From Collinsella bouchesdurhonensis (lineage in GTDB: Bacteria; Actinomycetota; Coriobacteriia; Coriobacteriales; Coriobacteriaceae): DNA of 64,000 nt. The position numbers were made by a program, and so were the translations under genes. Positions 1-64,000 of this stretch are shown here, piece by piece (positions within the stretch are counted from its first letter, which is position 1; every line of letters starts with the position of its first letter). A model generated the notes under the pieces. That model had not been told where the DNA came from. It worked only from the letters and a program-made list of their open reading frames with translations, and searched no databases. The stretch is taken from the NCBI RefSeq assembly GCF_900155365.1, contig NZ_LT699743.1, positions 312,219 through 376,218 of the forward strand, written 5' to 3'.

Positions 1-55
1 TAGCAACCGAGCGTTCTACCGAGCAGATCGTCCGCTCTTCACCTCGATCGACCGA

Positions 56-1858
56 TTATCCCTCGTATACGATACGGCCATCGGAGACAGTGAACAGAAC
101 CTTGGTATCGGAGATCTTCTTGGGATCGCAATGAAGGATGTCTTGGTCGAGCACCGTGAGGTCGGCGAGCTTGCCCACCTCGAGCGTACCGATTTTATCC
201 TCCATGTAGTTCTCGAAGGCAACGTTTTTGGTATATGCCTCAAGCGCCTGATATGCCGTGATGGCCTGCTCGGGCCAACGATACATATCGGTGTCCTCCT
301 CCTCGGGATACGGGCTGTTGCGTGTAACGGCCACCTCGATCTCCTCGAGCGGCGCATAGCCGGTGACCGGGCCATCGCTCGCACCGGAGATAAAGCAGCC
401 GGCCTCGAGCATGTTCTTGACGGGGTAGAACTTCATGGCGCGATCCTCGCCCACAAAGGCGATCTCGAGGTCGCACAAAGAATCGTGATACATCCACAGG
501 AACTGCAACGCGCACACGATGTCGAGATCGGCGACGCGCTGAATGTCCTCGTCGGTGATTGCGCACACATGCGTCATGGTGTTGCGGCGATCATCGCGCT
601 CACCGTTCTCCTTGACGCAGCGCTCGTAGGCATCGAGGGTGTTGTGAACGGCACCGTCGCCGATCGCGTGAACATGAATCTGAACACCCTCTTTGTCGAG
701 GGCGGCCACCATGTCGCTGAACTCCTGCTGGTCCCAGACGGACTCGCCGTACCAGTTATCGCCCTTACCGGCGGCGGAGGTATATGGCTCGAGCATCACG
801 GCGCTGCCGCCCTCGGTAACGCCATCGGAGTAGATCTTGACCGTACCGGTAGAGATCATGTTGCTATCGAACTTCTTAAGATCCTTCACGGTTTTAAGGG
901 CCTCTTTAGCCGTCATGCCGGGCCTAATGGTAGGAAGTACTCGCATGCGCAGGTTAAGCTTGCCATCTTTCTCAAGGTCAGTATAGAACTGGCAATCCTG
1001 TGCCGTAGACGTTCCCACGACGCTTATGTTGGTAATGCCGGTGATGCCGTATTTCGCAGCCGCCTGCTGGTACTTGTCGATAGCGTTCTCAAGCTCCTTG
1101 TCCGTATGCTCGACGGAGACGACCTCCCTCACCATAGTGGCAGCAGAATCGATCAAGTAGCCGGTCGCCTCGCCGTTTGCATCGCGGGTGATGATGCCGC
1201 CCGTGGGATTGGGGGTATCGTTATCGATGCCCGCAAGCTCGAGCGCACGGCTGTTGACCCACACCGAATGATAGGAAACATCACACAGCATGATGGGCTT
1301 ATCGGAGCAGATCTCATCGAGGATGGACTTATTGGGGCCGGGATTGGTGCCATCCTCTTGCTCGAAGGCGTTGATCATGAACGAGCCGCCAACGTAAGCC
1401 TTATCATCGGGGTGCTTGGCTATAAAGTCACTGATCGCCTTCTTATACTCATCGATCGTGGTGCCCTTGGTAAGATCGATCTCGTACAGCGCGGTCACCC
1501 AGTTGCCCGGAGCGTGGATATGGCCGTCCATAAAGCCGGGGGTCACCATACCGCCATCAAGATCGATGACGCGCGTGTTGTCATCGATGTACTCGTCAAC
1601 ACCGGAGTCTTCGCCTACATATATGATCTTGTTGCCCGAAACAGCCAGAGCGGCCGCGGTGTCGCCCTCTTTGACCATCGTCTGAATCGTGCCGTTACGA
1701 AAGACAATGGATGCCTTATCGGAAATCGCGCTGCCGGTGCTTCCGGCATTCAAAGAATTGTTGGCGCAACCGGCGACACCCACCGCAACAGCCGCGGCGC
1801 CCAACGTGCTCAGGCCAAGGAAGCTTCTGCGGGAGACGGGAGGGATAGAGGTCCTCAT
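56..1858 (-). CDS. Tat-exported lipoprotein amidohydrolase (YtcJ-like, amidohydrolase 3 family)
   Basis: About 600 aa. The N-terminus carries a twin-arginine motif (SRRSFLG) followed by an Ala/Gly-rich hydrophobic stretch ending in a lipobox-like VAGC, so the product is probably folded in the cytoplasm, exported by Tat and lipid-anchored. The body has the amidohydrolase layout: an N-terminal strand domain, the metal-binding GFMDGHIHAPG motif, a later HVHAIGD motif, and a C-terminal IGTLEVGKLADLTVLD segment typical of the YtcJ-like branch. The family hydrolyses amides or formamides with a metal centre; the substrate here is unknown. The ATG at 1858 is preferred because AAAGG lies 8 nt upstream; a GTG 7 nt earlier would overlap that site. 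It follows the LuxR gene at 1998 on the same strand, next to the agmatine pathway. Family confident, substrate not. Confidence 0.85.
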   Translation of the reverse strand: MRTSIPPVSRRSFLGLSTLGAAAVAVGVAGCANNSLNAGSTGSAISDKASIVFRNGTIQTMVKEGDTAAALAVSGNKIIYVGEDSGVDEYIDDNTRVIDLDGGMVTPGFMDGHIHAPGNWVTALYEIDLTKGTTIDEYKKAISDFIAKHPDDKAYVGGSFMINAFEQEDGTNPGPNKSILDEICSDKPIMLCDVSYHSVWVNSRALELAGIDNDTPNPTGGIITRDANGEATGYLIDSAATMVREVVSVEHTDKELENAIDKYQQAAAKYGITGITNISVVGTSTAQDCQFYTDLEKDGKLNLRMRVLPTIRPGMTAKEALKTVKDLKKFDSNMISTGTVKIYSDGVTEGGSAVMLEPYTSAAGKGDNWYGESVWDQQEFSDMVAALDKEGVQIHVHAIGDGAVHNTLDAYERCVKENGERDDRRNTMTHVCAITDEDIQRVADLDIVCALQFLWMYHDSLCDLEIAFVGEDRAMKFYPVKNMLEAGCFISGASDGPVTGYAPLEEIEVAVTRNSPYPEEEDTDMYRWPEQAITAYQALEAYTKNVAFENYMEDKIGTLEVGKLADLTVLDQDILHCDPKKISDTKVLFTVSDGRIVYEG

Positions 1859-1997
1859 ATGACCCACCTTTCTGTTGACATCGCCGCGCTTTCGCGACGC
1901 TTGCTATCCCTTTGAATAACGCCCCCGGGTATAAACTTGTCTGCACAAACAGGGTTATTGCCGTAAGCGGAGGCTTATATCCCCTATAACCCTGCCT

Positions 1998-2960
1998 TTA
2001 ACCTGCCCAAAAGCTCTGAAGAAGCTCGGACCGCGATGAGACACCGCATTTACGGAATATCGTGTGAACATGCGATTTGACCGTGCCGACAGAGATAAAT
2101 AAATCATTCGCTATAGCGCGGTTATCCTGGCCATCGAGCAGATGCTCGAGCACTTCGCGTTCACGCGCGGAGATATCGTGCTGGTCGCAGAATGCCGAGA
2201 AGCGAACCTCCGCAACCTGTTTAGCAGAGGCGGCAGACGTTGTGGGAGGAGCAGAAAAGCGCAACGACAAGATCTGCGACGCCCTACGAACGGTATATAT
2301 TGCGGCCACCACGCTCATAATGTTCTCTGGGATGTTTCTGCCATGAGCAAAATACAGGTAATCAATGGCTTCGATCCGCCCGATGCCCAGCCCAAGAACG
2401 CGCACATCCTCGATCAGAACAAACACGGTCAACACAGCCATCACAATAAGAAACCTGCCGTAGCGTGCGTAGAAACTCTTTCGCGCCAACGGCTTGCTTT
2501 TGCGGTAGCAGACGAAAATCATGCCAAACGCCACGAACATGAACAAGGAGCGCAACGCATAAAAGGCGAGCTGTTTGATTGAATCGGGCTGCAACACAAG
2601 CGACATGGCCTCGAAAGCAGAAAAGGCGATGCAGGGCACGAGCACGTGAAGCCGGCTCGTCTTGTTTACGATCGCCAATGCAAATGCCCACATGCTCGTC
2701 ATGATTCCAATCGATAGGACGAGTTTCACTATAGGGTGAGTCATGGGAAATTGGTCGCTGAGGATATCCGTCATCATCTTACGGCCCTGATACTCATCGA
2801 GAAATACGATGGCGCTTTCGAGCATGTCGAAGAAAAAGAAGGCCGAGACCGTCAAGTAGCTTGTTCGATGTGAGACGAGGTACGTGCACACCGATACGCA
2901 CACCGCCACCATGCAAACCAAGACGAACGTGATTCCATAGAAGAAGTAGAACGCGCTCAC
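1998..2960 (-). CDS. Membrane-anchored LuxR-type transcriptional regulator (copy 1)
   Basis: 320 aa. The first ~230 residues form several hydrophobic helices (a multi-pass membrane module). The last ~65 residues are a LuxR/GerE helix-turn-helix, seen as the SAREREVLEHLL and GTVKSHVHTIFRKCGV segments. It is a paralogue of the regulator at 10784: both begin with a Phe-rich helix and share an N-I-x-E-N-I segment before the last helix. Start is GTG at 2960 with AAAGG 7 nt upstream. It lies between carbamate kinase (separated by a terminator) and the exported amidohydrolase. Such one-component membrane LuxR proteins are abundant in Coriobacteriia and presumably sense a small molecule at the membrane. 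A role in agmatine or amidohydrolase control is inferred from position only. Confidence 0.85.
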   Translation of the reverse strand: MSAFYFFYGITFVLVCMVAVCVSVCTYLVSHRTSYLTVSAFFFFDMLESAIVFLDEYQGRKMMTDILSDQFPMTHPIVKLVLSIGIMTSMWAFALAIVNKTSRLHVLVPCIAFSAFEAMSLVLQPDSIKQLAFYALRSLFMFVAFGMIFVCYRKSKPLARKSFYARYGRFLIVMAVLTVFVLIEDVRVLGLGIGRIEAIDYLYFAHGRNIPENIMSVVAAIYTVRRASQILSLRFSAPPTTSAASAKQVAEVRFSAFCDQHDISAREREVLEHLLDGQDNRAIANDLFISVGTVKSHVHTIFRKCGVSSRSELLQSFWAG

Positions 2961-3049
2961 TACCGGACCTTTCGCTCATTGATATGTGTTGTGGATGACC
3001 TTTACGCCAAAGACATGCTGGTCGCTGTCTTCAGTGCAAAATACAGCCA

Positions 3050-3086
3050 AAGAAAAGAGGGGCGGGAGACGTATGTCCCCCACCCC
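3050..3086 (-). terminator. Rho-independent terminator after carbamate kinase
   Basis: On the minus strand a GC-rich hairpin (GGGGTGGG paired with CCCGCCCC, extended by GAC/GTC, loop ATAC) is followed by TCTTTTCTTT. It sits 16 nt past the carbamate kinase stop and separates the agmatine genes from the LuxR gene. Confidence 0.75.
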
Positions 3087-3101
3087 AGCGTATAGGCGAA
3101 A

Positions 3102-4064
3102 CTAGGCCGTGATGCGGGTGCCAGAAAGGCCGGCCATGGTCTCGGCGGCCTTGTCCAGGGCGCCGATGATGCAGGTGCGGCCCTTGCGGGAGCGGGCGAA
3201 CTTGATGGCCGCGCGGACCTTGGGCTCCATGGAGCCCTTGCCGAACTGGCCCTCGTCGGCCAGGCGCTCGGCCTCGTCGGCGGTGAGCTCCTCGAGCTCC
3301 TGCTGGTCGGGCTTGCCAAAGTTGATGGCCACGTGCTCGACGGCCGTGAGCAGGAACAGGACGTCGGCGGAGCAATCCTCGGCGAGCAGCTCTCCGCCCA
3401 GGTCCTTGTCGATGACGGCGGGCACGCCCTTGTAGCAGCCCTTGTTCTCGTAGTCGCGCACGACGGGGATTCCGCCGCCGCCGCAGGCGATGACGATAAA
3501 CTCGTTGTCGAGCAGGTTGAGGATGGAGTCGGCCTCGACGATCTTCTTGGGCTCGGGGGACGCCACGACGCGGCGCCATCCGCGGCCGGAGTCCTCGACG
3601 AAGATCATCTCGGGATCCTCGGCCATGATCTGCTTGGCCTGCTCCTCGGTGTAGAACGGGCCGATGGGCTTGGTGGGGTTCTTGAACGCGGGGTCGTCGG
3701 GGTCGCACTCGATCTGGGTAACGACGGTGGCGGCGTGCCAGCGCTTGTAGCGGCGGTGCATCTCGCGGCCGATGCCCTGCTGCAGATGGTAGCCGATGTA
3801 GCCCTGAGACATGGCGCCGCACTCGGGCAGGTCCATGGAGGGGGTGCCGATGGCGTCGTGGGCGGCGGCGAAGGCGTTCTGGATCATGCCGACCTGCGGG
3901 CCGTTGCCGTGGGTGATGATGATCTCGTTGCCCTGCTCGATGAGGCCGAGGAGCGCGTGGGCGGTGTTGTCCACGGCCTCGATCTGCTCGGCCGGGGTGT
4001 TGCCGAGGGCGTTGCCGCCGAGGGCGACGACGATGCGGTCGGGCTTGCCGAGAGGCTTAGACAT
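3102..4064 (-). CDS. arcC: Carbamate kinase
   Basis: 320 aa, the usual size. It transfers the phosphate of carbamoyl phosphate to ADP, giving ATP, CO2 and ammonia, the energy-yielding last step of agmatine (or arginine) fermentation in the cytoplasm. Visible family motifs include the N-terminal VVALGGNALG, THGNGPQVG, the CGGGGIPVV segment and the FGKGSMEPKV segment near the C-terminus. Start is ATG 4064 with GAAAGGA 8 nt upstream; a TTG 21 nt earlier is in frame but lies before the ribosome site. It follows agmatine deiminase after 133 bp containing a hairpin terminator, so its transcription may be partly uncoupled. No arginine deiminase or ornithine carbamoyltransferase is nearby, so the carbamoyl phosphate most likely comes from ptcA. 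Confidence 0.95.
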   Translation of the reverse strand: MSKPLGKPDRIVVALGGNALGNTPAEQIEAVDNTAHALLGLIEQGNEIIITHGNGPQVGMIQNAFAAAHDAIGTPSMDLPECGAMSQGYIGYHLQQGIGREMHRRYKRWHAATVVTQIECDPDDPAFKNPTKPIGPFYTEEQAKQIMAEDPEMIFVEDSGRGWRRVVASPEPKKIVEADSILNLLDNEFIVIACGGGGIPVVRDYENKGCYKGVPAVIDKDLGGELLAEDCSADVLFLLTAVEHVAINFGKPDQQELEELTADEAERLADEGQFGKGSMEPKVRAAIKFARSRKGRTCIIGALDKAAETMAGLSGTRITA

Positions 4065-4093
4065 AGCTCGTTCCTTTCGATTCAAAGAAGGGT

Positions 4094-4137
4094 GAAAAAC
4101 AGACGGGCGCCCCGGCGCAGAGTCGAAGGGGCGCCCG
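4094..4137 (-). terminator. Terminator or attenuator between aguA and arcC
   Basis: A perfect 10-bp stem (CGGGCGCCCC at 4104-4113 with GGGGCGCCCG at 4128-4137) is followed on the minus strand by GTCTGTTTTTC. It lies inside the presumed operon, downstream of aguA and 30 nt before the arcC start. It may lower arcC expression or mark the end of an aguA transcript. Confidence 0.75.
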
Positions 4138-4197
4138 AATAAGGCGTTTTATTACGCGGCTAAATATGACAAATCAAGTCTGAGGACTTTTGTCACA

Positions 4198-5403
4198 TTA
4201 AGCGGAAGGCTCCTGCTGCGTGATGCAGTGGATGTTGCCGCCGCCGAAGACGACCTGCTCGGACTGGACGCCCACGCACTTGTAGACGCCCTCGCCCCAG
4301 ACCTCGTCATAGATCTTCTGGAGGGTATCGACGGCCAGCTGGTCGTTCTCGTCGCCATACTGCGGAACGATAACGCCGTGGTTGGTCACGAGGTAGTTCA
4401 TGTAGGAGGCGATCAGCGGCTCGTCGGGGACGCGGGGCTCAGCGTTCTCGTCGGCGTCGATGGTGTCGCAGGAAGCCTGGTCCATGAACAGCGGGTTCAC
4501 GGGCATGCAGAGCTTGTAGACCTTCATCTTGCGGCCCTTAGCGTCAACCGCGTTGGAGAGGGTCTCGTAAGCAGCGTGGCACTGATCATAGAACGGGTAC
4601 TCGGGATCGTCGGTCCAGATGCAGGCCATGACACCCGGGGCGATGAAGGTGGCGACGTCGTCGATGTGACCGTTGGTCTCCTCGGGATCGATGCCCTCCT
4701 TGACCCAGATGACCTTCTCGACACCGAGGTAATCCTTGAGGTGCTCGTTCATGTACTCGCGAAGCTCCTCGCTCCAGGGCTCGAACCTCTTCTTGAACTT
4801 GGGCCAGATGGACTCGGGATCCTCTTCCTCCTCGAGCACCGCGGAGCAGGTGCGGCCGGGGGACAGCAGGCACTGATCGGTGACGACGAGGGTGCCCTCG
4901 CCGTCGACGGTGATGGAGCCGCCCTCGAGGATCATGTCGTCGGGACGGTAGCGGCGGCAGCCGGAGAGCTCGGCCATCTTGAGGGCGATCTGCTCGTCCT
5001 TGTCCCACGGGAAGTACAGGCCGTCGACGAGGCCGCCGTAAGCGTTGAAGTGCCAGTGGTTGGCGCGCTTCTCGCCCTTTCCGTTGATGACGTAGGTGGC
5101 GCCGGTGTCGCGGAACCAGGCGTCGTCGGTGGTCATCTCGACGACGGTGACGTTCTCGTCGTTCTCGAAGACGGCCTTGCAGTTGGCGTAGTCGGCCTGG
5201 TTGGCGCACATATAGACCGGGGTGAACTCGGCGATGGCGCGGGCGATGGCGGCGTACTGCCTCTGGGCGGGCTTGGCGCCATGGGCCCAGGTGTCGGTGC
5301 GGTGGGGCCAGCCCATCCACACGCGATCCTGCGGAGCAAACTCCGCGGGCATGAAGAAGCCGTCGGCCTTGGGGGTGGATTCGGATTCAGTGATCGTACG
5401 CAT
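4198..5403 (-). CDS. aguA: Agmatine deiminase
   Basis: 401 aa. It hydrolyses agmatine to N-carbamoylputrescine and ammonia through a guanidine-modifying (pentein) fold. Family signatures are visible: WFRDTGATYV, LEGGSITVDGEGT, GHIDDVATF and the C-terminal GGGNIHCITQQEP, whose Cys (about residue 393) is the expected catalytic nucleophile. Start is ATG 5403 with GGAGG 8 nt upstream; the reading frame is open for 30 codons further but has no better site. It lies between the antiporter (297 bp upstream) and carbamate kinase. A partial copy (GTTAGTTT, 5508-5515) of the element found upstream of ptcA and the second antiporter lies about 108 bp before the start, so it may have its own regulated promoter. 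Confidence 0.96.
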   Translation of the reverse strand: MRTITESESTPKADGFFMPAEFAPQDRVWMGWPHRTDTWAHGAKPAQRQYAAIARAIAEFTPVYMCANQADYANCKAVFENDENVTVVEMTTDDAWFRDTGATYVINGKGEKRANHWHFNAYGGLVDGLYFPWDKDEQIALKMAELSGCRRYRPDDMILEGGSITVDGEGTLVVTDQCLLSPGRTCSAVLEEEEDPESIWPKFKKRFEPWSEELREYMNEHLKDYLGVEKVIWVKEGIDPEETNGHIDDVATFIAPGVMACIWTDDPEYPFYDQCHAAYETLSNAVDAKGRKMKVYKLCMPVNPLFMDQASCDTIDADENAEPRVPDEPLIASYMNYLVTNHGVIVPQYGDENDQLAVDTLQKIYDEVWGEGVYKCVGVQSEQVVFGGGNIHCITQQEPSA

Positions 5404-5700
5404 GTGATTTCCTCCAAACCGTAGCGATCGCACCGCAGGCGCGAGTGCCCGCGGCAAAACACCAAAGTGCGGCGGGTCTGTTTTCGGTCGCACCCGCCGG
5501 ACGACCGGTTAGTTTGAGGACCCGATGACGCCGAGAGAGGAGATGAGCACAGGGAGGGCCCAAGAGCAACGTCACTTGATTACCTCAGCGAGTCGATATC
5601 CGCACTCGCGGGCGGTGGGTCCGGGCTGCGCAAGGAGACAGGGGTGCGCGGCCCATCTCATCGAAAATAAGGCGGCAGGCACCGAGAAGGGGCAGATGCC

Positions 5701-7140
5701 TTACTCCTCGTCGCCAGCCTCGGCTTCCTCGGCCAGGCGCTGGGCTGCGAGCTCAGGGGTCAGGCCCTTGTACTCTTCCTTGCGGCCCTTAGCGGAGACG
5801 ACGCGGACGACCTCGCCGATGAGCACGAGCACGATGAAGATGACGATCATCGGGACCTTGTCGGCAATCTCGTCGGCAGAAAGCGGAACGATGGTCGCGA
5901 CGATGGCCAGGATGAGCTCGATGCAGGGGATGGCGAGCATGGCCTTCATCATCGCGCCCTTGAACGGGAACTTGAAGATGCGCTCGCGGTCGGGGTCGTT
6001 CTTGCGAAGGTTGAGGAACGCCGGGAACATCGGGATGTAGGTGAGCAGCAGGAAGACGACGGAGGTACCGAAGAGCATCCAGAAGACGCCGTTGGAAATG
6101 GCGTCGATGGGCACCAGCTGCAGGCAGAGGACCAGGGAGGCGACGACGGCGTTGACCAGGTTGGCGCCGTTGGGCATGTCGTCCTCGGAGATCATGGAAG
6201 CGAAGACCTTGGGCATGTTGCCGTGCTCAGCAGCATAGCGGGCGACGGAGTTGACGCCGAAGGACCAGGCGGCCATGTTGGCGAACAGGGTGATCAGGAA
6301 GGCGATGCAGATGACCTTGAAGAGCATGGAGTTGCCCACCATAGTCTGGACCGCGACGATCATGCCGTAGTCGGGGTCGATGGAATCGGCGGGCACAGCT
6401 GCGCCGATGCCAAAGCCGGCGAACAGGTAGATAACAGCGATGGACACGCCACCGACGATGATTGCCTTGGGGATGTCCTTGGAAGGATCGGCCATATCAT
6501 CGGTCATGGTGCAGATAACCTCAAAGCCCATGAAGTTGAAGATGATGATGGACAGGTAGCCCAAAGCGTTGGTGTTGGTGAGCTCGGGGAGGAAGGTGGC
6601 AGCGGACATATCGTTCGCGAAACCGTTCTCCATGGCGAACCAGATGCCCAGGGCGCCGACGATAACTGCCACGGCGACCTTGATCAGGGCGCCGCCGTTG
6701 AGGACCCACTCGGAGTCGGCGGCCTTGGAGCGGCCCATGAGGTAGACGATCCACACGAAGGCGAGCTCGATGCCCATCTTGGCGACGATGTTGAACTCGA
6801 CGCCGAAGACCATGCCCAGGATGTCGGGGAACATGGTCGCCAGGGAGGCGATCCACAGGGGGTAGTTGACCCAGTAGTAGTAGGAGATGCGGGCGCCCCA
6901 TTTGTCGCCCAGGCCATCGCGGACCCAGTCGTAGATGCCGCCGTCGCCGTCATAGGTGGTCCCCAGCTCGGCGACGACCATGCCGTAGGGGAGCAGGAAC
7001 GTGAGGATCAGGAAGATCCACCAGAAGAACTGCTGGTTGCCGATGGCGGCGGCGGGAGCGGCGGCCTCGCACACGAAGACGACGCAGATGATGGTCGAGA
7101 TGACCGTCAGGAAGGAAAGCTTTTTCTTTCCGTCACTCAT
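5701..7140 (-). CDS. aguD: APC-superfamily antiporter, probable agmatine/putrescine exchanger
   Basis: 479 aa with about 12 hydrophobic helices, the usual build of amino acid-polyamine-organocation antiporters. The N-terminal region has the conserved EAAAPAAAIG segment and a GGIYDWVRDGLGDKWGAR loop. The acidic tail (last ~25 residues) is cytosolic. Start is ATG 7140 with AAAGGA nearby. It sits between ptcA (116 bp upstream) and aguA. That order matches agmatine deiminase operons, in which this protein imports agmatine and exports putrescine without energy cost. It is a close paralogue of the protein at 9101-10486. Exchange specificity is inferred from context and family, not visible in the sequence. 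Confidence 0.88.
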   Translation of the reverse strand: MSDGKKKLSFLTVISTIICVVFVCEAAAPAAAIGNQQFFWWIFLILTFLLPYGMVVAELGTTYDGDGGIYDWVRDGLGDKWGARISYYYWVNYPLWIASLATMFPDILGMVFGVEFNIVAKMGIELAFVWIVYLMGRSKAADSEWVLNGGALIKVAVAVIVGALGIWFAMENGFANDMSAATFLPELTNTNALGYLSIIIFNFMGFEVICTMTDDMADPSKDIPKAIIVGGVSIAVIYLFAGFGIGAAVPADSIDPDYGMIVAVQTMVGNSMLFKVICIAFLITLFANMAAWSFGVNSVARYAAEHGNMPKVFASMISEDDMPNGANLVNAVVASLVLCLQLVPIDAISNGVFWMLFGTSVVFLLLTYIPMFPAFLNLRKNDPDRERIFKFPFKGAMMKAMLAIPCIELILAIVATIVPLSADEIADKVPMIVIFIVLVLIGEVVRVVSAKGRKEEYKGLTPELAAQRLAEEAEAGDEE

Positions 7141-7203
7141 AATTAGTCCTTTGCTCGGTCGTTTTCAGACAGGGCGCCAGCGCGCATGCGCAGCGGCGCG
7201 GAC

Positions 7204-7238
7204 GATGGGCGGCAGGAGACGGGCATCTGCCGCCCATC
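7204..7238 (-). other. Perfect 12-bp stem-loop between ptcA and aguD
   Basis: GATGGGCGGCAG (7204-7215) pairs perfectly with CTGCCGCCCATC (7227-7238) around an 11-nt loop. No T-run follows on the minus strand, so it looks like an mRNA-stabilising or processing hairpin in the operon rather than a terminator. Confidence 0.6.
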
Positions 7239-7256
7239 AGGAAGAAAGGCGATGGC

Positions 7257-8330
7257 TTAGAGCTGCTCGAGAGCGTCGAGAGCGGCATGGAGCTCGGCCT
7301 TGGCGGAGTACTCGACGTTCTCGTCGTTGAGCGGGGTGCGATTGCCGAGGGCAGCCAGGATGGCGCGGATGGAGTGCTTGCGGTTCTCGGCCTCGACCCA
7401 GCACAGGGAGCGCTCGGGATCGTCCATGACCTCGTCGACAACTTCCTCGTTGCGGGTAGCGGGCAGGCAGTGCATGAACTTGGAGTTCGGGCCGGCGAAG
7501 TTCATCATGTCCATGGTGACCTGATATTTGGGATAGAAGACGTCCATGTAGTTCTCGCCCTCGACCTCCTCGTCGTACAGGCCATACCACACGTCGGTGT
7601 AGACGAAGTCAGCACCCTTGATGCAGTCGATCTCGTCAGAGATGACGATGGAGCCGCCGGAGACCTTGCAGTTCTCCTCGCCGATAGCCATGAGCTTCTT
7701 GCCAAACTCAGCACGCTCCTCGGGGGTACCAACATGCAGGGCGCCGTCGCAGATCTGGTGACCCTTGGGGCCAAACTGCACGAAGTTCATGCCGATCTTG
7801 GAGCAGATGAACATGAGGGAGAGGCAAACCTGGGTAGCGTCGCCGATGAAGGCGAGGGTGCAGTCCTCGATCTTCTTGCCCTCGGGGAGGTTCTCAAGCA
7901 TGGTCATGAGGTCGCCCATCTCCTGAGTGGGGTGGTTGAACTCAGACATGCCGTTGATGACGGGCACAGCGGAGCCAGCGGCGAGGCCGACGACGTCCTT
8001 GTGACGGTCAACGCGAGCCATCATGATGTCGAGGAGGTCGCCCATGACGCGAGCAGTATCGCCCAGGGACTCGTGGCCACCGAGCTGGATGGTGCCAGGA
8101 CCATAGAACTGAGCGTGGCCACCGAGGTCGCACATGGCGGTCTCGAAGGAAAGACGGGTACGAGTGGAGACCTGCTGGAAGATCATGCCAAGGCTCTTGT
8201 TACGGAGCAGGTGAGGATAGAAACCGTCAACCTTGATGGCCTTCTTCATTGCCAGGCCAAGATCCTCGATAGCGAGAATCTGCTCTTTGGTGAAGTCATT
8301 AGTGTCGAGAAAATCCTTGGGCAGCGCCAT
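7257..8330 (-). CDS. ptcA: Putrescine carbamoyltransferase
   Basis: 357 aa. It phosphorolyses N-carbamoylputrescine to putrescine and carbamoyl phosphate. Carbamoyltransferase motifs are intact: STRTR (residues 55-59, carbamoyl phosphate), HPTQE and HCLPATR. Several segments fit the putrescine-specific enzyme rather than ornithine transcarbamylase: SLGMIFQQ before STRTR, PVINGMS before [17 protein letters not shown], and the extra C-terminal helix region. Start is ATG 8330 with GAAAGGA 6-7 nt upstream. It is the first gene of the minus-strand agmatine group. The 770 bp upstream carries the regulatory element at 8431-8485. Confidence 0.95.
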
Positions 8331-8430
8331 TGCGATTCCTTTCCGTCGGCAGCACCGACTTTCCTTGTGGACACGATCTATTTCGCATCCGCTTTGTCAC
8401 TAATTCCATGATTCCCACATTGGCGGAAAA

Positions 8431-8485
8431 GCGTTAGTTTATTCGAGATTAAAGGCCGCCTAAAGAAATAGACCTTCCCTAAACC
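8431..8485 (-). promoter_or_regulatory. Putative agmatine-regulon operator upstream of ptcA
   Basis: GCGTTAGTTTATTC is identical over 14 bp to a site upstream of the second antiporter. Both copies are followed by GATTAAAG and CCG at the same spacing. At the same 41-bp offset where the other copy has GAATAAACT, this one keeps a decayed half-site (CCCTAAACC, 8477-8485). The AGTTTATTC half-site lies 106 bp before the ptcA start. A bound LuxR-type regulator is an inference. Confidence 0.6.
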
Positions 8486-8815
8486 CGCACAAACCCGCAG
8501 GTAGATGCAGTATACCTATTTTTCATTACATCTTGAACGACCGTTCACCGTCCGCAGGCGTTTTATCTCAAATTCGCTTACTTTACCCGGTTAAAGCATT
8601 TTTTCAAACCCCTTTTTCTGTCTCCAGGCCGTCTGCTTCCGGACTAAACCTTTCTCATCCCTGCCGTTCAAATTGTTTAAATTTTGTGTTCTCGAGTTGC
8701 ATTTATTGTGCGCATCGCGACTCTCCTTTAACGGGAACAAGCGCCCCCGGTACACTCCTGTTTGGTAGATTTGACAACATGCCCAGGTACATGGGCTATA
8801 GACGAATGACTTGGA

Positions 8816-8965
8816 GTGGCAGTGGCAGCGATCAGTTCCTTTGTTCTTGCGATTCAGACCTATTTTGCGGATCTTTGCTCCGCATGCGCTTTTGATAGCA
8901 CGGCTCCTCGCAGGCATCTGGCAGATCGTACCTACCTTGGTCACATCGCCTCTGCATCGCTGTAA
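8816..8965 (+). CDS. Possible small protein in the ptcA upstream region (49 aa)
   Basis: A GTG-initiated frame encodes a 49-aa peptide starting with a hydrophobic stretch (VAVAAISSFVLAIQ) and ending at TAA 8963-8965. A TTGACA hexamer lies at 8771-8776 and a good terminator at 9008-9042 on the same strand, so something is probably transcribed here. There is no convincing ribosome binding site. The transcript could equally be a small RNA. The rest of 8331-9100 shows only the regulatory element near ptcA and no other gene. Confidence 0.25.
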   Translation: MAVAAISSFVLAIQTYFADLCSACAFDSTAPRRHLADRTYLGHIASASL

Positions 8966-9007
8966 TTATCTTCTGATACGTCGAGATACACCCTTGTAGA
9001 CAAACGC

Positions 9008-9042
9008 AAGCGCGACCCGAAAGCCTTCGGACCGCGCTTTTT
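9008..9042 (+). terminator. Orphan plus-strand terminator
   Basis: AAGCGCG (9008-9014) pairs with CGCGCTT (9033-9039) and CCGAA with TTCGG inside, followed by TTTTT. No annotated plus-strand gene precedes it, which suggests a short or non-coding transcript from the 8.8-9.0 kb region. Confidence 0.75.
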
Positions 9043-9100
9043 GCGCTCTATTTCATTGTTTTTAGCAAGAGTTGGGCCGAGCACGCAGGCCGCAAACACG

Positions 9101-10486
9101 TTAGCGCTTTGCCACACCGGGAAAATCGCTCATACGGCCCCGTTTCGAGTAAATACGGACGCCCTCCCCCACCGCTGCGAGAACGATGACGCTCAAAAGC
9201 ATGGGAAGCTTCGCAAGCTCTTCTGCGCCCATGCCCAAAGGCACAATGGTGGCCACAATAGCAAGCACGAGCTCAATCACCGGCAAAATCAGCGCCACAG
9301 ACAGCACCTTACCCTCAAACGGAGCGCGAAAAACGCGCTTGGTCTTGCTGTCGTATGTACGCAGGCACCAAAAAGCAGGAAACATCGGAATATAGCTCAA
9401 GAGCAAAAACACGACATTGGTGGAAAACAAGACCCAAAACACGTCGGAATCCTCACCTAAAAACACTTGAAGAAGCAATACGCCACTCGCGATAACGCCA
9501 TTCATGATGGCAGCACCATTTGGCATACCCGTACGCTTCGAGCAAAGTGAGAAGATCTTAGGCATATTGCCGTGTCCTGCGGCATAGCATGCCACCTGGT
9601 TTACGCCAAACGACCAGCAGGTCATATTTGCAAACAGCGTCACCATAAAGGCAATTCCAACCGCGGTGGTTAGAGGATGCGCCGTTCCCAGCATAGCCGC
9701 CACGGCATCCACTATCCCTGAGTCAAGCGAGAGCTTCTCGGTGGGCACCGCAGCGCCGATACCAATGCCGCACAGTATATAAATAGCAGCGATGGCTACC
9801 CCGCCCACGATAATGGCACGAGGAATGTCGTGCGAGGGGTCCTTCATGGCACCGGCAAAGGTTGCCACGACCTCGAATCCCATAAAGTTGAAGAGGATGA
9901 TCGAGAGGTACGTCAACGATTTTGTATCCGAAAAATCGGGAATGAAGGTCTGGGGGCTCATATCGTTGGCAAAGCCCTGCGTACAAGCAAACCAGACGCC
10001 GCAGGCACCCACCACCAGCACGACAAAGACTTTAATAATTGCCCCGCCGTTCATGATCCATTCAGAATCGGAAACGGGCGAGAAAGCCAGCAGCGTTACG
10101 CCCCAAACAAAGATAAGCTCGAGTGCAATCTTGACCCCCAGCGCCAGCTCGATGCCCCACAGAGAATGAATGATGCTCGGCGCCATACAGGCAAGACTTG
10201 CGATCCACAAGGGGAAATTAACCCAATAGCACCAGGAGCAGCGAGCACCCCATTTGTCGCCCAAACCTTCGCGGACCCAATCGTACAGGCCGCCGCATGA
10301 GTCATACGCGGTGCCCAATTCTGCCACCACTAAGCCATAAGGCAGCAGGAACGTAATGATCAAAAACCCCCACCAGAAGAACTGGACGTTACCCATGGCG
10401 GAAGCAGGAGCTGCGGCCTCGATGGTAAATACCACGCAGATAACGGACAGCACCACGTCTATAAGAGAAAACTTCTTTCCAAGCAT
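9101..10486 (-). CDS. Second APC-superfamily antiporter, paralogue of AguD
   Basis: 461 aa, ~12 hydrophobic helices. It aligns along its length with the antiporter at 5701-7140: shared EAAAPASAMG, VAELGTAYDSCGGLYDW and DKWGAR segments. Start is ATG 10486 with GAAGGGA about 9 nt upstream; a longer in-frame start at 10564 lacks a site and would run towards the operator. It is transcribed away from the LuxR gene at 10784 with the dyad element centred between them. A polyamine or amino-acid exchange role is likely. It may serve a different substrate (for example arginine or another diamine) or different conditions from the first copy; the sequence does not decide this. Confidence 0.85.
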   Translation of the reverse strand: MLGKKFSLIDVVLSVICVVFTIEAAAPASAMGNVQFFWWGFLIITFLLPYGLVVAELGTAYDSCGGLYDWVREGLGDKWGARCSWCYWVNFPLWIASLACMAPSIIHSLWGIELALGVKIALELIFVWGVTLLAFSPVSDSEWIMNGGAIIKVFVVLVVGACGVWFACTQGFANDMSPQTFIPDFSDTKSLTYLSIILFNFMGFEVVATFAGAMKDPSHDIPRAIIVGGVAIAAIYILCGIGIGAAVPTEKLSLDSGIVDAVAAMLGTAHPLTTAVGIAFMVTLFANMTCWSFGVNQVACYAAGHGNMPKIFSLCSKRTGMPNGAAIMNGVIASGVLLLQVFLGEDSDVFWVLFSTNVVFLLLSYIPMFPAFWCLRTYDSKTKRVFRAPFEGKVLSVALILPVIELVLAIVATIVPLGMGAEELAKLPMLLSVIVLAAVGEGVRIYSKRGRMSDFPGVAKR

Positions 10487-10602
10487 ACGCCTGGTCCCTT
10501 CATGAGGAGAGCGGGACCGCTTGCCGACGGGCAGGCAGCGGCCGCGAGGCTCAAGACCAAGCAAAGTCCTCGCGCTTATATCATCGTCCCAAAAGCCGCG
10601 AG

Positions 10603-10660
10603 GCGTTAGTTTATTCCGGATTAAAGTCCGTTTGAAGAGTTATAACCTGAATAAACTGGT
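10603..10660. promoter_or_regulatory. Dyad operator between the second antiporter and its LuxR gene
   Basis: AGTTTATTC (10608-10616) and GAATAAACT (10649-10657) form a perfect 9-bp inverted repeat with a 32-bp spacer. It sits at the middle of the 297-bp divergent intergenic region (122 bp to the antiporter ATG, 127 bp to the LuxR ATG). The left half and following bases match the element upstream of ptcA. The symmetry suggests shared control of both genes, perhaps by the adjacent LuxR protein. Confidence 0.65.
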
Positions 10661-10783
10661 TTAAATAAGCAGCTCAAATTACCAGTGCATGGTTTAGGAT
10701 ATTTTTGATACACCGTTCGCCAAGTAATGCAGGGACCTTTTGTTGATGCTCCCCACGGGCCGAGGGATTAGGAAGGAGCGCTC

Positions 10784-11752
10784 ATGGCAAGCTCAATTTT
10801 CTTCTTCTATACCCTGGGTATACTGATCGTTTTTATTGTCACGGCTGTCCTGTCAATTGCTGCCTGGGCATCTTCTGGACGCAAGCTCTTTATCTACGCT
10901 TCGGCCGCCTTCATTTGCTACACGGTGGAAATCATCGAGATTTTCTTCAACGAGCATATCTCGCAAAACCTCACCTTTACCGTCTATGAGTACTACGCCG
11001 TGAGCATGCCTATCCTGCGCACGCTCATCGCCACACTCTCCCAAGCGTTTATCTGGGCCACAGTTTTGCGCGCCCTCGACAAGCATTCTCAAAAGCTCCT
11101 TGTTATCCCTCCGACCGTCTTCCTTGCTGCCGAGGCCCTCATCCTTACCCTCATGCCGGCAGGGCGTTTTATGCAGTTTGCGTACTACACCACGCGCCAG
11201 GTGTTCCTGTTCTTTGTCCTGGTCTACATCGTGTATCACTACGCGACCACCAAAGATGAAAATCAACGCATGCGCCTTGGCCGCTACAAGAAGCATCTTG
11301 TCATCGTTGCCATCTTGCTTGTCTGCGTACTTCTGGAAGACGCCTATAACATCCTGTGGGCACCCATGGGAACCAACTACCAAGACATCATGCTCTATCT
11401 CTCAGAGCGCAATATCTCCGAGAACATCCTTGCCTGTTACCTCGCCGTGCTCATCATCCGTTATGCCTTTAGCGTGCTCTCAATTCGCCTGCGCGAGGCA
11501 CCCGACAAAAACGATGTGACCGACCTCGAGCGCCATGTCGATGAGCAGATGGAGTTCTTTACCTCCAAGTACAAACTTTCCAAACGCGAATCGGAAGTCC
11601 TCAAGCTCGTTGTACTGGGCAAGAACAACCAGGAAATCGCAGAGGAACTCTTCCTCGCCCTGGGAACGGTTAAGACCCACGTGCACAACATCATGGTCAA
11701 AACCGGTTGCGCTGACCGCGCGAGCCTCACTAAGGCCTTCTGGAATAATTAG
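10784..11752 (+). CDS. Membrane-anchored LuxR-type transcriptional regulator (copy 2)
   Basis: 322 aa. About seven hydrophobic helices occupy residues 1-235; the C-terminal ~65 residues are a LuxR/GerE helix-turn-helix (KRESEVLKLVVLGKNN, then GTVKTHVHNIMVKTGC). Start is ATG 10784 with AAGGAG 7 nt upstream. It is divergent from the second antiporter and paralogous to the regulator at 1998-2960. The pair brackets the agmatine genes. Family members of this kind have no receiver domain, so the membrane part is the likely sensor. Autoregulation and control of the antiporter through the central dyad are inferred. Confidence 0.87.
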   Translation: MASSIFFFYTLGILIVFIVTAVLSIAAWASSGRKLFIYASAAFICYTVEIIEIFFNEHISQNLTFTVYEYYAVSMPILRTLIATLSQAFIWATVLRALDKHSQKLLVIPPTVFLAAEALILTLMPAGRFMQFAYYTTRQVFLFFVLVYIVYHYATTKDENQRMRLGRYKKHLVIVAILLVCVLLEDAYNILWAPMGTNYQDIMLYLSERNISENILACYLAVLIIRYAFSVLSIRLREAPDKNDVTDLERHVDEQMEFFTSKYKLSKRESEVLKLVVLGKNNQEIAEELFLALGTVKTHVHNIMVKTGCADRASLTKAFWNN

Positions 11753-11756
11753 AGAA

Positions 11757-11790
11757 GATGCTCGCCGGGCACATGACAGCGAGCATCCTT
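11757..11790. terminator. Terminator between convergent LuxR and ABC permease genes
   Basis: GATGCTCGC (11757-11765) pairs with GCGAGCATC (11779-11787), followed by CTTTA. It starts 4 nt after the LuxR stop and could serve both converging units. Confidence 0.6.
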
Positions 11791-11835
11791 TATCCGACCT
11801 GCATGTTTTTGCTACCAAACGGCAGCGGCAATGCC

Positions 11836-14019
11836 CTATTCGGTGTGACGCACGCGCACGGCCCCCCGCACGATACACTTGCTTATGCCATAGGTAAGCG
11901 CAAAGTAGCCACCATAGGCAAAAAGAAAGACCGTACAGATAAGACCCACGGTACCACCGATATCAAACCCGCCAAAAAGCAATACCACGCTAATGATCAC
12001 CCGCAGCGCGACCAGCGAATGTGCCAGACCGACACCCAGCGGGAAGAAAAAGAGCACCGCCTGCTGCAAAAGAATCGAATGGTCGATAGCCAGCCTATCG
12101 CATCCCACCTCAGAAAGCACGCGGACGCTCTTGGAAGAATCGGCCACGCTTGAGAGCTGCTGGATGGAAATGATAGCCGCACAAGCAATTACCAGCACAA
12201 AACCGATGTATATGCAAAGATAGCTAATCATGCCGTTCATGCCATCGGTTTGCTCGATCATCTCGTTGCGATTGAGCGAGTTGCCCCAAAAGCCAATATT
12301 GGAGCCATCGTTCTGGTAAACATTCGTACCGATACCGATTCCAGCATCATTCAAGGAGGACAAATCTGCAAACTCGGCATCGATCTTCTGGGCATCGGCC
12401 CCATCCTTGTAATTGACCAACAGCGAGCTGTACTGCAGGGCAAATCCCATCTGATCCACAACCGCATCGGGCAAAACCACGGTGCCGGAATTTAGACCCA
12501 ATGCCGAATTGCAAAAAGCCCCCGCCTGCGGATCGATTTTGTCCGCCCCTGGAACAAGTGTCTTGCCGCCCAGCGTGATCGTCGTGCCAGCAGAAAGAAT
12601 GCTATTGAACATGTCATCAAGCGTATCGCCCATATCGCAGGTGATGAGATACTGATTGTCCGCCAGATGAAGTTGGTCAAAACCACGAAACGCCAAATAC
12701 TTGTTGTAGTCGCTAAGCTTAACGACGGGAATACCCTGATACATGACGGTAGCTTCGTCCATGCCCGCCGGCAACGTTGTTTTTGAACGACGAATTAAAT
12801 CGTCGAGTAGGATCGAAGGGTCTTCTTCACCCGCAGGAACCGAAGAATAGATATCGACCTGTTGGACGCCCTTGGCAATCTTTGCGAAATCGACGCCCCG
12901 CTCCTCCAGCGCCGCCTGCATATCGTATGGCTCACTCGGCATAACGCCCTTCGTTATCTCGCCATCTTCGCTCGATTCGACGAACTCGGAGTTGTTGTAC
13001 ATGACGTTGCAGGAAAAATCGGCCGGCGTGCAGCGAAGAAGGCTCGCGTTCATAGCGCTTGCAATAGACATGCCGCAGGTAACCGACGTAATTGCAAAAA
13101 ATAGGATCATCGCGATGATTGCCATGGACATCGAGATGGTATTGATCTTTGCTGCCAGCTGACGCACGGTAAACATATTGAGGCCGCGCCAGTACACTTT
13201 GCGCATGGTCTGCAAAAGCTTGAGAAGCAGTCCCGAAAGTCCAAAGAAAAAGGCAACCGTGCCCACGGTCACCATGAGCGTAGTGATTCCAAAACGCCTC
13301 ATGGCAAAATCAAGCTGGCCTACCGGAGCAGTAAGCGGCAGGCCGTCGTGCAAAAGGCGGCAATATGCCCAAATGATCAGCGCAAGGCCAACCAAGCAAA
13401 TGATGCCCGACAACAGGGGGTTTCTGGTTTTGATGCTCTCGTGTCTGCGCTCGGCGCCCATGAGGTCCACAAGCTTGACGCGTACCACAACACGCAGGTT
13501 GAGCAGCAGCGTCACCACAAAGATCGCGACAAGGCAGCCTATCGTTATAAACAGAGCGCTCGGCGAGATAAAGAAATGGAAATTCGAAATCTGGGTTTTA
13601 AAGAGCGATGCGGTAAAAAACACCATGAGCTGCGAAAGGGCGATGCCGCAGATGATGCCAAGTACAAGTGCCGCCCCCGAAACGATAAGCGTCTCATAGG
13701 CCATTATGCGCGCCACCTGTCCGCGCGTCATTCCCAATACCTGGTACAAACCAAACTCGCGCTTACGGCGCTTCATGATGAAGTTATTGGCATAGACCAT
13801 CAAAAAGCCCATAACGGCCGCAAGGAAGATGGTGAGCCTGGAGAGCAGCTCGGACATGATCTCGCGCATGCCGGCAGTCTTGATGCCCGCAATATCAACC
13901 TGCAGTGAAATCGTATTGAAGGCATAAAAGACCGTCACGCCCAAAGCGAGCGTAAGCAGATAAATGAGGTAGTCGCGACTGGCGCGTCGAACGTTTCCCC
14001 AGGCGAGTTTACAAAGCAT
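11836..14019 (-). CDS. FtsX-family ABC transporter permease (BceB-like)
   Basis: 727 aa. Several N-terminal membrane helices are followed by a large extracytoplasmic domain (about residues 330-590) and further C-terminal helices, the layout of BceB-type peptide-sensing or exporting permeases. The N-terminus reads [20 protein letters not shown], typical of FtsX-like permeases of this group. ATG 14019 is preferred (GAGGTG close upstream); it overlaps the end of the ATPase gene by 11 bp, so translation is coupled. The usual BceRS two-component pair is absent nearby. A role in export of, or resistance to, antimicrobial peptides is a family-based guess. Confidence 0.85.
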   Translation of the reverse strand: MLCKLAWGNVRRASRDYLIYLLTLALGVTVFYAFNTISLQVDIAGIKTAGMREIMSELLSRLTIFLAAVMGFLMVYANNFIMKRRKREFGLYQVLGMTRGQVARIMAYETLIVSGAALVLGIICGIALSQLMVFFTASLFKTQISNFHFFISPSALFITIGCLVAIFVVTLLLNLRVVVRVKLVDLMGAERRHESIKTRNPLLSGIICLVGLALIIWAYCRLLHDGLPLTAPVGQLDFAMRRFGITTLMVTVGTVAFFFGLSGLLLKLLQTMRKVYWRGLNMFTVRQLAAKINTISMSMAIIAMILFFAITSVTCGMSIASAMNASLLRCTPADFSCNVMYNNSEFVESSEDGEITKGVMPSEPYDMQAALEERGVDFAKIAKGVQQVDIYSSVPAGEEDPSILLDDLIRRSKTTLPAGMDEATVMYQGIPVVKLSDYNKYLAFRGFDQLHLADNQYLITCDMGDTLDDMFNSILSAGTTITLGGKTLVPGADKIDPQAGAFCNSALGLNSGTVVLPDAVVDQMGFALQYSSLLVNYKDGADAQKIDAEFADLSSLNDAGIGIGTNVYQNDGSNIGFWGNSLNRNEMIEQTDGMNGMISYLCIYIGFVLVIACAAIISIQQLSSVADSSKSVRVLSEVGCDRLAIDHSILLQQAVLFFFPLGVGLAHSLVALRVIISVVLLFGGFDIGGTVGLICTVFLFAYGGYFALTYGISKCIVRGAVRVRHTE

Positions 14020-14821
14020 CGGACACCTCGCCGCCCATAATGGCAACTACATCCATGATGCGGTTGAAAAACGCCTGACGCGAATCATCGCCACGACGCA
14101 ACTCGGTAAAGATGCGACCATCGCGAATGAACAGCACGCGATTGGTATAGCTCGCTGCATAGCCGTCGTGCGTCACCATGAGCACCGTTGCATTATAGGT
14201 ACGATTGAGGTTCTCGAAGTTCTCCAACAGCATGCGAGCGTTCTTGGAATCGAGGGCGCCCGTGGGTTCATCGGCCATAACCAGCTTGGGGTTTGTCACC
14301 AAAGCGCGCGCAGCAGCCACACGCTGCTGTTGGCCACCGGAAAGCTGGAAGGGGTATTTATCCAGTACATCGGAGATATTGAGGCGTGCAGCCATCTCCT
14401 GCACGCGCATGAGCGTCTCGTCAGCAGAAAGACGCCCGATGGTTAGCGGCAGCGCAATGTTCTCGCGCGCTGTAAGGGTATCGAGCAGATTTGAATCCTG
14501 GAAAATAAAGCCCAGCTGTTCGCGGCGGAACTTTGCAAGCTTTGCGTTCTTAATTTTCGTAACGTCTTGGCCGTCCACGAAGATACCGCCGCTCGTCACG
14601 GCATCGATGGTAGAAACGCAGTTGAGCAGTGTCGACTTGCCGGATCCCGAGGCACCCATGATGCCCACGAACTCGCCGGTTTCCACGATAAACGAAACAT
14701 CGTTGAGTGCCCGTGTCACAGCGCCACGAGAACCGTATACCTTCTCGATATGGTTTACTTCCAAAACGGGCGGTGCGCCAACGCGCACGCTGTTCGCCTG
14801 TGCCGAAAACACTGGGGACAT
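14009..14821 (-). CDS. ABC transporter ATP-binding protein (BceA/LolD type)
   Basis: 270 aa. It has a complete nucleotide-binding domain: Walker [11 protein letters not shown]-loop FIFQDSNLL, signature [15 protein letters not shown], Walker [11 protein letters not shown] and the switch His in VTHDG. A C-terminal tail of ~40 residues follows. Start is ATG 14821 with AAGGAG 8 nt upstream; a GTG 9 nt earlier overlaps that site. It powers the permease encoded by the overlapping downstream gene. The subfamily (MacB/LolD/BceA) fits the FtsX-type partner. Confidence 0.92.
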
Positions 14822-15043
14822 CGTATCCACTCCTTAGAATCAGCTTTCATCGTACGCCAAGAAACAGGGCATATGCTCGCTATCTATAGTCGTTTCTTAA
14901 GGAGCGGGGCGCCATCGATTTGGCTTACAAGGCCCTTGCACTTTTGTAAGACAGCACGGCGCGCCCACTTGCATGCACGCCCCTTCGGGTAGAAAATAAC
15001 CGCATCAAACTCGATCAACATACCGCAAAGGAGACCGCCACCT

Positions 15044-15997
15044 GTGAAAACCGTGCATGTAGCCGCCGGCATCATTCGCAATCCCCAGGACAACTCGGTA
15101 CTTGCCGTCCAGCGCGGTTACGGAGACATGCAAGGGCTTTGGGAGTTTCCCGGCGGTAAGGTGCAGCGTGGAGAAACCGCCTACGACGCCTGTATCCGCG
15201 AGCTACAAGAAGAGCTCTGCGTCGAGGTGCACAACCTACGCGCCTTCTACACGGTTGAATACGATTATGAGGCGTTTCATCTATCCATGGAGTGCTTCTT
15301 TTGCGATATCGCGCGCGGAAAGGTTTCTGCCGCCGATCAGCAAAAGGCTATCCGCTGGGTGCCGCAGCGCTCGCTCGCAGACCTCACGTGGATGCCCGCC
15401 GATGTCGAACTCGTTCGCGCACTCATCGCCGCCGCAAAGGCAACCGATATCGCCCGCAAAATTCCCGATGCGGACCTGGAGTCCCCTGCCCCCAAGCGGC
15501 CATCATCCGCCAAAAAGCGCACGAAGAAAAGCCTGGTAGACACCTTAGATACACAAGGACTTTCTGCAAGCGAGACCGAACTCGTGCGTCGACGCGCCGC
15601 CATCAAAAAGTCCATGCAGGGCAACAAGCGCGCCAATACCAAACCCGAGATGCTCGTGCGCCAGCGTCTGCGCCAAGCGGGCCTCACGGGCTATCGCCTG
15701 CAGTGGAAAAAAGCCCCCGGCAGGCCGGACATCGCCTTTCCCGGCCGCAAGGTCGCCATCTTTGTCAACGGCTGTTTTTGGCACCGCTGCCCACACTGCA
15801 GCCCCAGCGTACCTAAGCGAAACGTCGAGTTTTGGGAAGCGAAGTTCGCACGCAACGTCGCACGCGATGCCAAGGCACAAGCAGAACTCGCTAAAGCCGG
15901 CTGGACGAGCATCGTTATCTGGGAATGCGAACTCAAGCGCGATCGCATCGACCAGACAATGGAACGCGTTATCGACACCGTTCGCTCGGCACGGTAG
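15044..15997 (+). CDS. Nudix hydrolase (MutT-like) fused to a Vsr-type mismatch endonuclease
   Basis: 317 aa with two repair-related domains in one frame. Residues ~1-130 are MutT-like: the Nudix box runs from GGKVQRGE through RELQEEL, with Cys replacing the last conserved Gly. Such domains remove 8-oxo-dGTP from the nucleotide pool. Residues ~185-317 match Vsr endonuclease: NTKPEMLVR, GRPDIAFPGRKVAIF with the catalytic Asp, NGCFWHRCPHC with the zinc/catalytic Cys-His set, and the late IVIWECEL Cys. Vsr nicks 5' of T in T:G mismatches made by cytosine methylation. A Lys/Ser-rich linker joins the two. Start is GTG with AAAGGAG ~10 nt upstream. No cytosine methyltransferase is present nearby. 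The fusion has no internal stop or frameshift. Confidence 0.88.
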   Translation: MKTVHVAAGIIRNPQDNSVLAVQRGYGDMQGLWEFPGGKVQRGETAYDACIRELQEELCVEVHNLRAFYTVEYDYEAFHLSMECFFCDIARGKVSAADQQKAIRWVPQRSLADLTWMPADVELVRALIAAAKATDIARKIPDADLESPAPKRPSSAKKRTKKSLVDTLDTQGLSASETELVRRRAAIKKSMQGNKRANTKPEMLVRQRLRQAGLTGYRLQWKKAPGRPDIAFPGRKVAIFVNGCFWHRCPHCSPSVPKRNVEFWEAKFARNVARDAKAQAELAKAGWTSIVIWECELKRDRIDQTMERVIDTVRSAR

Positions 15998-16016
15998 CTA
16001 AAGGCAAGCTCCCGCA

Positions 16017-17360
16017 CTAGCGAACTGTGACCGGCTGGGCCATGATCCAATCCAGATCTTCGTCGAGTTTGGGCATGTGCTTAACCTTGAGGCCGTCTGC
16101 CAGCACGCCACGGCACATCACATGTTCAAGGTGGCTTAAGCGCGAAAGATCTTCCAGCGGGTTGTTGCGGCAAACGATGATATCGGCCGCCTTACCCACC
16201 TCGATAGTTCCGGTCTCTGCACCCAGGCCCAAAAGCTCAGCATTGACCTGCGTGGCGGTATGCAAGGCAAACGTCGTGGATACACCCACGTACTTGGCAA
16301 AATAGGCAACCTCGCGCCACATGTCGTACTGGGTGACATACGGGCAGCTCGAATCGGTCCCCAGGCCCACGGGAATACCCGCATCAAGTGCCTCGCGTGC
16401 GCATTTGATGATTCCCTCGCACACAATATCGCCGTTGAGCTTCTGAACCTCTGTCGATGCCGTTTTCTCAGGATCGAGCAGCGCAAACGGCAGGGCCGGA
16501 GAGATGGTACAAGTGAGCGACGCGGGACGTCCGAGAAGCTGCGTTCCCGCCGCACCGTGGAAAAGTTCGCGCACTTCGTCGGTCATGGGTGCGCCGTGCT
16601 CGATAGTATCCACACCCGCTTGCAAGGCAACCTTTACGCCCTCAGTGCTCTCGACATGCGCCATAACGGGGAGCCCAAGGTCATGGGCCGTTTTGCACGC
16701 AGCTCGCGCCACCTCGAGCGACATGCGCAAAACGCCCGGCTCTCCCGGAACCTCGGCGTCAAAGACGCCTCCTGTCACGAAGAGCTTGATAGTGTCGGCA
16801 CCGCGCGCGGACAAATCGCATACGTAGTCGCTCGCCTCTTGCGGCGTTGTGGCCACCTGGGCAAAAAGGCCTGCACCATGACCATTGGGCACAGTGATTC
16901 CCGTACCCGGTGCCACGATGCGCGGGCCAAGATAACGTCCGGCGTTGATAGCATCACGCACAGCGATATCGGCATACAGAGGGTCGCCCGCACCGCGCAC
17001 ACACGTCACACCGCTTGCAAGCTGCTGCTGGGCCGAGCCTTTAAGAATATGGCGCACAATCATGCGGCCAGGGGCATTATCCAGGCGGCGCATGAGGTCG
17101 CCGGCGTTTCCCGCCGACACGGGCTTGCCCGAGCCGCAAAAATGCACATGCATATTGATAAGGCCTGGCAACAGATAAGAATCATGCAAGTCGATCACCT
17201 TGGCCTCGGCAGGCAGCTGGGCTGTCGCCGCAGGCTCAATGCGTACGATGCGACCCTTGTCGACAAGCACGGACATACCACGCTGCGGCTCCATGTCGCA
17301 CGTGCCATCGAGAATCGTCGCATTAATGAATGCAAACACGCGCTGCTGCTTCGCTGCCAT
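16017..17360 (-). CDS. Metal-dependent amidohydrolase (cytosolic, imidazolonepropionase/prolidase-like)
   Basis: 447 aa, no signal peptide. Amidohydrolase-1 features in order: an N-terminal small domain, LLPGLINMHVHFCG (metal His pair), a TIKLFVTGGVFD segment with the bridging Lys, MAHVESTEG and TIEHGAPM His sites, GLGTDSSCP (Asp) and a C-terminal GTIEVGKAADIIV. This is the pattern of the Xaa-Pro dipeptidase / imidazolonepropionase-related branch. Start is ATG 17360 with GGGGAG 6 nt upstream. The substrate is unknown. It is convergent with the Nudix-Vsr gene (19 bp apart) and not related in sequence detail to the Tat-exported amidohydrolase at the window start. Confidence 0.85.
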   Translation of the reverse strand: MAAKQQRVFAFINATILDGTCDMEPQRGMSVLVDKGRIVRIEPAATAQLPAEAKVIDLHDSYLLPGLINMHVHFCGSGKPVSAGNAGDLMRRLDNAPGRMIVRHILKGSAQQQLASGVTCVRGAGDPLYADIAVRDAINAGRYLGPRIVAPGTGITVPNGHGAGLFAQVATTPQEASDYVCDLSARGADTIKLFVTGGVFDAEVPGEPGVLRMSLEVARAACKTAHDLGLPVMAHVESTEGVKVALQAGVDTIEHGAPMTDEVRELFHGAAGTQLLGRPASLTCTISPALPFALLDPEKTASTEVQKLNGDIVCEGIIKCAREALDAGIPVGLGTDSSCPYVTQYDMWREVAYFAKYVGVSTTFALHTATQVNAELLGLGAETGTIEVGKAADIIVCRNNPLEDLSRLSHLEHVMCRGVLADGLKVKHMPKLDEDLDWIMAQPVTVR

Positions 17361-17485
17361 GGTAACTCCCCTGCATCATTTGGATACATGTGTTGCTTAA
17401 CGTTTAAGTATACGGGAATCAGCCGTGCAGCAGCTCCATAAGGCCCATCAATCCACCAGCGGCGTTTACCGCTCAGTCCCACGCA

Positions 17486-17521
17486 AGAAAAAAGCCCGCC
17501 ATCCCAAACGGAATGACGGGC
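17486..17521 (-). terminator. Terminator after the zinc-ribbon gene
   Basis: The minus-strand hairpin GCCCGTCATTCC / GGGATGGCGGGC (two mismatches) is followed by TTTTTT. It closes the transcript of the gene at 17577-18146 before the amidohydrolase promoter region. Confidence 0.85.
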
Positions 17522-17576
17522 ACGCAAAACCAACGTCTCCAACCTTGTTTACAGCAGGGAAACCCGCTGCAAGGAA

Positions 17577-18146
17577 CTACTTGAGCGACGTTCCGCAGTA
17601 GATGCAGAAGTTCATAGATTCGTCGACTTCCTTGCCGCAGTTAGGACAATGCGGGGCTGCAGAGGCAAAGAGATCTGCCACCTTGCTTCCGCAACCAGCG
17701 CAGAACTTGTCAGTGGGCTGAAGAGTCGTACCGCACTTGGGGCAGGTGCGAACCTTTGCGGGAGCAGGCTCGGGCTCGGGTTCGGGTTCGTCGGCAGACT
17801 CCAACGGCTCTTCCACAGCAGCGGCTTTCGCAGCAGCAGCGGCCTCGGCCTCGGCGCGCGCGGCCTCTTCGGCGGCTCGGGCAGCCTCTTCCTCGGCAAT
17901 ACGAGCCTGCTCGGTCTCATACTCGGCACGGGCGGTCTCAATTGCCGCGTTCTGTTCATCAATCGCCGCGTTAATGGCGTCTACCTCGGCAAACTCATTG
18001 GCAAAACGGGTAGCGAGCTCGGTTTCACGCGCGGCCGGGTACAGTGCCTCGCCCAGCTTGGCATAGGCGGGACCAAACGTTTCGCGCAAACGCGCAATCT
18101 CATCTTGCGCAGCCTGTACCTGTACGTTCAGCTCTTCTTCGGTCAT
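17577..18146 (-). CDS. Coiled-coil protein with two C-terminal zinc ribbons
   Basis: 189 aa. The first ~130 residues are charged and Ala/Glu-rich and predict a long coiled coil (many E-A-A-R-A repeats). An acidic Glu-Pro stretch follows. The C-terminus has two CxxC...CxxC zinc ribbons, CPKCGTTL...CAGCG and CPNCGKEV...CIYCG. Start ATG 18146 is chosen for AGGTG 6 nt upstream; the longer frame to 18191 has no site. It stands alone between a terminator and the YhgE/Pip operon. The function is not recognisable; double zinc ribbons suggest an adaptor or nucleic-acid/protein-binding role. Confidence 0.75.
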   Translation of the reverse strand: MTEEELNVQVQAAQDEIARLRETFGPAYAKLGEALYPAARETELATRFANEFAEVDAINAAIDEQNAAIETARAEYETEQARIAEEEAARAAEEAARAEAEAAAAAKAAAVEEPLESADEPEPEPEPAPAKVRTCPKCGTTLQPTDKFCAGCGSKVADLFASAAPHCPNCGKEVDESMNFCIYCGTSLK

Positions 18147-18279
18147 TATGACACCTGCCAATCTTATATGGGCCAAAGGCATAGCCACCATCGAGTTGCC
18201 GCTATTGTATACCGCGCCGCATGAGCTTTGCCTCGCACATCTACAGAAACGCCGGACCTAAGCACAGGCAGCGCAAGCG

Positions 18280-20460
18280 CTACATTAGCTTCGTCTCTTC
18301 GAGCTTCTCGATAATCCAGTTGTTCGCACGGATCACCGGACGTCGGAACAGCAGACCAAGCGCCAAGGACGGCAGCAGGTACAGGGCAAGGATACCCATC
18401 TCGATCCAGACTTCAGCCCCATATGAACCCGCGATGGCCGCGTGCATGGCCGCAATACCATGCGTGAAGGGCAAGAACGGATAGACCGCCTGGAAGAACG
18501 GCGCCGTCATCTCGATGGGGAACGTGCCGCCCGAACCGCCCACCTGCATGACCAGCAATACCACCGCGAGCGCTTTGCCGATATCACCAAACGAAACGGT
18601 AAAGGTGTAGATGATATTGGAAAACACCAAGCTCGCGATCCATGCTGCCAAGATGAACTGGAACGGATGGATGCACTGAATGCGGAAGAACAAAATGTCG
18701 CCCAGGCACACGAGCGTTGCCTGACACAGTGCGAGCATGCCAAAGAGCATGTAGCGGCCCAGATAAATCTCGTGCAGGCGGAACGGCTTTAGCTCGTTGA
18801 GCAGTTTATCGTCCACCGAGACCTTCATCATGGCGGCAAGAACGATGCTTCCCACCCACAGAGAGAGAATCGTGTAGAACGGTGCCATGGAGCTGCCATA
18901 GTTCTTGATGGGATAGATGGCCTTGCGGTCGATTCCCACCGGCGCTGCAAGGGAATCGGCGAGTCCCTCGGGATCTTCGCCGATAATCGAGCGAATGGAC
19001 TCAAGGTCGTTATTGGCAACCGCGGTATCGAGCTTTTCCTTGATGGTGGAAAGGTCCTTGCCCGCATTGGTGAGTGCTGTTGCGGTGTCGCTCAACACAC
19101 CATTGAGGTCGTTGAGGTTGCCGCTCAGCGAAGTGGCAGCAGCAGAAAGCGACGCCACCGTGTCATCCAAATTCTTCGAGATATCGGCGCTTGAGGTCGC
19201 AATGCCCGAGATGGTGGACTGGAGCTGAGAAGCCTGATCTTTCAGGTTGCCCTCATAGTCGTCTTTCACGCCGCCGATACCCGACTTGACCTGCGCGATC
19301 AGATCGGTCACCTCTTTTTTGGTCGCAGCGACGTCTGCCGCACCGGAAGACAGTTTAGAAGCCGCATCCGAAATGCCGCTCGACAGCGTATCGTACGAAT
19401 CGGCAAGCTTGCCCACGCTCGCAGCAACCTGGTCAAGTTGGGCGGAAACCTGCGGGAACTTGGTCTTTAAATCCAAGATCTCCTGCTGGATACCGCGAAT
19501 CTCCTCGGCATGTGAGCTCAAGTTATCGGCGATATCGTTGAGCTGGCCCACGGTAAGGTCCACATGGTTGCCTGCATCAGTAAACGCCTGATCCACCGCG
19601 CTCGATACCGCATCAAAACTGCCGGCACTATTCCGCAGCGCCTGATTGATGGAAGATGTGGCCCCCGAAAGCGCGGACTTGATATCATCAAGTCCGTTTT
19701 GAGCATCCGTGAGAAGCTGGCTTGCCGCGTCAGACGTGCTCGAATTTTGCGATAACGAAGAGCCGGCATTGGCAAGCAGACCCGAGGAAGACGCAAGGAC
19801 GTCCGAAAGGGAGGATACCGATTGGCCGGCACGCGTTAGTTCATTGGCCCCATCGCCCAGCGAGGAGGACAGATGCGCCACGAAGTTCGCCACCTGGTCG
19901 CTATCCATAAACTCAAGTAAGCTCGAGGCGGTTGCCAAACCGATATTGCCAACCGTTTCGGTAAACGTCTTGTTGATCTGGCTTTGGACAGCGCTGGAGC
20001 CCTTTTCGGTCACGATCTGCGCGATCGCGTTGACCTTTTGGTTCTCGTAATACTCGATATCCGAATGCTTCACCTCGGTAGAGAACAGCGTCATCATGTT
20101 GGCGCTGAAGTCGGATGGAATCACCACGGCGGCATAGTACTTACCCGACTTGACGCCATCGACCGCTTCGTCCTTATCCACAAAGGTCCAGTCAAAGCTA
20201 TCGTTGGCGCGCAGAGAGTTGACCACCGAGTCGCCAATGTTCACCTCGACGGGGATCAAATCGCTCTTGTAGCCCTTGTCGGCATTGGCAACAGCTACCT
20301 TGAGATTGCCGGTATTGCCATACGGATCCCAGCTGCCCGCAATGTTGAACCAAGCATAGAGAGCAGGAACCACAACAAGACCCACGACCACGACCATGCC
20401 GATAACGCTATGGAGCACATTTTCGCAGTCACGACGGAAAAGCTTCAGGATATTTTTCAT
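18280..20460 (-). CDS. YhgE/Pip family membrane protein (copy 1)
   Basis: 726 aa. One N-terminal membrane helix is followed by the family's ALYAWFNIAGSWDPYGNT segment and a very long extracytoplasmic region (~residues 45-510) rich in Ser/Ala/Asp heptads, predicted coiled coil. About five C-terminal membrane helices end the protein. This is the layout of Pip (phage infection protein) / YhgE, related to ABC-2 type permeases. Its ATG overlaps the stop of the upstream paralogue (ATGA), so the two are translated together. Proteins of this family have been linked to phage adsorption and to type VII secretion accessory roles. No ATPase or WXG100 gene is nearby. Confidence 0.88.
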   Translation of the reverse strand: MKNILKLFRRDCENVLHSVIGMVVVVGLVVVPALYAWFNIAGSWDPYGNTGNLKVAVANADKGYKSDLIPVEVNIGDSVVNSLRANDSFDWTFVDKDEAVDGVKSGKYYAAVVIPSDFSANMMTLFSTEVKHSDIEYYENQKVNAIAQIVTEKGSSAVQSQINKTFTETVGNIGLATASSLLEFMDSDQVANFVAHLSSSLGDGANELTRAGQSVSSLSDVLASSSGLLANAGSSLSQNSSTSDAASQLLTDAQNGLDDIKSALSGATSSINQALRNSAGSFDAVSSAVDQAFTDAGNHVDLTVGQLNDIADNLSSHAEEIRGIQQEILDLKTKFPQVSAQLDQVAASVGKLADSYDTLSSGISDAASKLSSGAADVAATKKEVTDLIAQVKSGIGGVKDDYEGNLKDQASQLQSTISGIATSSADISKNLDDTVASLSAAATSLSGNLNDLNGVLSDTATALTNAGKDLSTIKEKLDTAVANNDLESIRSIIGEDPEGLADSLAAPVGIDRKAIYPIKNYGSSMAPFYTILSLWVGSIVLAAMMKVSVDDKLLNELKPFRLHEIYLGRYMLFGMLALCQATLVCLGDILFFRIQCIHPFQFILAAWIASLVFSNIIYTFTVSFGDIGKALAVVLLVMQVGGSGGTFPIEMTAPFFQAVYPFLPFTHGIAAMHAAIAGSYGAEVWIEMGILALYLLPSLALGLLFRRPVIRANNWIIEKLEETKLM

Positions 20461-23228
20461 TCGGCATCACCGCCCTTCGTGTTTGAATCGTCTTGCTTGA
20501 GGTGCGCCCCCGGCAAGGGAGCGGTTACATCCAGATCTTGCACCGCGCCCAGCTCCGCATGGGCGCCGAGAGGTGCGGAGTTAGCAACGGTGTCCTCATC
20601 GGCATCGTCAACGACGCCAGCAGGTTTTTTGGCAGACTTTGCCGTGGGCTGCGGTGCTACGCCAAACATCTTTGCCACTCCAGGCATGGCCGAGGTGTGC
20701 TCGCGAATCTCGTTGCGCAGACTCTCGTCAGACAGAGCGGAGACGCGCATCTGCGTATTAAGGCTCTCGCGCACGTACTCGAGATTAATGAGATAGGCGG
20801 CGATGACAATAACGCTGACGATCCACAACACGAGCATCCAGATGCGCCCGTTGTTATCCAAATCGAGCGTGGACGTCAGAATAAAGAGCAGAAGCTGTAC
20901 GCCAAAGATGGCGAAGAAGCCCGCCTTCACACGACTACCGTACGTACGGGCAAAGCGCGTTGCGCGCTCGATCAGCGCCTGGCGGAACCCAGCGGTATCG
21001 AGAATGGCACGCATGGCCGTGCGCAGCGAGTAGCGCTGGCGCGGCAAGTCATCCTTCTCGCAAATCATCACACCGGTTGCGGCGAGCTGGCGATCGAACA
21101 GCAGGTTGAGATTGAGCAGCAAGGGGCGCAGCCACACGCCGATCCCCAAAGCGATTGCCACAAAGATAAGCAACACGCCCAGGTTGATGATGTAGTTCAT
21201 GCCATACATGCCGCCCACGCACTCGCGCATGGCGTTAATACCGTAGGTGAAAGGCAGCAGCGGGTGCAGCCAGTTAAAGAAGGGCGGCATCATTTCGATG
21301 GGATACATGCCCGAAGATCCCGGAATCTGCACGATAACCAATATGACGCCGATAGCCTTGCCGATGTGCTTGAAGGCCACGCTCAGCGCGTAAATGATAT
21401 TCACGTAGACAAACGAGATGCACATGCCCGCAAAGACAAACAGCACCGGATGCAGGCACTGAACACCAATGATCAGGTCGCCCACGCAGACGATAATCGC
21501 CTGCATGATTCCCAAGAGCATCATCAGCAGCCAGCGGCCAAAATAGCCCTCTTTTGCCGTGTAGGCGCCAATGCCCTCGCGGTCGACCTCGAGTTTGAAG
21601 ATGGCGATAAGCACGTAGCCGCCCACCCACAGGGCGAGATTGGTGTAGAACGGCGCGATGCCCGAGCCAAAGCTCGCCACGGGGTACACCACCTTGCTCT
21701 TGATCTTCACCGGCGAGGTCATGAAGTCGGCGATGTCGTCGACATTGACGTCAAGCAGGTCGGCAAGCTGGCCCGCTACCTCGGAACTGTGAAGTGCCGC
21801 GACGTCGTTTGCAGCCACATCGAGCTTTTGCTGAATCGTCGCCAGCTGATCGCTCGTGTCGGCGAGCGTAGCCTTCGCCTGGTCGAGCAGGGAAGAAAGC
21901 TGGGTGAGCGACGAGCGCGCCTGAGAAATGGTGGGAGTAAGCGAAGCTAGGACGCCCTTAAGGTCTCCCGAGCAATCAGAGAATGAATCGAGGCCCGAAT
22001 TGAGCTGCGGAATCACGCTGGTATTGAGGTCTTCTTGCATCTTTCCCAGCGCCGTCACGCCATCTTGCACACTCGTATTGATGGAATCAGAGGCGTTGGC
22101 AAGATTGCCAGCATCCGTCTTGATGGCGTCGCTTTGCGCCTGAAGGCCGCTCACAACGCCGGCCAGGTTGTCGTTTTGCTGCTGCAGCGAAGAGATAATC
22201 CGCGCGATAGAGCTATTGAACTCGGCATCGTCGGGCAGCGTACTGCGCAGTGCCTCGATGGCGGCATTGTTCTTATCCACGAGACCCTGAACATCCGAGA
22301 GGGCAAGGTCGACCTTGGTCTGGGCCGCAATCACCGTACCGGAGAGCTTGCCCACGGCGGCATTTGCCTTTGACGAAGCCTGCGCCAAGCCCGTGCCGCC
22401 CTGCGCAAGAGCGCTTGAAAGCGAGGTGTGAAGCTTGGCAGCAGAAGTGCGAGTCGACGTAAGAAGTTGATTTCCCTGGTCGAGGGCATCGTTGAGGGAA
22501 GGCATCTGCCCACTCAAGCCGCCGAGCGCGGCATCCGCCGAAGCGATGGCATCTTTGGTGGTATCAATCGTGCCGGCCATGCCATCGAGCGCATCACGCA
22601 CCTTCTGCACCGAGCCGCTTGCGTTTTGAATGGTCAGGACAAGGTTGTCCTGGGCGGTCTGCGCGCCCGCCTCCAAGTCGACACCCGCCTTCTGCGCAAT
22701 CTCCACCACCGTCTGGCTCACGGTGGAGACAAAGGTCTCGTTAACTTGCTCTTCCACCGTATTAGCACCCGTATCGGTCACCTTGACGGCAACGGCGCTC
22801 TTCTTCTCGTTGACGTAGTAGGTCAGTTTGGGCTGGTGGAAGTCGCCCGAGAGCATGCTCAGCATGCCCTCGCTAAAGTCGGGCGGGATGACGAGCGCGG
22901 CGTAGTACTTCCCTGCCTCGACGCCTTCTTTGGCCTCCTTTTCGGAGTCCACAATGGTCCAGCCCAGCTGGTCGTTGTCCTTGAGTTTGTCGATAACCTC
23001 GTCACCAGCATTAAGCTCGCCCACCAAATCGTTGGTAGTGCCTTTATCGTTATTGGCGACAGCGATTTTGATGTTCTGGGTGTTTCCGTACGGATCCCAA
23101 TTGGCAACGATGTTGTACCACGCATAAAGCGACGGAATGATGCATACGCCGATGGTGATGACAAGCGCAACGGGATTGCAGAGCAGTCGTTTGATGTCGC
23201 GCTTGAAGATTGCGAGGGCTTTTTTCAC
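20457..23228 (-). CDS. YhgE/Pip family membrane protein (copy 2, larger)
   Basis: About 923 aa. It has the same architecture as its downstream neighbour: N-terminal helix, SLYAWYNIVANWDPYGNT, a long coiled-coil ectodomain, and C-terminal membrane helices. It adds ~190 residues after the membrane block: further hydrophobic helices and a charged, probably cytosolic tail containing AKSAKKPAG. The start is uncertain: GTG 23228 has a weak GGACGG about 6 nt upstream, and GTG 23246 is in frame without a site. It is first in a two-gene operon preceded by a strong dyad operator (23337-23366). The two copies may form a heteromer. Confidence 0.85.
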   Translation of the reverse strand: MKKALAIFKRDIKRLLCNPVALVITIGVCIIPSLYAWYNIVANWDPYGNTQNIKIAVANNDKGTTNDLVGELNAGDEVIDKLKDNDQLGWTIVDSEKEAKEGVEAGKYYAALVIPPDFSEGMLSMLSGDFHQPKLTYYVNEKKSAVAVKVTDTGANTVEEQVNETFVSTVSQTVVEIAQKAGVDLEAGAQTAQDNLVLTIQNASGSVQKVRDALDGMAGTIDTTKDAIASADAALGGLSGQMPSLNDALDQGNQLLTSTRTSAAKLHTSLSSALAQGGTGLAQASSKANAAVGKLSGTVIAAQTKVDLALSDVQGLVDKNNAAIEALRSTLPDDAEFNSSIARIISSLQQQNDNLAGVVSGLQAQSDAIKTDAGNLANASDSINTSVQDGVTALGKMQEDLNTSVIPQLNSGLDSFSDCSGDLKGVLASLTPTISQARSSLTQLSSLLDQAKATLADTSDQLATIQQKLDVAANDVAALHSSEVAGQLADLLDVNVDDIADFMTSPVKIKSKVVYPVASFGSGIAPFYTNLALWVGGYVLIAIFKLEVDREGIGAYTAKEGYFGRWLLMMLLGIMQAIIVCVGDLIIGVQCLHPVLFVFAGMCISFVYVNIIYALSVAFKHIGKAIGVILVIVQIPGSSGMYPIEMMPPFFNWLHPLLPFTYGINAMRECVGGMYGMNYIINLGVLLIFVAIALGIGVWLRPLLLNLNLLFDRQLAATGVMICEKDDLPRQRYSLRTAMRAILDTAGFRQALIERATRFARTYGSRVKAGFFAIFGVQLLLFILTSTLDLDNNGRIWMLVLWIVSVIVIAAYLINLEYVRESLNTQMRVSALSDESLRNEIREHTSAMPGVAKMFGVAPQPTAKSAKKPAGVVDDADEDTVANSAPLGAHAELGAVQDLDVTAPLPGAHLKQDDSNTKGGDAE

Positions 23229-23336
23229 GCAGAGCCGTCCAATCACGAGTTCGAGTGAGCTACATTTAGGTCTATTCTACGCGTACATCTGTACATCTGC
23301 GCAGTCCAGGCCTTAATTTTAACGCAACGAAATATA

Positions 23337-23366
23337 CTACAAGTGTATATAAATGTACACTTGTAG
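23337..23366 (-). promoter_or_regulatory. Dyad operator and promoter of the YhgE/Pip operon
   Basis: CTACAAGTGTA (23337-23347) and TACACTTGTAG (23356-23366) are perfect 11-bp inverted arms with an 8-bp spacer. On the minus strand the site supplies a -35-like ACTTGT, and TAAAAT lies 17 nt further on. This is the form of a TetR-type operator overlapping a promoter. No regulator gene is adjacent. Confidence 0.65.
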
Positions 23367-23464
23367 AAAATCTCTCCAAATCGTTTCGATATTTGGGAAG
23401 CGGGCCCTCCGTCCCTTCCCACAAGCAGATATTCCCGCAGTAGATTCCCAACGCCATAAGAGAA

Positions 23465-23532
23465 GGGCCGGTCCCCTTCAGTCGGGCGAACGTTCGTGCA
23501 ACCACGTTCGACTGACTGAAGGGGACCGGCCC
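23465..23532 (-). repeat. Large inverted repeat downstream of htpG, probable terminator
   Basis: Perfect 19-bp arms (23465-23483 and 23514-23532, containing GGTCCCCTTCAG / CTGAAGGGGACC) enclose 30 nt that hold a further CGAACG/CGTTCG pairing. On the minus strand TTCTCTT follows. It lies 32 bp after the htpG stop. It can terminate htpG, but the arm length is well beyond an ordinary terminator. The remainder of 23229-23564 holds the Pip operator and no gene. Confidence 0.7.
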
Positions 23533-23564
23533 GAAGGGATTCGCAGGCGTTAATCTACGCTAAT

Positions 23565-25580
23565 CTACATGAGCTCGCAGACGCTTGCGGCAAACGCCAC
23601 GGGGTCCTCGGGAAGAATGCCCTCGACCAGCAACGCCTGGTCATACAGAAGGCCGGCGTACAGCTTGATCTTCTCGGCATCGCCTGCCTCGTTTGCAGAA
23701 ACGAGCTTCTTAAAGACGGGATGCTTTGCATTGAGCTCAAGCACTCGCTGGCTCTTGGGCATGCCTTCGGCCTCCGCGGACGGATCGCGGCGCAGCACGC
23801 GCTCCATCTCCAGCGAAAGCGGACCCTCGGTAGTAATGCAAGCGGGAGCATCGGTCAGGCGCGCAGAAACAGCCACCTTCTCGACCTTATCGCCCAAGGC
23901 CTCCTTCATCGCCGTGAAAAGCGACTCGTTCTCCTTGGTAGCCTCCTCGGCATCCTTCTTCTCGTCCTCGGTCGCAAGGTCAAGATCGCCCGTTGCAACG
24001 TTTTTGAGTTCGAAAGTACGGTCCTCGGTCTCGGGCTCGGCGCCGTCGGCCACCGCTTTCTCAGCAGCCTCACGGGCGGCATCGTCCTCGTAGACCTTGG
24101 GCAGATCATGGGCATGGTAAGAACGCATGGCCTGGAAGGTAAACTCGTCGACATCGGCCGTGAGCAGCAAGACGTCGTACCCGCGGGCAAGCACGCCCGT
24201 CACAACAGGCATCTTAGACAGACGCTCGCGCGAATCGCCAGCAGCATAGTAGATAGCCTTTTGATCGGCAGGCATCGCCTTGGCATACTCAGCCAGCGTG
24301 ACCATCTTCTGCTCTTTGGCGCTGTAGAACAAAAGCAGGTCGGCGAGCTCGTCTGCCTTCATGCCATAGCTCGAATAGATACCGTACTTAAGGCCACGAC
24401 CAAAGTTCTCAAAGAACTTCTCGTACGCCTCGCGATCGTTATCGCGCATATCCTCCAGATCGGAAGAGATCTTCTTCTCCACGCGCTTGGCAATGGCTCG
24501 CAGCTGGCGATTTTGCTGCAGAGTCTCGCGGCTGATGTTGAGCGAAACGTCGGCAGAGTCGACCACGCCACGCACGAAGTTGAAGTAGTCGGGCAGCAGA
24601 TCGGCGCACTTCTCCATGATCAGCACGTTGGAGCTATAAAGAGAGAGGCCTTTCTCGTAATCCTTGCTATACAGGTCAAACGGTGCACGACCAGGGATAA
24701 ACAGCAGAGCATCGTACTCGAGCGTACCTTCCGCATGGAAAGAAATGGTGCGCGCCGGGTCCTCGAAATCATGGAACGTGCTCTTGTAGAACTCGTTGTA
24801 ATCCTTTTGCTCCACGTCGGAGGCGTGCTTCTTCCAGATGGGAGTCATGGAGTTGACGGTCTCGAGCTCCTCATAATCCTCCCACTCGGGCGTATAGTCG
24901 TCGCCAGCGTCCTCGGGCTTGGGCTTCTCGCGATGCTTGGTAACCATCATCTGGATGGGGTAGCGCACATAGTTGCTGTACTGCTTGATCAAGTTCTTGA
25001 GGCCCCACTCGGACAGGTAGGTGTCAAAGCCCTCGCCGTCTTCGCCGCCCTCGTCCTCGCGGATCGTCAGAATAACATCGGTACCGTGGGTGGCGCGCTC
25101 GGCGGGCTCGATGGTGTAGCCCTCAAGGCCGTCACTCTCCCACACGTTGGCTTCGTCGGAACCAAAAGCGCGGCTCACAACGCGCACACGGCTCGCTACC
25201 ATGAAGGCAGAGTAAAAGCCCACGCCAAACTGGCCGATGATGTCCACATCGTTGCCCTGGCTCTCGGCATTCTCGGTCTTGAACTCCTGGCTGCCGGAAT
25301 GGGCGATGGTACCCAGGTTCTTCTCCAGCTCCTCGGCAGTCATGCCAATGCCGTTATCCGAAATGGTGAGCGTACGATTGTCCTTATCAAAGGAGACGCG
25401 GATGGCAAGATCGGCACTGTCGATATCCACGTCATTATCCGTAAGGCTCTTGAAGTTGAGCTTGTCCACAGCGTCGGAAGCATTGGAGATAAGCTCGCGC
25501 AGGAAGATCTCTTTATTGGTATAGATGGAGTTGATCATCAGATCGAGCAGCTTTTTGCTCTCTGTCTTGAACTTGCGCAT
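23565..25580 (-). CDS. htpG: Molecular chaperone HtpG (Hsp90)
   Basis: 671 aa. An ATP-dependent Hsp90 chaperone of the cytoplasm. The N-terminal ATPase domain shows the family motifs: EIFLRELISNASDA with the catalytic Glu and nucleotide-binding Asn, DNGIGM, and GQFGVGFYSAFMV. Middle and dimerisation domains follow, with the middle-domain Arg segment LNISRETLQQNRQL. The linker near residues 230-260 is short and acidic. ATG 25580 has GAAAGGA 7 nt upstream; the frame extends 19 codons further without a site. Flanked by a large hairpin downstream and a MITE-like element upstream. No HspR or CIRCE operator is evident. Confidence 0.97.
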   Translation of the reverse strand: MRKFKTESKKLLDLMINSIYTNKEIFLRELISNASDAVDKLNFKSLTDNDVDIDSADLAIRVSFDKDNRTLTISDNGIGMTAEELEKNLGTIAHSGSQEFKTENAESQGNDVDIIGQFGVGFYSAFMVASRVRVVSRAFGSDEANVWESDGLEGYTIEPAERATHGTDVILTIREDEGGEDGEGFDTYLSEWGLKNLIKQYSNYVRYPIQMMVTKHREKPKPEDAGDDYTPEWEDYEELETVNSMTPIWKKHASDVEQKDYNEFYKSTFHDFEDPARTISFHAEGTLEYDALLFIPGRAPFDLYSKDYEKGLSLYSSNVLIMEKCADLLPDYFNFVRGVVDSADVSLNISRETLQQNRQLRAIAKRVEKKISSDLEDMRDNDREAYEKFFENFGRGLKYGIYSSYGMKADELADLLLFYSAKEQKMVTLAEYAKAMPADQKAIYYAAGDSRERLSKMPVVTGVLARGYDVLLLTADVDEFTFQAMRSYHAHDLPKVYEDDAAREAAEKAVADGAEPETEDRTFELKNVATGDLDLATEDEKKDAEEATKENESLFTAMKEALGDKVEKVAVSARLTDAPACITTEGPLSLEMERVLRRDPSAEAEGMPKSQRVLELNAKHPVFKKLVSANEAGDAEKIKLYAGLLYDQALLVEGILPEDPVAFAASVCELM

Positions 25581-25762
25581 ATACGCATCCTTTCGCTTTG
25601 ACGGCGCCCGAAAAACAGCCCGACAGGCGGGCCGCATCAGACCTCATACGTTGAGACTTAGATTTTATATCCCAACATCGCGCATATATACGTTGCCAGT
25701 CTATTTTTTGCATAAAGCAAGGATGGAGAGGCGATAAGCTTCTTCAAAACAACCGGTCGCCG

Positions 25763-25906
25763 GAGAAACTTCCTGATTTCAGTACCAGTATTTGATTTTG
25801 CCTAGTAGACTCTATAAATAGCGTTTCATTATCTGGTCTTTTTCTTTGAAAAAGACACCTCTACTCAGCGAATACCCATACTGCTACTGAAATCAGGAAG
25901 TTTCTC
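25763..25906. repeat. MITE-like element with 29-bp terminal inverted repeats
   Basis: A 144-bp element whose first and last 29 bp are inverted copies with one mismatch (outer ends GAGAAACTTCCTG and CAGGAAGTTTCTC). The interior is AT-rich and holds a GTCTTTTTC/GAAAAAGAC hairpin. Flanking TCGCCG and TCGACG could be a worn target duplication. It has no coding capacity. It ends 28 bp before the start of the gene at 25935 and lies in the htpG upstream region, where nothing else of note is seen. Confidence 0.65.
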
Positions 25907-25934
25907 TCGACGCGGCTTGAATGGAGCGGTTTTA

Positions 25935-27002
25935 ATGCCTCAAACCGTCTGCGCACAGAGCGCTTTTCGCTTTCACCGGGTTCCCCCACAACTCCGAGCG
26001 CTCTACCCCCCGTTACCGGGCACATATCAAGACTCGAATCATCGCAAGCTCGCATCGTGCAGCACGGCTTCTGATCTGCTCGGTACCCCCATTCATCGTC
26101 TTGTTCGCGCAAGGTCCGCTGTTAATTCCGGCACCACCTATCAATCGCATCTCGTTGGCAGCGAACTTCCGTTTGGCTGCATCCAAGAAACCGATCACGG
26201 CTTTTTGCTCGCCGGGCCCGAGCTTACGCTTCTTACTATGGCACCCAGCATCGACCGCATTGAGCTTTTGATGGCAACCTATGAACTTTGCGGCTCGTTC
26301 TCCGTTTTTCAACCGACAGTACAAGCCGAAAGCTTGCTCAAGGAGGCTGTCGATCAGGGCTTTATCCCCGAAAACGCCGGATGGAAACGGGTCGTCGATA
26401 CGAAGGATGCCCAGACATCGCTCTGGAAACGAGACCCGATGACCGGTCCCGAATCGCTTCGTTCATTCCTCGACCAGACAAAGGGTCTGCGCGGGTCCAA
26501 AAATCTCGCCTGGGCCATCGATCGCGTAACAGGGACCTGCGCTTCCCCCTTTGAGGTACAGGCATCCATTTTGCTGGGCCTCTCGCGAAGGCTTGGGGGC
26601 GAAGGTCTTCCCATCCAGAACAATCACCGCATCCGCCTTAACAAGCAAGCCCGAACGCTCTACGGACACGGCCATTGCTTTGCCGACATCTATATAGAGG
26701 CAAGCGGATCGCATCCCGCCCTTGATATCGAGTGCCAGGGCCGCAGTATCCACGATAGCGAAGCCGCTGGAATCTCCGATGCCGATAGGGCGGCAGCGTT
26801 AGAACGCATGGGGATCCAGGTCATCCAACTATCTTATAAGCAGTTCTCAAACGAGCGCAGCTATCAAGCGGTAAAGGAGCTTATCGCACTCAAGCTTGGC
26901 GTACCCGTCAAGCCAAAGACGCCAAAGGAGCAGACAGCAGAAAAAGCCCTGCGTCACAAGCTCTTTATCGATTGGAACACGCTCGGCACAAGAGCTCGAT
27001 AG
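25935..27002 (+). CDS. Hypothetical protein with PD-(D/E)XK nuclease-like C-terminal domain
   Basis: 355 aa. The C-terminal third resembles DUF559/Vsr-like restriction-fold domains: a strand with FADIYIE, then ALDIECQGRSIHDSE giving a D...ExQ core, then RAAALERMGIQVIQLSYKQF. The N-terminal half has Tyr/Ser-Gly motifs and a SIDRIELLMATYELCG segment resembling AbiEi-like proteins, which is only a weak resemblance. ATG 25935 has GGAG 8 nt upstream; an in-frame TTG 18 nt earlier does not. The gene stands alone between htpG and phoR, on the opposite strand to both, behind a MITE-like element. A defence or toxin-antitoxin role is possible but unproven. Confidence 0.65.
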   Translation: MPQTVCAQSAFRFHRVPPQLRALYPPLPGTYQDSNHRKLASCSTASDLLGTPIHRLVRARSAVNSGTTYQSHLVGSELPFGCIQETDHGFLLAGPELTLLTMAPSIDRIELLMATYELCGSFSVFQPTVQAESLLKEAVDQGFIPENAGWKRVVDTKDAQTSLWKRDPMTGPESLRSFLDQTKGLRGSKNLAWAIDRVTGTCASPFEVQASILLGLSRRLGGEGLPIQNNHRIRLNKQARTLYGHGHCFADIYIEASGSHPALDIECQGRSIHDSEAAGISDADRAAALERMGIQVIQLSYKQFSNERSYQAVKELIALKLGVPVKPKTPKEQTAEKALRHKLFIDWNTLGTRAR

Positions 27003-27044
27003 CGGCCGTCCCTACATGAAGTGCGCACTGGACAAAGCGAAGCC

Positions 27045-28478
27045 TTAGCTCCAAAGCGAAGGGTCCTGTACGGGGAAGAGCACCGTGATGGTTGTGCCCT
27101 GCCCAAGTTCGCTTTGCACGTCGATCTGCGCATGGTGAAAAACCGCAGCATGTTTGACGATGGCGAGTCCTAAACCTGTGCCGCCACGTGCCTTAGAGCG
27201 GCTTTTGTCCACGCGATAAAAACGCTCGAAAATCTTGCCGCACTCCTCGGGAGCAATACCGATGCCGGAGTCCCGCACGCGCACATACGGACGCCCCTCA
27301 TCATCGGCGCCACAGTACAGGTTGACCGAACCGTTCTCGCGGTTGTAGCGAATGGCGTTATTCGTCAGGTTGTAAATCATCTCGTCAAGCAGACGCGGCA
27401 AGCCAAAAACGATTACCGGGCCCGTATCTTGCACCAAGGCAATGCCGCTCGCATCTGCAACCGGGTCCAAGCGCTGACAGACCGCATCCACGACACGTGA
27501 TAGGTCAACCGGCTCGGAGGCGCCCAAAACGCTCTTCGAAACCTCCGCGTCGCCATACTCGGCCTCATCGAGACTCGAAAGGGTCAAGATATCATTGACG
27601 AGCGCCGCAAGACGCATGGCCTCGTTATGGATACGACGGCCAAAATCACGCTGGTCGTCCTCGCTCGCCACCAAACCGTTCTCAATCAATTCGGCGTAGC
27701 CCGAAATGGTTGTAAGCGGCGTTTTGAGCTCGTGGGTTACATTTGCCGTAAACTCGCGGCGCATACGGTCGTTATCGGCCAAAACGCGCATCTGTCGTTT
27801 AAGCTCCTGGCGCTGCGACTCGATACGCTCAAGCATGGGGGCCATCTCGGCATACGCGGCGTCGGCATTCCGACGTGGGTGGTCAAGATCCACATCGCGC
27901 AGAGGCGCGATGATCGCGCGGGCCTCGCGGCGGGCCACAAAAAGCAAGCCGACAATGCAGACAAGAGCCATAGCGAGAATGGGACCGATTACCGAAAGCA
28001 ACACGGTCAAAAAGCCCGACTGGGCCTGCGAGAGGCGAACCACGCGCCCGTCATCCAATCGTTTCGCCTCATAGAGCATGACCTCACCAAGTGTTGAACT
28101 CGAACGCTCGGAAGAGCCCCTGCCTTCTTTAAAGGCCTGGGAAATCTCGGGCCGATCTTTATGATTGGGCATCATTGCGGGGGATTCTTGGCTGTCGTAG
28201 AGCACAGATCCATCGAGACCCACCAATGTGACGCGCGCGTTGTCAAACTCAAGATGGGACAGCATCGCAATCTCGTCTTCCGACCCATCGAGCGCCGCTG
28301 CCACGACATCGAGCTGGTTGGAAATCTCCTCATGTGTAAGCGTCGCCAGCCGGTTTTGAATGAGGGCCGTACCTACGCCTGTAAGCGCCACGATGATCAC
28401 CATGGCGATGGTGAAGATAGTTCCAAACACACGCTTCGAAAGCGACCGATGCGCCGCCGCAACTATTGCCGCCGCCAT
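27045..28478 (-). CDS. phoR: Phosphate-regulon type sensor histidine kinase
   Basis: 477 aa. N-terminal membrane helix (residues ~18-40), extracytoplasmic sensor (~41-155), second helix (~156-182), a linker, then the HisKA domain with the phosphorylation site FTANVTHELKTP (His ~249). The ATPase domain has NLTNNAIRYN, DSGIGI and GGTGLGLAIVKH boxes. This is the PhoR/WalK-like class. It follows the response regulator gene by 6 bp and pstB lies upstream of both, which supports sensing phosphate limitation. The start ATG 28478 has GAGGCG upstream, overlapping the preceding stop. Confidence 0.9.
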   Translation of the reverse strand: MAAAIVAAAHRSLSKRVFGTIFTIAMVIIVALTGVGTALIQNRLATLTHEEISNQLDVVAAALDGSEDEIAMLSHLEFDNARVTLVGLDGSVLYDSQESPAMMPNHKDRPEISQAFKEGRGSSERSSSTLGEVMLYEAKRLDDGRVVRLSQAQSGFLTVLLSVIGPILAMALVCIVGLLFVARREARAIIAPLRDVDLDHPRRNADAAYAEMAPMLERIESQRQELKRQMRVLADNDRMRREFTANVTHELKTPLTTISGYAELIENGLVASEDDQRDFGRRIHNEAMRLAALVNDILTLSSLDEAEYGDAEVSKSVLGASEPVDLSRVVDAVCQRLDPVADASGIALVQDTGPVIVFGLPRLLDEMIYNLTNNAIRYNRENGSVNLYCGADDEGRPYVRVRDSGIGIAPEECGKIFERFYRVDKSRSKARGGTGLGLAIVKHAAVFHHAQIDVQSELGQGTTITVLFPVQDPSLWS

Positions 28479-28484
28479 ATTCGA

Positions 28485-29165
28485 CTACGCCTCGTGTCCA
28501 GCAAAGCGATAACCCACACCGCGCACCGTTTCGATGCAAGAGGCGTGATCGCCCAGCTTTTGACGGAGCGTCTGCACGTGTACGTCAACTGTGCGTGAGC
28601 CGCCGTCAAAGTCCCAGCCCCAAACGCTTTGCAGCAGGGCCTCGCGTGAAAAGACGATGCCGGGCTTGCGCATAAGGTACTCAAGAAGGTCGAACTCACG
28701 CAGCGTGAGTTTGATCTCGTTGCCGTCAACCGCAACCTCGCGGCGACTGGGAGACAGCGTGATGCCTTGGGAGGACAACGTGTCGCTCACTTTTTTGGTC
28801 ATACCTCCGCGGCGAAGGAGCGCGCGACAGCGACTGGTGAGTTCCATGAGCGAGAAGGGCTTGGTGAGGTAATCGTCGGCGCCGCCGTCAAGGGCAACAA
28901 CCTTATCAAGCTCGGTATCTTTTGCTGTAAGCATCATGATGGGCACCGTTGCGGTTTCGGAATCGGCGCGGAGGCGACGCATGATCTCGAGGCCATCGGT
29001 GTCGGGAAGCATGATGTCCAAGAGCACGGCGTCGGGTACGTGACGCGCGACCGCCGCTTTGAACTCGCTGTCGCACGAGAACCCCTCCGCCTCGATGCCT
29101 TGCTGTTTGAGTGCATACAGGGTAAGCCCTCGAATGTTGTCATCGTCTTCCACGTAGTAAATCAT
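28485..29165 (-). CDS. phoB: OmpR/PhoB-family response regulator
   Basis: 226 aa. The receiver domain has the acidic cluster EDDDN (residues 6-10), the phosphoacceptor Asp ~50 in AVLLDIMLPDTDG, and Lys in YLTKPF. The C-terminal winged helix shows LTLREFDLLEYLM and RTVDVHVQTLRQKLG. It is the partner of the kinase encoded 6 bp downstream. ATG 29165 is preferred because AGGAGG lies 8 nt upstream; the frame extends 12 codons more. With pstB upstream, a PhoB/RegX3 role in phosphate response is likely. Confidence 0.92.
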   Translation of the reverse strand: MIYYVEDDDNIRGLTLYALKQQGIEAEGFSCDSEFKAAVARHVPDAVLLDIMLPDTDGLEIMRRLRADSETATVPIMMLTAKDTELDKVVALDGGADDYLTKPFSLMELTSRCRALLRRGGMTKKVSDTLSSQGITLSPSRREVAVDGNEIKLTLREFDLLEYLMRKPGIVFSREALLQSVWGWDFDGGSRTVDVHVQTLRQKLGDHASCIETVRGVGYRFAGHEA

Positions 29166-29230
29166 GAGGTACTCCTCCTGTTTGCATCTGCGTGCCATCA
29201 TACACCGGCAACATACGCCACCGGGCCATA

Positions 29231-30142
29231 TCAGCCAAAGCGACCCGTCAGGTAATCTGCCGTACGCGAGTCCTTGGGTGCACGGAATAGCTCCGCCGTA
29301 GGCGCATGTTCGACCAGCTCGCCCAGCAGAAAAAACGCCACCGAGTCCGAAATGCGCGAAGCCTGCTGCATGTTATGTGTGACCACCACGAGCGAGTACT
29401 GTTCGCGCAGCTCACATGCGAGTTGCTCGATCTGTACCGTCGAGACGGGGTCAAGGGCGCTCGTGGGCTCGTCCATAAGCAGGACCTCGGGCTTGACCGC
29501 AAGGGCGCGCGCGATGCACAAACGCTGCTGCTGGCCACCGGACAGGCCCAGCCCCGATGCCTTGAGCTTGTCCTTGACCTCATCCCAGAGCGCGGCGGAA
29601 CGCAGCGACTCCTCGACAATGTCATCGAGCTCAGAGTGGCTCTTGATACCAAGTCCGCGCGGACCGTATGCCACGTTGTCGTAAATGCTCATTGGAAAAG
29701 GATTGGGACGCTGAAACACCATGCCCACCCGCTGGCGCAGGCGCGTGACGTTGTAATCGCGATAGATATCGCGGCCATCGAGGGTAATCTTGCCTTCTAC
29801 GCGACAATCCTTTACGTAGTCATTCATGCGATTGAGACAACGGAGCAGCGTCGACTTTCCGCAGCCAGAAGGACCGATAAACGAGGTGATCTCGCGTTCG
29901 CGAATGTCGATATTCACGTTTTTGAGGGCCTGGTGATCGCCATAGAAAAGGTCAAGATGCGACACCGATATGCGCACCTCATGATGAGACAGCTGCACTG
30001 CAGCCTGCGGCATCTCCCCCATCATTTCGCGCTCATGCGCCTCCTTGGCCGCCAGGGCCATGGCATCTGCAGGATCGAGACCAACCTCAACAGGCGCTAT
30101 ATCAACAGCAGGTTCACTCACGCGCGATACCTCCTCAATCAT
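29231..30142 (-). CDS. pstB: Phosphate ABC transporter ATP-binding protein
   Basis: About 303 aa. Complete ATPase: Walker [10 protein letters not shown], PstB-typical [17 protein letters not shown], signature LSGGQQQRL, Walker [13 protein letters not shown], switch His in VTHNM. The first ~55 residues are an extra, acidic N-terminal extension before the usual [13 protein letters not shown] start. ATG 30142 has AAGG ~10 nt upstream; ATG 30181 is also possible. No pstS, pstC, pstA or phoU gene is adjacent: upstream is the divergent DD-carboxypeptidase. The gene leads directly into phoB-phoR. It must work with permeases encoded elsewhere. Confidence 0.92.
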
Positions 30143-30257
30143 TTCAACGCTACCTTGCCGATAGTACGCATACGCTTTCATGACGGAATAAGCGATATGT
30201 CAGGAAATCGTAAAGACGCAGATTGCGAGAGGTTTTGCCTCGAAGCAGGTTTGGGCC

Positions 30258-30382
30258 GGGCGGGGCGGGCCTATATATCGTCCTGGCGCAGTTACGCAGA
30301 GAGGGTTCACCCGTTCGCCTCGAACGGGTGAACCCTCTCGAGTATGTTTGAGCACAGGATGATATATAGGCCCGCCCCGCCC
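30258..30382. repeat. Nested double inverted repeat between pstB and the DD-carboxypeptidase
   Basis: Outer arms of 28 bp (30258-30285 and 30355-30382; one mismatch, a possible G-U) enclose inner arms of 19 bp (30299-30317 and 30321-30339; perfect, 3-nt loop). The outer arms start with GGGCGGGGCGGGCC and the inner ones contain GGGTTCACCCGTTCG. As RNA this would be a ~125-nt two-storey hairpin. It lies in a 320-bp divergent region with no gene. Confidence 0.75.
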
Positions 30383-30462
30383 ACGTCAATTGCAGCTCTA
30401 CTGGGAGCCGTTGCGCGACTGCGCTGGCCTCACCCTCCGACACTGAATGAAAGCGAGCGATT

Positions 30463-31824
30463 GTGAGCACCCGCCATAACGCCCTGAACCTTCGTCTTTC
30501 CGCCTTTATGGCAGCACTCCTTTGTGCCCTGTTCATCACGGCCATGCCCGCCGTTGCACTGGCCGACCAACCCGACACCGATATCGTCTGTGGCACTGCC
30601 GAATCCGAACGCCAGGACGCCGCAGCAGACCGTCCCGACATCTCGGCACTTCACGCCATCGTGGTGGGCAAAGACGGCACCGTCTATTACGAGCGTGCGG
30701 CCGACGAGCAGGTAAAGATCGCCTCGATCACCAAGGTCATGACCGCCATCGTGGCGCTCGACAACGCCCCGCTCGACACCACCATCACCGTCGACCACGC
30801 CGCGGCAACCGTAGGCCAGTCTTCAGCGGACCTCAAAGAGGGCGACACCATGACACTCGAGACGGCACTGAGGGCACTTCTCATCCCCTCGGGCAATGAC
30901 GCCGGCATGGCGATTGCGCGCTCTGTCGGCGCGATTATCGACCCTTCTTCCGACGACCCCTATGGTGTCTTTATCGATGCCATGAACAAAAAGGCCCAGG
31001 AACTGGGCATGGACAGCAAGTTCACCAACCCCCATGGCCTTGATTTCGACGGCTGGGAGGGCGACATGCACTCCTCTGCGCGCGATGTCGCAACCATGTT
31101 CTCCTACGCCATGCGCAATGACGACTTCCGTGCACTTACCTCTTCCACCGATAATGTCGCGCACGTTACCGGCTCCGATGGCACCAAGCGCGAGATCACG
31201 ATGGTCGAGCGCAACAAGATTTTGGGCACGAACGGCAATATCGGCGGAAAAACGGGCGGCACCTACGAGGCCCTGCAGTGCTTTGTGGGCGCGTTCTCGC
31301 GCGAAAATGGCGGCGAAATCTACACCGTTGTGCTTGGATGCGATGGCGACGAAGTACGCTTTGCCGACACCCTCACCCTAGCAAACTGGTACTACGACCA
31401 CATCGTCGACTACCCCGCCGTCACCTCGAACATGACTGCAGCGGATGGCCAGCTGCTCGTAGCGCGCGCCACCGACTCCGACTGGACCGATAAAACCGTC
31501 GACGTCACCGCCGAGGACCCCACGCAAACGGCACAGATATTCAGCCTCGCCGGAGAGGTCAAGCAAAAACTCGACCTCAAGACGCTCTCGGGCGATATCA
31601 AGCGTGGTGACGATGCAGGCACCCTCACCCTTGTGCAGGACGGCCATACCGTCGCCACCGTCAAGCTCGTCTGCGCCCAAGATCAGGCGGCACCAAATCC
31701 TTTAGAGTGGTGTCTGGTCCAGCTTGACCGCCTCTTTCGCCTGGTGACGGGTCAGCCGCAACAAGCAGAATCCAGCCTCGTCGCCACAGCGCCCTCGCCC
31801 CTAGAGATCGACGGCACGAAGTAA
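30463..31824 (+). CDS. dacA: D-alanyl-D-alanine carboxypeptidase (penicillin-binding protein, S11 family)
   Basis: 453 aa. It trims the terminal D-Ala of peptidoglycan stem peptides outside the membrane. A Sec signal peptide (LRLSAFMAALLCALFITAM, cleavage probably after ALA-D) precedes the catalytic domain. All three motifs are present: SITK (SxxK), SGN (SxN) and KTGG. A C-terminal region of ~150 residues carries a moderately hydrophobic segment and ends without a clear membrane anchor. GTG 30463 is the start; the upstream AAGCGAG is a modest ribosome site. Followed by a good terminator. Confidence 0.93.
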   Translation: MSTRHNALNLRLSAFMAALLCALFITAMPAVALADQPDTDIVCGTAESERQDAAADRPDISALHAIVVGKDGTVYYERAADEQVKIASITKVMTAIVALDNAPLDTTITVDHAAATVGQSSADLKEGDTMTLETALRALLIPSGNDAGMAIARSVGAIIDPSSDDPYGVFIDAMNKKAQELGMDSKFTNPHGLDFDGWEGDMHSSARDVATMFSYAMRNDDFRALTSSTDNVAHVTGSDGTKREITMVERNKILGTNGNIGGKTGGTYEALQCFVGAFSRENGGEIYTVVLGCDGDEVRFADTLTLANWYYDHIVDYPAVTSNMTAADGQLLVARATDSDWTDKTVDVTAEDPTQTAQIFSLAGEVKQKLDLKTLSGDIKRGDDAGTLTLVQDGHTVATVKLVCAQDQAAPNPLEWCLVQLDRLFRLVTGQPQQAESSLVATAPSPLEIDGTK

Positions 31825-31847
31825 TACGTCCCGGCATATCGATACGC

Positions 31848-31892
31848 AAAAACGAGCCCGTGCAGACCCGCGGTCTTGCACAGGCTCGTTTT
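31848..31892. terminator. Bidirectional terminator between dacA and the PHP gene
   Basis: AACGAGCC (31851-31858) pairs with GGCTCGTT (31883-31890), with GACC/GGTC pairing inside, A-run before and TTTT after. It can end both converging genes. Confidence 0.85.
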
Positions 31893-31933
31893 ACATCACG
31901 CTTTGAATGGTCGATGGCGCCGAAAGCCCAATC

Positions 31934-32902
31934 CTATTGCAACGTTTGCTCAATCTCGAAAAGGGCATTCAGGCGCTCGGTGGCCTCTTGCGGCGCCAGG
32001 TACGCAGTACCCAAGCAAGGAGCCGAGCTGTAGCGGCCATGGAAATCGCTGCCGCCGGTAACGAATAGGCCAAAACGCTCTGCCGCCTCAAAGGCGCGAT
32101 CAACATCTTCAGGAGTATGCGAAGGATGATATGCCTCGATGCCCATAAGACCGCAGGCAATCAAATCAGGGATGGCAGACCACGAATCTTTTTGACCCGG
32201 GTGGGCAAGCACCGGCACGCCGCCCTGCTCACGAATGGCACGCACAACCTTTTTTACCTTGGGATACTCGATGGAACGCGCGGCGATACCGTCCTTTTTG
32301 AAGAACACATCCCAGCAGAACTGATAATCCGGGTCGTTTTTAGGGCGGCCCGTCAGCGCCTGCATGATATGCGTCTTGTAGACGCTCGTACTTTGGGCGG
32401 CAACCTCACAGACCTCATCGATGGAGAGCTGTTTGCCCGAAAACTCAACGTTTGCCTGCTTGAGGCGCCAAGCCTGCCACAGGCTGTTCGCCGTGCGCAA
32501 GTACTGCGTTTGGGCAACGATGCGCTCAAGCGGACCCGAGCCGTCGGGCGTAACCTCAAGACCATACGCCAGAATGTGGACCTTCTTGCCGGTCTTGGGA
32601 TTGACAGCCGAGACCTCGCACCCCGCAAGCACCGGGAAGTTGAGGGCGCGCGCTCGATCGCGAATGAAGGATAGCTGAGACACGCTATCGTGATCGGTGA
32701 TGGCAATACGTGCCAATCCGCACGCACGTGCCTGCTCGATAAGCTCCTCCACCGTATATTCGCCGTCCGAGAACGTCGAATGGGTATGCAGGTCCCATGA
32801 GCCCTCAAGGCAATGATTATCTGCCTGCTGCGGCTCACGATACGGAATAGCCGCAATCGCGCCTGCGGTTCCTTTAAGCTCACAAGGCTTTTTCTTAGAC
32901 AT
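31934..32902 (-). CDS. PHP-domain metal-dependent phosphoesterase
   Basis: 322 aa. The PHP domain begins after a ~35-residue leader: DLHTHSTFSDG (first metal motif), AITDHDS, then GCEVSAV, and later VLAHPGQ and SDFHG. This order fits the YciV/TrpH-like family, which hydrolyses 3',5'-bisphosphates or acts as a 5'-3' exonuclease on short RNA. A ~70-residue helical insert lies in the middle. ATG 32902 has GGGAGGG 5 nt upstream. It stands as a single gene between two terminators. Confidence 0.88.
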   Translation of the reverse strand: MSKKKPCELKGTAGAIAAIPYREPQQADNHCLEGSWDLHTHSTFSDGEYTVEELIEQARACGLARIAITDHDSVSQLSFIRDRARALNFPVLAGCEVSAVNPKTGKKVHILAYGLEVTPDGSGPLERIVAQTQYLRTANSLWQAWRLKQANVEFSGKQLSIDEVCEVAAQSTSVYKTHIMQALTGRPKNDPDYQFCWDVFFKKDGIAARSIEYPKVKKVVRAIREQGGVPVLAHPGQKDSWSAIPDLIACGLMGIEAYHPSHTPEDVDRAFEAAERFGLFVTGGSDFHGRYSSAPCLGTAYLAPQEATERLNALFEIEQTLQ

Positions 32903-32981
32903 AGAACCCTCCCTCTCGTGATGGTTGAGGCAATCCTACACCGTTGCCGCGCGGGTAGACAATTCGATTGCCCGCGCATTA

Positions 32982-33023
32982 TAAAAAGATGCCGAGCCTA
33001 CAGCCCCCGTGTGAGCTTGGCAT
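32982..33023 (-). terminator. Terminator after tatD
   Basis: On the minus strand ATGCCAAGC pairs with GCTCGGCAT (one G-U) and is followed by CTTTTTATAA. It lies about 100 bp past the tatD stop. Confidence 0.65.
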
Positions 33024-33120
33024 GCGTACGTTCCATCCCCCACGCTTCATAGAAGCAACGGTTTGTAAACGTATCGGCAACCTTATGCCAGCAAACGGGA
33101 TAACGTGCTAAGAATCGAGA

Positions 33121-34059
33121 CTAGACGGCCGGGCGATCGGCAAAAAGACGCTGGGCGTTATCCCACGCTGCTTGCGCAATAACCTGGGCAGATTCTCCCG
33201 TACGGTCAACGCGATTGTTGATGAGAGCCCGGGCCGTAAGGCCGATCATCGCGGGCTCGCATTCAAGGCCGCGAATGGGCTCGGGTGCCATATAGGGGCA
33301 GTCGGTCTCAAAAAGCAGACGATCGAGAGGCGTTGCCGCAAAGGCCTCGCGAACCTCGGTATTGCGCTTGAACGTAGCCGCTCCGCCATAGGCGATATAG
33401 CATCCCAGATCGCAAAAGCGCTCCATCGTGGCACGGTCCTCGCCAAAGCAATGGAGCACGCATCCCGCCTGCGGTATGCCCACTTCGCGCAAGACGCGTT
33501 CGGCATCCACATGAGATGTACGCTGTTCGTCGGAAGCTTCGTGGCGCAGATGCAGCTCGACCGGCACGTTATGCGCACGGGCAAGTTCAAGCTGACGAGC
33601 CATGCACGCCATCTGCACGTCGTGGTCGCACGGCGACACATCGTCTTCGGCATCGAAGTGATAATCAAGACCAATCTCGCCGATGCCCGCACAGAGAGGA
33701 TCGGCGAGTGCCGCTTCGATGCGCGCATGGATATCGTCCGTATAATCGAGCGCACCATACGGGTGCACACCCGCCAGATATTTGAGAGTAGGAATCTCCC
33801 CTGCCGGTACGGCCTCGACAATCGATGTGCGCAGCCACTGCGAAAAAGCAGCGGGGTCCATCTTGTCGCCCACGGGATCGATGAGCGTCACCAGGGCGTC
33901 CACGCCGGCACGGCGGGCACGCCTCAAACACTCAAGCGGGTCTTTGTCCCAAAACGAGAGCAGATGCGCATGGGTGTCGTACAAAGGGGCCCACGGCTCA
34001 GGCGCCTCGACGGTCTTTTTCTTTTTGATGAATGTCGGCGGGTTAATGCTATCGAACAC
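33121..34059 (-). CDS. tatD: TatD-family metal-dependent DNase
   Basis: 312 aa. The TIM-barrel nuclease family motifs are visible: YDTHAHL (metal His pair), GIGEIGLDYH, the VELHLRHE segment, CVLHCFGED and ETDCPYMAPEP. It acts as a 3'-5' exonuclease in DNA repair or degradation. Start is GTG 34059 with AGGAG 7 nt upstream, overlapping the end of rsmA by 11 bp; a longer frame inside rsmA is an antisense-like artefact. It is the last gene of the HD-rsmA-tatD group, a common gene order. Confidence 0.9.
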   Translation of the reverse strand: MFDSINPPTFIKKKKTVEAPEPWAPLYDTHAHLLSFWDKDPLECLRRARRAGVDALVTLIDPVGDKMDPAAFSQWLRTSIVEAVPAGEIPTLKYLAGVHPYGALDYTDDIHARIEAALADPLCAGIGEIGLDYHFDAEDDVSPCDHDVQMACMARQLELARAHNVPVELHLRHEASDEQRTSHVDAERVLREVGIPQAGCVLHCFGEDRATMERFCDLGCYIAYGGAATFKRNTEVREAFAATPLDRLLFETDCPYMAPEPIRGLECEPAMIGLTARALINNRVDRTGESAQVIAQAAWDNAQRLFADRPAV

Positions 34060-34909
34060 GTTCAAGCTCCTGGGCGAGCGCGATGAAATCGGTGGTTGCA
34101 AGCGTCTCCGCACGCGTCGTGGGCGCGATGCCGGCGGCGGCGAAGGCGGCATCGAGCACGTCTTTCTCAAACCCGTTTGCGCTCATGGAATTGCGAATGG
34201 TCTTACGGCGTTGGGCAAAGGCGGCATCGATCACGCGCGCCACCTGTTCTTCGCCCAGACCGTCGGGCAGTGCCATGTCCACGCGGTCGATACGCACCAC
34301 AGCAGAATCGACATGCGGGGCAGGCATAAAGCAGCGCGGCGGCACCTCAAAGCGCCCCGTCACTGTGCCATAGAGTCCGAGCTTTGCCGTATAGCCGCCG
34401 TATGTTCTGTTGCCAGGAGCTGCGGCGATGCGATCGGCAACCTCTTTTTGAACCATCACCACCGCGCGCTTGAGCGCAGGCATGGTTTGGAAGAACTGCA
34501 AGATAATCGTCGCGGCAACGTTATAGGGCAGGTTTGCCACAAAGACCGTAGGCTCGCCTTCTGCTACCTGCGCAATCTGCTCCGGCGTCACTTTAAGGGC
34601 GTCGCCCATAATAAAGCGGAAATTATCGGTATCGTACTCGTGCGATGCCAACACCGGTTCCAGCTCGGAGTCGGCCTCAATAGAGACCACGCGCGATGCC
34701 TCCTGAGTAAGCGCCAAAGTGAGGGTGCCAATGCCCGGCCCCACCTCGAGCACGCACTCGCTTCCATCGAGCTCTGCAAGGTTGCAAATGCGCTCGATTA
34801 CATGATTGTCGATCAAAAAGTTCTGACCCAGGCGATGCTTTGTTGCAAGGCCAAACTCTTCAAGGAGCTGGCGCGTGGCAGAAGCGCTTGCAAGCGGCGA
34901 TTGCGTCAT
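34049..34909 (-). CDS. rsmA: 16S rRNA adenine(1518/1519)-N6 dimethyltransferase
   Basis: 286 aa. It dimethylates the two adjacent adenines of the 3' hairpin of 16S rRNA during 30S maturation (KsgA). Seen: the N-terminal KHRLGQNFLID, the SAM-binding EVGPGIGTLT, and the catalytic NLPYNVA motif. The C-terminal helical domain has HVDSAVVRI and RRKTIRNSM. ATG 34909 has GAGGA 8 nt upstream. It lies between the HD gene and tatD. Confidence 0.96.
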   Translation of the reverse strand: MTQSPLASASATRQLLEEFGLATKHRLGQNFLIDNHVIERICNLAELDGSECVLEVGPGIGTLTLALTQEASRVVSIEADSELEPVLASHEYDTDNFRFIMGDALKVTPEQIAQVAEGEPTVFVANLPYNVAATIILQFFQTMPALKRAVVMVQKEVADRIAAAPGNRTYGGYTAKLGLYGTVTGRFEVPPRCFMPAPHVDSAVVRIDRVDMALPDGLGEEQVARVIDAAFAQRRKTIRNSMSANGFEKDVLDAAFAAAGIAPTTRAETLATTDFIALAQELERVR

Positions 34910-34953
34910 GAAAGTATCCTCATTCTCGTCGGAGCGCAGGTATGGCGCGCGTG

Positions 34954-35541
34954 TTATTCGGAGTCCGCAGCTTCCTCACCATGAGGGGCAGAGGGACTCG
35001 CCTTCATGGCCTCGATAGTCTTTTCCATCAATTCGGAAAGATCCCAGCCCAGGCGCTCGGCACCTTGAGCAATAACCTCACGCGAGCAGCCGGCGGCAAA
35101 CTTCTTATCCTTGAACTTTTTCTTGAGCGATTTGACCGTCAGATCATCAACGCTCTTGGAGGGACGCATCAGCACCGCAGCGCCAATCAAGCCGGTGAGC
35201 TCGTCGGCCGCAAACAAGACCTTTTCAAGATCGGATTCAGGCTCATAAGGCGTGCCCGTGAGGCCCCATCCATGGCTGCAGCAAGCACGCACCACAGCCT
35301 CGTCGATGCCTGCCTCGCGCATGAGCTGCTCTGTGCGCACGCAGTGCTCGTCGGGCCACATCTCAAAGTCCAAGTCATGAAGCGTACCCACGGTCTGCCA
35401 CAGGTCAGCCTCCTCCGCGTGGCCCATATCTGCGGCGTACCAGCGCAAGACCTCGCCCACAATACGCCCATGCGCCAGGTGGAACGGGTCGGAGTTGTAC
35501 TGCTTGAGCAGCTCGTAGGCTTCTTGCGGCGAAGGAATCAT
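34954..35541 (-). CDS. HD-domain hydrolase
   Basis: 195 aa. A single HD domain with the metal ligands visible as LAHGRIV, GTLHDLDFEMWPDEH and a later CSHGWG, then ADELTGLI. It resembles the small HD proteins that act as phosphohydrolases on nucleotides. ATG 35541 is chosen because GGAG lies 6 nt upstream; ATG 35547 is too close to it. It is the first gene of the unit that continues into rsmA and tatD. The substrate is unknown. Confidence 0.8.
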   Translation of the reverse strand: MIPSPQEAYELLKQYNSDPFHLAHGRIVGEVLRWYAADMGHAEEADLWQTVGTLHDLDFEMWPDEHCVRTEQLMREAGIDEAVVRACCSHGWGLTGTPYEPESDLEKVLFAADELTGLIGAAVLMRPSKSVDDLTVKSLKKKFKDKKFAAGCSREVIAQGAERLGWDLSELMEKTIEAMKASPSAPHGEEAADSE

Positions 35542-35604
35542 ATACATCTCCTACTTTCGGCACGTATCTCGCATGATTTTACTTCTCTTCATGCAAGTAC
35601 GCAT

Positions 35605-35633
35605 AAAAAGCGCCCCCGATCACTCGGGGGCGC
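35605..35633 (-). terminator. Terminator after metG
   Basis: GCGCCCCCGA (35610-35619) pairs perfectly with TCGGGGGCGC (35624-35633), loop TCAC, with TTTTTAT following on the minus strand. Confidence 0.92.
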
Positions 35634-35665
35634 GACATCGCGTGATGGCAAACGGCCGTGGGCGT

Positions 35666-37273
35666 TTACTTGTCGGCCTGAAGACGCGGGAACAGCGGGT
35701 CGCCCTTCTCCACGGGGGCACCGCCGGCAAGACCGCCCCACGCGCACGCAGCACGCAGGTCGTCGCACTGGGCCTCATCGGCGCAAGCGATACGACGCAG
35801 AGCCTCCGCGCTCGTCTGCGGCATAAACGGAGCCAGCAGGTGGGCTGCGATACGAATCGCCTCGAGGAGGTTGTAGATCACAAACGCAAGCTCGTCATGC
35901 TTGGCCTCGTCCTTTGCCAAGCCCCAGGGCTCACAATCCTCGATGTAGTGGTTAGCAGCATGGATAAGCTCCATGACAGCATCCTTAGCGCCCACGTAAT
36001 CGACCTTGTCCATGCAGGCAGCGTAGCGATCGTAGAGGCCCTCGGCGATTTGCGCCAGCGGGTTTGCGAACGCGGCGGCATCGGCAGGACGCGCGGGGGC
36101 GCAGCCATCGAAGTACTTGGCGCTCATGTTGAGCGAACGGGAAATGAGGTTGCCCCAGCTGTTAGCAAGGTCGGCATTGTAGACCTGCTGCATACGATCA
36201 AAGCTGATGGCGCCATCCGTACCCGGAACAACGTCGGTCATGAAATAGTAGCGGTAACCCTCGACGCCGAGCATGTCGATGACCTCGCGCGGAGCGATAG
36301 CGTTGCCGCGGCTCTTGGACATCTTCTCGCCCTTGCCGGTCTCCTCGTTGCGCACCATGAGGAAGCCGTGAGCAAAAACGTGCTCGGGCAGGGACTCGCC
36401 GATAGCCATGAGCATGGCAGGCCAAATCACGCAGTGGAAGCGGATGATGTCTTTGCCCACGATATGGAACTGCGCGGGCCAACGATAGGCAAACTCGGCC
36501 TTGGCCTCCGGCGTATCGACGCCGTAACCCACCGAGGTCATATAGTTGAGCAGGGCGTCGAACCACACATAGGTGACATGGCCCTCGTCAAAGGGGACGG
36601 GAATGCCCCAGTCAAAACTCGTGCGCGAGACGGAAAGATCATTCAGGCCGCCCTCGACAAACGAGCGCACCTCGTTCATGCGGAAATCGGGCTGAACAAA
36701 ATCGGGATGCTCATCGTAGAGCTTGAGCAGCTTGTCCTGGAACGCGGAAAGCTTGAAGAAGTAGGACTCCTCCTGCACGCGCTCGAGCGGACGATGGCAA
36801 TCGGGGCACAGATGCTGACCCTGGCTGCCATACTCCTCGTCGCCCTTCTCGACCTGCGTCTCGGTGAAGTAGGTCTCATCGGGCACGCAGTACCAGCCGT
36901 CGTAGCTGCCCTTATACAGGTAGCCCGACTCTTTCATGCGCTCCCACAGGTACTGAACGGCGTCATGCTGACGCTTCTCGGTGGTACGGATAAAGTCGTC
37001 GTTTGAAATCTCGAGCTCATTCCACAGATCCTTAAAGTGCGGAGCCTGGCTGTCGGTCCACTCCTGAGGAGTCATGCCGTGCTTCTCGGCAGCCTCGGCC
37101 ACCTTCTCGCCATGCTCGTCCATGCCGGTAAGGAACTTGACGTTATAGCCGGCAGCGCGGCGATAGCGCGCCTGCACGTCGGCAAGGATCGTGGAGTAGG
37201 CCGTTCCCAGGTGTGGATCGGCGTTCACGTAGTAGATGGGCGTGGTGATGAAGAAGGAGGGCTTGTCTGCCAT
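35666..37273 (-). CDS. metG: Methionyl-tRNA synthetase
   Basis: 535 aa, short form without a C-terminal tRNA-binding domain. It charges tRNA-Met. Class I signatures are present: the HIGH equivalent HLGTAYST near the N-terminus and KMSKSRGN. The zinc region keeps one CPDC pair, while the WYCVPDETYF segment has lost the second Cys of its pair, so at most a partial knuckle remains. The C-terminal anticodon-binding helices follow. ATG 37273 has AGAGG 7 nt upstream. Confidence 0.96.
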   Translation of the reverse strand: MADKPSFFITTPIYYVNADPHLGTAYSTILADVQARYRRAAGYNVKFLTGMDEHGEKVAEAAEKHGMTPQEWTDSQAPHFKDLWNELEISNDDFIRTTEKRQHDAVQYLWERMKESGYLYKGSYDGWYCVPDETYFTETQVEKGDEEYGSQGQHLCPDCHRPLERVQEESYFFKLSAFQDKLLKLYDEHPDFVQPDFRMNEVRSFVEGGLNDLSVSRTSFDWGIPVPFDEGHVTYVWFDALLNYMTSVGYGVDTPEAKAEFAYRWPAQFHIVGKDIIRFHCVIWPAMLMAIGESLPEHVFAHGFLMVRNEETGKGEKMSKSRGNAIAPREVIDMLGVEGYRYYFMTDVVPGTDGAISFDRMQQVYNADLANSWGNLISRSLNMSAKYFDGCAPARPADAAAFANPLAQIAEGLYDRYAACMDKVDYVGAKDAVMELIHAANHYIEDCEPWGLAKDEAKHDELAFVIYNLLEAIRIAAHLLAPFMPQTSAEALRRIACADEAQCDDLRAACAWGGLAGGAPVEKGDPLFPRLQADK

Positions 37274-37393
37274 AGATGAACCTCTTTTACGAACGTGCGG
37301 CGGCGTATGGTGCCCCGCAGGCGAATGAGCCGCAGGTCATTGTAGCGCAAACTGCGACATATGCGCAGGTGCAGATGGTGTTGAACAAAAGCT

Positions 37394-38275
37394 TTAGCGT
37401 GCGACAGCATTCTGCTCTTCTTGCATGGCAAGAACGCGCGCATACACTTCGCGCTTGCGCAGGGAGTACTTTTGCGACAGACGCTTGGCTATAGCAGAGG
37501 CGGGTTCCTCAGCCTCAAGGGCGCAAGCGATGTCTTCTGCCAAAAGTTCCTGCTGGTCGGGAGCATCCACCTGCACCGCAATGCCCGTCATCTCGTCGGA
37601 ATCGGGAGGTGCCACGACAATGACCATCTCGCCGCGCATCTCGCCGCGCGCAAGAACCGTTTCCAACAACGCCGGGGCTTTGTCGCGCAAGACCTCTTCG
37701 TACAGTTTGGTAAGCTCGCGGCAAAGCGCCACTCGGCGCTTGGGGAACACCTGGGCTATCGCCTGGAGCGAGGCGGCTGCACGATGGGGCGACTCGTAAA
37801 AAAGCAAGGCACCGGGAACACACGCGAGCTCGCTTAGACGACGCACACGTTCTCCGTGTTTACGCGGCAAGAACCCCTCAAAGAAAAAATGCTCGCAGGA
37901 GATACCGCTCGCCACCAAGGCGGTCACGCAGGCAGAGGGGCCGGGAATCACCTGCACCTCGACGCCCGCATCGCGAGCAGCGTCAACGAGGACCTGGCCC
38001 GGATCGGAAACGCTCGGCATGCCTGCGTCGGAGGCAAACGCCAAAGTCTCGCCTGCCAGCAAGCGATCAACGAGTTCGGGAGCGCGCTGGACGATAACGT
38101 TCTCGTCGCAGCGAATAAGCGTCTTGGATATACCAAGATGCGCCAAAAGCTTGGACGTCACGCGAGTATCTTCGCAACAGATGGCGTCCGCGGCACGAAA
38201 GGCCTCTGCCACGCGCGGGCTCATATCGCTCAGGTTGCCGATGGGCGTGCCCACCATATACAGGCATCCGCTCAT
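37394..38275 (-). CDS. rsmI: 16S rRNA cytidine(1402)-2'-O-methyltransferase
   Basis: 293 aa. It 2'-O-methylates C1402 of 16S rRNA in the decoding centre. It has the tetrapyrrole-methylase-like fold: YMVGTPIGNLSDMSPR at the N-terminus, CEDTRVTSKLL, FASDAGMPSVSDPG, the VIPGPSACVTAL loop and FEGFLPRK. A C-terminal ~60-residue helical tail (LSQKYSLRKREVYARVL) is typical. ATG 38275 has AAGAGG about 11 nt upstream. It lies between metG and the GH5 gene, 27 bp after the latter's stop. Confidence 0.95.
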   Translation of the reverse strand: MSGCLYMVGTPIGNLSDMSPRVAEAFRAADAICCEDTRVTSKLLAHLGISKTLIRCDENVIVQRAPELVDRLLAGETLAFASDAGMPSVSDPGQVLVDAARDAGVEVQVIPGPSACVTALVASGISCEHFFFEGFLPRKHGERVRRLSELACVPGALLFYESPHRAAASLQAIAQVFPKRRVALCRELTKLYEEVLRDKAPALLETVLARGEMRGEMVIVVAPPDSDEMTGIAVQVDAPDQQELLAEDIACALEAEEPASAIAKRLSQKYSLRKREVYARVLAMQEEQNAVAR

Positions 38276-38302
38276 AAGATGCGCTACCTCTTCTCTTTAC
38301 CG

Positions 38303-39367
38303 TCAGTCGATCATCGCACGCTCAAGCGGCGCAAGCGCCACACGAGCATCCCACGCGGGAATGCGCTTCTCGGTCTTCCATGCCTGGAAGTACCAGCCCC
38401 ATGCAGCGTCGAAGCTCGCCAGCTGGCTCGATACGAACACGCGCTCATAGGCAGCGCGGCCTTCGGGGGTCATGCTCGCGCTCGAAAGTACGGCGGCAGC
38501 CGACCACTCACCCACCAGAATGGGGAAACCGGTAGAAGCGGCTTCGCGCAATAGCTTCCTGTTACGCGCAATCGCCTGCGATATGCCCTTGGGGGACGTG
38601 ATGTCGCAAGCCGATTCATCGCGATAGTGATACAAGTGGAGGTCCATCACGACGTTTTTGTACTTGCCGCCGCGCATAAAACCCTTCCATAGGTCCGGAT
38701 GCCCCGAAGCAGAAAACACGATGGCCTTCTCCTCGGGCATATGCACGCGCATGAGCGCGTAGGCATCACGATAGAAATTGCGCAGGTAGTGAGCGGGAAT
38801 GCCATCCGTCATGGTAAAGATGTTCTTGCGAACGCTCACCACAGGCGAGTCCAGCAACTCGATTCCCAGCAAGGACGCGGCAGACCCATAGCGAGCGGCC
38901 AGCTTCTCGAGCGTAGTAAGTGCAACGTGACGCCCGTTTTTAGAGGAATGCCAGTCCGCCGTGCTCTCGGGGGTCGTAGGACTCTCGTTGGAATCCCCTT
39001 GGCCGCCGGGCACCGTTGCCAGGGAAAGCAAAACGCTTAGCTCATATTTCTCGGCCCACTCAATCGCGCGGTCCACATAGTCGATTGCGGGGATATTCGT
39101 GAACGCATCCTCCCGAGCGCCAAAGACATGCCAGGGTACGGGAATGCGCACCGAATTGAAACCGATTGCGGCGATGCGGCGAAAATCATCTTCGGTGATA
39201 AAGGTCTCGAAATGATGGCGCAGGCGCTCGCTATACACCGCCGGGCCCAACGCGCGTTGCAGCTCAAGCGCGTTGGCGGCGCCCGTCGCCGCAAAGAGCG
39301 AAGGCGAGACCCACGTCTCGGGGATAAACCAGCCGGAAAGGTTGACGCCGTGAATTCTCTCTGCCAT
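38303..39367 (-). CDS. Glycoside hydrolase family 5 homologue with altered active site
   Basis: 354 aa, no signal peptide. It follows the exo-beta-1,3-glucanase (GH5_9-like) layout: GVNLSGWF at the N-terminus, GFNSVRIPVPW with the conserved Arg, a GIELL segment before the acid/base site, MDLHLYHY, and the nucleophile site ILVGEWS (Glu ~287). The usual N-E-P acid/base motif reads D-S-P here (residues 173-175), so the proton-donor Glu is missing. The normal DLHGAPGSQNG stretch is SLATVPGGQGDS. It may be catalytically dead, act as a carbohydrate-binding protein, or use another residue. Start ATG 39367 follows a GGGGG ribosome site. Confidence 0.8.
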   Translation of the reverse strand: MAERIHGVNLSGWFIPETWVSPSLFAATGAANALELQRALGPAVYSERLRHHFETFITEDDFRRIAAIGFNSVRIPVPWHVFGAREDAFTNIPAIDYVDRAIEWAEKYELSVLLSLATVPGGQGDSNESPTTPESTADWHSSKNGRHVALTTLEKLAARYGSAASLLGIELLDSPVVSVRKNIFTMTDGIPAHYLRNFYRDAYALMRVHMPEEKAIVFSASGHPDLWKGFMRGGKYKNVVMDLHLYHYRDESACDITSPKGISQAIARNRKLLREAASTGFPILVGEWSAAAVLSSASMTPEGRAAYERVFVSSQLASFDAAWGWYFQAWKTEKRIPAWDARVALAPLERAMID

Positions 39368-39393
39368 ACCGACCCCCTATCGAACGGAGCGAT

Positions 39394-39425
39394 AAAAAAA
39401 AGCGCCCGGCTCGATGCCGAACGCT
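39394..39425 (-). terminator. Terminator after tRNA-Phe
   Basis: AGCGTTCGGC pairs with GCCGGGCGCT (two non-Watson-Crick positions) and is followed on the minus strand by a run of seven to eight T. It lies 18 bp past the tRNA. Confidence 0.85.
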
Positions 39426-39442
39426 TTTCACAATTCGAAGGG

Positions 39443-39515
<73 letters not shown>

Positions 39516-39644
39516 ACTATGTCTGTCGCGAACGACAGCTCGATTACTATACCAAATCGAAGATAGGGGTCAAGCGGCAAAACCCAACTTTTTTGAAAAA
39601 TGCCTGTCTTGGGATTCCGCAATCGCAAGACAGGCGCAAGTCTT

Positions 39645-40013
39645 CTACTCTTGACCTGGGAACTCTTTAGTCGATACGCGCTCGATCGCCAAACTCGCAC
39701 CAGAACAAAAAATCAGACGCCCCGGCTTCACGCCCCAGTAGACACGCAGCATGGCACCCTTGCGATCCAGAAAGACGATATCGAGGTCCCGCTTCATGAA
39801 CCATGTGTGTACCGAAGAACAACATGGGAAGACAATGGCAACCCCGTCGGCGCGCATGCCCGCCCGATAGACAGGAGCGAGCAGCCCCAAGAGACGCTCG
39901 AAAAAGGTCTGCGCCATGACCACGCGCACGTTTTCCCAACCAAGGATGCGCAACACCGGGTCCACTTCCTGCAAAAGCCAATCGGTCTCCCCTCGCGTTC
40001 GGAGCAACCTCAC
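39645..40013 (-). CDS. DUF192-family protein at the end of the Tad operon
   Basis: 122 aa. The second half matches DUF192: ERLLGLL, GVAIVFPCCSSVHTWFM, DLDIVFLD and a final CSGASLAIERV. DUF192 proteins are small, of unknown biochemical role, and often lie beside Tad/Flp pilus genes. Start is GTG 40013, sharing GTGA with the stop of the preceding tadE-like gene, with GGGGGTGG upstream. No signal peptide is seen. It is last in the Tad operon. Confidence 0.75.
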   Translation of the reverse strand: MRLLRTRGETDWLLQEVDPVLRILGWENVRVVMAQTFFERLLGLLAPVYRAGMRADGVAIVFPCCSSVHTWFMKRDLDIVFLDRKGAMLRVYWGVKPGRLIFCSGASLAIERVSTKEFPGQE

Positions 40014-40471
40014 AAGACCACCCCCGGCCTCCATGGGTCGATCACCACTGTTCGTTCATGCTTAAGCTGAAGAGGCGACCCCAACGCAACGCCCGCAATC
40101 GCGATGTTCTGCGGCCAGGGCTCGAAGGTCATCTCGCAGTGATACCGCCGTGGCGCAGCAACAAGCGAAAGCAGCTCCGTGCCCGACGCCTCATCCGCCT
40201 CGCTTGTCACCGCCACCCGCACCGTATAAGGGCCCATCGCCTCTTGCAATGCAGTTTCCACCGTCGCGGTTTTACCCAAGGTGGCATCGCCTTGGGGAGA
40301 CACCCCTTGCGCCAGCACGACATCTGGTGCCACGCGATCAAAGCGAGCTACCGCACAGGCAAACTGCATGAGGTTGTAGACGATAAGCGCCAAGATAATC
40401 ATCACCGGCGCCACAACCGCCATCTCGACCGTCGCCTGCGCGCGCTTCTCCCTCAATATGCAAGGCATCAT
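40010..40471 (-). CDS. TadE-like pseudopilin
   Basis: 153 aa. The N-terminus has the TadE pattern: a basic leader, then QATVEMAVVAPVMIILALIV as a hydrophobic pilin-like helix with Glu at the fifth-position equivalent. A ~110-residue exported domain follows. Its ATG overlaps the stop of the TadG-like gene by 4 bp. It probably forms part of a minor-pilin tip or initiation complex of the Tad pilus. Confidence 0.8.
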   Translation of the reverse strand: MMPCILREKRAQATVEMAVVAPVMIILALIVYNLMQFACAVARFDRVAPDVVLAQGVSPQGDATLGKTATVETALQEAMGPYTVRVAVTSEADEASGTELLSLVAAPRRYHCEMTFEPWPQNIAIAGVALGSPLQLKHERTVVIDPWRPGVVL

Positions 40472-42597
40472 CTGTCGCCTCCTGCAGCGCCCGCGATGTC
40501 ACGCAAACGTATGGTGAGCGGAATCGACCCGCCACCGGGAAGGGGAATCTCCGCGATCGTAAACTCCTGCTGCGCGATGTACTCCCCCACCTGATAGCCC
40601 AAGGCCTGCATGAGCGCTCGCGGATCCGTCGAGCTCAAGGGAATCGAACGTACCGCCTTTTGAACCTGTGCCACGGCAGGAATATCGGCCTTTTCAATCA
40701 CTTTGGCAGAATCGACAAGCACCGGCTTTCGAAGGCTCAAGTCCACCGGTTCTAAACCCAATGCGCGAACGGCATCGGTCAGGCGGCCTTTGAGCCAAGA
40801 GCCAACCGGGCCAAGGCCCATCCCATCGAGCTTCGAGGTCAGTCCATCAAACGCCGAATTCAGCCCAGAAGCCATATCGCCATATGAAACAAGCAGGCTT
40901 CCCCACAAGTCCATGACGCTCCCCACGAGGCCCACCGGCCCCTGATCAGAGCTTCGCTCCTCCACCGTAGAGAAGAACTGAGAGAGCACGTTGTTCTCCC
41001 GTGTTGCCGGGTCCTTTGCCAACGCAGAAGCGGAGACGGCTGCGCGCGATCCCAGCGAGGGGCTCGCCGCAAACGATGTATCAAGCGCATCGGGTGCCTC
41101 AATCTCACCACAGATGACCGCCGCCACACAGCCAAATCGACCGGGCGGCGCAATGCGCGGACGCTTAGAGGAAAGCGCCGAAAGCGCCTCCTCAAACGAA
41201 TCTCCCGCCTCCCCTGCCTGGGCTTGCACCTTTTGTTCCAATTCGAGCTCTCGACTTCGGCAGTCAACATATTCGTTAAGCGCAAGGGTGTACTCACGCA
41301 AATGGTATTCATATCCGTTGTCGATAGAGGTCGAAGCCGCAGGGGTCTTCCCCATATCGCTCGTGCCAAAATGGCATACTGCGCACGTGCGCGCCTGGCC
41401 ACCATCCGCCGCCGATAGCGAAATAACGGGGCCCGCTGCCCCTGTCGCACCAGGGCAGTCGACACCATAATGGATTGTTTGCCCCTCGGGCTCATACGTT
41501 GTGAGCCACAAAGCCTGGGTATAAAGGGCCGTCTGCTTAATCTCCTGCTTGTTGCGGGGCAGCAATGGAACCGTGGAGACCACACTCCCGTCATACTCAA
41601 CAACCTGAGCAGGCTCAAACGCATCGAGCGCATATCGGTAAAACGCACTTCTCGCTGCGGAATCGACCGCCGCCTCGACGCTCGTGCCGTCGGGCTTCTC
41701 GTGATCCAAGCGCCACTGGTAATAAGCCTTCGTGCGCGCGATGCCAACCTCTGGGCTCCAGGCCACACTCGAAGCATAATCTGGGTTCTGCTGGGGCGAA
41801 AGACCCGTCAAGCTTGACGCGCGCTCCTGCATGTTATGGCCCTCGCGGCCGCAGTCGGCAATCCAGGCTCGTTTCCTTGCCTGCGCCGTCTCGCGCGATG
41901 CATCCTCGAGCTCGCTCGCGGTTTTATCCAGATCCGACGCCGCCTCGCTCAACGCCTCAAGATTGACACCCTCACCTTCAAGCGCGGGAAACTCGGATGC
42001 CGAGGCAAAGGGCACCGCAAGCGCTGTACCGGTATACACCATTGCATCCGTTTTGCTCTCCGCGCACAGGCGCGTTGCATTTGCCGCAACAAGATACGGC
42101 AGCGATGCCTCGAGCGTCTTTAACCCTTTCGAAGCAGAACGCGCGAAGTCGTTTCTCATGTCCAAAATGCGCAGCCCGGCATCAATCGCCTTCACTCCCT
42201 GAGAGCGAGCACCCGGTATGAGCAGCGCGACAAGTCCTGTTCCCGTTATCGCAAGGCCCGCAAAACCCAAACTTGCAATACTCGCATCGACAACCGTTGC
42301 CGCCGTGTGATAGGACGACACGACGTTTGACCCCGCAAGCGCCGCACTATCGGCAACTGCTTGCACATCCGCGCTGCGTGATAGACTCCATACCGCCGAG
42401 ACGGCCGAGAAAAGCAGAGCGAGCACGACGAGCATCGCCACCGCAGATGCCACTGTCGTATAGGCGCCCTCCTCCGTGACGAACAGGTCGATTGCGCACA
42501 AACCGCTTTGCGAATCGGCATCTGCCCGCTCCTCACGCTCCCCATGAGGAAATCCACGTTTCGTAATCACCCTCCAGCCATTCTGGGCGCGATGCAT
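40468..42597 (-). CDS. TadG-like pilus-associated protein
   Basis: 709 aa. A single N-terminal membrane helix (AMLVVLALLFSAVSAVWSL) followed by ADVQAVADSAALAGSN is the hallmark of TadG-like proteins. A second hydrophobic patch lies near residue 130. The long exported part has no recognised domain, two Cys pairs and Ser/Ala-rich coiled stretches. ATG 42597 (GGAGG 7 nt upstream) is preferred although it overlaps tadE by 65 bp; GTG 42570 is an alternative. It could be the cell-wall-spanning or tip subunit. Confidence 0.78.
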   Translation of the reverse strand: MHRAQNGWRVITKRGFPHGEREERADADSQSGLCAIDLFVTEEGAYTTVASAVAMLVVLALLFSAVSAVWSLSRSADVQAVADSAALAGSNVVSSYHTAATVVDASIASLGFAGLAITGTGLVALLIPGARSQGVKAIDAGLRILDMRNDFARSASKGLKTLEASLPYLVAANATRLCAESKTDAMVYTGTALAVPFASASEFPALEGEGVNLEALSEAASDLDKTASELEDASRETAQARKRAWIADCGREGHNMQERASSLTGLSPQQNPDYASSVAWSPEVGIARTKAYYQWRLDHEKPDGTSVEAAVDSAARSAFYRYALDAFEPAQVVEYDGSVVSTVPLLPRNKQEIKQTALYTQALWLTTYEPEGQTIHYGVDCPGATGAAGPVISLSAADGGQARTCAVCHFGTSDMGKTPAASTSIDNGYEYHLREYTLALNEYVDCRSRELELEQKVQAQAGEAGDSFEEALSALSSKRPRIAPPGRFGCVAAVICGEIEAPDALDTSFAASPSLGSRAAVSASALAKDPATRENNVLSQFFSTVEERSSDQGPVGLVGSVMDLWGSLLVSYGDMASGLNSAFDGLTSKLDGMGLGPVGSWLKGRLTDAVRALGLEPVDLSLRKPVLVDSAKVIEKADIPAVAQVQKAVRSIPLSSTDPRALMQALGYQVGEYIAQQEFTIAEIPLPGGGSIPLTIRLRDIAGAAGGDR

Positions 42598-43093
42598 ATA
42601 GCACCTCCACTTCAATCGCCACGTTTCCTTGGGGCTCACCGGCTGCAAACGCACTTACAAATGCACCAAGAATCGGCAGGGGTTTGGCAACGCCGCGAAT
42701 CTTCACGCGCGAGACCCCTTCGCCATTCGCATGCCCAAACTCGATATCCCACGAAAGGGGCCCTCCCTCGTGAAAGATGGACACATTGGGCACGGCCTGA
42801 AGCCTGCGGAGCACAAACGCGCGGCACGCCTCGTCGGCGTCTTCCCCCGACGTAGTTATGATTCGTGCTGCACTCGAAGCTGCCGATTCCATAACCGCTC
42901 GCGTATATAGCAGGCATACCGGTTGGATCATCAGCAGCAAAAGAATGAGAAACGAGGGCAGCAGCAATGCGGCCTCCACCGTCGCCTGAGCGGAGCACTC
43001 GCGTACCGACTCAATACAAGGAGATGTCGATAAGCCCTCCCGCGTCAAAGCCGTGCGATGCCGCCGCCTCCACCAACGTTGCCAAGGTTCCAT
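42533..43093 (-). CDS. TadE-like pseudopilin (start uncertain)
   Basis: Up to 186 aa. The core is clear: SAQATVEAALLLPS, a hydrophobic helix FLILLLLMIQPVCLLY, then a small exported domain ending ISSWGA. The start is not. ATG 43093 overlaps the previous gene by 83 bp and has only GGGGCAGG upstream; the alternative is a non-standard ATT near 43015, directly after the previous stop. Part of the pseudopilin set of the Tad operon. Confidence 0.7.
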   Translation of the reverse strand: MEPWQRWWRRRHRTALTREGLSTSPCIESVRECSAQATVEAALLLPSFLILLLLMIQPVCLLYTRAVMESAASSAARIITTSGEDADEACRAFVLRRLQAVPNVSIFHEGGPLSWDIEFGHANGEGVSRVKIRGVAKPLPILGAFVSAFAAGEPQGNVAIEVEVLYASRPEWLEGDYETWISSWGA

Positions 43094-43247
43094 CCTGCCC
43101 CGCACGCCACAGTAGCCCCAGTGCCAAGACGATCGCCAAAAGTGCGAACACCGTAAGCGCATATTCCAGCGCCGCTTGCGCCGATGTCTCGCAAAGCACC
43201 TTCTTACAGCGCTTCGTTTCGCATGATGACCGCGCCATTTCATCCAT
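43011..43247 (-). CDS. Small pilin-like protein (TadE/Flp-type helix)
   Basis: 78 aa. A basic, Cys-containing leader is followed by SAQAALEYALTVFALLAIVLA, a pilin-type hydrophobic helix with Glu near its start, and a short tail. ATG 43247 has GAGG 5 nt upstream. It lies 7 bp after the membrane-anchored hypothetical gene and overlaps the putative start of the next tadE. It is likely a minor pilin processed by a prepilin peptidase encoded elsewhere. Confidence 0.72.
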   Translation of the reverse strand: MDEMARSSCETKRCKKVLCETSAQAALEYALTVFALLAIVLALGLLWRAGQDGTLATLVEAAASHGFDAGGLIDISLY

Positions 43248-43254
43248 ATGCACC

Positions 43255-43737
43255 TCACCCCACGTTCTCGGCAGACAGGCGCACGATACGCAGCGTACTG
43301 GCGGCACCGTCCTCGGTGCTTGTGACATAGATGATGTCGACCCATGTACGAGACATAACGATGCCGCCCCATACATTTCCCTTGATGTCCATGTAGCCAC
43401 CGCACATAAGCTTGCCTGCGCCCTGTGCCCGATACGCTTCGAGCGCAGCTGCCGCACTTTGCGGCACGTCAGACTCTTCCCGCCAGATCACCGCACGCGA
43501 TTGCCCTTCTGCCCCAACCGATTCCTGTGCCTGCAAATCATCGAGAAACGTCGCGCGTGAGCTTTCTTTTGTCTGGACGTTTTGAATTTCTCGCACCGCC
43601 TGCTGCTCTTCTTCGGAAAGCTCGACACCAGCAGACGATGGCTTCTTATCTTGTCTTTGCACAATCAAAAGAAGTGACACCGAAACCAGCGTTAACGCAA
43701 GCGCGATCCACAAAATGCGACGGGAAGATGACCTCAT
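43255..43737 (-). CDS. Membrane-anchored hypothetical protein in the Tad operon
   Basis: 160 aa. One N-terminal membrane helix (ILWIALALTLVSVSLLLIV) and an exported, acidic, mostly soluble domain containing GKLMCGGYMDIKGNVWGG. No family recognised. The start ATG 43737 overlaps the region just after the flp stop (3 bp gap) with no separate ribosome site, so translation is coupled to flp. It may be a Tad accessory or assembly protein. Confidence 0.7.
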   Translation of the reverse strand: MRSSSRRILWIALALTLVSVSLLLIVQRQDKKPSSAGVELSEEEQQAVREIQNVQTKESSRATFLDDLQAQESVGAEGQSRAVIWREESDVPQSAAAALEAYRAQGAGKLMCGGYMDIKGNVWGGIVMSRTWVDIIYVTSTEDGAASTLRIVRLSAENVG

Positions 43738-43740
43738 GAT

Positions 43741-43965
43741 CTACAGACTGTTAATTCCCGATGCGATTGCATCCCATAGTTCGGTCACCTTGCCGCGAAA
43801 CGTAACGATGGCCAAAATGGCAATCACCACCAATACGCCAACAAGAATGGCGTACTCCGTCGTCCCCTGCGCGCTGCGCTCGTTTGCAACGATGCGAACC
43901 GTGCTCGCGGCCTTCTGTACCAAGAAATACAGTCTTTGCTTCGTGTTCTCAAACCAATGCCCCAT
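43741..43965 (-). CDS. flp: Flp-type major pilin
   Basis: 74 aa. The Flp pattern is clear: a basic N-terminus with RSAQGTTEYAILVGVLVVIA, where Gly/Thr precede the mature helix and Glu-Tyr is the Flp signature, and a short C-terminal tail. It would be cleaved by a TadV-type prepilin peptidase, not found in the window. It has the best ribosome site of the operon (AAGGAGG, 7 nt from ATG 43965), as expected for the major subunit. Confidence 0.88.
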   Translation of the reverse strand: MGHWFENTKQRLYFLVQKAASTVRIVANERSAQGTTEYAILVGVLVVIAILAIVTFRGKVTELWDAIASGINSL

Positions 43966-43976
43966 CTCTTTCCTCC

Positions 43977-44594
43977 TTAGATCATTCCGCTCGCGGCAAG
44001 CAGCGGACCCAATATGGACAGCAACAAAGCAGGCAATATCAGCGTCCCCGTGGGCACAAGCAGCTTGACGGGAGCGCGCTCGATCTGGCGTTCGACATCT
44101 GCCCTATGGGCGCTTCGCATCTCGATTCCCTGGCGAGCGAGCGTATCGGCAAGAGGGGCACCAAGCACATGCGCCTGTCCAACCGCCGCAGCAAACGATT
44201 CGAGTTGACGCACATGCGTCACCCGGGCGACCTCGGCAAGGGCATCCTCGCGCGAAGCCATACCCGTCTGCCAGCACATGCGGGCGCGAGCCAGCGAGCG
44301 CGAAAGCAGGCCCGTCTTGTTCGCGCAGTACATCTCGAGCGCAGCATCAAAAGAAAGCCCTGCCAGCAAACCCAGACGCACGATATCTGTCATCTCGGAC
44401 ACATCCGAGAGCGAGGTTTTTTCGCTCTTCGCACCACTTTTCATAGACGCCGCGCGCTTCCCGCACGCAATGGCCCTCGAACGCAAGGCCAGCAACCACC
44501 GCCGAACATCAGACGGCATAAGACCACCTACCGTCCAAACGCATGCGCCCCATGCGCTACCCACAAGCAGCAACATCGCAGCATCCACCGACAC
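43977..44594 (-). CDS. tadC: Tad pilus inner-membrane platform protein TadC
   Basis: 205 aa. The GspF/T2SF-like core has conserved ESFAAAVGQAHVLGAPLADTL-type sequence and C-terminal membrane helices (TLILPALLLSILGPLLAASG). It is shorter than typical TadC (~300 aa). GTG 44594 with GGAGG upstream is chosen, 3 bp after the tadB stop. It partners TadB in the assembly platform. Confidence 0.82.
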   Translation of the reverse strand: MSVDAAMLLLVGSAWGACVWTVGGLMPSDVRRWLLALRSRAIACGKRAASMKSGAKSEKTSLSDVSEMTDIVRLGLLAGLSFDAALEMYCANKTGLLSRSLARARMCWQTGMASREDALAEVARVTHVRQLESFAAAVGQAHVLGAPLADTLARQGIEMRSAHRADVERQIERAPVKLLVPTGTLILPALLLSILGPLLAASGMI

Positions 44595-44599
44595 GTTGC

Positions 44600-45535
44600 C
44601 TACACCTCCACATGCATGATCTTTCGAATAGCCACCCAAGCGCCGGCGTTGAGCGTCAACGCCACAGCGATCGACATTGCCCCCACGGTCGTTGCAAGAC
44701 CTGCCCTAAAATCCGTCGACAGCAGTGTCAAAAACGCGACCATCGCCGCCGGCATCCCCGCAACAAGCCGGGCAGACATGCGCGCCTGCGACGTCTTTAC
44801 ATCCAGCATGCGTTTGAGCTCCAGTCGCTCATGACACAGCTGGGCCGCTTCGCGCAGCAACTCCCCCAAAGGGGCTCCCGTGCGCTTGGATACCTTGAGA
44901 GCCAAAACAACAAGCTCAAGGCCAGGGGCATCGAGACGTTCGAGCATGGCATCGAGCGCCTCTGTTGCAGGCACACCGCAGTTCACTGCAAACGAGACGC
45001 GCATGAACTCCGTCCGAATAGGTTCCGCCGAACGTGCCCCGACAAATCGCATCGCCTGTGGAAGCGAATAGCCCGAAGCAAGCGAGATAGCAAGGGAGCC
45101 AAAAGCCTCTGGCATGGCAACTTCAAGTCTTCTTGCGCGATCGCGCAAACGACGAGAGCGCACCAAGCACAAAACAACCGGGGGTACAATCGCAAACAGC
45201 ACGCCCCATGGCGACCACGCCAAGAGAAGACCGAGCACCCCAGCTGCAAAGATAACCAGCACAAAAGCGCCCAGGCGCTCGGTAAACGAATACAGTGCAA
45301 AGGGACGCTTGCCGCGGCATGAGAGCTCCCCAATCTCACTCACCGCCCCTTCCACCCCCGGGAGCAATCTCAGCCGTCGCGCAAGACCAAACGACCCCAA
45401 GGACCGGCACCACGCACGCAACAAAGACGGCTTCGATCCCCGTGCAAGAGCAGGCTCACCGGCAGTTGTCCCAAGCGCTATCCAAACGCTTAGGCATACG
45501 AGGGCTCCGCTCCCCGCGGACACAAGGATCTCCAT
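44600..45535 (-). CDS. tadB: Tad pilus inner-membrane platform protein TadB
   Basis: 311 aa. N-terminal helix, two central helices (FVLVIFAAGVLGLLL, WGVLFAIVPPVVLCLV), a T2SF domain with RRLEVAMPEAFGSLAISLAS, and C-terminal helices. It forms the platform with TadC and couples to the CpaF ATPase. ATG 45535 has GGAGGAGG upstream and overlaps the end of cpaF by 46 bp. Confidence 0.87.
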   Translation of the reverse strand: MEILVSAGSGALVCLSVWIALGTTAGEPALARGSKPSLLRAWCRSLGSFGLARRLRLLPGVEGAVSEIGELSCRGKRPFALYSFTERLGAFVLVIFAAGVLGLLLAWSPWGVLFAIVPPVVLCLVRSRRLRDRARRLEVAMPEAFGSLAISLASGYSLPQAMRFVGARSAEPIRTEFMRVSFAVNCGVPATEALDAMLERLDAPGLELVVLALKVSKRTGAPLGELLREAAQLCHERLELKRMLDVKTSQARMSARLVAGMPAAMVAFLTLLSTDFRAGLATTVGAMSIAVALTLNAGAWVAIRKIMHVEV

Positions 45536-46836
45536 CGCTCGACCTCCTCCCGAGCAATCGCGCCAGAGCGCACTCCCTCTGCAATAAACGGCGGCTCTCG
45601 CAAGAGCAACCAGGTTGTTGTCGCCGGATCAAACGAGACATACTCCTCTAGCTGCACGCCGCCTTCCGGGGCGCGTGTCACGCCCGTAAACGACGACACG
45701 AAGCGCCGTCCATCCGGCATGCGCTGCGACATAACGATCCCATCAAGCGCCATGGCGATCTGCTCCTCAATCAGATCACCCGGAAGATCGATGCCGTAAC
45801 GAGAAAGCAGCGTTAGGCGCACAATCACCTCGCGCGCCGTACCCGCATGCAATGTGGTGAGCGAGCCATCGTGGCCCGTATTCATGGCCTGCAGCATGTC
45901 AATGCACTCTTCGCCGCGCACCTCACCCACCACGATACGATCGGGGCGCATACGCAGCGCATTTGCCACCAGCTGCCTGATGCTCACCTCTCCTTTGCCT
46001 TCTATCGACTCCGTGCGAGCCTCCAGGCGCACTACATGGGGATGACGCGCAAATTTAAGCTCCGCAGAATCCTCGATGGTCACGATGCGCTCAGCCAAAT
46101 CAATCTCGCAGGAAAGGGCATTGAGCAGCGTGGTCTTACCCGATCCCGTGCCGCCGGCAACCGCCAAATCTTGCCGCAACGAAACCGCGCAAGAAAGCAG
46201 CTGCGCATACCACGAGGGCAAAGAGCCCAATTCCACCAGCTCGCCCAAAGAGGTAATCCGGTCAGAAAATTTCCTAATCGTGAGCACTGGCCCGTCAATT
46301 GCAATGGGCGGAATCACTGCATTCACGCGATACCCGCTTGGGAGGCGAGCGTTCACGATAGGACTCCGCTCATCGATACGGCGGCCCAATGGCGAGATAA
46401 TCCGGTCGATGATCACGCGAATTTGTTCATCGTCTGCAAATACGTCGCGCATCGGATAGAGCTTTCCCGCGCGTTCGAAAAAGATTGCATCGCACCCGTT
46501 GACCATGATCTCGCTCACGCTGTCGTCGTCTAGTAGCTCTTGCAAAGGGCCGAGTCCCACCACGTCATCGAGAATCTCACGGACAATCCGCGTTTGCTCC
46601 TGTGCCGTCAACGAGACCGTCTCCCGCGCGTTGAGCACGGCTTCGATTGCCGGGCGTAACTCCTCGCGCGAGCGTTCCGACGAAACAGCCGCAGCAATTC
46701 GCGACACCTCGTCATAACCCACGCGCTCCAGCATCTCTTGCTTTACGCTTCGTTTTAGCTCCGCATAACGCAAGGGCATGGACGAAGATGCGCTCGGAAT
46801 CGACCCGGCACGTCGAACGCGCTCCAACACGCTCAT
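45490..46836 (-). CDS. cpaF: Tad pilus assembly ATPase
   Basis: 448 aa. Secretion ATPase of the VirB11/CpaF type that drives Flp pilus assembly. The N-terminal domain is followed by Walker [16 protein letters not shown] (~227-241), the Asp box [10 protein letters not shown], Walker [12 protein letters not shown] and His box [17 protein letters not shown] 46836 overlaps the cpaE stop (ATGA). Confidence 0.95.
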
Positions 46837-48455
46837 GACTTTTCACCCCGCTGCTTTTTGCGCAAAAAGCGTCGGCGCCCGCGCCCGTTTGCCTGCTGGG
46901 TTCGCGCCTGGTAAGCCTGCTCCCATGCTCCAATGTCGCAACCGAGCTCCTTTGCCACACAACGTACAAGCTCTGTCACATCACGGGAAAACGCAGACTC
47001 CTGTGCTACAAATTCCCCCAAGCGACCAAACGCCTGCATTTGCTCCAGGGCATCGCCGCCTTCGGATACACGCATGCGAGAACGCAACGAGATCGCCATT
47101 TCAAAGCGAAGCGCTTGCTCCTCCTGATTGCCTGCGCGTCCAAACCGATTGAACACCGACGTCATCTTTGTTTTTGCCACGCCGATTCGGCTTGCCAGCT
47201 CAATCGCACGAAGCGCCGAAGACGCGCACCCTGCCTGTCCAACGACAATGCAGCGATCGCATTGCGCGACAGCACAGGCAACGCTATCACCCCAAAACGT
47301 CGAAGTATCGGCAAAGATAATGTCCGCTTCTTGTCGCAAAAGCCCAATCAGCCGCTCCACAGGACCCGAAAGCAATTCGGCGCGCTCGGGCAAAAGCGCC
47401 GGCCCCCACAAGGTCACCCCTGGAGCCACGCGCATGGCTGTTGCCTCAGCGCCAGCCTCAATCCCCTTAAAATCAGGGTCTTCCACAGCAAGAGATGCCA
47501 GGTCATTTGGCTCATCGATCCCCACCATGTCGTACATATTTCCAAACATCAGGTCCAAATCGAGCACCGCGGCGCGCAATCCCATCGACGCCGCAGCAAA
47601 CGCCATTGCAGCCGTCAACGTGGTCTTGCCCACCCCGCCCCTTCCGGATATGACCGCGACAAGCGGCGCCCCGCCAGAAGAGGTGGAGACGGGGGCTGCG
47701 ATCTTCTCCTCGAGAACCGTGCCCGTATGCGCGGAAGACACCACTTCCCGCTCGCGAGCTTGCTTGCCATCCAACGAATCAGGCCCCATTGCCTCCTCTT
47801 CAGGCAGTTCATCTCCTACAGCCATCTTTGCAAAGGCCGGCACCGCCATCGGCGCCGCCACGCTGTGCGAAGCCTCGTCGACCTCGCGCGCACGGGACAC
47901 CCTGTCCCCGCTTTCGGGAAACGGTCCCGTCACCCCATGCGGCTCGACCCATGGCGGTTCCTCCAGGTCAGCCGCAAAACGGTCGATCTGCCATTCGGGC
48001 ACATCCCCAAGCTCATCTGCCTCCGCCGGGTGCACTTCTACTTCTTCATGAGTTCCAGCAGGGGACGCGGCCACCCCTGCGTCTTTGGGACAATCCTTCG
48101 TCTCTGCCCTTGATATAGGTGAATCACATGCCGCGCCCTCTGCTGCAATCACCTCCGTAGCGCCCGCGGCAAACAGGTTCGCCGCCGCTTCCGCATCCTT
48201 GCGCGCAACAAGAACCACAATCGGAGCGCTCCAGCCCGCGCCAACAAGCTCGCGCACAACGCGTTGCGCCGTCGCCGGCTCGTCAAACGAGACAGCCGCC
48301 CCCACCGCCACCTGCAATAGCACCCGAGCAACGTCGGATATGCCCTGTTCGCACCCCATGCGCATCAACTGCGCGCGAGGACACCGGCGCTCGACCTCCT
48401 CCGTCAGTTCGCGCACATTGGATCTCGCGGCGCACAGCAGCCACACCGAACTCAT
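46833..48455 (-). CDS. cpaE: CpaE-like ParA/MinD ATPase of the Tad system
   Basis: 540 aa. Residues ~1-100 resemble a degenerate receiver domain, ~100-265 are an acidic, low-complexity linker, and ~265-510 form a MinD/ParA ATPase: SGRGGVGKTTLTAAMAF (deviant Walker A), AVLDLDLMFG and a DTSTFWGD switch. The C-terminal tail is basic (GRGRRRFLRKKQRG). CpaE positions or regulates the pilus machine. The ATG overlaps the cpaB stop (ATGA). Confidence 0.9.
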   Translation of the reverse strand: MSSVWLLCAARSNVRELTEEVERRCPRAQLMRMGCEQGISDVARVLLQVAVGAAVSFDEPATAQRVVRELVGAGWSAPIVVLVARKDAEAAANLFAAGATEVIAAEGAACDSPISRAETKDCPKDAGVAASPAGTHEEVEVHPAEADELGDVPEWQIDRFAADLEEPPWVEPHGVTGPFPESGDRVSRAREVDEASHSVAAPMAVPAFAKMAVGDELPEEEAMGPDSLDGKQAREREVVSSAHTGTVLEEKIAAPVSTSSGGAPLVAVISGRGGVGKTTLTAAMAFAAASMGLRAAVLDLDLMFGNMYDMVGIDEPNDLASLAVEDPDFKGIEAGAEATAMRVAPGVTLWGPALLPERAELLSGPVERLIGLLRQEADIIFADTSTFWGDSVACAVAQCDRCIVVGQAGCASSALRAIELASRIGVAKTKMTSVFNRFGRAGNQEEQALRFEMAISLRSRMRVSEGGDALEQMQAFGRLGEFVAQESAFSRDVTELVRCVAKELGCDIGAWEQAYQARTQQANGRGRRRFLRKKQRGEKS

Positions 48456-49117
48456 GACGTGCCTCCTTTTTCTGAAGCGGCCCCCGAAGAGAAAGCGCCG
48501 CCTGTTGCAATCGTCACCATCCCCTGAGAGGTCACCGCCAAAAGCTCCGGCACCCGCTCGGGTTCCACCCCAAGCGTTACCCAGCTCAATGCAGCGCCTC
48601 CAACACGCTCCGAACTCGTATCGAGCACCTGCGCCGAAAGCAACAGGTCTGCCACGGAGTCGCGCGAGGCATAGACATCCACGCGATCCCCTGCCTTGAT
48701 CGCCCCGCCCAGGGCATGCTCCTCATCGCTTGCAACCGACACCGCAACCATTCCGTCTGGAACCTCCAATGAGCCCACCGGTTTCTCGATAAAGTACGCA
48801 GCACTTACCACAGCACGCTTGGGTATGCGCGAGGTCGCCGTCTTTCCGGCGACTTCCTCCATCGACGTAAACGCATCCGAGGGCAGCAGACTCGAAACCC
48901 AATCCTCAACGGCAACGCTCCCGTCATCGATTCGCTCGCCCGGCTCGATATCACGGGTGGCAACACAAACCCGAGTCACGTCTCCCCCGTACGATTCGAT
49001 CGTCTCGCGCTGCCTCACCTGGGCTTCTTCACGCACCGAAGTCACATACCAGCAGGTCAATACAGCAGCAAGCAAGCCCATAGCAACGCTTACGACAACA
49101 CGCGCCTTCTTTCTCAT
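48452..49117 (-). CDS. cpaB: CpaB/RcpC-like SAF-domain protein
   Basis: 221 aa. N-terminal membrane helix (VVVSVAMGLLAAVLTCWYV), then a SAF domain (VCVATRDIEPGERIDDGSV) and a C-terminal CpaB region with IKAGDRVDVYAS. CpaB/RcpC binds the outer part of the Tad apparatus. ATG 49117 is chosen for the GGGGGGTGG just upstream; the frame extends 32 codons more. First gene of the Tad operon, which continues through eleven further genes to the DUF192 gene. Confidence 0.85.
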   Translation of the reverse strand: MRKKARVVVSVAMGLLAAVLTCWYVTSVREEAQVRQRETIESYGGDVTRVCVATRDIEPGERIDDGSVAVEDWVSSLLPSDAFTSMEEVAGKTATSRIPKRAVVSAAYFIEKPVGSLEVPDGMVAVSVASDEEHALGGAIKAGDRVDVYASRDSVADLLLSAQVLDTSSERVGGAALSWVTLGVEPERVPELLAVTSQGMVTIATGGAFSSGAASEKGGTS

Positions 49118-49334
49118 CGCCACCCCCCAATGCTTGCAGCAAAGACCCGTGTCTTTGCTATCTCGATTGTGCTCAGGAACCTGGCATGCGCCGTAATCAA
49201 TATGAGAAGTCAAATCACGGCCTTACAAATCTCTCCCCCATTTCTCACACGCCTTGTTAGATTTGAGGGGAGAATGCCGCGACACTTGTGCGATACCTTC
49301 GCGGCGCCAGGGCACCAAACATGCCCCACAAACA

Positions 49335-49367
49335 TAAAAAAGGGCATCGACCAGCATCGATGCCCTT
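49335..49367 (-). terminator. Second tandem terminator after rsgA
   Basis: AGGGCATCGA pairs with TCGATGCCCT around a 6-nt loop, followed by TTTTTTAT on the minus strand. It isolates the Tad operon from upstream transcription. The 337-bp gap 49118-49454 otherwise holds only the first tandem terminator and the presumed Tad promoter, which I could not place. Confidence 0.9.
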
Positions 49368-49383
49368 CAAACAATCGCGCAAA

Positions 49384-49407
49384 GAAAAAAGCCGCCAAGA
49401 CGGCGGC
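49384..49407 (-). terminator. First tandem terminator after rsgA
   Basis: GCCGCC/GGCGGC hairpin with a short loop and TTTTTTC on the minus strand, 48 bp past the rsgA stop. Confidence 0.85.
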
Positions 49408-49454
49408 CTTGCAATTTCTCAGCTATGTACACGTGCGCCAACCGAAGCCGCGCT

Positions 49455-50633
49455 CTACCCCAAATGAATATCTGGATCGAGCGACTGAGCGCTCACGCGC
49501 ATCTCGCGCGCAAGCGAAAGGAACTCATCGAGACGAATACGCTCGATAGCGCCCTCTTCGACGCCTTCGCACACCGCGCATCCCGGCTCATGGGTATGCG
49601 TGCAATCGTTAAAGCGACAGGCACGAGCTGCCTCGACAATCTCGGGAAACATCTTTGCCAGCCCCCGCTCATGACCGACAAGCGGCAAACTGCGCAAGCC
49701 CGGAGCATCGGCGATGACACCCGCATCGTGACCCAGCGAGACCATAACGCGGGCGACTGTGGTGTGACGACCCGCGTCATCACGCTCACGCACGTCTCCG
49801 GTCTCCAACGCCTCATGGCCAAGCAGGGCGTTAAGAAGCGTCGATTTGCCAGCCCCCGATTCGCCCAAAATCATGGCGCAAGAACCCGCCGGAACGCAGG
49901 CGCGCACCTCATCGACGCCCTGTCCTGCTACCGAAGACGTAACAAGCACGCGCACCTGCGGCCCCACCAGCTGTCGAACCGTCCGCACCACGCGCTCGAG
50001 CTCGACATCGTCACAGCGGTCAGCCTTGGTAAGCACGATTACAGGCTCAACGCCACAATCGAGCGCCAACACCATGGAGCGTGCAATGCGGTCGCATACC
50101 AGCTCAAGCGTATCGCGCACAGAGCCCAACGCCTGCACGACCAAGATAGCGTCGATGTTTGCCGCAAGCACCTGGCGCTCGCCGCGCTTCTTGCCGCGCC
50201 AGCGTTCAAAGGAGCTGTGACGCGGCAGCACGTGCTCGATAACGCCCATATCGTGGCCGGCAGAAATGCGAACGACAACACGATCGCCCACGGTGGGCAA
50301 AAGCACCTGCTCGTCGCTGCGTGTCTTGGCAAAACCCACGGCATGCTCGGCACGCAAAGTCTGGTCTGCGCAGGCTACCAGCGGAAACCCGCGATCCAGG
50401 CGCACGACAACGCCCAGGTGCATCTCGGAGGCAGCCTGTTCGTCACGACGGGCAGCATCGGCAACCCACGCTTCGAACGCGGCAGCCTGAACAGCATCCG
50501 CCCCCATATCCTCAAACGCGGGAACGTCATGCAAAGACTCGAGGGCAGGCAAATCGGCGACAGTGCAGGCCTGCTCCCGCGACATCCCGCGCGAGCGACG
50601 AGACAACCCTGTGCGCTTCTTTGCCTTGCCCAT
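49455..50633 (-). CDS. rsgA: Ribosome small subunit-dependent GTPase A
   Basis: 392 aa. Late 30S assembly GTPase. An N-terminal OB-like domain precedes a circularly permuted GTPase with G4 VLTKADRC before G1 GESGAGKSTLLNALLG and G3-like DAPGLRSL. The C-terminal zinc site is CRFNDCTHTHEPGCAVC. The N-terminal ~90 residues are longer than usual and basic (GKAKKRTGLSRRSRG). ATG 50633 follows the P-ATPase stop by 9 bp with TAGGAG upstream. Confidence 0.95.
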   Translation of the reverse strand: MGKAKKRTGLSRRSRGMSREQACTVADLPALESLHDVPAFEDMGADAVQAAAFEAWVADAARRDEQAASEMHLGVVVRLDRGFPLVACADQTLRAEHAVGFAKTRSDEQVLLPTVGDRVVVRISAGHDMGVIEHVLPRHSSFERWRGKKRGERQVLAANIDAILVVQALGSVRDTLELVCDRIARSMVLALDCGVEPVIVLTKADRCDDVELERVVRTVRQLVGPQVRVLVTSSVAGQGVDEVRACVPAGSCAMILGESGAGKSTLLNALLGHEALETGDVRERDDAGRHTTVARVMVSLGHDAGVIADAPGLRSLPLVGHERGLAKMFPEIVEAARACRFNDCTHTHEPGCAVCEGVEEGAIERIRLDEFLSLAREMRVSAQSLDPDIHLG

Positions 50634-50642
50634 GTGTGTCTC

Positions 50643-53324
50643 CTACTCCTTCTCGATGGCGCGCATGATGGCCTTTTGGATCTCCACGATGGGGATGATC
50701 AGGAACGCCAGGGCCAGCGCGGCGATAACGCCCTTAAGCTCAAGCGTCACAGGGCCAAAGAACATATTGGCGAGCGTCGGCTGCACGGTCACGATTACCG
50801 TCAACACCAGCGCCAACGCGGCAGAAGCCCACAGCCACTTGTTCTGCTTCTTCATAGTAAACAGGGAAGCGCGACGGCTGCGCATGTTGAAGCAATGGAA
50901 GATCTCGACCATGTTGAGCGTGATGAACGCCATCATGACGCCCTCTTCGTCCGCATTGCCCGCAATCATATCGGAGATGTGAATGTAGCCCATATCAAAG
51001 TAGACACCCACAAAGAAGCTCGCGAGCACCAGTACGGTGATGATCAGGCCCTGAACAACGCAGTCCACGCCCATGTGACCGGCAAAGACACCGTCCTTGG
51101 CATTACGGGGTTTGCGCTTCATAACGTCGCCCTCGGCCTCTTCCATGCCAAGCGCCAGCGCCGGGAAGCAGTCGGTCACAAGGTTCACCCACAGCAACTG
51201 TACCGGCTGGAAGATGGTAAAGCCAATGAGCGTGGCGATAAAGACGCTAAAGACCTCGGCGAGGTTTGCCGAGAGCAGGAACTGGATAACCTTGCGGATG
51301 TTGTCATAGATGCGACGGCCCTCTTCGCAGGCACCGATGATGGTGGCGAAGTTGTCGTCGGCAAGCACCATGTCGGCAACGTTCTTGGTCACGTCGGTGC
51401 CGGTGATACCCATGCCAATGCCAATATCGGCGCGCTTGATGGAGGGCGCGTCGTTCACGCCGTCGCCGGTCATGGCCACGATCTGGTCGCGGCTCTTCCA
51501 CGCCTCGACGATGCGCGTCTTGTGCTCGGGCTGAACGCGTGCGTATACGCCAAAGTCCTCGATGTGGGCGTCGAGTTCCTCTTCGCTCATGCGATCGAGC
51601 TCGGCGCCGGTGATGGCCTGGCTGCGATCCGTAACGATACCCAGCTGCTTGGCGATAGCCACAGCGGTATCGATATGGTCACCCGTAATCATAACGGTGC
51701 GGATACCCGCGGCATGAGCCTCCTTGATGGCAGCGGCGGCCTCCGGACGGACCGGGTCGATCATGCCCGAAAGGCCACAAAACACCATATCGTGCTCAAG
51801 GGCCGAGGCGGAGCAATCGGCGGGAATCTCGTCGTACGAACGGCTTGCCAGGGCAAGAACGCGCAAGGCCTCATCGGCCATGGACTTGTTGGCAGCGGCG
51901 ATCTGCGCGCGGCGCTCGTCGGTCAGCGCGACGATGGCATCGCCCTCATATATATGAGTGCACAGGCCCAAAACAACGTCGGGCGCGCCCTTGGTATACT
52001 GCTCGTAAGCACCATCGAGGGTCTCCACCACAACGGACATCATCTTCCGGCCCGAGTCGAACGGCGCCTCGCCCACACGCGGATGCTCGGTGGTAAGGCC
52101 CGTAAGGCCCGCCTTGCCGGCGTCGTTTACCAGCGCGCACTCGGTGGGCTCGCCCACGGCCTCGCCCAGCTCCTCGTCCCACGTAGCATCGGAGCACAGG
52201 GCCATGCCGGCGAGGAACTTCTCCTCGGGAGCAGCGAGCTCGTGCTTGACCACGGTCATCTTGTTTTGGGTAAGGGTACCCGTCTTATCGGAGCAAATAG
52301 TTTGCGTGCAACCGAGGGTCTCGACGGCAGAGAGCTTGCGGATAATCGCCTGGCGCTTGGCCATCTTGGTCACGCCGAGCGAAAGCACGATGGTCACAAC
52401 GGCAACAAGGCCCTCGGGGATTGCGGCAACGGCCAACGAGACGGCAACCATAAAGGTGTCGAGCAGCGCCGAGGGATCGGCCATGACGTTGCCCACGCCA
52501 TGGCGGAGGATGTCCACGCCAAAGATAACGACGCAGATAACGATAACCATAACGGTAAGGATACGGCTAAGCTCGGCCAGTTTGACCTGAAGGGGCGTCA
52601 GCTCCTCCTTGGCATCGGCGAGGGCGCCGGCGATCTTGCCCATCTCGGTATCCATGCCGGTTCCCACCACAACGGCGCGACCGCGGCCATAGACCACCGT
52701 AGAACCCATATAGCACATGTTCTTGCGGTCGCCGAGCGGCACATCGTCGGCACCAGCGGCAAGCTCAATCGTGCGAGCGTGCTTCTCGACAGGCACGGAC
52801 TCTCCGGTAAGCGCCGCCTCCTCGATCTTCATCGTGACACTCTCGAGCACACGGCAGTCGGCAGGCACCGAGTCGCCGGCCTCGAGCAGCACGATATCGC
52901 CAGGAACGAGCTCGGCGCTCGGCAGATGGCACAACTTGCCGTCACGCATGACCTTGGACTGGGCCGCACTCATCTCCTGAAGGGCAGCCAAAGCCTCTTC
53001 GCTCTTCGCCTCCTGCACAACGCCGAGCACGGAGTTCACTACGACGACGAACATGATGATAATCACGTCGGCAAAATCGGCCTCGCCCTTCACCATGCCG
53101 GTAAGGGCCGAGATGACAGCCGCCACGATAAGCATGATGACCATAGGGTCTGCCATCTGCTCAAAGAAGCGCTTCCACAGCGGAACAGGAGCCGCTTCGT
53201 CAAGTTTGTTGGGGCCTGTCTGGCGCAGCCTGTCGGCAGCGACAGCAGAGGTCAGGCCGTCCTCAGCACTCGTTGCCTGCGCATCGAGCACGTCCTTGGC
53301 GTCGGCCAAGTATTCACGTTGCAT
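50643..53324 (-). CDS. Calcium-type P-type ATPase (P2)
   Basis: 893 aa. N-terminal cation ATPase domain, about ten membrane helices, TGES in the actuator (ALTGESVPV), the helix-4 motif AAIPEGL, phosphorylation site DKTGTLT (Asp ~346), and the hinge TGDGVNDAPSIKRADIG. The PEGL motif and overall layout fit P2 Ca2+ pumps (SERCA/PMCA-like). It would export Ca2+, or possibly Mn2+, at the cell membrane. ATG 53324 has AGGAGG 7-8 nt upstream. The leader can fold to hide that site. Confidence 0.93.
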   Translation of the reverse strand: MQREYLADAKDVLDAQATSAEDGLTSAVAADRLRQTGPNKLDEAAPVPLWKRFFEQMADPMVIMLIVAAVISALTGMVKGEADFADVIIIMFVVVVNSVLGVVQEAKSEEALAALQEMSAAQSKVMRDGKLCHLPSAELVPGDIVLLEAGDSVPADCRVLESVTMKIEEAALTGESVPVEKHARTIELAAGADDVPLGDRKNMCYMGSTVVYGRGRAVVVGTGMDTEMGKIAGALADAKEELTPLQVKLAELSRILTVMVIVICVVIFGVDILRHGVGNVMADPSALLDTFMVAVSLAVAAIPEGLVAVVTIVLSLGVTKMAKRQAIIRKLSAVETLGCTQTICSDKTGTLTQNKMTVVKHELAAPEEKFLAGMALCSDATWDEELGEAVGEPTECALVNDAGKAGLTGLTTEHPRVGEAPFDSGRKMMSVVVETLDGAYEQYTKGAPDVVLGLCTHIYEGDAIVALTDERRAQIAAANKSMADEALRVLALASRSYDEIPADCSASALEHDMVFCGLSGMIDPVRPEAAAAIKEAHAAGIRTVMITGDHIDTAVAIAKQLGIVTDRSQAITGAELDRMSEEELDAHIEDFGVYARVQPEHKTRIVEAWKSRDQIVAMTGDGVNDAPSIKRADIGIGMGITGTDVTKNVADMVLADDNFATIIGACEEGRRIYDNIRKVIQFLLSANLAEVFSVFIATLIGFTIFQPVQLLWVNLVTDCFPALALGMEEAEGDVMKRKPRNAKDGVFAGHMGVDCVVQGLIITVLVLASFFVGVYFDMGYIHISDMIAGNADEEGVMMAFITLNMVEIFHCFNMRSRRASLFTMKKQNKWLWASAALALVLTVIVTVQPTLANMFFGPVTLELKGVIAALALAFLIIPIVEIQKAIMRAIEKE

Positions 53325-53332
53325 AGATTCCC

Positions 53333-53388
53333 CTCCTGGGATGATTGAGCTGCCAAGCAGATTGATGCCCGATCATAATTCCCAGGAG
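53333..53388 (-). promoter_or_regulatory. Ribosome-site-sequestering stem-loop in the P-ATPase leader
   Basis: CTCCTGGG (minus-strand first arm, plus 53381-53388) pairs with CCCAGGAG (plus 53333-53340), which includes part of the ribosome site. An inner ATGAT/ATCAT pairing (53341-53345 with 53372-53376) extends it across a 4-nt bulge, and a CTGC/GCAG hairpin lies inside. The ATPase ribosome site would be masked in this fold. Confidence 0.5.
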
Positions 53389-53835
53389 AAGGGCAAGGGC
53401 TCATCAAGGCTGCCATGCTTAGCAGCGATTTGCAGTCCCCTTATAGTACCCAAAAGGTCGAAGACGCGCTGTGCCGAGCGGCAGACATCGTCCAGGCTCC
53501 GCAATTTCATCGACATTTCTTTATCGAAGCCTAACGCAGGGCAAACATCGTTTTGTTGCGCTATTTGTACCGTATTATTCCGAAAGCCTGCATTCCTTGG
53601 CGGCTCGAGCGCATCCAGGTCGCCTCGATACCCCCAGACCCGTTTCCCCTGCGTACGCGCTCCTTTCTTCTCAGCGAACGTTCGTCATAACGAAGCTAAT
53701 TTCTTTCGTTTCATTTATTATTTCTGCAGGTAGGAGAGTTTGTAAGTTTCGGATTCTTTCGTAATCGAAAGCAACATCCTGTCGTATACTGTTTTTAAAG
53801 TGGAAGCATCGGCACAGACTTCTATGGAGGTATGC
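53389..53835. other. Divergent intergenic region between P-ATPase and pyruvate kinase
   Basis: 447 bp without a convincing gene; frames here lack ribosome sites and family resemblance. A TATACT hexamer at 53785-53790 could be the pyk -10 box, but no good -35 is seen at 17 bp. Confidence 0.5.
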
Positions 53836-55296
53836 ATGTTCAAACGTACAAAAATCGTCTGCACCATGGGCCCGGCTTGCGACAACGAGGATACGTTGCG
53901 CGAAATGATCAAGGCCGGCATGAACGTCGCCCGCTTTAACTTCTCTCACGGTTCCTACGAGGAGCATCACGAGCGCATCGAGCGCGTGCGCCGTCTTGCC
54001 GCAGAGCTCGGCCAGCCCGTCGGCATCCTGCTCGACACCAAGGGCCCCGAGGTTCGCACCGGTCTGCTCAAAGACCACAAGAAGGTCACTGTCACTGAGG
54101 GCGACCCCATCATCGTAACCGCCGCCCCGACCACCGAGGACAACCTCGGCACCGCCGAGCACATCTCGCTCGATTACCTCAACCTCCCCAAAGAAGTCAC
54201 CAAGGGATCCACGATTTTGATCGACGACGGCCTGGTCGGCCTTGAAGTCGAGTTCGTCGAGGGCAACGACATCCACTGCGTCGTCAAGAACAGCGGCGAG
54301 ATCGGTGAGCGCAAGGGCGTCAACATGCCCAACGTGAACATCAGCCTGCCCGCCATCACCGAGCGCGACCGCGCAGACATCCTTTTTGGTCTCAAGGAGG
54401 GCATCGACTACATCGCCGCCTCCTTTATCCGCGACGGTAAGGCAGTCGAGGAAATTCGCGAGCTCTGTGTCCTGAACGGCGGCGAGCACGTGACGATCTT
54501 CCCCAAGATCGAGTGTGCTTTGGGCGTCGAGAACTTCGACGAGATCCTCGAGGCTTCCGACGGCATCATGGTTGCCCGCGGCGACCTGGGCATCGAGATC
54601 GCCCCGCAGTTGGTGCCGCATATCCAAAAAGAGATCATCCGCAAGTGCAACGACGCTTACAAGCCCGTCATCACCGCTACGCAGATGCTCGATTCCATGC
54701 AGCATAACCCGCGTCCGACCCGTGCCGAGGTTGCCGACGTCGCAAACGCCATCTACGATGGCACCGACGCCGTCATGCTCTCCGGCGAGTCCGCTGCCGG
54801 CATGTACCCGGTCGAGGCGGTGAAGATGCAGGCCAGCATTGCGCTCGAGACCGAGAAGTACCTGGCTGATCACGCTCCGCTCGTCGTGCCCGAGGGCGCT
54901 TCGACCACGCGCGCCGTCAACAACGTCGTGGGTCTTTCTGCCGTCAACATGGCTACCACCATTGGCGCCAAGTGCATCACCGTTCCTACCACCACCGGCC
55001 GTACGGCACGCCTGATTTCGCACTTCCGTCCCAACATGCCCATCTGCGCATTCTCCCGCCATGAGTGGGCCGTCCAGCAGATGATCATGTACTGGGGTGT
55101 GCAGCCGCACCTTGCCGCTATCACGCAGGGTACCGTTAACGGCACCATCATGAAGGCAATCGAGACCGCCAAGGAGCTCGGTTACGTCAATCCGGGCGAG
55201 CTCACCGTGGCAACCGCCGGCGATCCGCGCATGTGCGTCCAGGCGGAGGGCAAGTTTTCTTCCACGAACGTCGCCTACGTGGCCCAGGTTCGATAA
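53836..55296 (+). CDS. pyk: Pyruvate kinase
   Basis: 486 aa. It converts phosphoenolpyruvate and ADP to pyruvate and ATP. Seen: KIVCTMGPA, NVARFNFSHGSYEEH, LDTKGPEVRTG, FPKIECALGVENFDEI with the catalytic Lys, MVARGDLGIEI and TATQMLDSM. The C-terminal domain is present and there is no extra PEP-utiliser domain. ATG 53836 follows GGAGG by 5 nt; upstream in-frame starts are weaker. Single-gene unit with a strong terminator. Confidence 0.97.
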   Translation: MFKRTKIVCTMGPACDNEDTLREMIKAGMNVARFNFSHGSYEEHHERIERVRRLAAELGQPVGILLDTKGPEVRTGLLKDHKKVTVTEGDPIIVTAAPTTEDNLGTAEHISLDYLNLPKEVTKGSTILIDDGLVGLEVEFVEGNDIHCVVKNSGEIGERKGVNMPNVNISLPAITERDRADILFGLKEGIDYIAASFIRDGKAVEEIRELCVLNGGEHVTIFPKIECALGVENFDEILEASDGIMVARGDLGIEIAPQLVPHIQKEIIRKCNDAYKPVITATQMLDSMQHNPRPTRAEVADVANAIYDGTDAVMLSGESAAGMYPVEAVKMQASIALETEKYLADHAPLVVPEGASTTRAVNNVVGLSAVNMATTIGAKCITVPTTTGRTARLISHFRPNMPICAFSRHEWAVQQMIMYWGVQPHLAAITQGTVNGTIMKAIETAKELGYVNPGELTVATAGDPRMCVQAEGKFSSTNVAYVAQVR

Positions 55297-55325
55297 TCGA
55301 GCCTGCAATACCTTGCACCCGCAGC

Positions 55326-55364
55326 AAGGGGTCCGGAAGGAAATTCCTTCCGGACCCCTTTTCA
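55326..55364 (+). terminator. Terminator after pyk
   Basis: A perfect 15-bp stem (AAGGGGTCCGGAAGG with its complement, loop AAATT) ends in TTTT. A strong, symmetrical terminator 30 bp past the stop; it could also act for the converging gene. Confidence 0.93.
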
Positions 55365-55399
55365 TTTAGATCTTTGCCTTACCGCGCCCGCTATTCTAG

Positions 55400-56221
55400 C
55401 TAGCAGCTCATCTTCTGCCGTGCCTCGGAAACAAGCCGCTCCGTTGTATCCAATACCTCGGAAAACGTCTCGCTAAAAAACGCCTCGGTAAGCAGACGAT
55501 ACGGCGGATGCTCCGCTCGGCCGGAATTCTCGCGCACTACCTCGTGAATAACGCCGACGGTCTTGAGCACATCGTCGCTCGAAATGGAATATTGTGCAAA
55601 GGCAGTCGCCGCAGCCGTAAGGCGCGGCGTAGCGCGCACGATACTTTCGAGATGTAGCGTTTTGCCAAACCAATCGAAATCGCCCTGTTTCTTAATGCGA
55701 AATTCCTCACTGGGTTTGCCGCCTCGCGCCGCAAGGTATTCGTTTACGCGGGTGTTCCAGATGTTATCAGCAAGCAAGTGCACCCACGTGCCAAGCGTAA
55801 GGTCAAACAGGGACTGCTCTACGTCGTCGGGTTGTGTCGAGAATTCTGCAGGTGAAACAGCGGGCAGGTCCGGCACGCCATCATAGCGATGCGGATAGTG
55901 CACGCGATTCACGCGTTCGCGCTCCTGAGCGATGGTGGTCGTCTCCACACATGAGCCGCAGCCAGCGCGATGCAGCAGCGGCACCACGTAGCCATCCCAA
56001 AACTCATGCGCACGCGGCTTAGGGATAGGCTCAGATTCGGCAAAATGCGTGATGCGATACGGGATGGGGTCGGCAATATCCGGCACCATATAGCCCACGG
56101 GGACATCGGGAACCACGCTGCCAAACAAGAAGGCATTGCGATCGCGCACGAGTGCCGCCACGGAGCCGTCGCGTGCAAGGAGCTTTTCGGCCTCGGCGAT
56201 ATGTATGTTCCAACTTGGCAA
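55400..56221 (-). CDS. Zinc-dependent phospholipase C-like protein
   Basis: 273 aa. It resembles the Zn_dep_PLPC family: an N-terminal PSWNIHIAEAEK, FLFGSVVPDVPVG, ITHF and GTWVHLLADNIWN, supplying the Trp/His/Asp metal set. No signal peptide, so a cytosolic hydrolase rather than a secreted toxin. The start is TTG 56221, with GAGAGG 8 nt upstream and the conserved Trp at residue 4. Convergent with pyk. The substrate is unknown. Confidence 0.72.
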   Translation of the reverse strand: MPSWNIHIAEAEKLLARDGSVAALVRDRNAFLFGSVVPDVPVGYMVPDIADPIPYRITHFAESEPIPKPRAHEFWDGYVVPLLHRAGCGSCVETTTIAQERERVNRVHYPHRYDGVPDLPAVSPAEFSTQPDDVEQSLFDLTLGTWVHLLADNIWNTRVNEYLAARGGKPSEEFRIKKQGDFDWFGKTLHLESIVRATPRLTAAATAFAQYSISSDDVLKTVGVIHEVVRENSGRAEHPPYRLLTEAFFSETFSEVLDTTERLVSEARQKMSC

Positions 56222-56252
56222 GAAAGCTACCTCTCAATCAGCATGTCCGCAG

Positions 56253-56287
56253 GAAAACAAGGGAGCACCCTAAATTCAGGGTGCTCC
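56253..56287 (-). terminator. Terminator after pheT
   Basis: GGAGCACCCT pairs perfectly with AGGGTGCTCC, followed by CTTGTTTTCC on the minus strand. Confidence 0.82.
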
Positions 56288-56315
56288 AAATACATCTATC
56301 GCAACATATGCCGGA

Positions 56316-58769
56316 CTAGCTGCGAACCTCGCCGCCCGTTGCCTTGCACAGTTTGGTGACGATCTTGCCGTGCGCGCGCTCGACCTCGTCGCTCGTGAGC
56401 GTATGGTCGTCGGAGCGATACGTCAGCGAGAACGCCATGGACTTCTTGCCCACGCCCACGCGAATGGGATCGCGGTAAACGTCGAACAGACGCACGCTCT
56501 CGAGCAGCTTGCCGCCGGCACTCGTGATGCGCTGCAGCAGGTCTTCGCAGGTCACCTCGTCGGGAACAACGATAGCGAGGTCGTGTTGAACGGCCGGGAA
56601 TGGCGAGAACTCATGATAGTTCTCCTGGTTATGCGCTCCCTTGATAAGCTTGTCAAGATCAAGCTCGAAGGCAACCACAATCTGATCGATATCCATGGCC
56701 TCGCGCGCCTCGGGGTGAATCTCGCCCACCCAACCCAGCACGGTACCGCCAGAAAGGACCTCGGCGGCACGGCCCGGCTGCAAGAAGTCATAGCCCTCGC
56801 CCTCGGCCACGCGGAAGCGCACCTTAGGGACGCGCAGCTGCTCAAGAAGTTCTTCGACAATGCCCTTACCGGCAAAGAAGCGCAGCTTATCAACAGTGTT
56901 ATTCCAGGTCTGATCGGTCCAGAAACCCGTAAGCACACCTGCCACGGACTGCGTCTCGCGCGGCAGGCTCGCGTTCTCGCGGCCATGGAAAAGAGTGCCG
57001 ATCTCATACAGGTGCACGTTGGTCGTGCCATGGGCCTCGTTGTAGGCAACAGACTGCAACAGGCCGGGAAGAAGCGAACGGCGCATTTCGGTCTGCTCGG
57101 CAACCAGCGGATTCATGAGCACGACAGGCACACCGCGACCATCGGCGGACATATGGATCTTCTCGAGGTCACCCGGGGCAGCAAAGCCAAAGGTCGTGGT
57201 CTCGTTAAGACCGCAGGCACGCAGAATCTGGCCAACCTTGCGCGTAAGCTGCTGCTCGTGCGTCAGGCCGCCAATGTGATTCTTGGCAGCGGGGATCGTG
57301 GCCTCCACGCGACCCATGCCCCACAGGCGCAAAACCTCTTCGATAAGGTCAATCTCGCGCGGAAGATCGGGTCGGAAGCTCGGAGGCGTGACCAGGTAAT
57401 CCTCGCCCGCCTCCTCGACCGTGCAGCCCAAACGCGTCAACGAACGCACCACGAAGTCACGCTCGATAGGAGCGCCGCAGATATCGAGAACACGCTGATA
57501 GCGCAAAGTGATGGAATCGATAGTCTTGGGCGCGGGATACACGTCCACATAGCCGGGGGCAACCTCGCCGCCGGCGAGCTCCTCAATGAGGGCGCACGCC
57601 ACGTTGGCAACGTCGACGCAGCCCGTCTCGTCCACCTGACGCTCAAAGCGAATAGAGGCATCGGAGATAAGCGAGAGGTCGCGGCTTGTATGGCTGGTGC
57701 GGCCGGCGTTGAAGCAGGCGCTCTCTACCAACACGTCCACCGACGCGTCGGTAATCTCGGAGTCCATACCGCCCATGACGCCCGCGAGAGCCACCGGGCG
57801 CTCGCCATCGGTGATGAGACCCATACCGGCGTCGAGCACGCGCTTCTCGCCGTCGAGGGTCTGGAACGTCTCGTCCTGTTTGGCAGCGCGCACCACCACG
57901 GAGCGACGGCCATCGTGCTCGGCAAAAGTAGAGAGGTCAAAGGCATGAAGCGGCTGACCGGTGAGCATCATCACGTAGTTGGTGATGTCGACGATGTTGT
58001 TATGCGGACGAATGCCCAGGCCACTCAGGCGCTTGACCATCCAATCGGGCGAGGGCCCAACCTTCACGTTTCGTACGATACGAGCGACATAGCGATCGCA
58101 CAGTCCCTCGTCGGCAATCTCGACGGAAATTTCGTCTGCCGTGGCACGGCCGGTCTCGGATTTAATAGCGGGCAGCTCCACGTGGTAATCGCGATCGAAG
58201 ATGGCACCCGTCTCGCGCGCCATGCCAATCATGGACAGGCAATCGGGGCGGTTGGGCGTGATCTCGCAATCAAGCACGGTATCGGACGAGCCGTAGTACT
58301 CGCCAAAGGGCATACCAACGGGAGCATCCTCGGGCAGGATCATGATGCCTGCGTGGTCGCCGCCGATGCCCAGCTCGCGCGCCGAGCAGTTCATGCCAAA
58401 GCTCGCGACGCCGCGGAGCTTGGATTTCTTGATCTTGATGCCGCCGGGCAGCTCGGCGCCAATCATGGCGGTCACGATATGGTCTCCGGCCTCGAAGTTC
58501 TGGGCGCCGCAAACAATCTGCAGCGGCTCGGGGTTGCCCTCGGCGTCGACGTTTTTATCGCCCACAGAGACCTTACACACATACATGTGGTCGCTATCGG
58601 GATGTGGCGTTTTCTCGAGCACCTGAGCCGTGACCACATGGTCAAAGCTCTCGCCTACAACGTCGATAGCCTCGACCTCGGTACCGGTGCGAATATACTC
58701 GTCCGAAAGCTCCTTGGGGCTCTCGGGCACATCGATCATAGTCTTGAGCCAGTCGTACGAAACGCGCAT
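56316..58769 (-). CDS. pheT: Phenylalanyl-tRNA synthetase beta subunit
   Basis: 817 aa, normal length. Domains in order: B1 N-terminus (VSYDWLKTMIDV), the tRNA-binding OB fold (~40-150), the B3/B4 domain, B5 (~405-480), the degenerate catalytic-like core, and the C-terminal FDX-ACB anticodon-binding domain ending KLCKATGGEV. It pairs with PheS as an alpha2-beta2 enzyme. ATG 58769 has AAGGAG 7 nt upstream. It lies 204 bp after pheS under the same T-box. Confidence 0.97.
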   Translation of the reverse strand: MRVSYDWLKTMIDVPESPKELSDEYIRTGTEVEAIDVVGESFDHVVTAQVLEKTPHPDSDHMYVCKVSVGDKNVDAEGNPEPLQIVCGAQNFEAGDHIVTAMIGAELPGGIKIKKSKLRGVASFGMNCSARELGIGGDHAGIMILPEDAPVGMPFGEYYGSSDTVLDCEITPNRPDCLSMIGMARETGAIFDRDYHVELPAIKSETGRATADEISVEIADEGLCDRYVARIVRNVKVGPSPDWMVKRLSGLGIRPHNNIVDITNYVMMLTGQPLHAFDLSTFAEHDGRRSVVVRAAKQDETFQTLDGEKRVLDAGMGLITDGERPVALAGVMGGMDSEITDASVDVLVESACFNAGRTSHTSRDLSLISDASIRFERQVDETGCVDVANVACALIEELAGGEVAPGYVDVYPAPKTIDSITLRYQRVLDICGAPIERDFVVRSLTRLGCTVEEAGEDYLVTPPSFRPDLPREIDLIEEVLRLWGMGRVEATIPAAKNHIGGLTHEQQLTRKVGQILRACGLNETTTFGFAAPGDLEKIHMSADGRGVPVVLMNPLVAEQTEMRRSLLPGLLQSVAYNEAHGTTNVHLYEIGTLFHGRENASLPRETQSVAGVLTGFWTDQTWNNTVDKLRFFAGKGIVEELLEQLRVPKVRFRVAEGEGYDFLQPGRAAEVLSGGTVLGWVGEIHPEAREAMDIDQIVVAFELDLDKLIKGAHNQENYHEFSPFPAVQHDLAIVVPDEVTCEDLLQRITSAGGKLLESVRLFDVYRDPIRVGVGKKSMAFSLTYRSDDHTLTSDEVERAHGKIVTKLCKATGGEVRS

Positions 58770-58973
58770 TTAGCTCTCCTTTTTATCTAACCCATACGCA
58801 TGGGAGTGAATTACAGCAGCGAAGACAAAATCAACTAGAACAATCAACCAGGTATACGGCTTTCCCAAGTGCGGCAGATCGGCCCTGAAAGAGGAGGGAA
58901 GCGTACTTAGGTACGCGACCGACGATTGAGCGCCGAGGTGCGGTGCTTCGGGAAGCCGCCGGGACGAGTCAAC

Positions 58974-60050
58974 CTAAAACTGGTTGAGGCAGCGCATATC
59001 ACCCGTCATCAGCGTGCGCAGGTCGGGCAGGTCGTAACGAAGTGCCGCCACGCGCTCGGCGCCAATGCCAAAGGCGAAGCCGGTATATTTCTCGGGGTCG
59101 ATGCCGCAGTTGATAAGCACGTTGGGGTCGACCATGCCGCAGCCCAAGATCTCAATCCAACCGGAATGCTTGCAGAAGTTGCAGCCCTTGCCGCCGCACA
59201 CGTGGCAGCTCACGTCAACCTCGCAGGAGGGCTCGGTGAAGGGGAAGAAGTGCGGGCGATAGCGCGTCTTGCGATCCTCGCCGAACATGCACTTAACAAA
59301 GTAATCGAGCGTGCCCTTGAGGTCGCCGAAGGTAATACCCTCGTCCACCACAAGGCCCTCGATCTGGTTGAACTGCGGAAGGTGGCAGGCGTCCGCCGTG
59401 TCGGGGCGGTACACGGTACCCGGGCAAATCATGTAGATAGGCGGCTTCTGGCTCTCCATGGTGTGGATCTGCACGCCCGAGGTCTGCGTACGCAGCAGGA
59501 TGTCGGACTCGCCATGGGCGTGGGCCTCGGGGTGCGCCACGCTACCGGGGTTGTTATCGACCACGTAGAAGGTGTCGCGCGCCGAGCGGCTGGGATGGTC
59601 CATGGGGGCGTTGAGCGCGGTGAAGTTGTAGTAGGAGGTATCGACCTGCGGGCCGGACTCAACGGTGTAGCCGATGCCGCAGAAGATGTCCTCTGCCTCC
59701 TCGATAATCTGCTTGATGAGGTGCTGGTGGCCAATCTGCGGACGGATGCCCGGCAGGGTGATATCCACGGCGTCGTGCTCGAGCGCGTGCTTGAGGGCGG
59801 CAGCTTTCATCTCGGCCTTGCGCTCCTCGAACAAGCCCTCGACCAGCTGGCGCATCTCGTTGGCGCGCTTGCCCATCACGGGACGCTCCTCGGGGGAGAG
59901 CTTGCCCATCATGCGCATGAGGCCGGTCACGCGACCTTTGCGGCCGAGCAGGGCCACGCGGGCGGCCTCGAGCTTCTCGGCGTCGTCGGCGTTGGCGATA
60001 AGCTCCTTTGCCTCCGCTTCGAGCTTGGCCAGATCATCGATCAGACTCAT
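58974..60050 (-). CDS. pheS: Phenylalanyl-tRNA synthetase alpha subunit
   Basis: 358 aa. Class II catalytic subunit: N-terminal coiled coil (to ~residue 90), then a core with HPSRSARDTFYVV, HTMESQKPPIYMICPG, a PHFFPFTEPSCEVDVSC stretch and the last motif FAFGIGAERVAALRY. ATG 60050 has AAGGAAG upstream. It is preceded by a T-box with a terminator, and followed by pheT. Confidence 0.97.
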   Translation of the reverse strand: MSLIDDLAKLEAEAKELIANADDAEKLEAARVALLGRKGRVTGLMRMMGKLSPEERPVMGKRANEMRQLVEGLFEERKAEMKAAALKHALEHDAVDITLPGIRPQIGHQHLIKQIIEEAEDIFCGIGYTVESGPQVDTSYYNFTALNAPMDHPSRSARDTFYVVDNNPGSVAHPEAHAHGESDILLRTQTSGVQIHTMESQKPPIYMICPGTVYRPDTADACHLPQFNQIEGLVVDEGITFGDLKGTLDYFVKCMFGEDRKTRYRPHFFPFTEPSCEVDVSCHVCGGKGCNFCKHSGWIEILGCGMVDPNVLINCGIDPEKYTGFAFGIGAERVAALRYDLPDLRTLMTGDMRCLNQF

Positions 60051-60103
60051 CTATCTTCCTTCCTGTCTGCACGGGGCGTCATGCCCCGCCGCCCGCACTC
60101 GGC

Positions 60104-60370
60104 AATAAAAAACCGTCCTTGGGCGCTTCTCGCTTACCCAAGGACGGCTGAATTCCGCGGTACCACCTTGTTTGGCAGCCGGATGTCTGGCCCGGCATGC
60201 CCTCTTTTGACCTCTTGTCGCGAGGCTCACGGCTCCCCTACTCAGACAATGTCCGTTCAAGTCGCTGCTCGGGAGTGAACGCCTAGCCCTTGCCAAGGTG
60301 AAGAGGCTTGCAGCCCATGACCTCTTCTCTCTTAAACCCGGCGCAGCGGACCAAACCCTCTCCGTCAACG
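60104..60370 (-). promoter_or_regulatory. T-box riboswitch controlling pheST
   Basis: On the minus strand the conserved T-box sequence AAGGTGGTACCGCGGAAT (60152-60169) is followed by a terminator: ACCGTCCTTGGG/CCCAAGGACGGC stem with a TTTTTTAT tail (60104-60149). Upstream, stem-I-like pairing AAGAGG/CCTCTT with GGGCTGCAAGCC is visible around 60300-60340. UUC codons at 60277-60279 or 60300-60302 are candidate Phe specifiers. Uncharged tRNA-Phe would favour read-through. Confidence 0.93.
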
Positions 60371-60601
60371 CATTGGCCAGAATGATAGCACAAGGCAGAC
60401 AACGAACGCGTGGTATCCAAAGGCTACGCACCCCTTTTTCGCGGCCTCCGCACAATATGCCCGGAGCTACCCCGCCGCAGTCCGCAGCCTGAGCGCAGTG
60501 CGCCCAAAGGTCCTGCAAATGAATAAAAGCGATTCCCTCTTGCATAAAAAATCGTCATCAAGCGGCGCGGCGGTTTTTCCTGCGGCGGAGACCGACCAAA
60601 A

Positions 60602-60784
60602 TGGCAAAAAAGTCGGAATTTGCGCGATAGCCGGCTCCGCGGCAGGCTTCTCGAGAAGCCGAAACGCTCGCGCGGGCACCATGAACGTCGTTCATGGTGC
60701 CCGCCGTCGCCGATTTTGTCCCGTATTCCTTTATGCACGCCAAAATTGAGGCCCCCAATCGCGCAAATTCAGACTTTTTTGCCA
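60602..60784. repeat. Nested inverted-repeat element upstream of the M32 carboxypeptidase
   Basis: Outer 27-bp arms (60602-60628 and 60758-60784; one mismatch; they contain GGCAAAAAAGTC) enclose a 16-bp palindrome GGCTTCTCGAGAAGCC (60645-60660) and a perfect 15-bp hairpin with 3-nt loop (60672-60686 with 60690-60704, containing GCACCATGAAC). It is non-coding. The remaining bases of 60387-60893 show no gene. Confidence 0.72.
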
Positions 60785-60893
60785 CCTCAAGCGGTGCCGC
60801 CACCCGTTCAAAGATCGAACGTCGCCCAGCCCCCCTCCGCACCCGCGCATGGGTACACTTGGTGTGTTTAGACACCACGCGATGGGAGCAATC

Positions 60894-62423
60894 ATGGGAA
60901 AAAAGAAAAATCAAGCAAAGAAGGCTGCCGCCTCCGTGCGCAAGCTTGAACGAAAACTTTGGTGCCGTAGCTACTTGATGAAGATCGCCGAGTTCGATGG
61001 CGCCACCGTCGCGCCCGAAAACGGCGCCGGCGCGCGCACCGAGGCGATGGGCACGCTCGCGAGCGAATACCACAAGCTGCTCACCAAAGACTCCTCCGTC
61101 AAAAAGGTAAGGGACCTGCTCGACACCATAGAATCCGGTAACGTCGAAGACGAGCAACTTTGCGCCGAAGCACGCGTCCTCGCACGAGACCAACGCGAGG
61201 CGTTGGCCATTCCCGCCAAAGAAGCCGAGGCCTGGACGCGTCTAACCTGCGAGGCACAGGCCGTCTGGCACAAAGCAAAGGTCGCCAACGACTGGGCAAG
61301 CTTCGAGCCCTACATCGACCATATCGTCGATTCCCTCAAGCACCAGGCGGCGCTCATGAACCCCAATGCCGACCCTTATGACGTCTGGCTCGATCAGCAC
61401 GAGCGAGGCCTTTCCACCGCGTCCTTCGACGCTTTCTGTGCCCAGGTCAAAGATACCGTGGTTCCGCTCGTGCACGAGATTGGCGAGCGCGGCCAGCAGC
61501 CGGATGCTCCCTTTGCACATGCGCACGTGCCCGTCGAGGTACAAAAGGCCCTCTCCCTCGACCTGATGAAGCTCGTGGGCCTTGACCTTGCCGACACCAC
61601 GCTCGCCGTGACCGAGCATCCCTTCTCCGAAGGCTTTGCCACCGGCGACGCGCGCATCGCCACGCACTTCTATGAGAACGATGCCCTCTCCAACGTATTC
61701 TCCATCGTCCATGAGGCCGGGCACACCATCTACGAGTTGGGAGTCAACCCTGCCTACGCCTTCACGAGCCTCGAGGGTGGCACCTCGATGGGCATCCACG
61801 AGAGCCAGAGTCGTTTCTTTGAGAACACCGTGGCGCGCAGCCGTGCCTTCATGGGCCCGCTGCTGCAGGTCCTACGCAAGCACGTCCCGGAGGTCTACGG
61901 CCAGGTAAGCGAAGACGAGCTCTATCGCGCCGTCAACATCGCGCGTCCCTCGCTTATTCGCACCGAGGCCGACGAGCTCACCTACCCCCTGCACGTCATG
62001 GTGCGCTATGAGATCGAGCGCCTGCTCTTTGCCGGCGAGGCCACGGCCCGCGATATCCCCGCCTTGTGGAGCCGTTTTATGGACGAGTACCTGGGCGTCG
62101 ATGTTCCCGATGACGCTCACGGCTGCCTGCAAGACGTCCACTGGTCGGGCGGCTCGTTTGGCTACTTCCCCACCTACGCCCTGGGCAGCGCCTACGACGC
62201 GCAGTACGTGCCCGCCATGAAAGCCGACGGCGTGGACATCGACGCCGCCTGTGCTGCAGGCGACCTCTCGCCCGTCTGCACCTGGCTGGGCAACAAGATC
62301 TGGCAATGGGGCCGCGCCAAGGACGCACCGGAGCTTATCCAAAACGCATGCGGTGCCCCCTTCGATGCCCACTTCTACTGTGATTATCTGAACGAGAAGT
62401 TCCGCTCGCTGTACAACTTGTAG
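60894..62423 (+). CDS. M32 family metallocarboxypeptidase
   Basis: 509 aa. A cytosolic zinc carboxypeptidase of the Taq/thermostable carboxypeptidase type. The zinc site HEAGH is at residues 273-277 and the family motifs GIHESQSRFFEN and IARPSLIRTEADELTYPLHV follow. The N-terminal ~20 residues are Lys-rich. ATG 60894 has GGGAG 5-6 nt upstream; a longer frame from 60849 runs without a site. It releases C-terminal residues from peptides. Confidence 0.93.
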   Translation: MGKKKNQAKKAAASVRKLERKLWCRSYLMKIAEFDGATVAPENGAGARTEAMGTLASEYHKLLTKDSSVKKVRDLLDTIESGNVEDEQLCAEARVLARDQREALAIPAKEAEAWTRLTCEAQAVWHKAKVANDWASFEPYIDHIVDSLKHQAALMNPNADPYDVWLDQHERGLSTASFDAFCAQVKDTVVPLVHEIGERGQQPDAPFAHAHVPVEVQKALSLDLMKLVGLDLADTTLAVTEHPFSEGFATGDARIATHFYENDALSNVFSIVHEAGHTIYELGVNPAYAFTSLEGGTSMGIHESQSRFFENTVARSRAFMGPLLQVLRKHVPEVYGQVSEDELYRAVNIARPSLIRTEADELTYPLHVMVRYEIERLLFAGEATARDIPALWSRFMDEYLGVDVPDDAHGCLQDVHWSGGSFGYFPTYALGSAYDAQYVPAMKADGVDIDAACAAGDLSPVCTWLGNKIWQWGRAKDAPELIQNACGAPFDAHFYCDYLNEKFRSLYNL

Positions 62424-62469
62424 GCTGCTCAGACAAAGACGCCCCTCGCCCTTACCTACCTGTCCATAC

Positions 62470-62519
62470 GCGCCCATCGCACGGCAAGCCCGACATCGGG
62501 CAGCCGCCGCGATGGGCGC
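62470..62519. other. Nested stem-loop after the M32 gene
   Basis: GCGCCCATCGC pairs with GCGATGGGCGC (11 bp, perfect) and encloses GCCCGA/TCGGGC. No T-run follows, so either a weak terminator or an mRNA 3'-end hairpin. Confidence 0.55.
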
Positions 62520-62611
62520 CCCTTCGCACAACGCTAACCCGAAACGGGGACTCGTCACCTGCCATATCGGGTAGAATCGAGAACAATATCGGCCCGTTCT
62601 AAGGAACAGAC

Positions 62612-63568
62612 ATGATTTTTGCAGCCATCGGCAGCATCCTTTGGATTCTCATCCTTCTCTTTGTTGTCTTTGCCCTCACCGGCAACGTCTTCTTCGTGGT
62701 CAAGCAGCAACATGCCGTGATCATCGAGCGCCTGGGCAAGTTCAACAAGATTGTGGGCGCGGGCTTCCACGCCAAGATTCCCTTCGTAGACCGTAAGGCA
62801 GCCACGGTAAGCCTGCGCACCATGAAAAACGGCTTTGACATCGACGTAAAGACCGAGGACAACGTAACCATCGGCCTTGAGGTCTCCGCTCAGTACCACG
62901 TGAGTTACGAGCTCGGCTCCACGCCTGAGCAGTCCGGCGTCTATAAGAGCTACTACATGCTGCAGCAACCGGTGGCCCAGATGCGCGACTTCATCACCGA
63001 CGCTCTACGCTCTTCCATCCCCGTCTACACTCTCGACGAGGTCTTTGCCAAGAAGGACGACATCGCGAAAGACGTCAACGCCACCGTATCCGAGCAGATG
63101 GACGCCTACGGCTTCACCCTTGTCTCAACGCTTATCACCAAGATCGCCCTTCCGCATGAGGTCGAAGACTCCATGAACCAGATCAACGCCGCGCAGCGCA
63201 CCAAGGCTGCAGCTCAGGACCTGGCTGAGGCCGACCGCATCCGCCGCGTGACCGAAGCCAAGGCAGAAGCCGAGGCCATGGAGAAGGCCGGCGAGGGTAT
63301 CGCCAACCAGCGCAAGGCCATCGCGCTCGGCATCAAGGACTCGCTCGAGACCATCCAGGAAACGGGTGTGGGCAACGACGAGGCAAACCAGCTGTTCATG
63401 TTCACGCAGTGGACCGAGATGATGAATGAGTTCGCCAAGAGCGGCAAAAGCGCAACCGTCGTGCTGCCGAGCGACTACAAGCAGGCATCAAGCATGTTCG
63501 AGCAAATGCTATGCGCCGGCGAGGCCACGCGCCAGGGAAGCGTTCCGCCGGTGGACCCGCAGCAGTAG
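62612..63568 (+). CDS. SPFH/Band 7 membrane protein (stomatin/QmcA-like)
   Basis: 318 aa. An N-terminal membrane helix (ILWILILLFVVFALTG) precedes the SPFH domain (QQHAVIIERLGKF through ~residue 190). A coiled-coil region follows (AEADRIRRVTEAKAEAEAM) and an ~80-residue tail. It probably scaffolds membrane microdomains or membrane proteases. ATG 62612 has AAGGAA upstream. No NfeD-like partner is next to it. Confidence 0.92.
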   Translation: MIFAAIGSILWILILLFVVFALTGNVFFVVKQQHAVIIERLGKFNKIVGAGFHAKIPFVDRKAATVSLRTMKNGFDIDVKTEDNVTIGLEVSAQYHVSYELGSTPEQSGVYKSYYMLQQPVAQMRDFITDALRSSIPVYTLDEVFAKKDDIAKDVNATVSEQMDAYGFTLVSTLITKIALPHEVEDSMNQINAAQRTKAAAQDLAEADRIRRVTEAKAEAEAMEKAGEGIANQRKAIALGIKDSLETIQETGVGNDEANQLFMFTQWTEMMNEFAKSGKSATVVLPSDYKQASSMFEQMLCAGEATRQGSVPPVDPQQ

Positions 63569-63602
63569 CGCCTATCATCGCGCCATCACATACCCCTTTT
63601 GC

Positions 63603-63640
63603 ACCCGCGTATGGACCCACGTCCTGCGCGGGTATTTTTA
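63603..63640 (+). terminator. Terminator after the SPFH gene
   Basis: ACCCGCG (63603-63609) pairs with CGCGGGT (63627-63633), with GGAC/GTCC inside, followed by ATTTTTA. Confidence 0.78.
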
Positions 63641-63744
63641 TACATACGAGCGCAGGATCCTCGATGCCCCCGACAAGCGTGGGGACTTGCAAAGCATCGC
63701 AAGCTCTCGCCCGCACAACGATGGCTAAAAACGCGCCGTGAGTC

Positions 63745-64000
63745 CTAGACCGTCAAGAACACCATGATGATGATCGCGGCAAAACCCGCGATGTCAGCAC
63801 CGGAGAAAGCCACGCCCAAAAGAATGGCGCTCGTCACCGCCGCAGAGACAGGCTCCACCGTGGCGATCATGCTCGCACGCATGCCGCCCAAATCCTTGAC
63901 GCCCTGCATATAAAGCATGTAGGAAAGGAACGAACCGGCAACGATAAAGACCACCAGGGCCTCAATGCCTGCAATGTCAAGCGCGGGCACATTGTTCCAC
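63745..64000 (-). CDS. EamA-family (DMT superfamily) transporter, C-terminal part
   Basis: Partial: the frame is open to the window edge, so only the last ~85 residues are seen. Three hydrophobic segments and the EamA-type YMQGVKDLGGMRASMIATVEP, SAAVTSAILLG pattern mark the last helices of a drug/metabolite transporter. The start and substrate lie outside the window. Confidence 0.82.
   Translation of the reverse strand, partial: WNNVPALDIAGIEALVVFIVAGSFLSYMLYMQGVKDLGGMRASMIATVEPVSAAVTSAILLGVAFSGADIAGFAAIIIMVFLTV

Follow-up and report, generated by a model that had tools for sequence, protein, structure and literature searches.

A conserved GTTTA half-site array as the putative operator of an AguR-like membrane LuxR regulator in Collinsella bouchesdurhonensis

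A putative operator of agmatine catabolism in Collinsella bouchesdurhonensis

An element that recurs upstream of ptcA and in the divergent gap between apc2 and luxR2 is very probably the operator of LuxR2, the adjacent AguR-like membrane LuxR protein and putative activator. Judging from the repeated words and from related genomes, the predicted operator comprises about four half-sites arrayed as two facing pairs and is not one oddly gapped dyad. The regulator is of a known kind and the predicted operator newly recognized, concrete, and testable, with a link to how Collinsella metabolizes agmatine and putrescine. Gut Coriobacteriia have many membrane LuxR activators, yet no operator for such a protein is defined in PMC3796520, PMC4696319, or the main text of PMC9734109. 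Coordinates (Table 1) refer to the window, the whole 64,000-nucleotide stretch of DNA that we analyzed.

TABLE 1 Genes, putative operator arrays, and candidate promoter elements in the window
Feature	Position	Strand	Basis or remark
arcC, carbamate kinase	3102..4064	-	AA_kinase
aguA, agmatine deiminase	4198..5403	-	PAD_porph
apc1, amino acid permease family transporter	5701..7140	-	AA_permease_2; same gene order in enterococcal agu clusters
ptcA, putrescine carbamoyltransferase	7257..8330	-	OTCace domains; 55-60% identical to annotated enterococcal ptcA
Candidate -10 AATCAT, ptcA promoter (weak)	8408..8413	-	20 bp beyond operator
Putative operator array, ptcA upstream	8436..8497	.	Matrix scores 23.2 and 18.7; exact words; aligns with ptcA leaders of other Collinsella
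Half-sites, ptcA array	GTTTA 8437-8441, GATTA 8447-8451 (+); GTTTA 8480-8484, GTTTG 8490-8494 (-)		
apc2, amino acid permease family transporter, probable target	9101..10486	-	AA_permease_2; operator upstream
Candidate -10 GATGAT, apc2 promoter (weak)	10580..10585	-	20 bp beyond operator
Putative operator array, apc2/luxR2 gap	10608..10657	.	Matrix scores 23.9 and 22.2; exact words; unit and 32-bp offset conserved in other Coriobacteriia
Half-sites, apc2/luxR2 array	GTTTA 10609-10613, GATTA 10619-10623 (+); GTTAT 10642-10646, GTTTA 10652-10656 (-)		
luxR2, AguR-like membrane LuxR protein, 322 aa	10784..11752	+	GerE; 7 helices (model); groups with ptcA-divergent Collinsella LuxRs

Two copies of the element in the window

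The words GCGTTAGTTTATTC and GATTAAAG occur exactly at 8431-8444 and 8447-8454 upstream of ptcA and again at 10603-10616 and 10619-10626 in the apc2/luxR2 gap, with CCG equally distant in both copies, as a sequence-only reading of this DNA had claimed. The 24-mer GCGTTAGTTTATTC-NN-GATTAAAG (two free bases), which covers the common core (8431-8454 and 10603-10626), matched both copies with 0 mismatches; a third match at ≤3 mismatches was absent from the window, and 100 shuffles gave 0. Pattern searches of the whole 1.88-Mb genome found no third match to a 22-mer core at ≤3 mismatches, and the looser, degenerate RGTTTANNNNRGWTTA matched these two copies only.

Between the divergent genes, the outer 9-mers AGTTTATTC (10608-10616) and GAATAAACT (10649-10657) form the perfect dyad first noticed there, with a 32-bp gap and a center (10632.5) approximately midway between the start codons of apc2 (10486) and luxR2 (10784). 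Dyad symmetry by itself is not rare (16/25 pairs match across 50 bp, and the window has 15 such 50-mers), so the weight of the 10608-10657 dyad derives from its conservation.

The second half-site of the ptcA copy had been described as decayed. Its TAAAC core is intact at 8480-8484, and the distance from GTTTA (8437) to TAAAC (8480) is 43 bp, identical to that in the luxR2 copy (10609 to 10652). Alignment with other Collinsella leaders showed that this GTTTA word is kept in 8/8 sequences, and an additional repeat lies farther outward at 8490-8494, the pair scoring 18.7 in the matrix. Two further resemblances that had been pointed out were attributable to chance: GTTAGTTT at 5508-5515 upstream of aguA, in a stretch with no matrix score above -10, and GTATAAACT at 1929-1937 before an exported amidohydrolase gene, where the best score was -0.4 compared with 18 to 24 for the real sites of the window.

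Recognition unit and array across Coriobacteriia

We collected loci with ptcA relatives, mapped their genes, and searched 25 luxR/ptcA-type intergenic regions of Coriobacteriia de novo. In most of the collected loci, a luxR2 homologue diverges from either ptcA or an APC transporter gene. With no motif supplied, GTTT-N6-GTTT and its register shifts constituted the top dyad, present in 16/25 gaps; no dyad reached more than 7 in 20 shuffles. The recovered unit, RGTTTA-N4-RGWTTA (refined consensus, RGTTTAtnnnRGWTTAa), is a direct repeat of GTTTA half-sites spaced by one helical turn, and a second copy of the unit usually faces the first. A model-free count placed GTTTA-N5-GTTTA in 14/25 gaps against a shuffle mean of 0.02, and the sole other spacing found more than twice was N6 (4 gaps). 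We also considered a compact 16-bp palindrome, TTTAWTC-NN-GAWTAAA, which is perfect in close Collinsella and fails in L043, L055, L068, and L083. These four loci keep little beyond TTTA and TAAA, and the direct repeat covers all, so the palindrome was dropped.

The matrix was trained with up to two sites per gap and with offset information excluded. The opposite-strand partner of the best site in each gap lay most strongly at an offset of 32 bp, followed by 42, 31, and 21 bp (non-overlapping), which is expected if helix phase matters. Counted without the matrix, GTTTA-N38-TAAAC is present in 9/25 gaps, and some Eggerthellaceae and Atopobiaceae gaps have a single pair or a weak second pair. On this pattern, the 32-bp spacing of the predicted operator separates the outer half-sites of two direct repeats that face each other, an arrangement that two dimers would fit without any need for looping. 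The spacing, previously called unusual and suggestive of either looping or two dimers, is real and conserved. Half-sites and spacing are conserved in related upstream regions, the very comparison that had been singled out as able to overturn the proposal.

The adjacent regulator

LuxR2 carries a GerE domain (PF00196) at residues 265 to 316 (58.4 bits; cutoff, 23.5), and its predicted structure (mean pLDDT, 86) has seven membrane-length helices N-terminal to that domain. No PDB match at an E value of <0.001 was obtained for the whole model. The DNA-binding domain superposes on LiaR domains (PDB 4wul, 4wu4, and 4wsz) at 0.6 to 0.7 Å over ∼54 residues with ∼50% identity, although LiaR is a soluble response regulator and its sensor part is unrelated to LuxR2.

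In the tree, LuxR2 clusters with ptcA-facing Collinsella LuxRs (99/94), apart from luxR1 of the window. The same 14 of 45 congeneric genomes encode ptcA orthologs (identity, ≥89%) and intact LuxR2 orthologs (≥43%), and luxR2 is the divergent neighbor of the agmatine deiminase operon in most loci. One genome beyond the 14, G027, has a truncated LuxR2 and lacks ptcA. Its luxR2 (L152, G027:C43:20406-21185) contains an internal TAG and adjoins an apc1-like gene, as if the cluster were decaying.

The second membrane LuxR gene of the window, luxR1 (1998-2960), encodes a protein 29% identical to LuxR2 and is followed by the exported amidohydrolase gene (56-1867). These two genes stay together in related genomes (L153, 92 to 95% identical). 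At 1973 there is a weak resemblance to the motif (score, 11.3).

Similar sites beside other genes

For an independent test, we built a matrix from 14 Collinsella sites, with the window excluded, and scanned the 300 bp upstream of ptcA in loci that did not belong to the Collinsella set. A site reached by ≤2/200 shuffles was present at 10/13 loci with a divergent LuxR and at 3/19 without a detected LuxR. Some metagenome bins are coarsely labeled, so the division by family is approximate. One of the three is L082, where a divergent truncated reading frame at the contig edge is probably aguR.

These counts bear on an alternative in which the site belongs to another regulator, common to agmatine and arginine catabolism (for example, of arginine deiminase genes), and LuxR2 is a mere neighbor. 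Such a regulator could account for the presence of AGTTTATTAAGGTTTA upstream of arcC and of GGTTTAACAAAGTTTA upstream of arcA in genomes without LuxR2. We consider it unlikely, however, as the owner of the sites studied here, given that the ptcA motif tracks LuxR and precedes whichever gene faces LuxR, whether ptcA or the APC gene, and that no site of the arcA/arcC type occurs elsewhere in the C. bouchesdurhonensis genome.

Each of 23 Collinsella genomes has a single AGTTTATTAAGGTTTA, which lies directly ahead of arcC in 12/12 loci examined (e.g., L111, L113, and L121; G003:C10:29956-29971). The arcC gene that it precedes is unlinked, and some of these genomes lack both ptcA and LuxR2. Five AGTTTATTAAGGTTTA genomes that were checked (G001, G005, G006, G009, and G025) encode no LuxR2-like protein, only proteins that share the DNA-binding domain. 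GGTTTAACAAAGTTTA is located ∼240 bp ahead of the arginine deiminase gene arcA in a genome that lacks LuxR2 (L109:1501-1516; G001:C1:223341-223356), with no LuxR gene within 1.5 kb of the site in L109. Since similar sites precede arcC and arcA where LuxR2 is missing, the half-site is not exclusive to LuxR2, and in these genomes the sites must be read by some other regulator.

Assignment of the two arrays in the window to LuxR2 upholds the core of the sequence-only reading, which had proposed the operator of a membrane LuxR. Motif conservation in Coriobacteriia, the co-occurrence of LuxR and ptcA, and the enterococcal half-site (see below) all favor it; the sites before aguA and the amidohydrolase gene are not included.

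TAAAC-N5-TTAAMC is found in the gap after LuxR paralogs that are ∼30% identical to LuxR2 (L155, L157, L160, L162, L163, and L164). The motif is next to amidohydrolase genes in L155 and L162 to L164; the gene after these paralogs is mostly an amidohydrolase gene, and L162 has an apparent transporter gene. Based on sequence, these occurrences hint at a family-wide half-site. We therefore raise, tentatively and as somewhat doubtful, the possibility that a whole family of Coriobacteriia membrane LuxRs, including the amidohydrolase-linked paralogs and the arcA/arcC regulator, shares as its recognition unit the GTTTA-type half-site in 10-bp direct repeat. If this were true, sequence could suffice to assign regulons to many orphan membrane LuxRs.

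Comparison with known regulators

The AguR proteins of Enterococcus faecalis (PMC3796520) and Lactococcus lactis (PMC4696319) are LuxR-type activators, and in enterococci aguR is divergent from ptcA-antiporter-aguA-arcC. AguR of L. lactis is described as a transmembrane one-component agmatine sensor (PMC4696319). In E. faecalis, AguR is an agmatine-dependent activator of the agmatine deiminase operon (∼800-fold with agmatine), aguR is autoinduced (∼7-fold), and the operon start site has been mapped (PMC3796520). No AguR operator is described in PMC3796520 or PMC4696319; Linares 2015 and Liu 2009 may propose one. LuxR2 is homologous to E. raffinosus AguR over nearly its full length (27%; E value, 8e-33), but enterococcal AguR proteins are 26 to 34% identical to LuxR2 and form a separate clade in a tree without an outgroup.

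As in Coriobacteriia, GTTTA-N5-GTTTA is present in the aguR/ptcA gap of 5/5 Bacillota loci (4 Enterococcus and 1 Carnobacterium; shuffle mean, 0.01), which, because the enterococci are related, represent two or three independent observations and not five. The Coriobacteriia matrix barely beats shuffles in the Bacillota gaps, and it is the exact repeat count that carries the link. Although the repeat is conserved in Enterococcus, the facing-pair layout at 32 bp is not and is a Coriobacteriia feature. In Loigolactobacillus (L106), a transposase lies where aguR would be, and there is no site.

We located the published promoter boxes and a G 33 nt ahead of the start codon in an E. faecalis locus, where TAAAC words are centered at -140, -130, -94, and -31. 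The published mutation of the E. faecalis cre site at -55, which lowered the agmatine response >30-fold, shows the importance of sequence beyond the -35 box but touched no TAAAC word. The annotated aguR start at one E. faecalis locus (L105:1757-2602, NZ_CP143580.1) looks too far downstream, and the open frame extends upstream with sequence like other AguR N termini. The Lactobacillaceae “AguR” of PMC3616900 was set aside as an RpiR-type protein, a different regulator of the same name.

DadR, HcdR, and CadR of Eggerthella lenta (PMC9734109) are likewise membrane-embedded LuxR activators of Coriobacteriia that adjoin the genes they control, and one E. lenta strain has 83 transmembrane LuxR-type regulators (PMC9734109). 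DadR levels go up with inducer (PMC9734109), and the main text of that paper describes no operator for DadR, HcdR, or CadR. Regulators of this type have 10 to 12 transmembrane helices, whereas LuxR2 has seven predicted helices in 322 aa.

Promoters and proposed mechanism

Across the 25 gaps, -10-like hexamers cluster 20 to 26 bp outside the operator, a distance that puts the outer half-site next to the -35 region. The candidate boxes are weak, and a sigma-70 consensus scan gave no more matches than did shuffles. A position beside the -35 region is usual for an activator that touches RNA polymerase.

We propose that agmatine would be sensed by the seven-helix membrane domain, by analogy with the signal in E. 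faecalis and L. lactis. Two LuxR dimers may then occupy the array, with 10-bp half-site pairs facing each other so that the four words fall on one DNA face. Bound LuxR2 would recruit RNA polymerase to ptcA-apc1-aguA-arcC, in which ptcA is the probable first gene of the target operon and apc1 the probable agmatine/putrescine antiporter, and also to apc2. The symmetrical array would also allow LuxR2 to act on its own gene. The model also singles out the bases expected to matter in the agmatine-inducible expression systems that use enterococcal or lactococcal AguR.

The conserved words could instead be core promoter, with TAAACT in both directions serving as the -10 element and the dyad representing back-to-back sigma-70 promoters. 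TAAACT does agree with TATAAT at 4/6 bases and is divergent, but a general promoter would exceed two matches per genome, a 10-bp direct repeat is no promoter feature, and the -10-like hexamers sit further out. In addition, the mapped -10 of E. faecalis is TAAAGT, with a TAAAC word at -31 instead. We regard this alternative as very improbable.

Locus history

In C. bouchesdurhonensis, ptcA and luxR2 have apc2 between them; most other Collinsella carry an apc2 relative after aguA. Both operators look like copies of one ancestral luxR-ptcA divergent promoter, and the genome seems to have two because apc2 came between ptcA and luxR2. That apparent insertion, together with bases beyond the motif that the copies have in common (GCG ahead of it), would also be expected if the similarity reflected a recent duplication of promoter DNA that is not functional in both copies. 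This is scarcely credible as a full explanation, as it is contradicted by cross-family conservation: the same words are found upstream of ptcA or its neighbor in other genera and families, where the flanks are unrelated. The second copy may well have originated by duplication, which leaves that conservation unaccounted for.

In the stretch from the ptcA operator to the end of apc2, a short GTG frame (about 8820-8966) precedes a strong hairpin containing T-runs (9008-9039). Rfam had no match for this 8820-9039 interval, which may correspond to a small transcript or leader, and only one, a tRNA (39443-39515), in the entire window.

Follow-up and report, generated by a model that had tools for sequence, protein, structure and literature searches.

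What would a cell do with one protein that carries a Nudix hydrolase of the MutT/NudG type at one end and a Vsr-type mismatch endonuclease at the other, when no cytosine C5 methylase stands beside its gene? Such a gene lies in a window of 64 000 nt (the whole stretch of DNA analysed here), in the genome of a gut actinobacterium that we assigned to the genus Collinsella from named relatives, 57–68% identical.

The Nudix–Vsr fusion is real and more than a chance junction. In the protein, Pfam places NUDIX at residues 5–125 (1.7e-17) and Vsr at residues 186–248 (1.4e-18), and the Vsr half passes the NCBIfam model TIGR00632 vsr (110.1 bits, cut-off 97.85). Of 43 genus genomes, 42 have the two halves within a single frame, 31 of them with one full-length match and 11 with two same-frame matches. 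The original prediction of one uninterrupted frame joining the two domains was confirmed, and no frameshift dividing it into two genes was seen in close relatives. An AlphaFold2 model built with 46 sequences has a mean pLDDT of 91.6, the linker being its least certain stretch (about residues 140–200; pLDDT 62–83 at about residues 140–180). Of 11 other genomes sampled in the family, 9 also have the fusion; in the class sample, genera g1, g2, g3, g4 and g6 of the family carry it, while g5 has an unfused Vsr. The RefSeq label of one Collinsella copy is ‘vsr’ only, which hides the fusion. In the open-access literature on Vsr with Nudix, orphan Vsr and Collinsella mismatch endonucleases we found no apparent description of this architecture, and neither Vsr nor endonuclease occurs in a survey of the Nudix clan (PMC5389931).

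Table 1. Features of the fusion gene and its surroundings (window coordinates)
Feature	Position	Strand	Remarks
Nudix–Vsr fusion gene	15044..15997	+	317 aa, GTG start, single uninterrupted frame
Probable ribosome-binding site AAAGGAG	15027..15033	+	Read from the sequence
Nudix (MutT/NudG-type) domain, residues 1–131	15044..15436	+	E44, R52, E53, E56, E57; D120 at the presumed base-recognition place
Linker, residues about 140–180	15461..15583	+	Length and sequence vary
Vsr domain, residues 181–317	15584..15994	+	E202, D229, H247, D275; C244, C249, C252, C295; N242
ABC transporter ATPase	14009..14830	-	Kept next to the fusion in relatives
ABC transporter permease	11836..14046	-	Kept neighbour in relatives
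HtpG-like gene (name presumed)	23568..25643	-	Follows the fusion in the gene order of several relatives; in the window at a distance of 8 kb

Both halves are under purifying selection: dN/dS in nine pairs was 0.03–0.21 for the Nudix half and 0–0.09 for the Vsr half (one pair saturated). Some of these pairs had no PF00145 match (C5 methylase) in either genome, and the low Vsr values there indicate that the Vsr half is maintained where no C5 methylase is found. No LexA-like boxes were detected upstream of 15 fusion genes (the window and 14 relatives). The genus exception, G024, has a Nudix only (L181 8842-9219; GC 0.48), about 50% identical to that of the window; it occupies the usual interval of the fusion with its orientation reversed, so that a plain loss of the Vsr half is unproven. 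In another genome (G120, L151 8498-9954) unfused Nudix and Vsr genes are divergent and about 0.7 kb apart.

Two unrelated housekeeping enzymes could share a polypeptide for the sake of expression only, with no functional coupling. The variable linker would fit such an arrangement, and so would the unfused Vsr of sister genus g5 and of families f2 and f3, as well as the Vsr-less Nudix that G024 retains in the same neighbourhood with its orientation reversed. Yet the fusion has been kept in nearly the whole genus, and it has an independent counterpart in a rumen Prevotella (L032), where a short linker joins Nudix to a Vsr from a different branch of the tree; the architecture has therefore arisen at least twice. 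We regard an expression-only union as unlikely.

The residues of the Vsr half agree with the first description only in part. The active-site Asp residues are present (D229, D275); the metal set, earlier said to be an intact Cys/His set, consists of four Cys and no His (C244, C249, C252 and C295), and E. coli Vsr has His at the second of these places. Presumably these Cys act as zinc ligands. Against the structure of Vsr bound to DNA (1cw0) the Vsr half gave Z 16.9 over 136 residues with an rmsd of 2.7. In the alignment E202, D229, H247 and D275 correspond to E25, D51, H69 and D97, the active-site residues of E. coli Vsr as listed in PMC12907096. The fusion thus has the fold and these four residues in common with E. 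coli Vsr (TIGR00632, PDB 1cw0); it differs in having a Nudix domain, no adjoining C5 methylase, Asn (N242) in place of H64, Cys for one metal-site His, and a host cell without MutS or MutL. According to PMC12907096, Asp stands at the H64 place in Caulobacter VsrA and in Neisseria Vsrs of broad specificity, a situation that N242 recalls, yet methylase-linked Vsrs also carry Asn there (32 of 37 rows). The same paper describes VsrA as another Vsr-like gene unlinked to its methylase; unlike the fusion, VsrA has no Nudix domain, and Caulobacter has MutS. Judging from the family, the Vsr half of the fusion would nick T:G mismatches.

The Nudix half has a complete catalytic box (E44, R52, E53, E56 and E57; E..RE..EE), invariant in all 25 Nudix rows aligned. 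Cys as the last box residue had been singled out as special; the position, C59, turned out to be variable, with Q, C, A, D, H, N or G in 15 fused proteins. As to specificity, the matches to the equivalog models TIGR00586 mutt (86.7 bits, cut-off 97.9) and NF007834 NudG (68.4 bits, cut-off 156) are both under the cut-off. D120 aligns with Asn119 of E. coli MutT and Asp118 of NudG, residues which we assume to sit at the base-recognition place, while one fused relative (L146) has Asn there. Structural matches include 3r03 (Z 18.7), MutT with 8-oxo-dGMP (Z 17.9) and MutT2 with 5m-dCTP (Z 17.7). With E. coli MutT, an enzyme for 8-oxo-dGTP, the fusion shares the Nudix fold and the box, but it is 27% identical and has Asp instead of Asn119. 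Fold and box are likewise common to the 5-methyl-dCTP hydrolases MutT2 (Mycobacterium smegmatis), NudG (E. coli) and 3GWY (Bacteroides fragilis), of which NudG and 3GWY also have Asp at the D120 place; these are stand-alone proteins, whereas the Nudix of the fusion is joined to Vsr, and the identity is only 28–34%. A comparison of scores put the Nudix of the window at about equal distance from MutTs and 5-methyl-dCTPases, and the Nudix tree, with its long branches, left the placement of the fusion unresolved and gave no answer on the substrate. Two Nudix proteins were found in the genome itself; the fused one is the sole MutT/NudG-type, and the other we take, from its position and sequence, to be ADP-ribose-pyrophosphatase-like. 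From the mutt match, 8-oxo-dGTP is a possible substrate.

Another candidate substrate leads to a narrower explanation, in which the Nudix half would clear 5-methyl-dCTP and the Vsr half would mend T:G mismatches arising by deamination of 5-methylcytosine, with no part in general repair; the protein would then serve transient C5 methylases and restriction-modification genes, or deal with methylated DNA acquired in the gut. We consider this explanation somewhat unlikely. D120 agrees with NudG and disagrees with MutT, and MutT2 with 5m-dCTP and 3GWY are among the structural neighbours, the latter a measured 5-methyl-(d)CTPase (kcat/Km 4.8e6 with 5-Me-dCTP, 6.7e6 with 5-Me-CTP; PMC5158307). In addition, Nudix genes near Vsr in Bacteroidales are strongly 3GWY-like (L018, 2.3e-28), and the close Nudix occurs together with Vsr in 6 of 8 Bacteroidales genomes, compared with 22 of 141 others (p=6e-4, or 0.002 when the centre genome is excluded); the initial Bacteroidales loci were picked by a combined score and are biased for that reason. 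The evidence is weakened by the scores of the Nudix of the window, which are not higher with 5-methyl-dCTPases than they are with MutTs, by the lack of resolution in the tree, and by the Asn of the fused L146. An operon link in Bacteroidales was also considered and rejected: among 149 genomes adjacency was seen only in the centre genome, G212, and the pair in G340 is 6.4 kb apart.

Membership of the fusion in an anti-phage or restriction-modification module appears very improbable. The PADLOC models do respond to it, PDC-S07 with 134.5 bits on the Nudix half and the Vsr nickase model with 64.7 bits, but PDC-S07 matches E. coli MutT (130.7) and NudG (147.3) about equally, the gene occupies a stable core site, and none of the phage records spans 80% of the fusion protein. 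In view of these MutT and NudG matches we set PDC-S07 aside as a marker of defence; its calls may be housekeeping Nudix genes.

How far, then, is Vsr tied to C5 methylases in these bacteria? The cytosine methylase, predicted to be absent, is indeed missing beside the fusion, but the genome does encode one: the check proposed at the time, a search of the genome for a 5mC methyltransferase, gave a nearest PF00145 match about 130 kb away (G000:C15:196421-197656). Near 196–199 kb of that contig (L133 1480-4188, minus strand) a 903-aa frame combines a MutH-type domain with a C5 methylase, apparently a one-frame restriction-modification gene; we presume a likeness to Sau3AI. PF00145 matches in frames of similar length were seen in several other genus genomes, and 29 of 43 genus genomes have a PF00145 match. 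Within the genus, only in G042 did we see the fusion immediately adjoined by a C5 methylase frame, on the same strand (G042:C1:73885-76140).

We drew a class sample of 197 genomes evenly, 114 in the order Coriobacteriales and 83 outside it. What is new is that Vsr is near-core in the order and lies mostly far from C5 methylases. TIGR00632 Vsr was found in 97 of the 114 order genomes (G175, slightly below the cut-off, and G166, with a broken Vsr, included) vs 25 of the 83 others. No PF00145 match was seen in 26 of the 97, while all 25 Vsr genomes outside the order have one; by coordinate comparison, no more than 2 kb separates Vsr from a C5 methylase in at least 23 of these 25, and inside the order in at least 2 of 97. 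In G166 the Vsr pieces are about 39 kb apart (G166:C2:3216286-3255591) and other sampled members of its genus have a whole Vsr, so that the gene looks broken by insertion or rearrangement.

The order genomes lacking PF00145, together with the strong purifying selection among such genomes, count against a role confined to 5-methylcytosine. On the other hand, the C5 methylase of the genome studied here and those found in 71 of 97 Vsr-plus order genomes favour such a role. Among Vsr-minus order genomes only 5 of 17 have one, and this excess with Vsr agrees with an ordinary methylase-linked Vsr and speaks against a core antimutator.

A Vsr tree of 117 rows and 126 columns placed the fused Vsrs of Coriobacteriaceae in one clade (99/97). 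Most Vsrs of f2 and f3 fell into two clades, one with 100/99 and one, containing a single f2 row, with 97/92; they lie among Vsrs that are methylase-linked, from deep Coriobacteriia and from other phyla, and the backbone is weak. The Vsr gene of f2 and of f3 has its own conserved neighbours. We read the Vsr of the order as a restriction-modification companion that probably became a resident chromosomal gene.

Resident Vsr genes are found against an unusual repair background. MutL (PF01119) was found in none of the 197 class genomes and MutS_I in one, by searches positive in 11 of 14 control genomes; the one exception, a Collinsella-group genome, has an odd 3249-aa frame matched twice by the MutS_I profile (G006:C11:111334-113181), with no match in the other 196. 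A search for NucS, positive in 7 of 14 control genomes, yielded no full-length protein in the order; NucS_C gave weak matches in 32 of 197 class genomes, 9 of them above the cut-off and nearly all partial, and the match in the genome studied here (20.5 bits) is under the cut-off of 24. This agrees with PMC5290159, where all analysed Coriobacteriia are without NucS and MutS–MutL and further pathways may await discovery. NucS/EndoMS resembles the fusion in its possible role, a mismatch endonuclease in actinobacteria without MutSL; it is a different protein, with weak partial matches only in these genomes.

We compared GC content in DNA samples from the order, with 20 genus genomes represented by single loci of about 2.5–4 kb; Vsr-minus G044 and G189 (contigs of 2.2 and 0.6 kb) were left out and G166 was kept apart. 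At the genus level Vsr-minus is AT-richer (22 Vsr-plus vs 10 Vsr-minus genera, medians 0.637 vs 0.503, p=8e-4, a statistic that ignores ancestry). The same direction was observed, again with ancestry ignored, in f2 (7 Vsr-minus vs 14 Vsr-plus, p=0.004) and f3 (7 vs 11, p=0.003), and in f1 the Vsr-minus G024 has GC 0.479 vs 0.575–0.661 in 36 genomes. In a re-analysis of 75 genomes, with G035 left out, the link persisted among genomes with a methylase (p=3e-4), among those without (p=0.02) and among the 27 genomes of up to 2.2 Mb (p=0.002), while the presence of a methylase showed no link with GC (p=0.67). There are counter-examples, G126 and G204, both Vsr-minus with GC of 0.66–0.67. The AT-richness of Vsr-minus genomes fits a lost T:G-to-C:G repair activity, and we take these contrasts as leads, not proof. 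A footprint of the E. coli VSP type was rejected: Vsr-plus genomes do have the lower CTAG values (0.35 vs 0.61), but in either group no tetranucleotide is rarer than CTAG, and its contrast ranks only 39th of 136; CTTG, CTAGG and CTTGG showed no contrast between Vsr-plus and Vsr-minus genomes.

The explanation that we favour, tentatively and at a little under even chances, is that the fusion is a core chromosomal antimutator enzyme combining cleaning of the nucleotide pool with T:G nicking. The Nudix half would hydrolyse a non-canonical dNTP (5-methyl-dCTP-like or 8-oxo-dGTP) ahead of its use by the polymerase; the Vsr half would nick the T strand at a T:G mismatch, after which polymerase and ligase would restore C:G. 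In Coriobacteriales Vsr has been uncoupled from C5 methylases and would serve as standing T:G repair without MutS, MutL or NucS, and in Coriobacteriaceae it has been fused to the sanitiser, so that one protein would work both before and after replication. Action of Vsr beyond a single methylated motif is suggested by its retention without methylases. Besides the methylase excess among Vsr-plus genomes, the fusion adjoining a methylase frame in G042 and the Asn equivalent to N242 in methylase-linked Vsrs argue against a core antimutator.

One may go further and speculate that the domesticated Vsr of Coriobacteriales is the long-sought T:G mismatch-repair replacement that helps to hold these genomes GC-rich, its repeated loss leading to AT drift and the Coriobacteriaceae fusion being an upgrade with a sanitiser; this proposal we hold to be quite unlikely as a whole. 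A near-core, methylase-independent Vsr, fused to a sanitiser in one family, is a concrete candidate for a further mismatch-repair pathway, the existence of which PMC5290159 leaves open. If the antimutator explanation is true, a companion gene of restriction-modification would have turned into a housekeeping repair enzyme.
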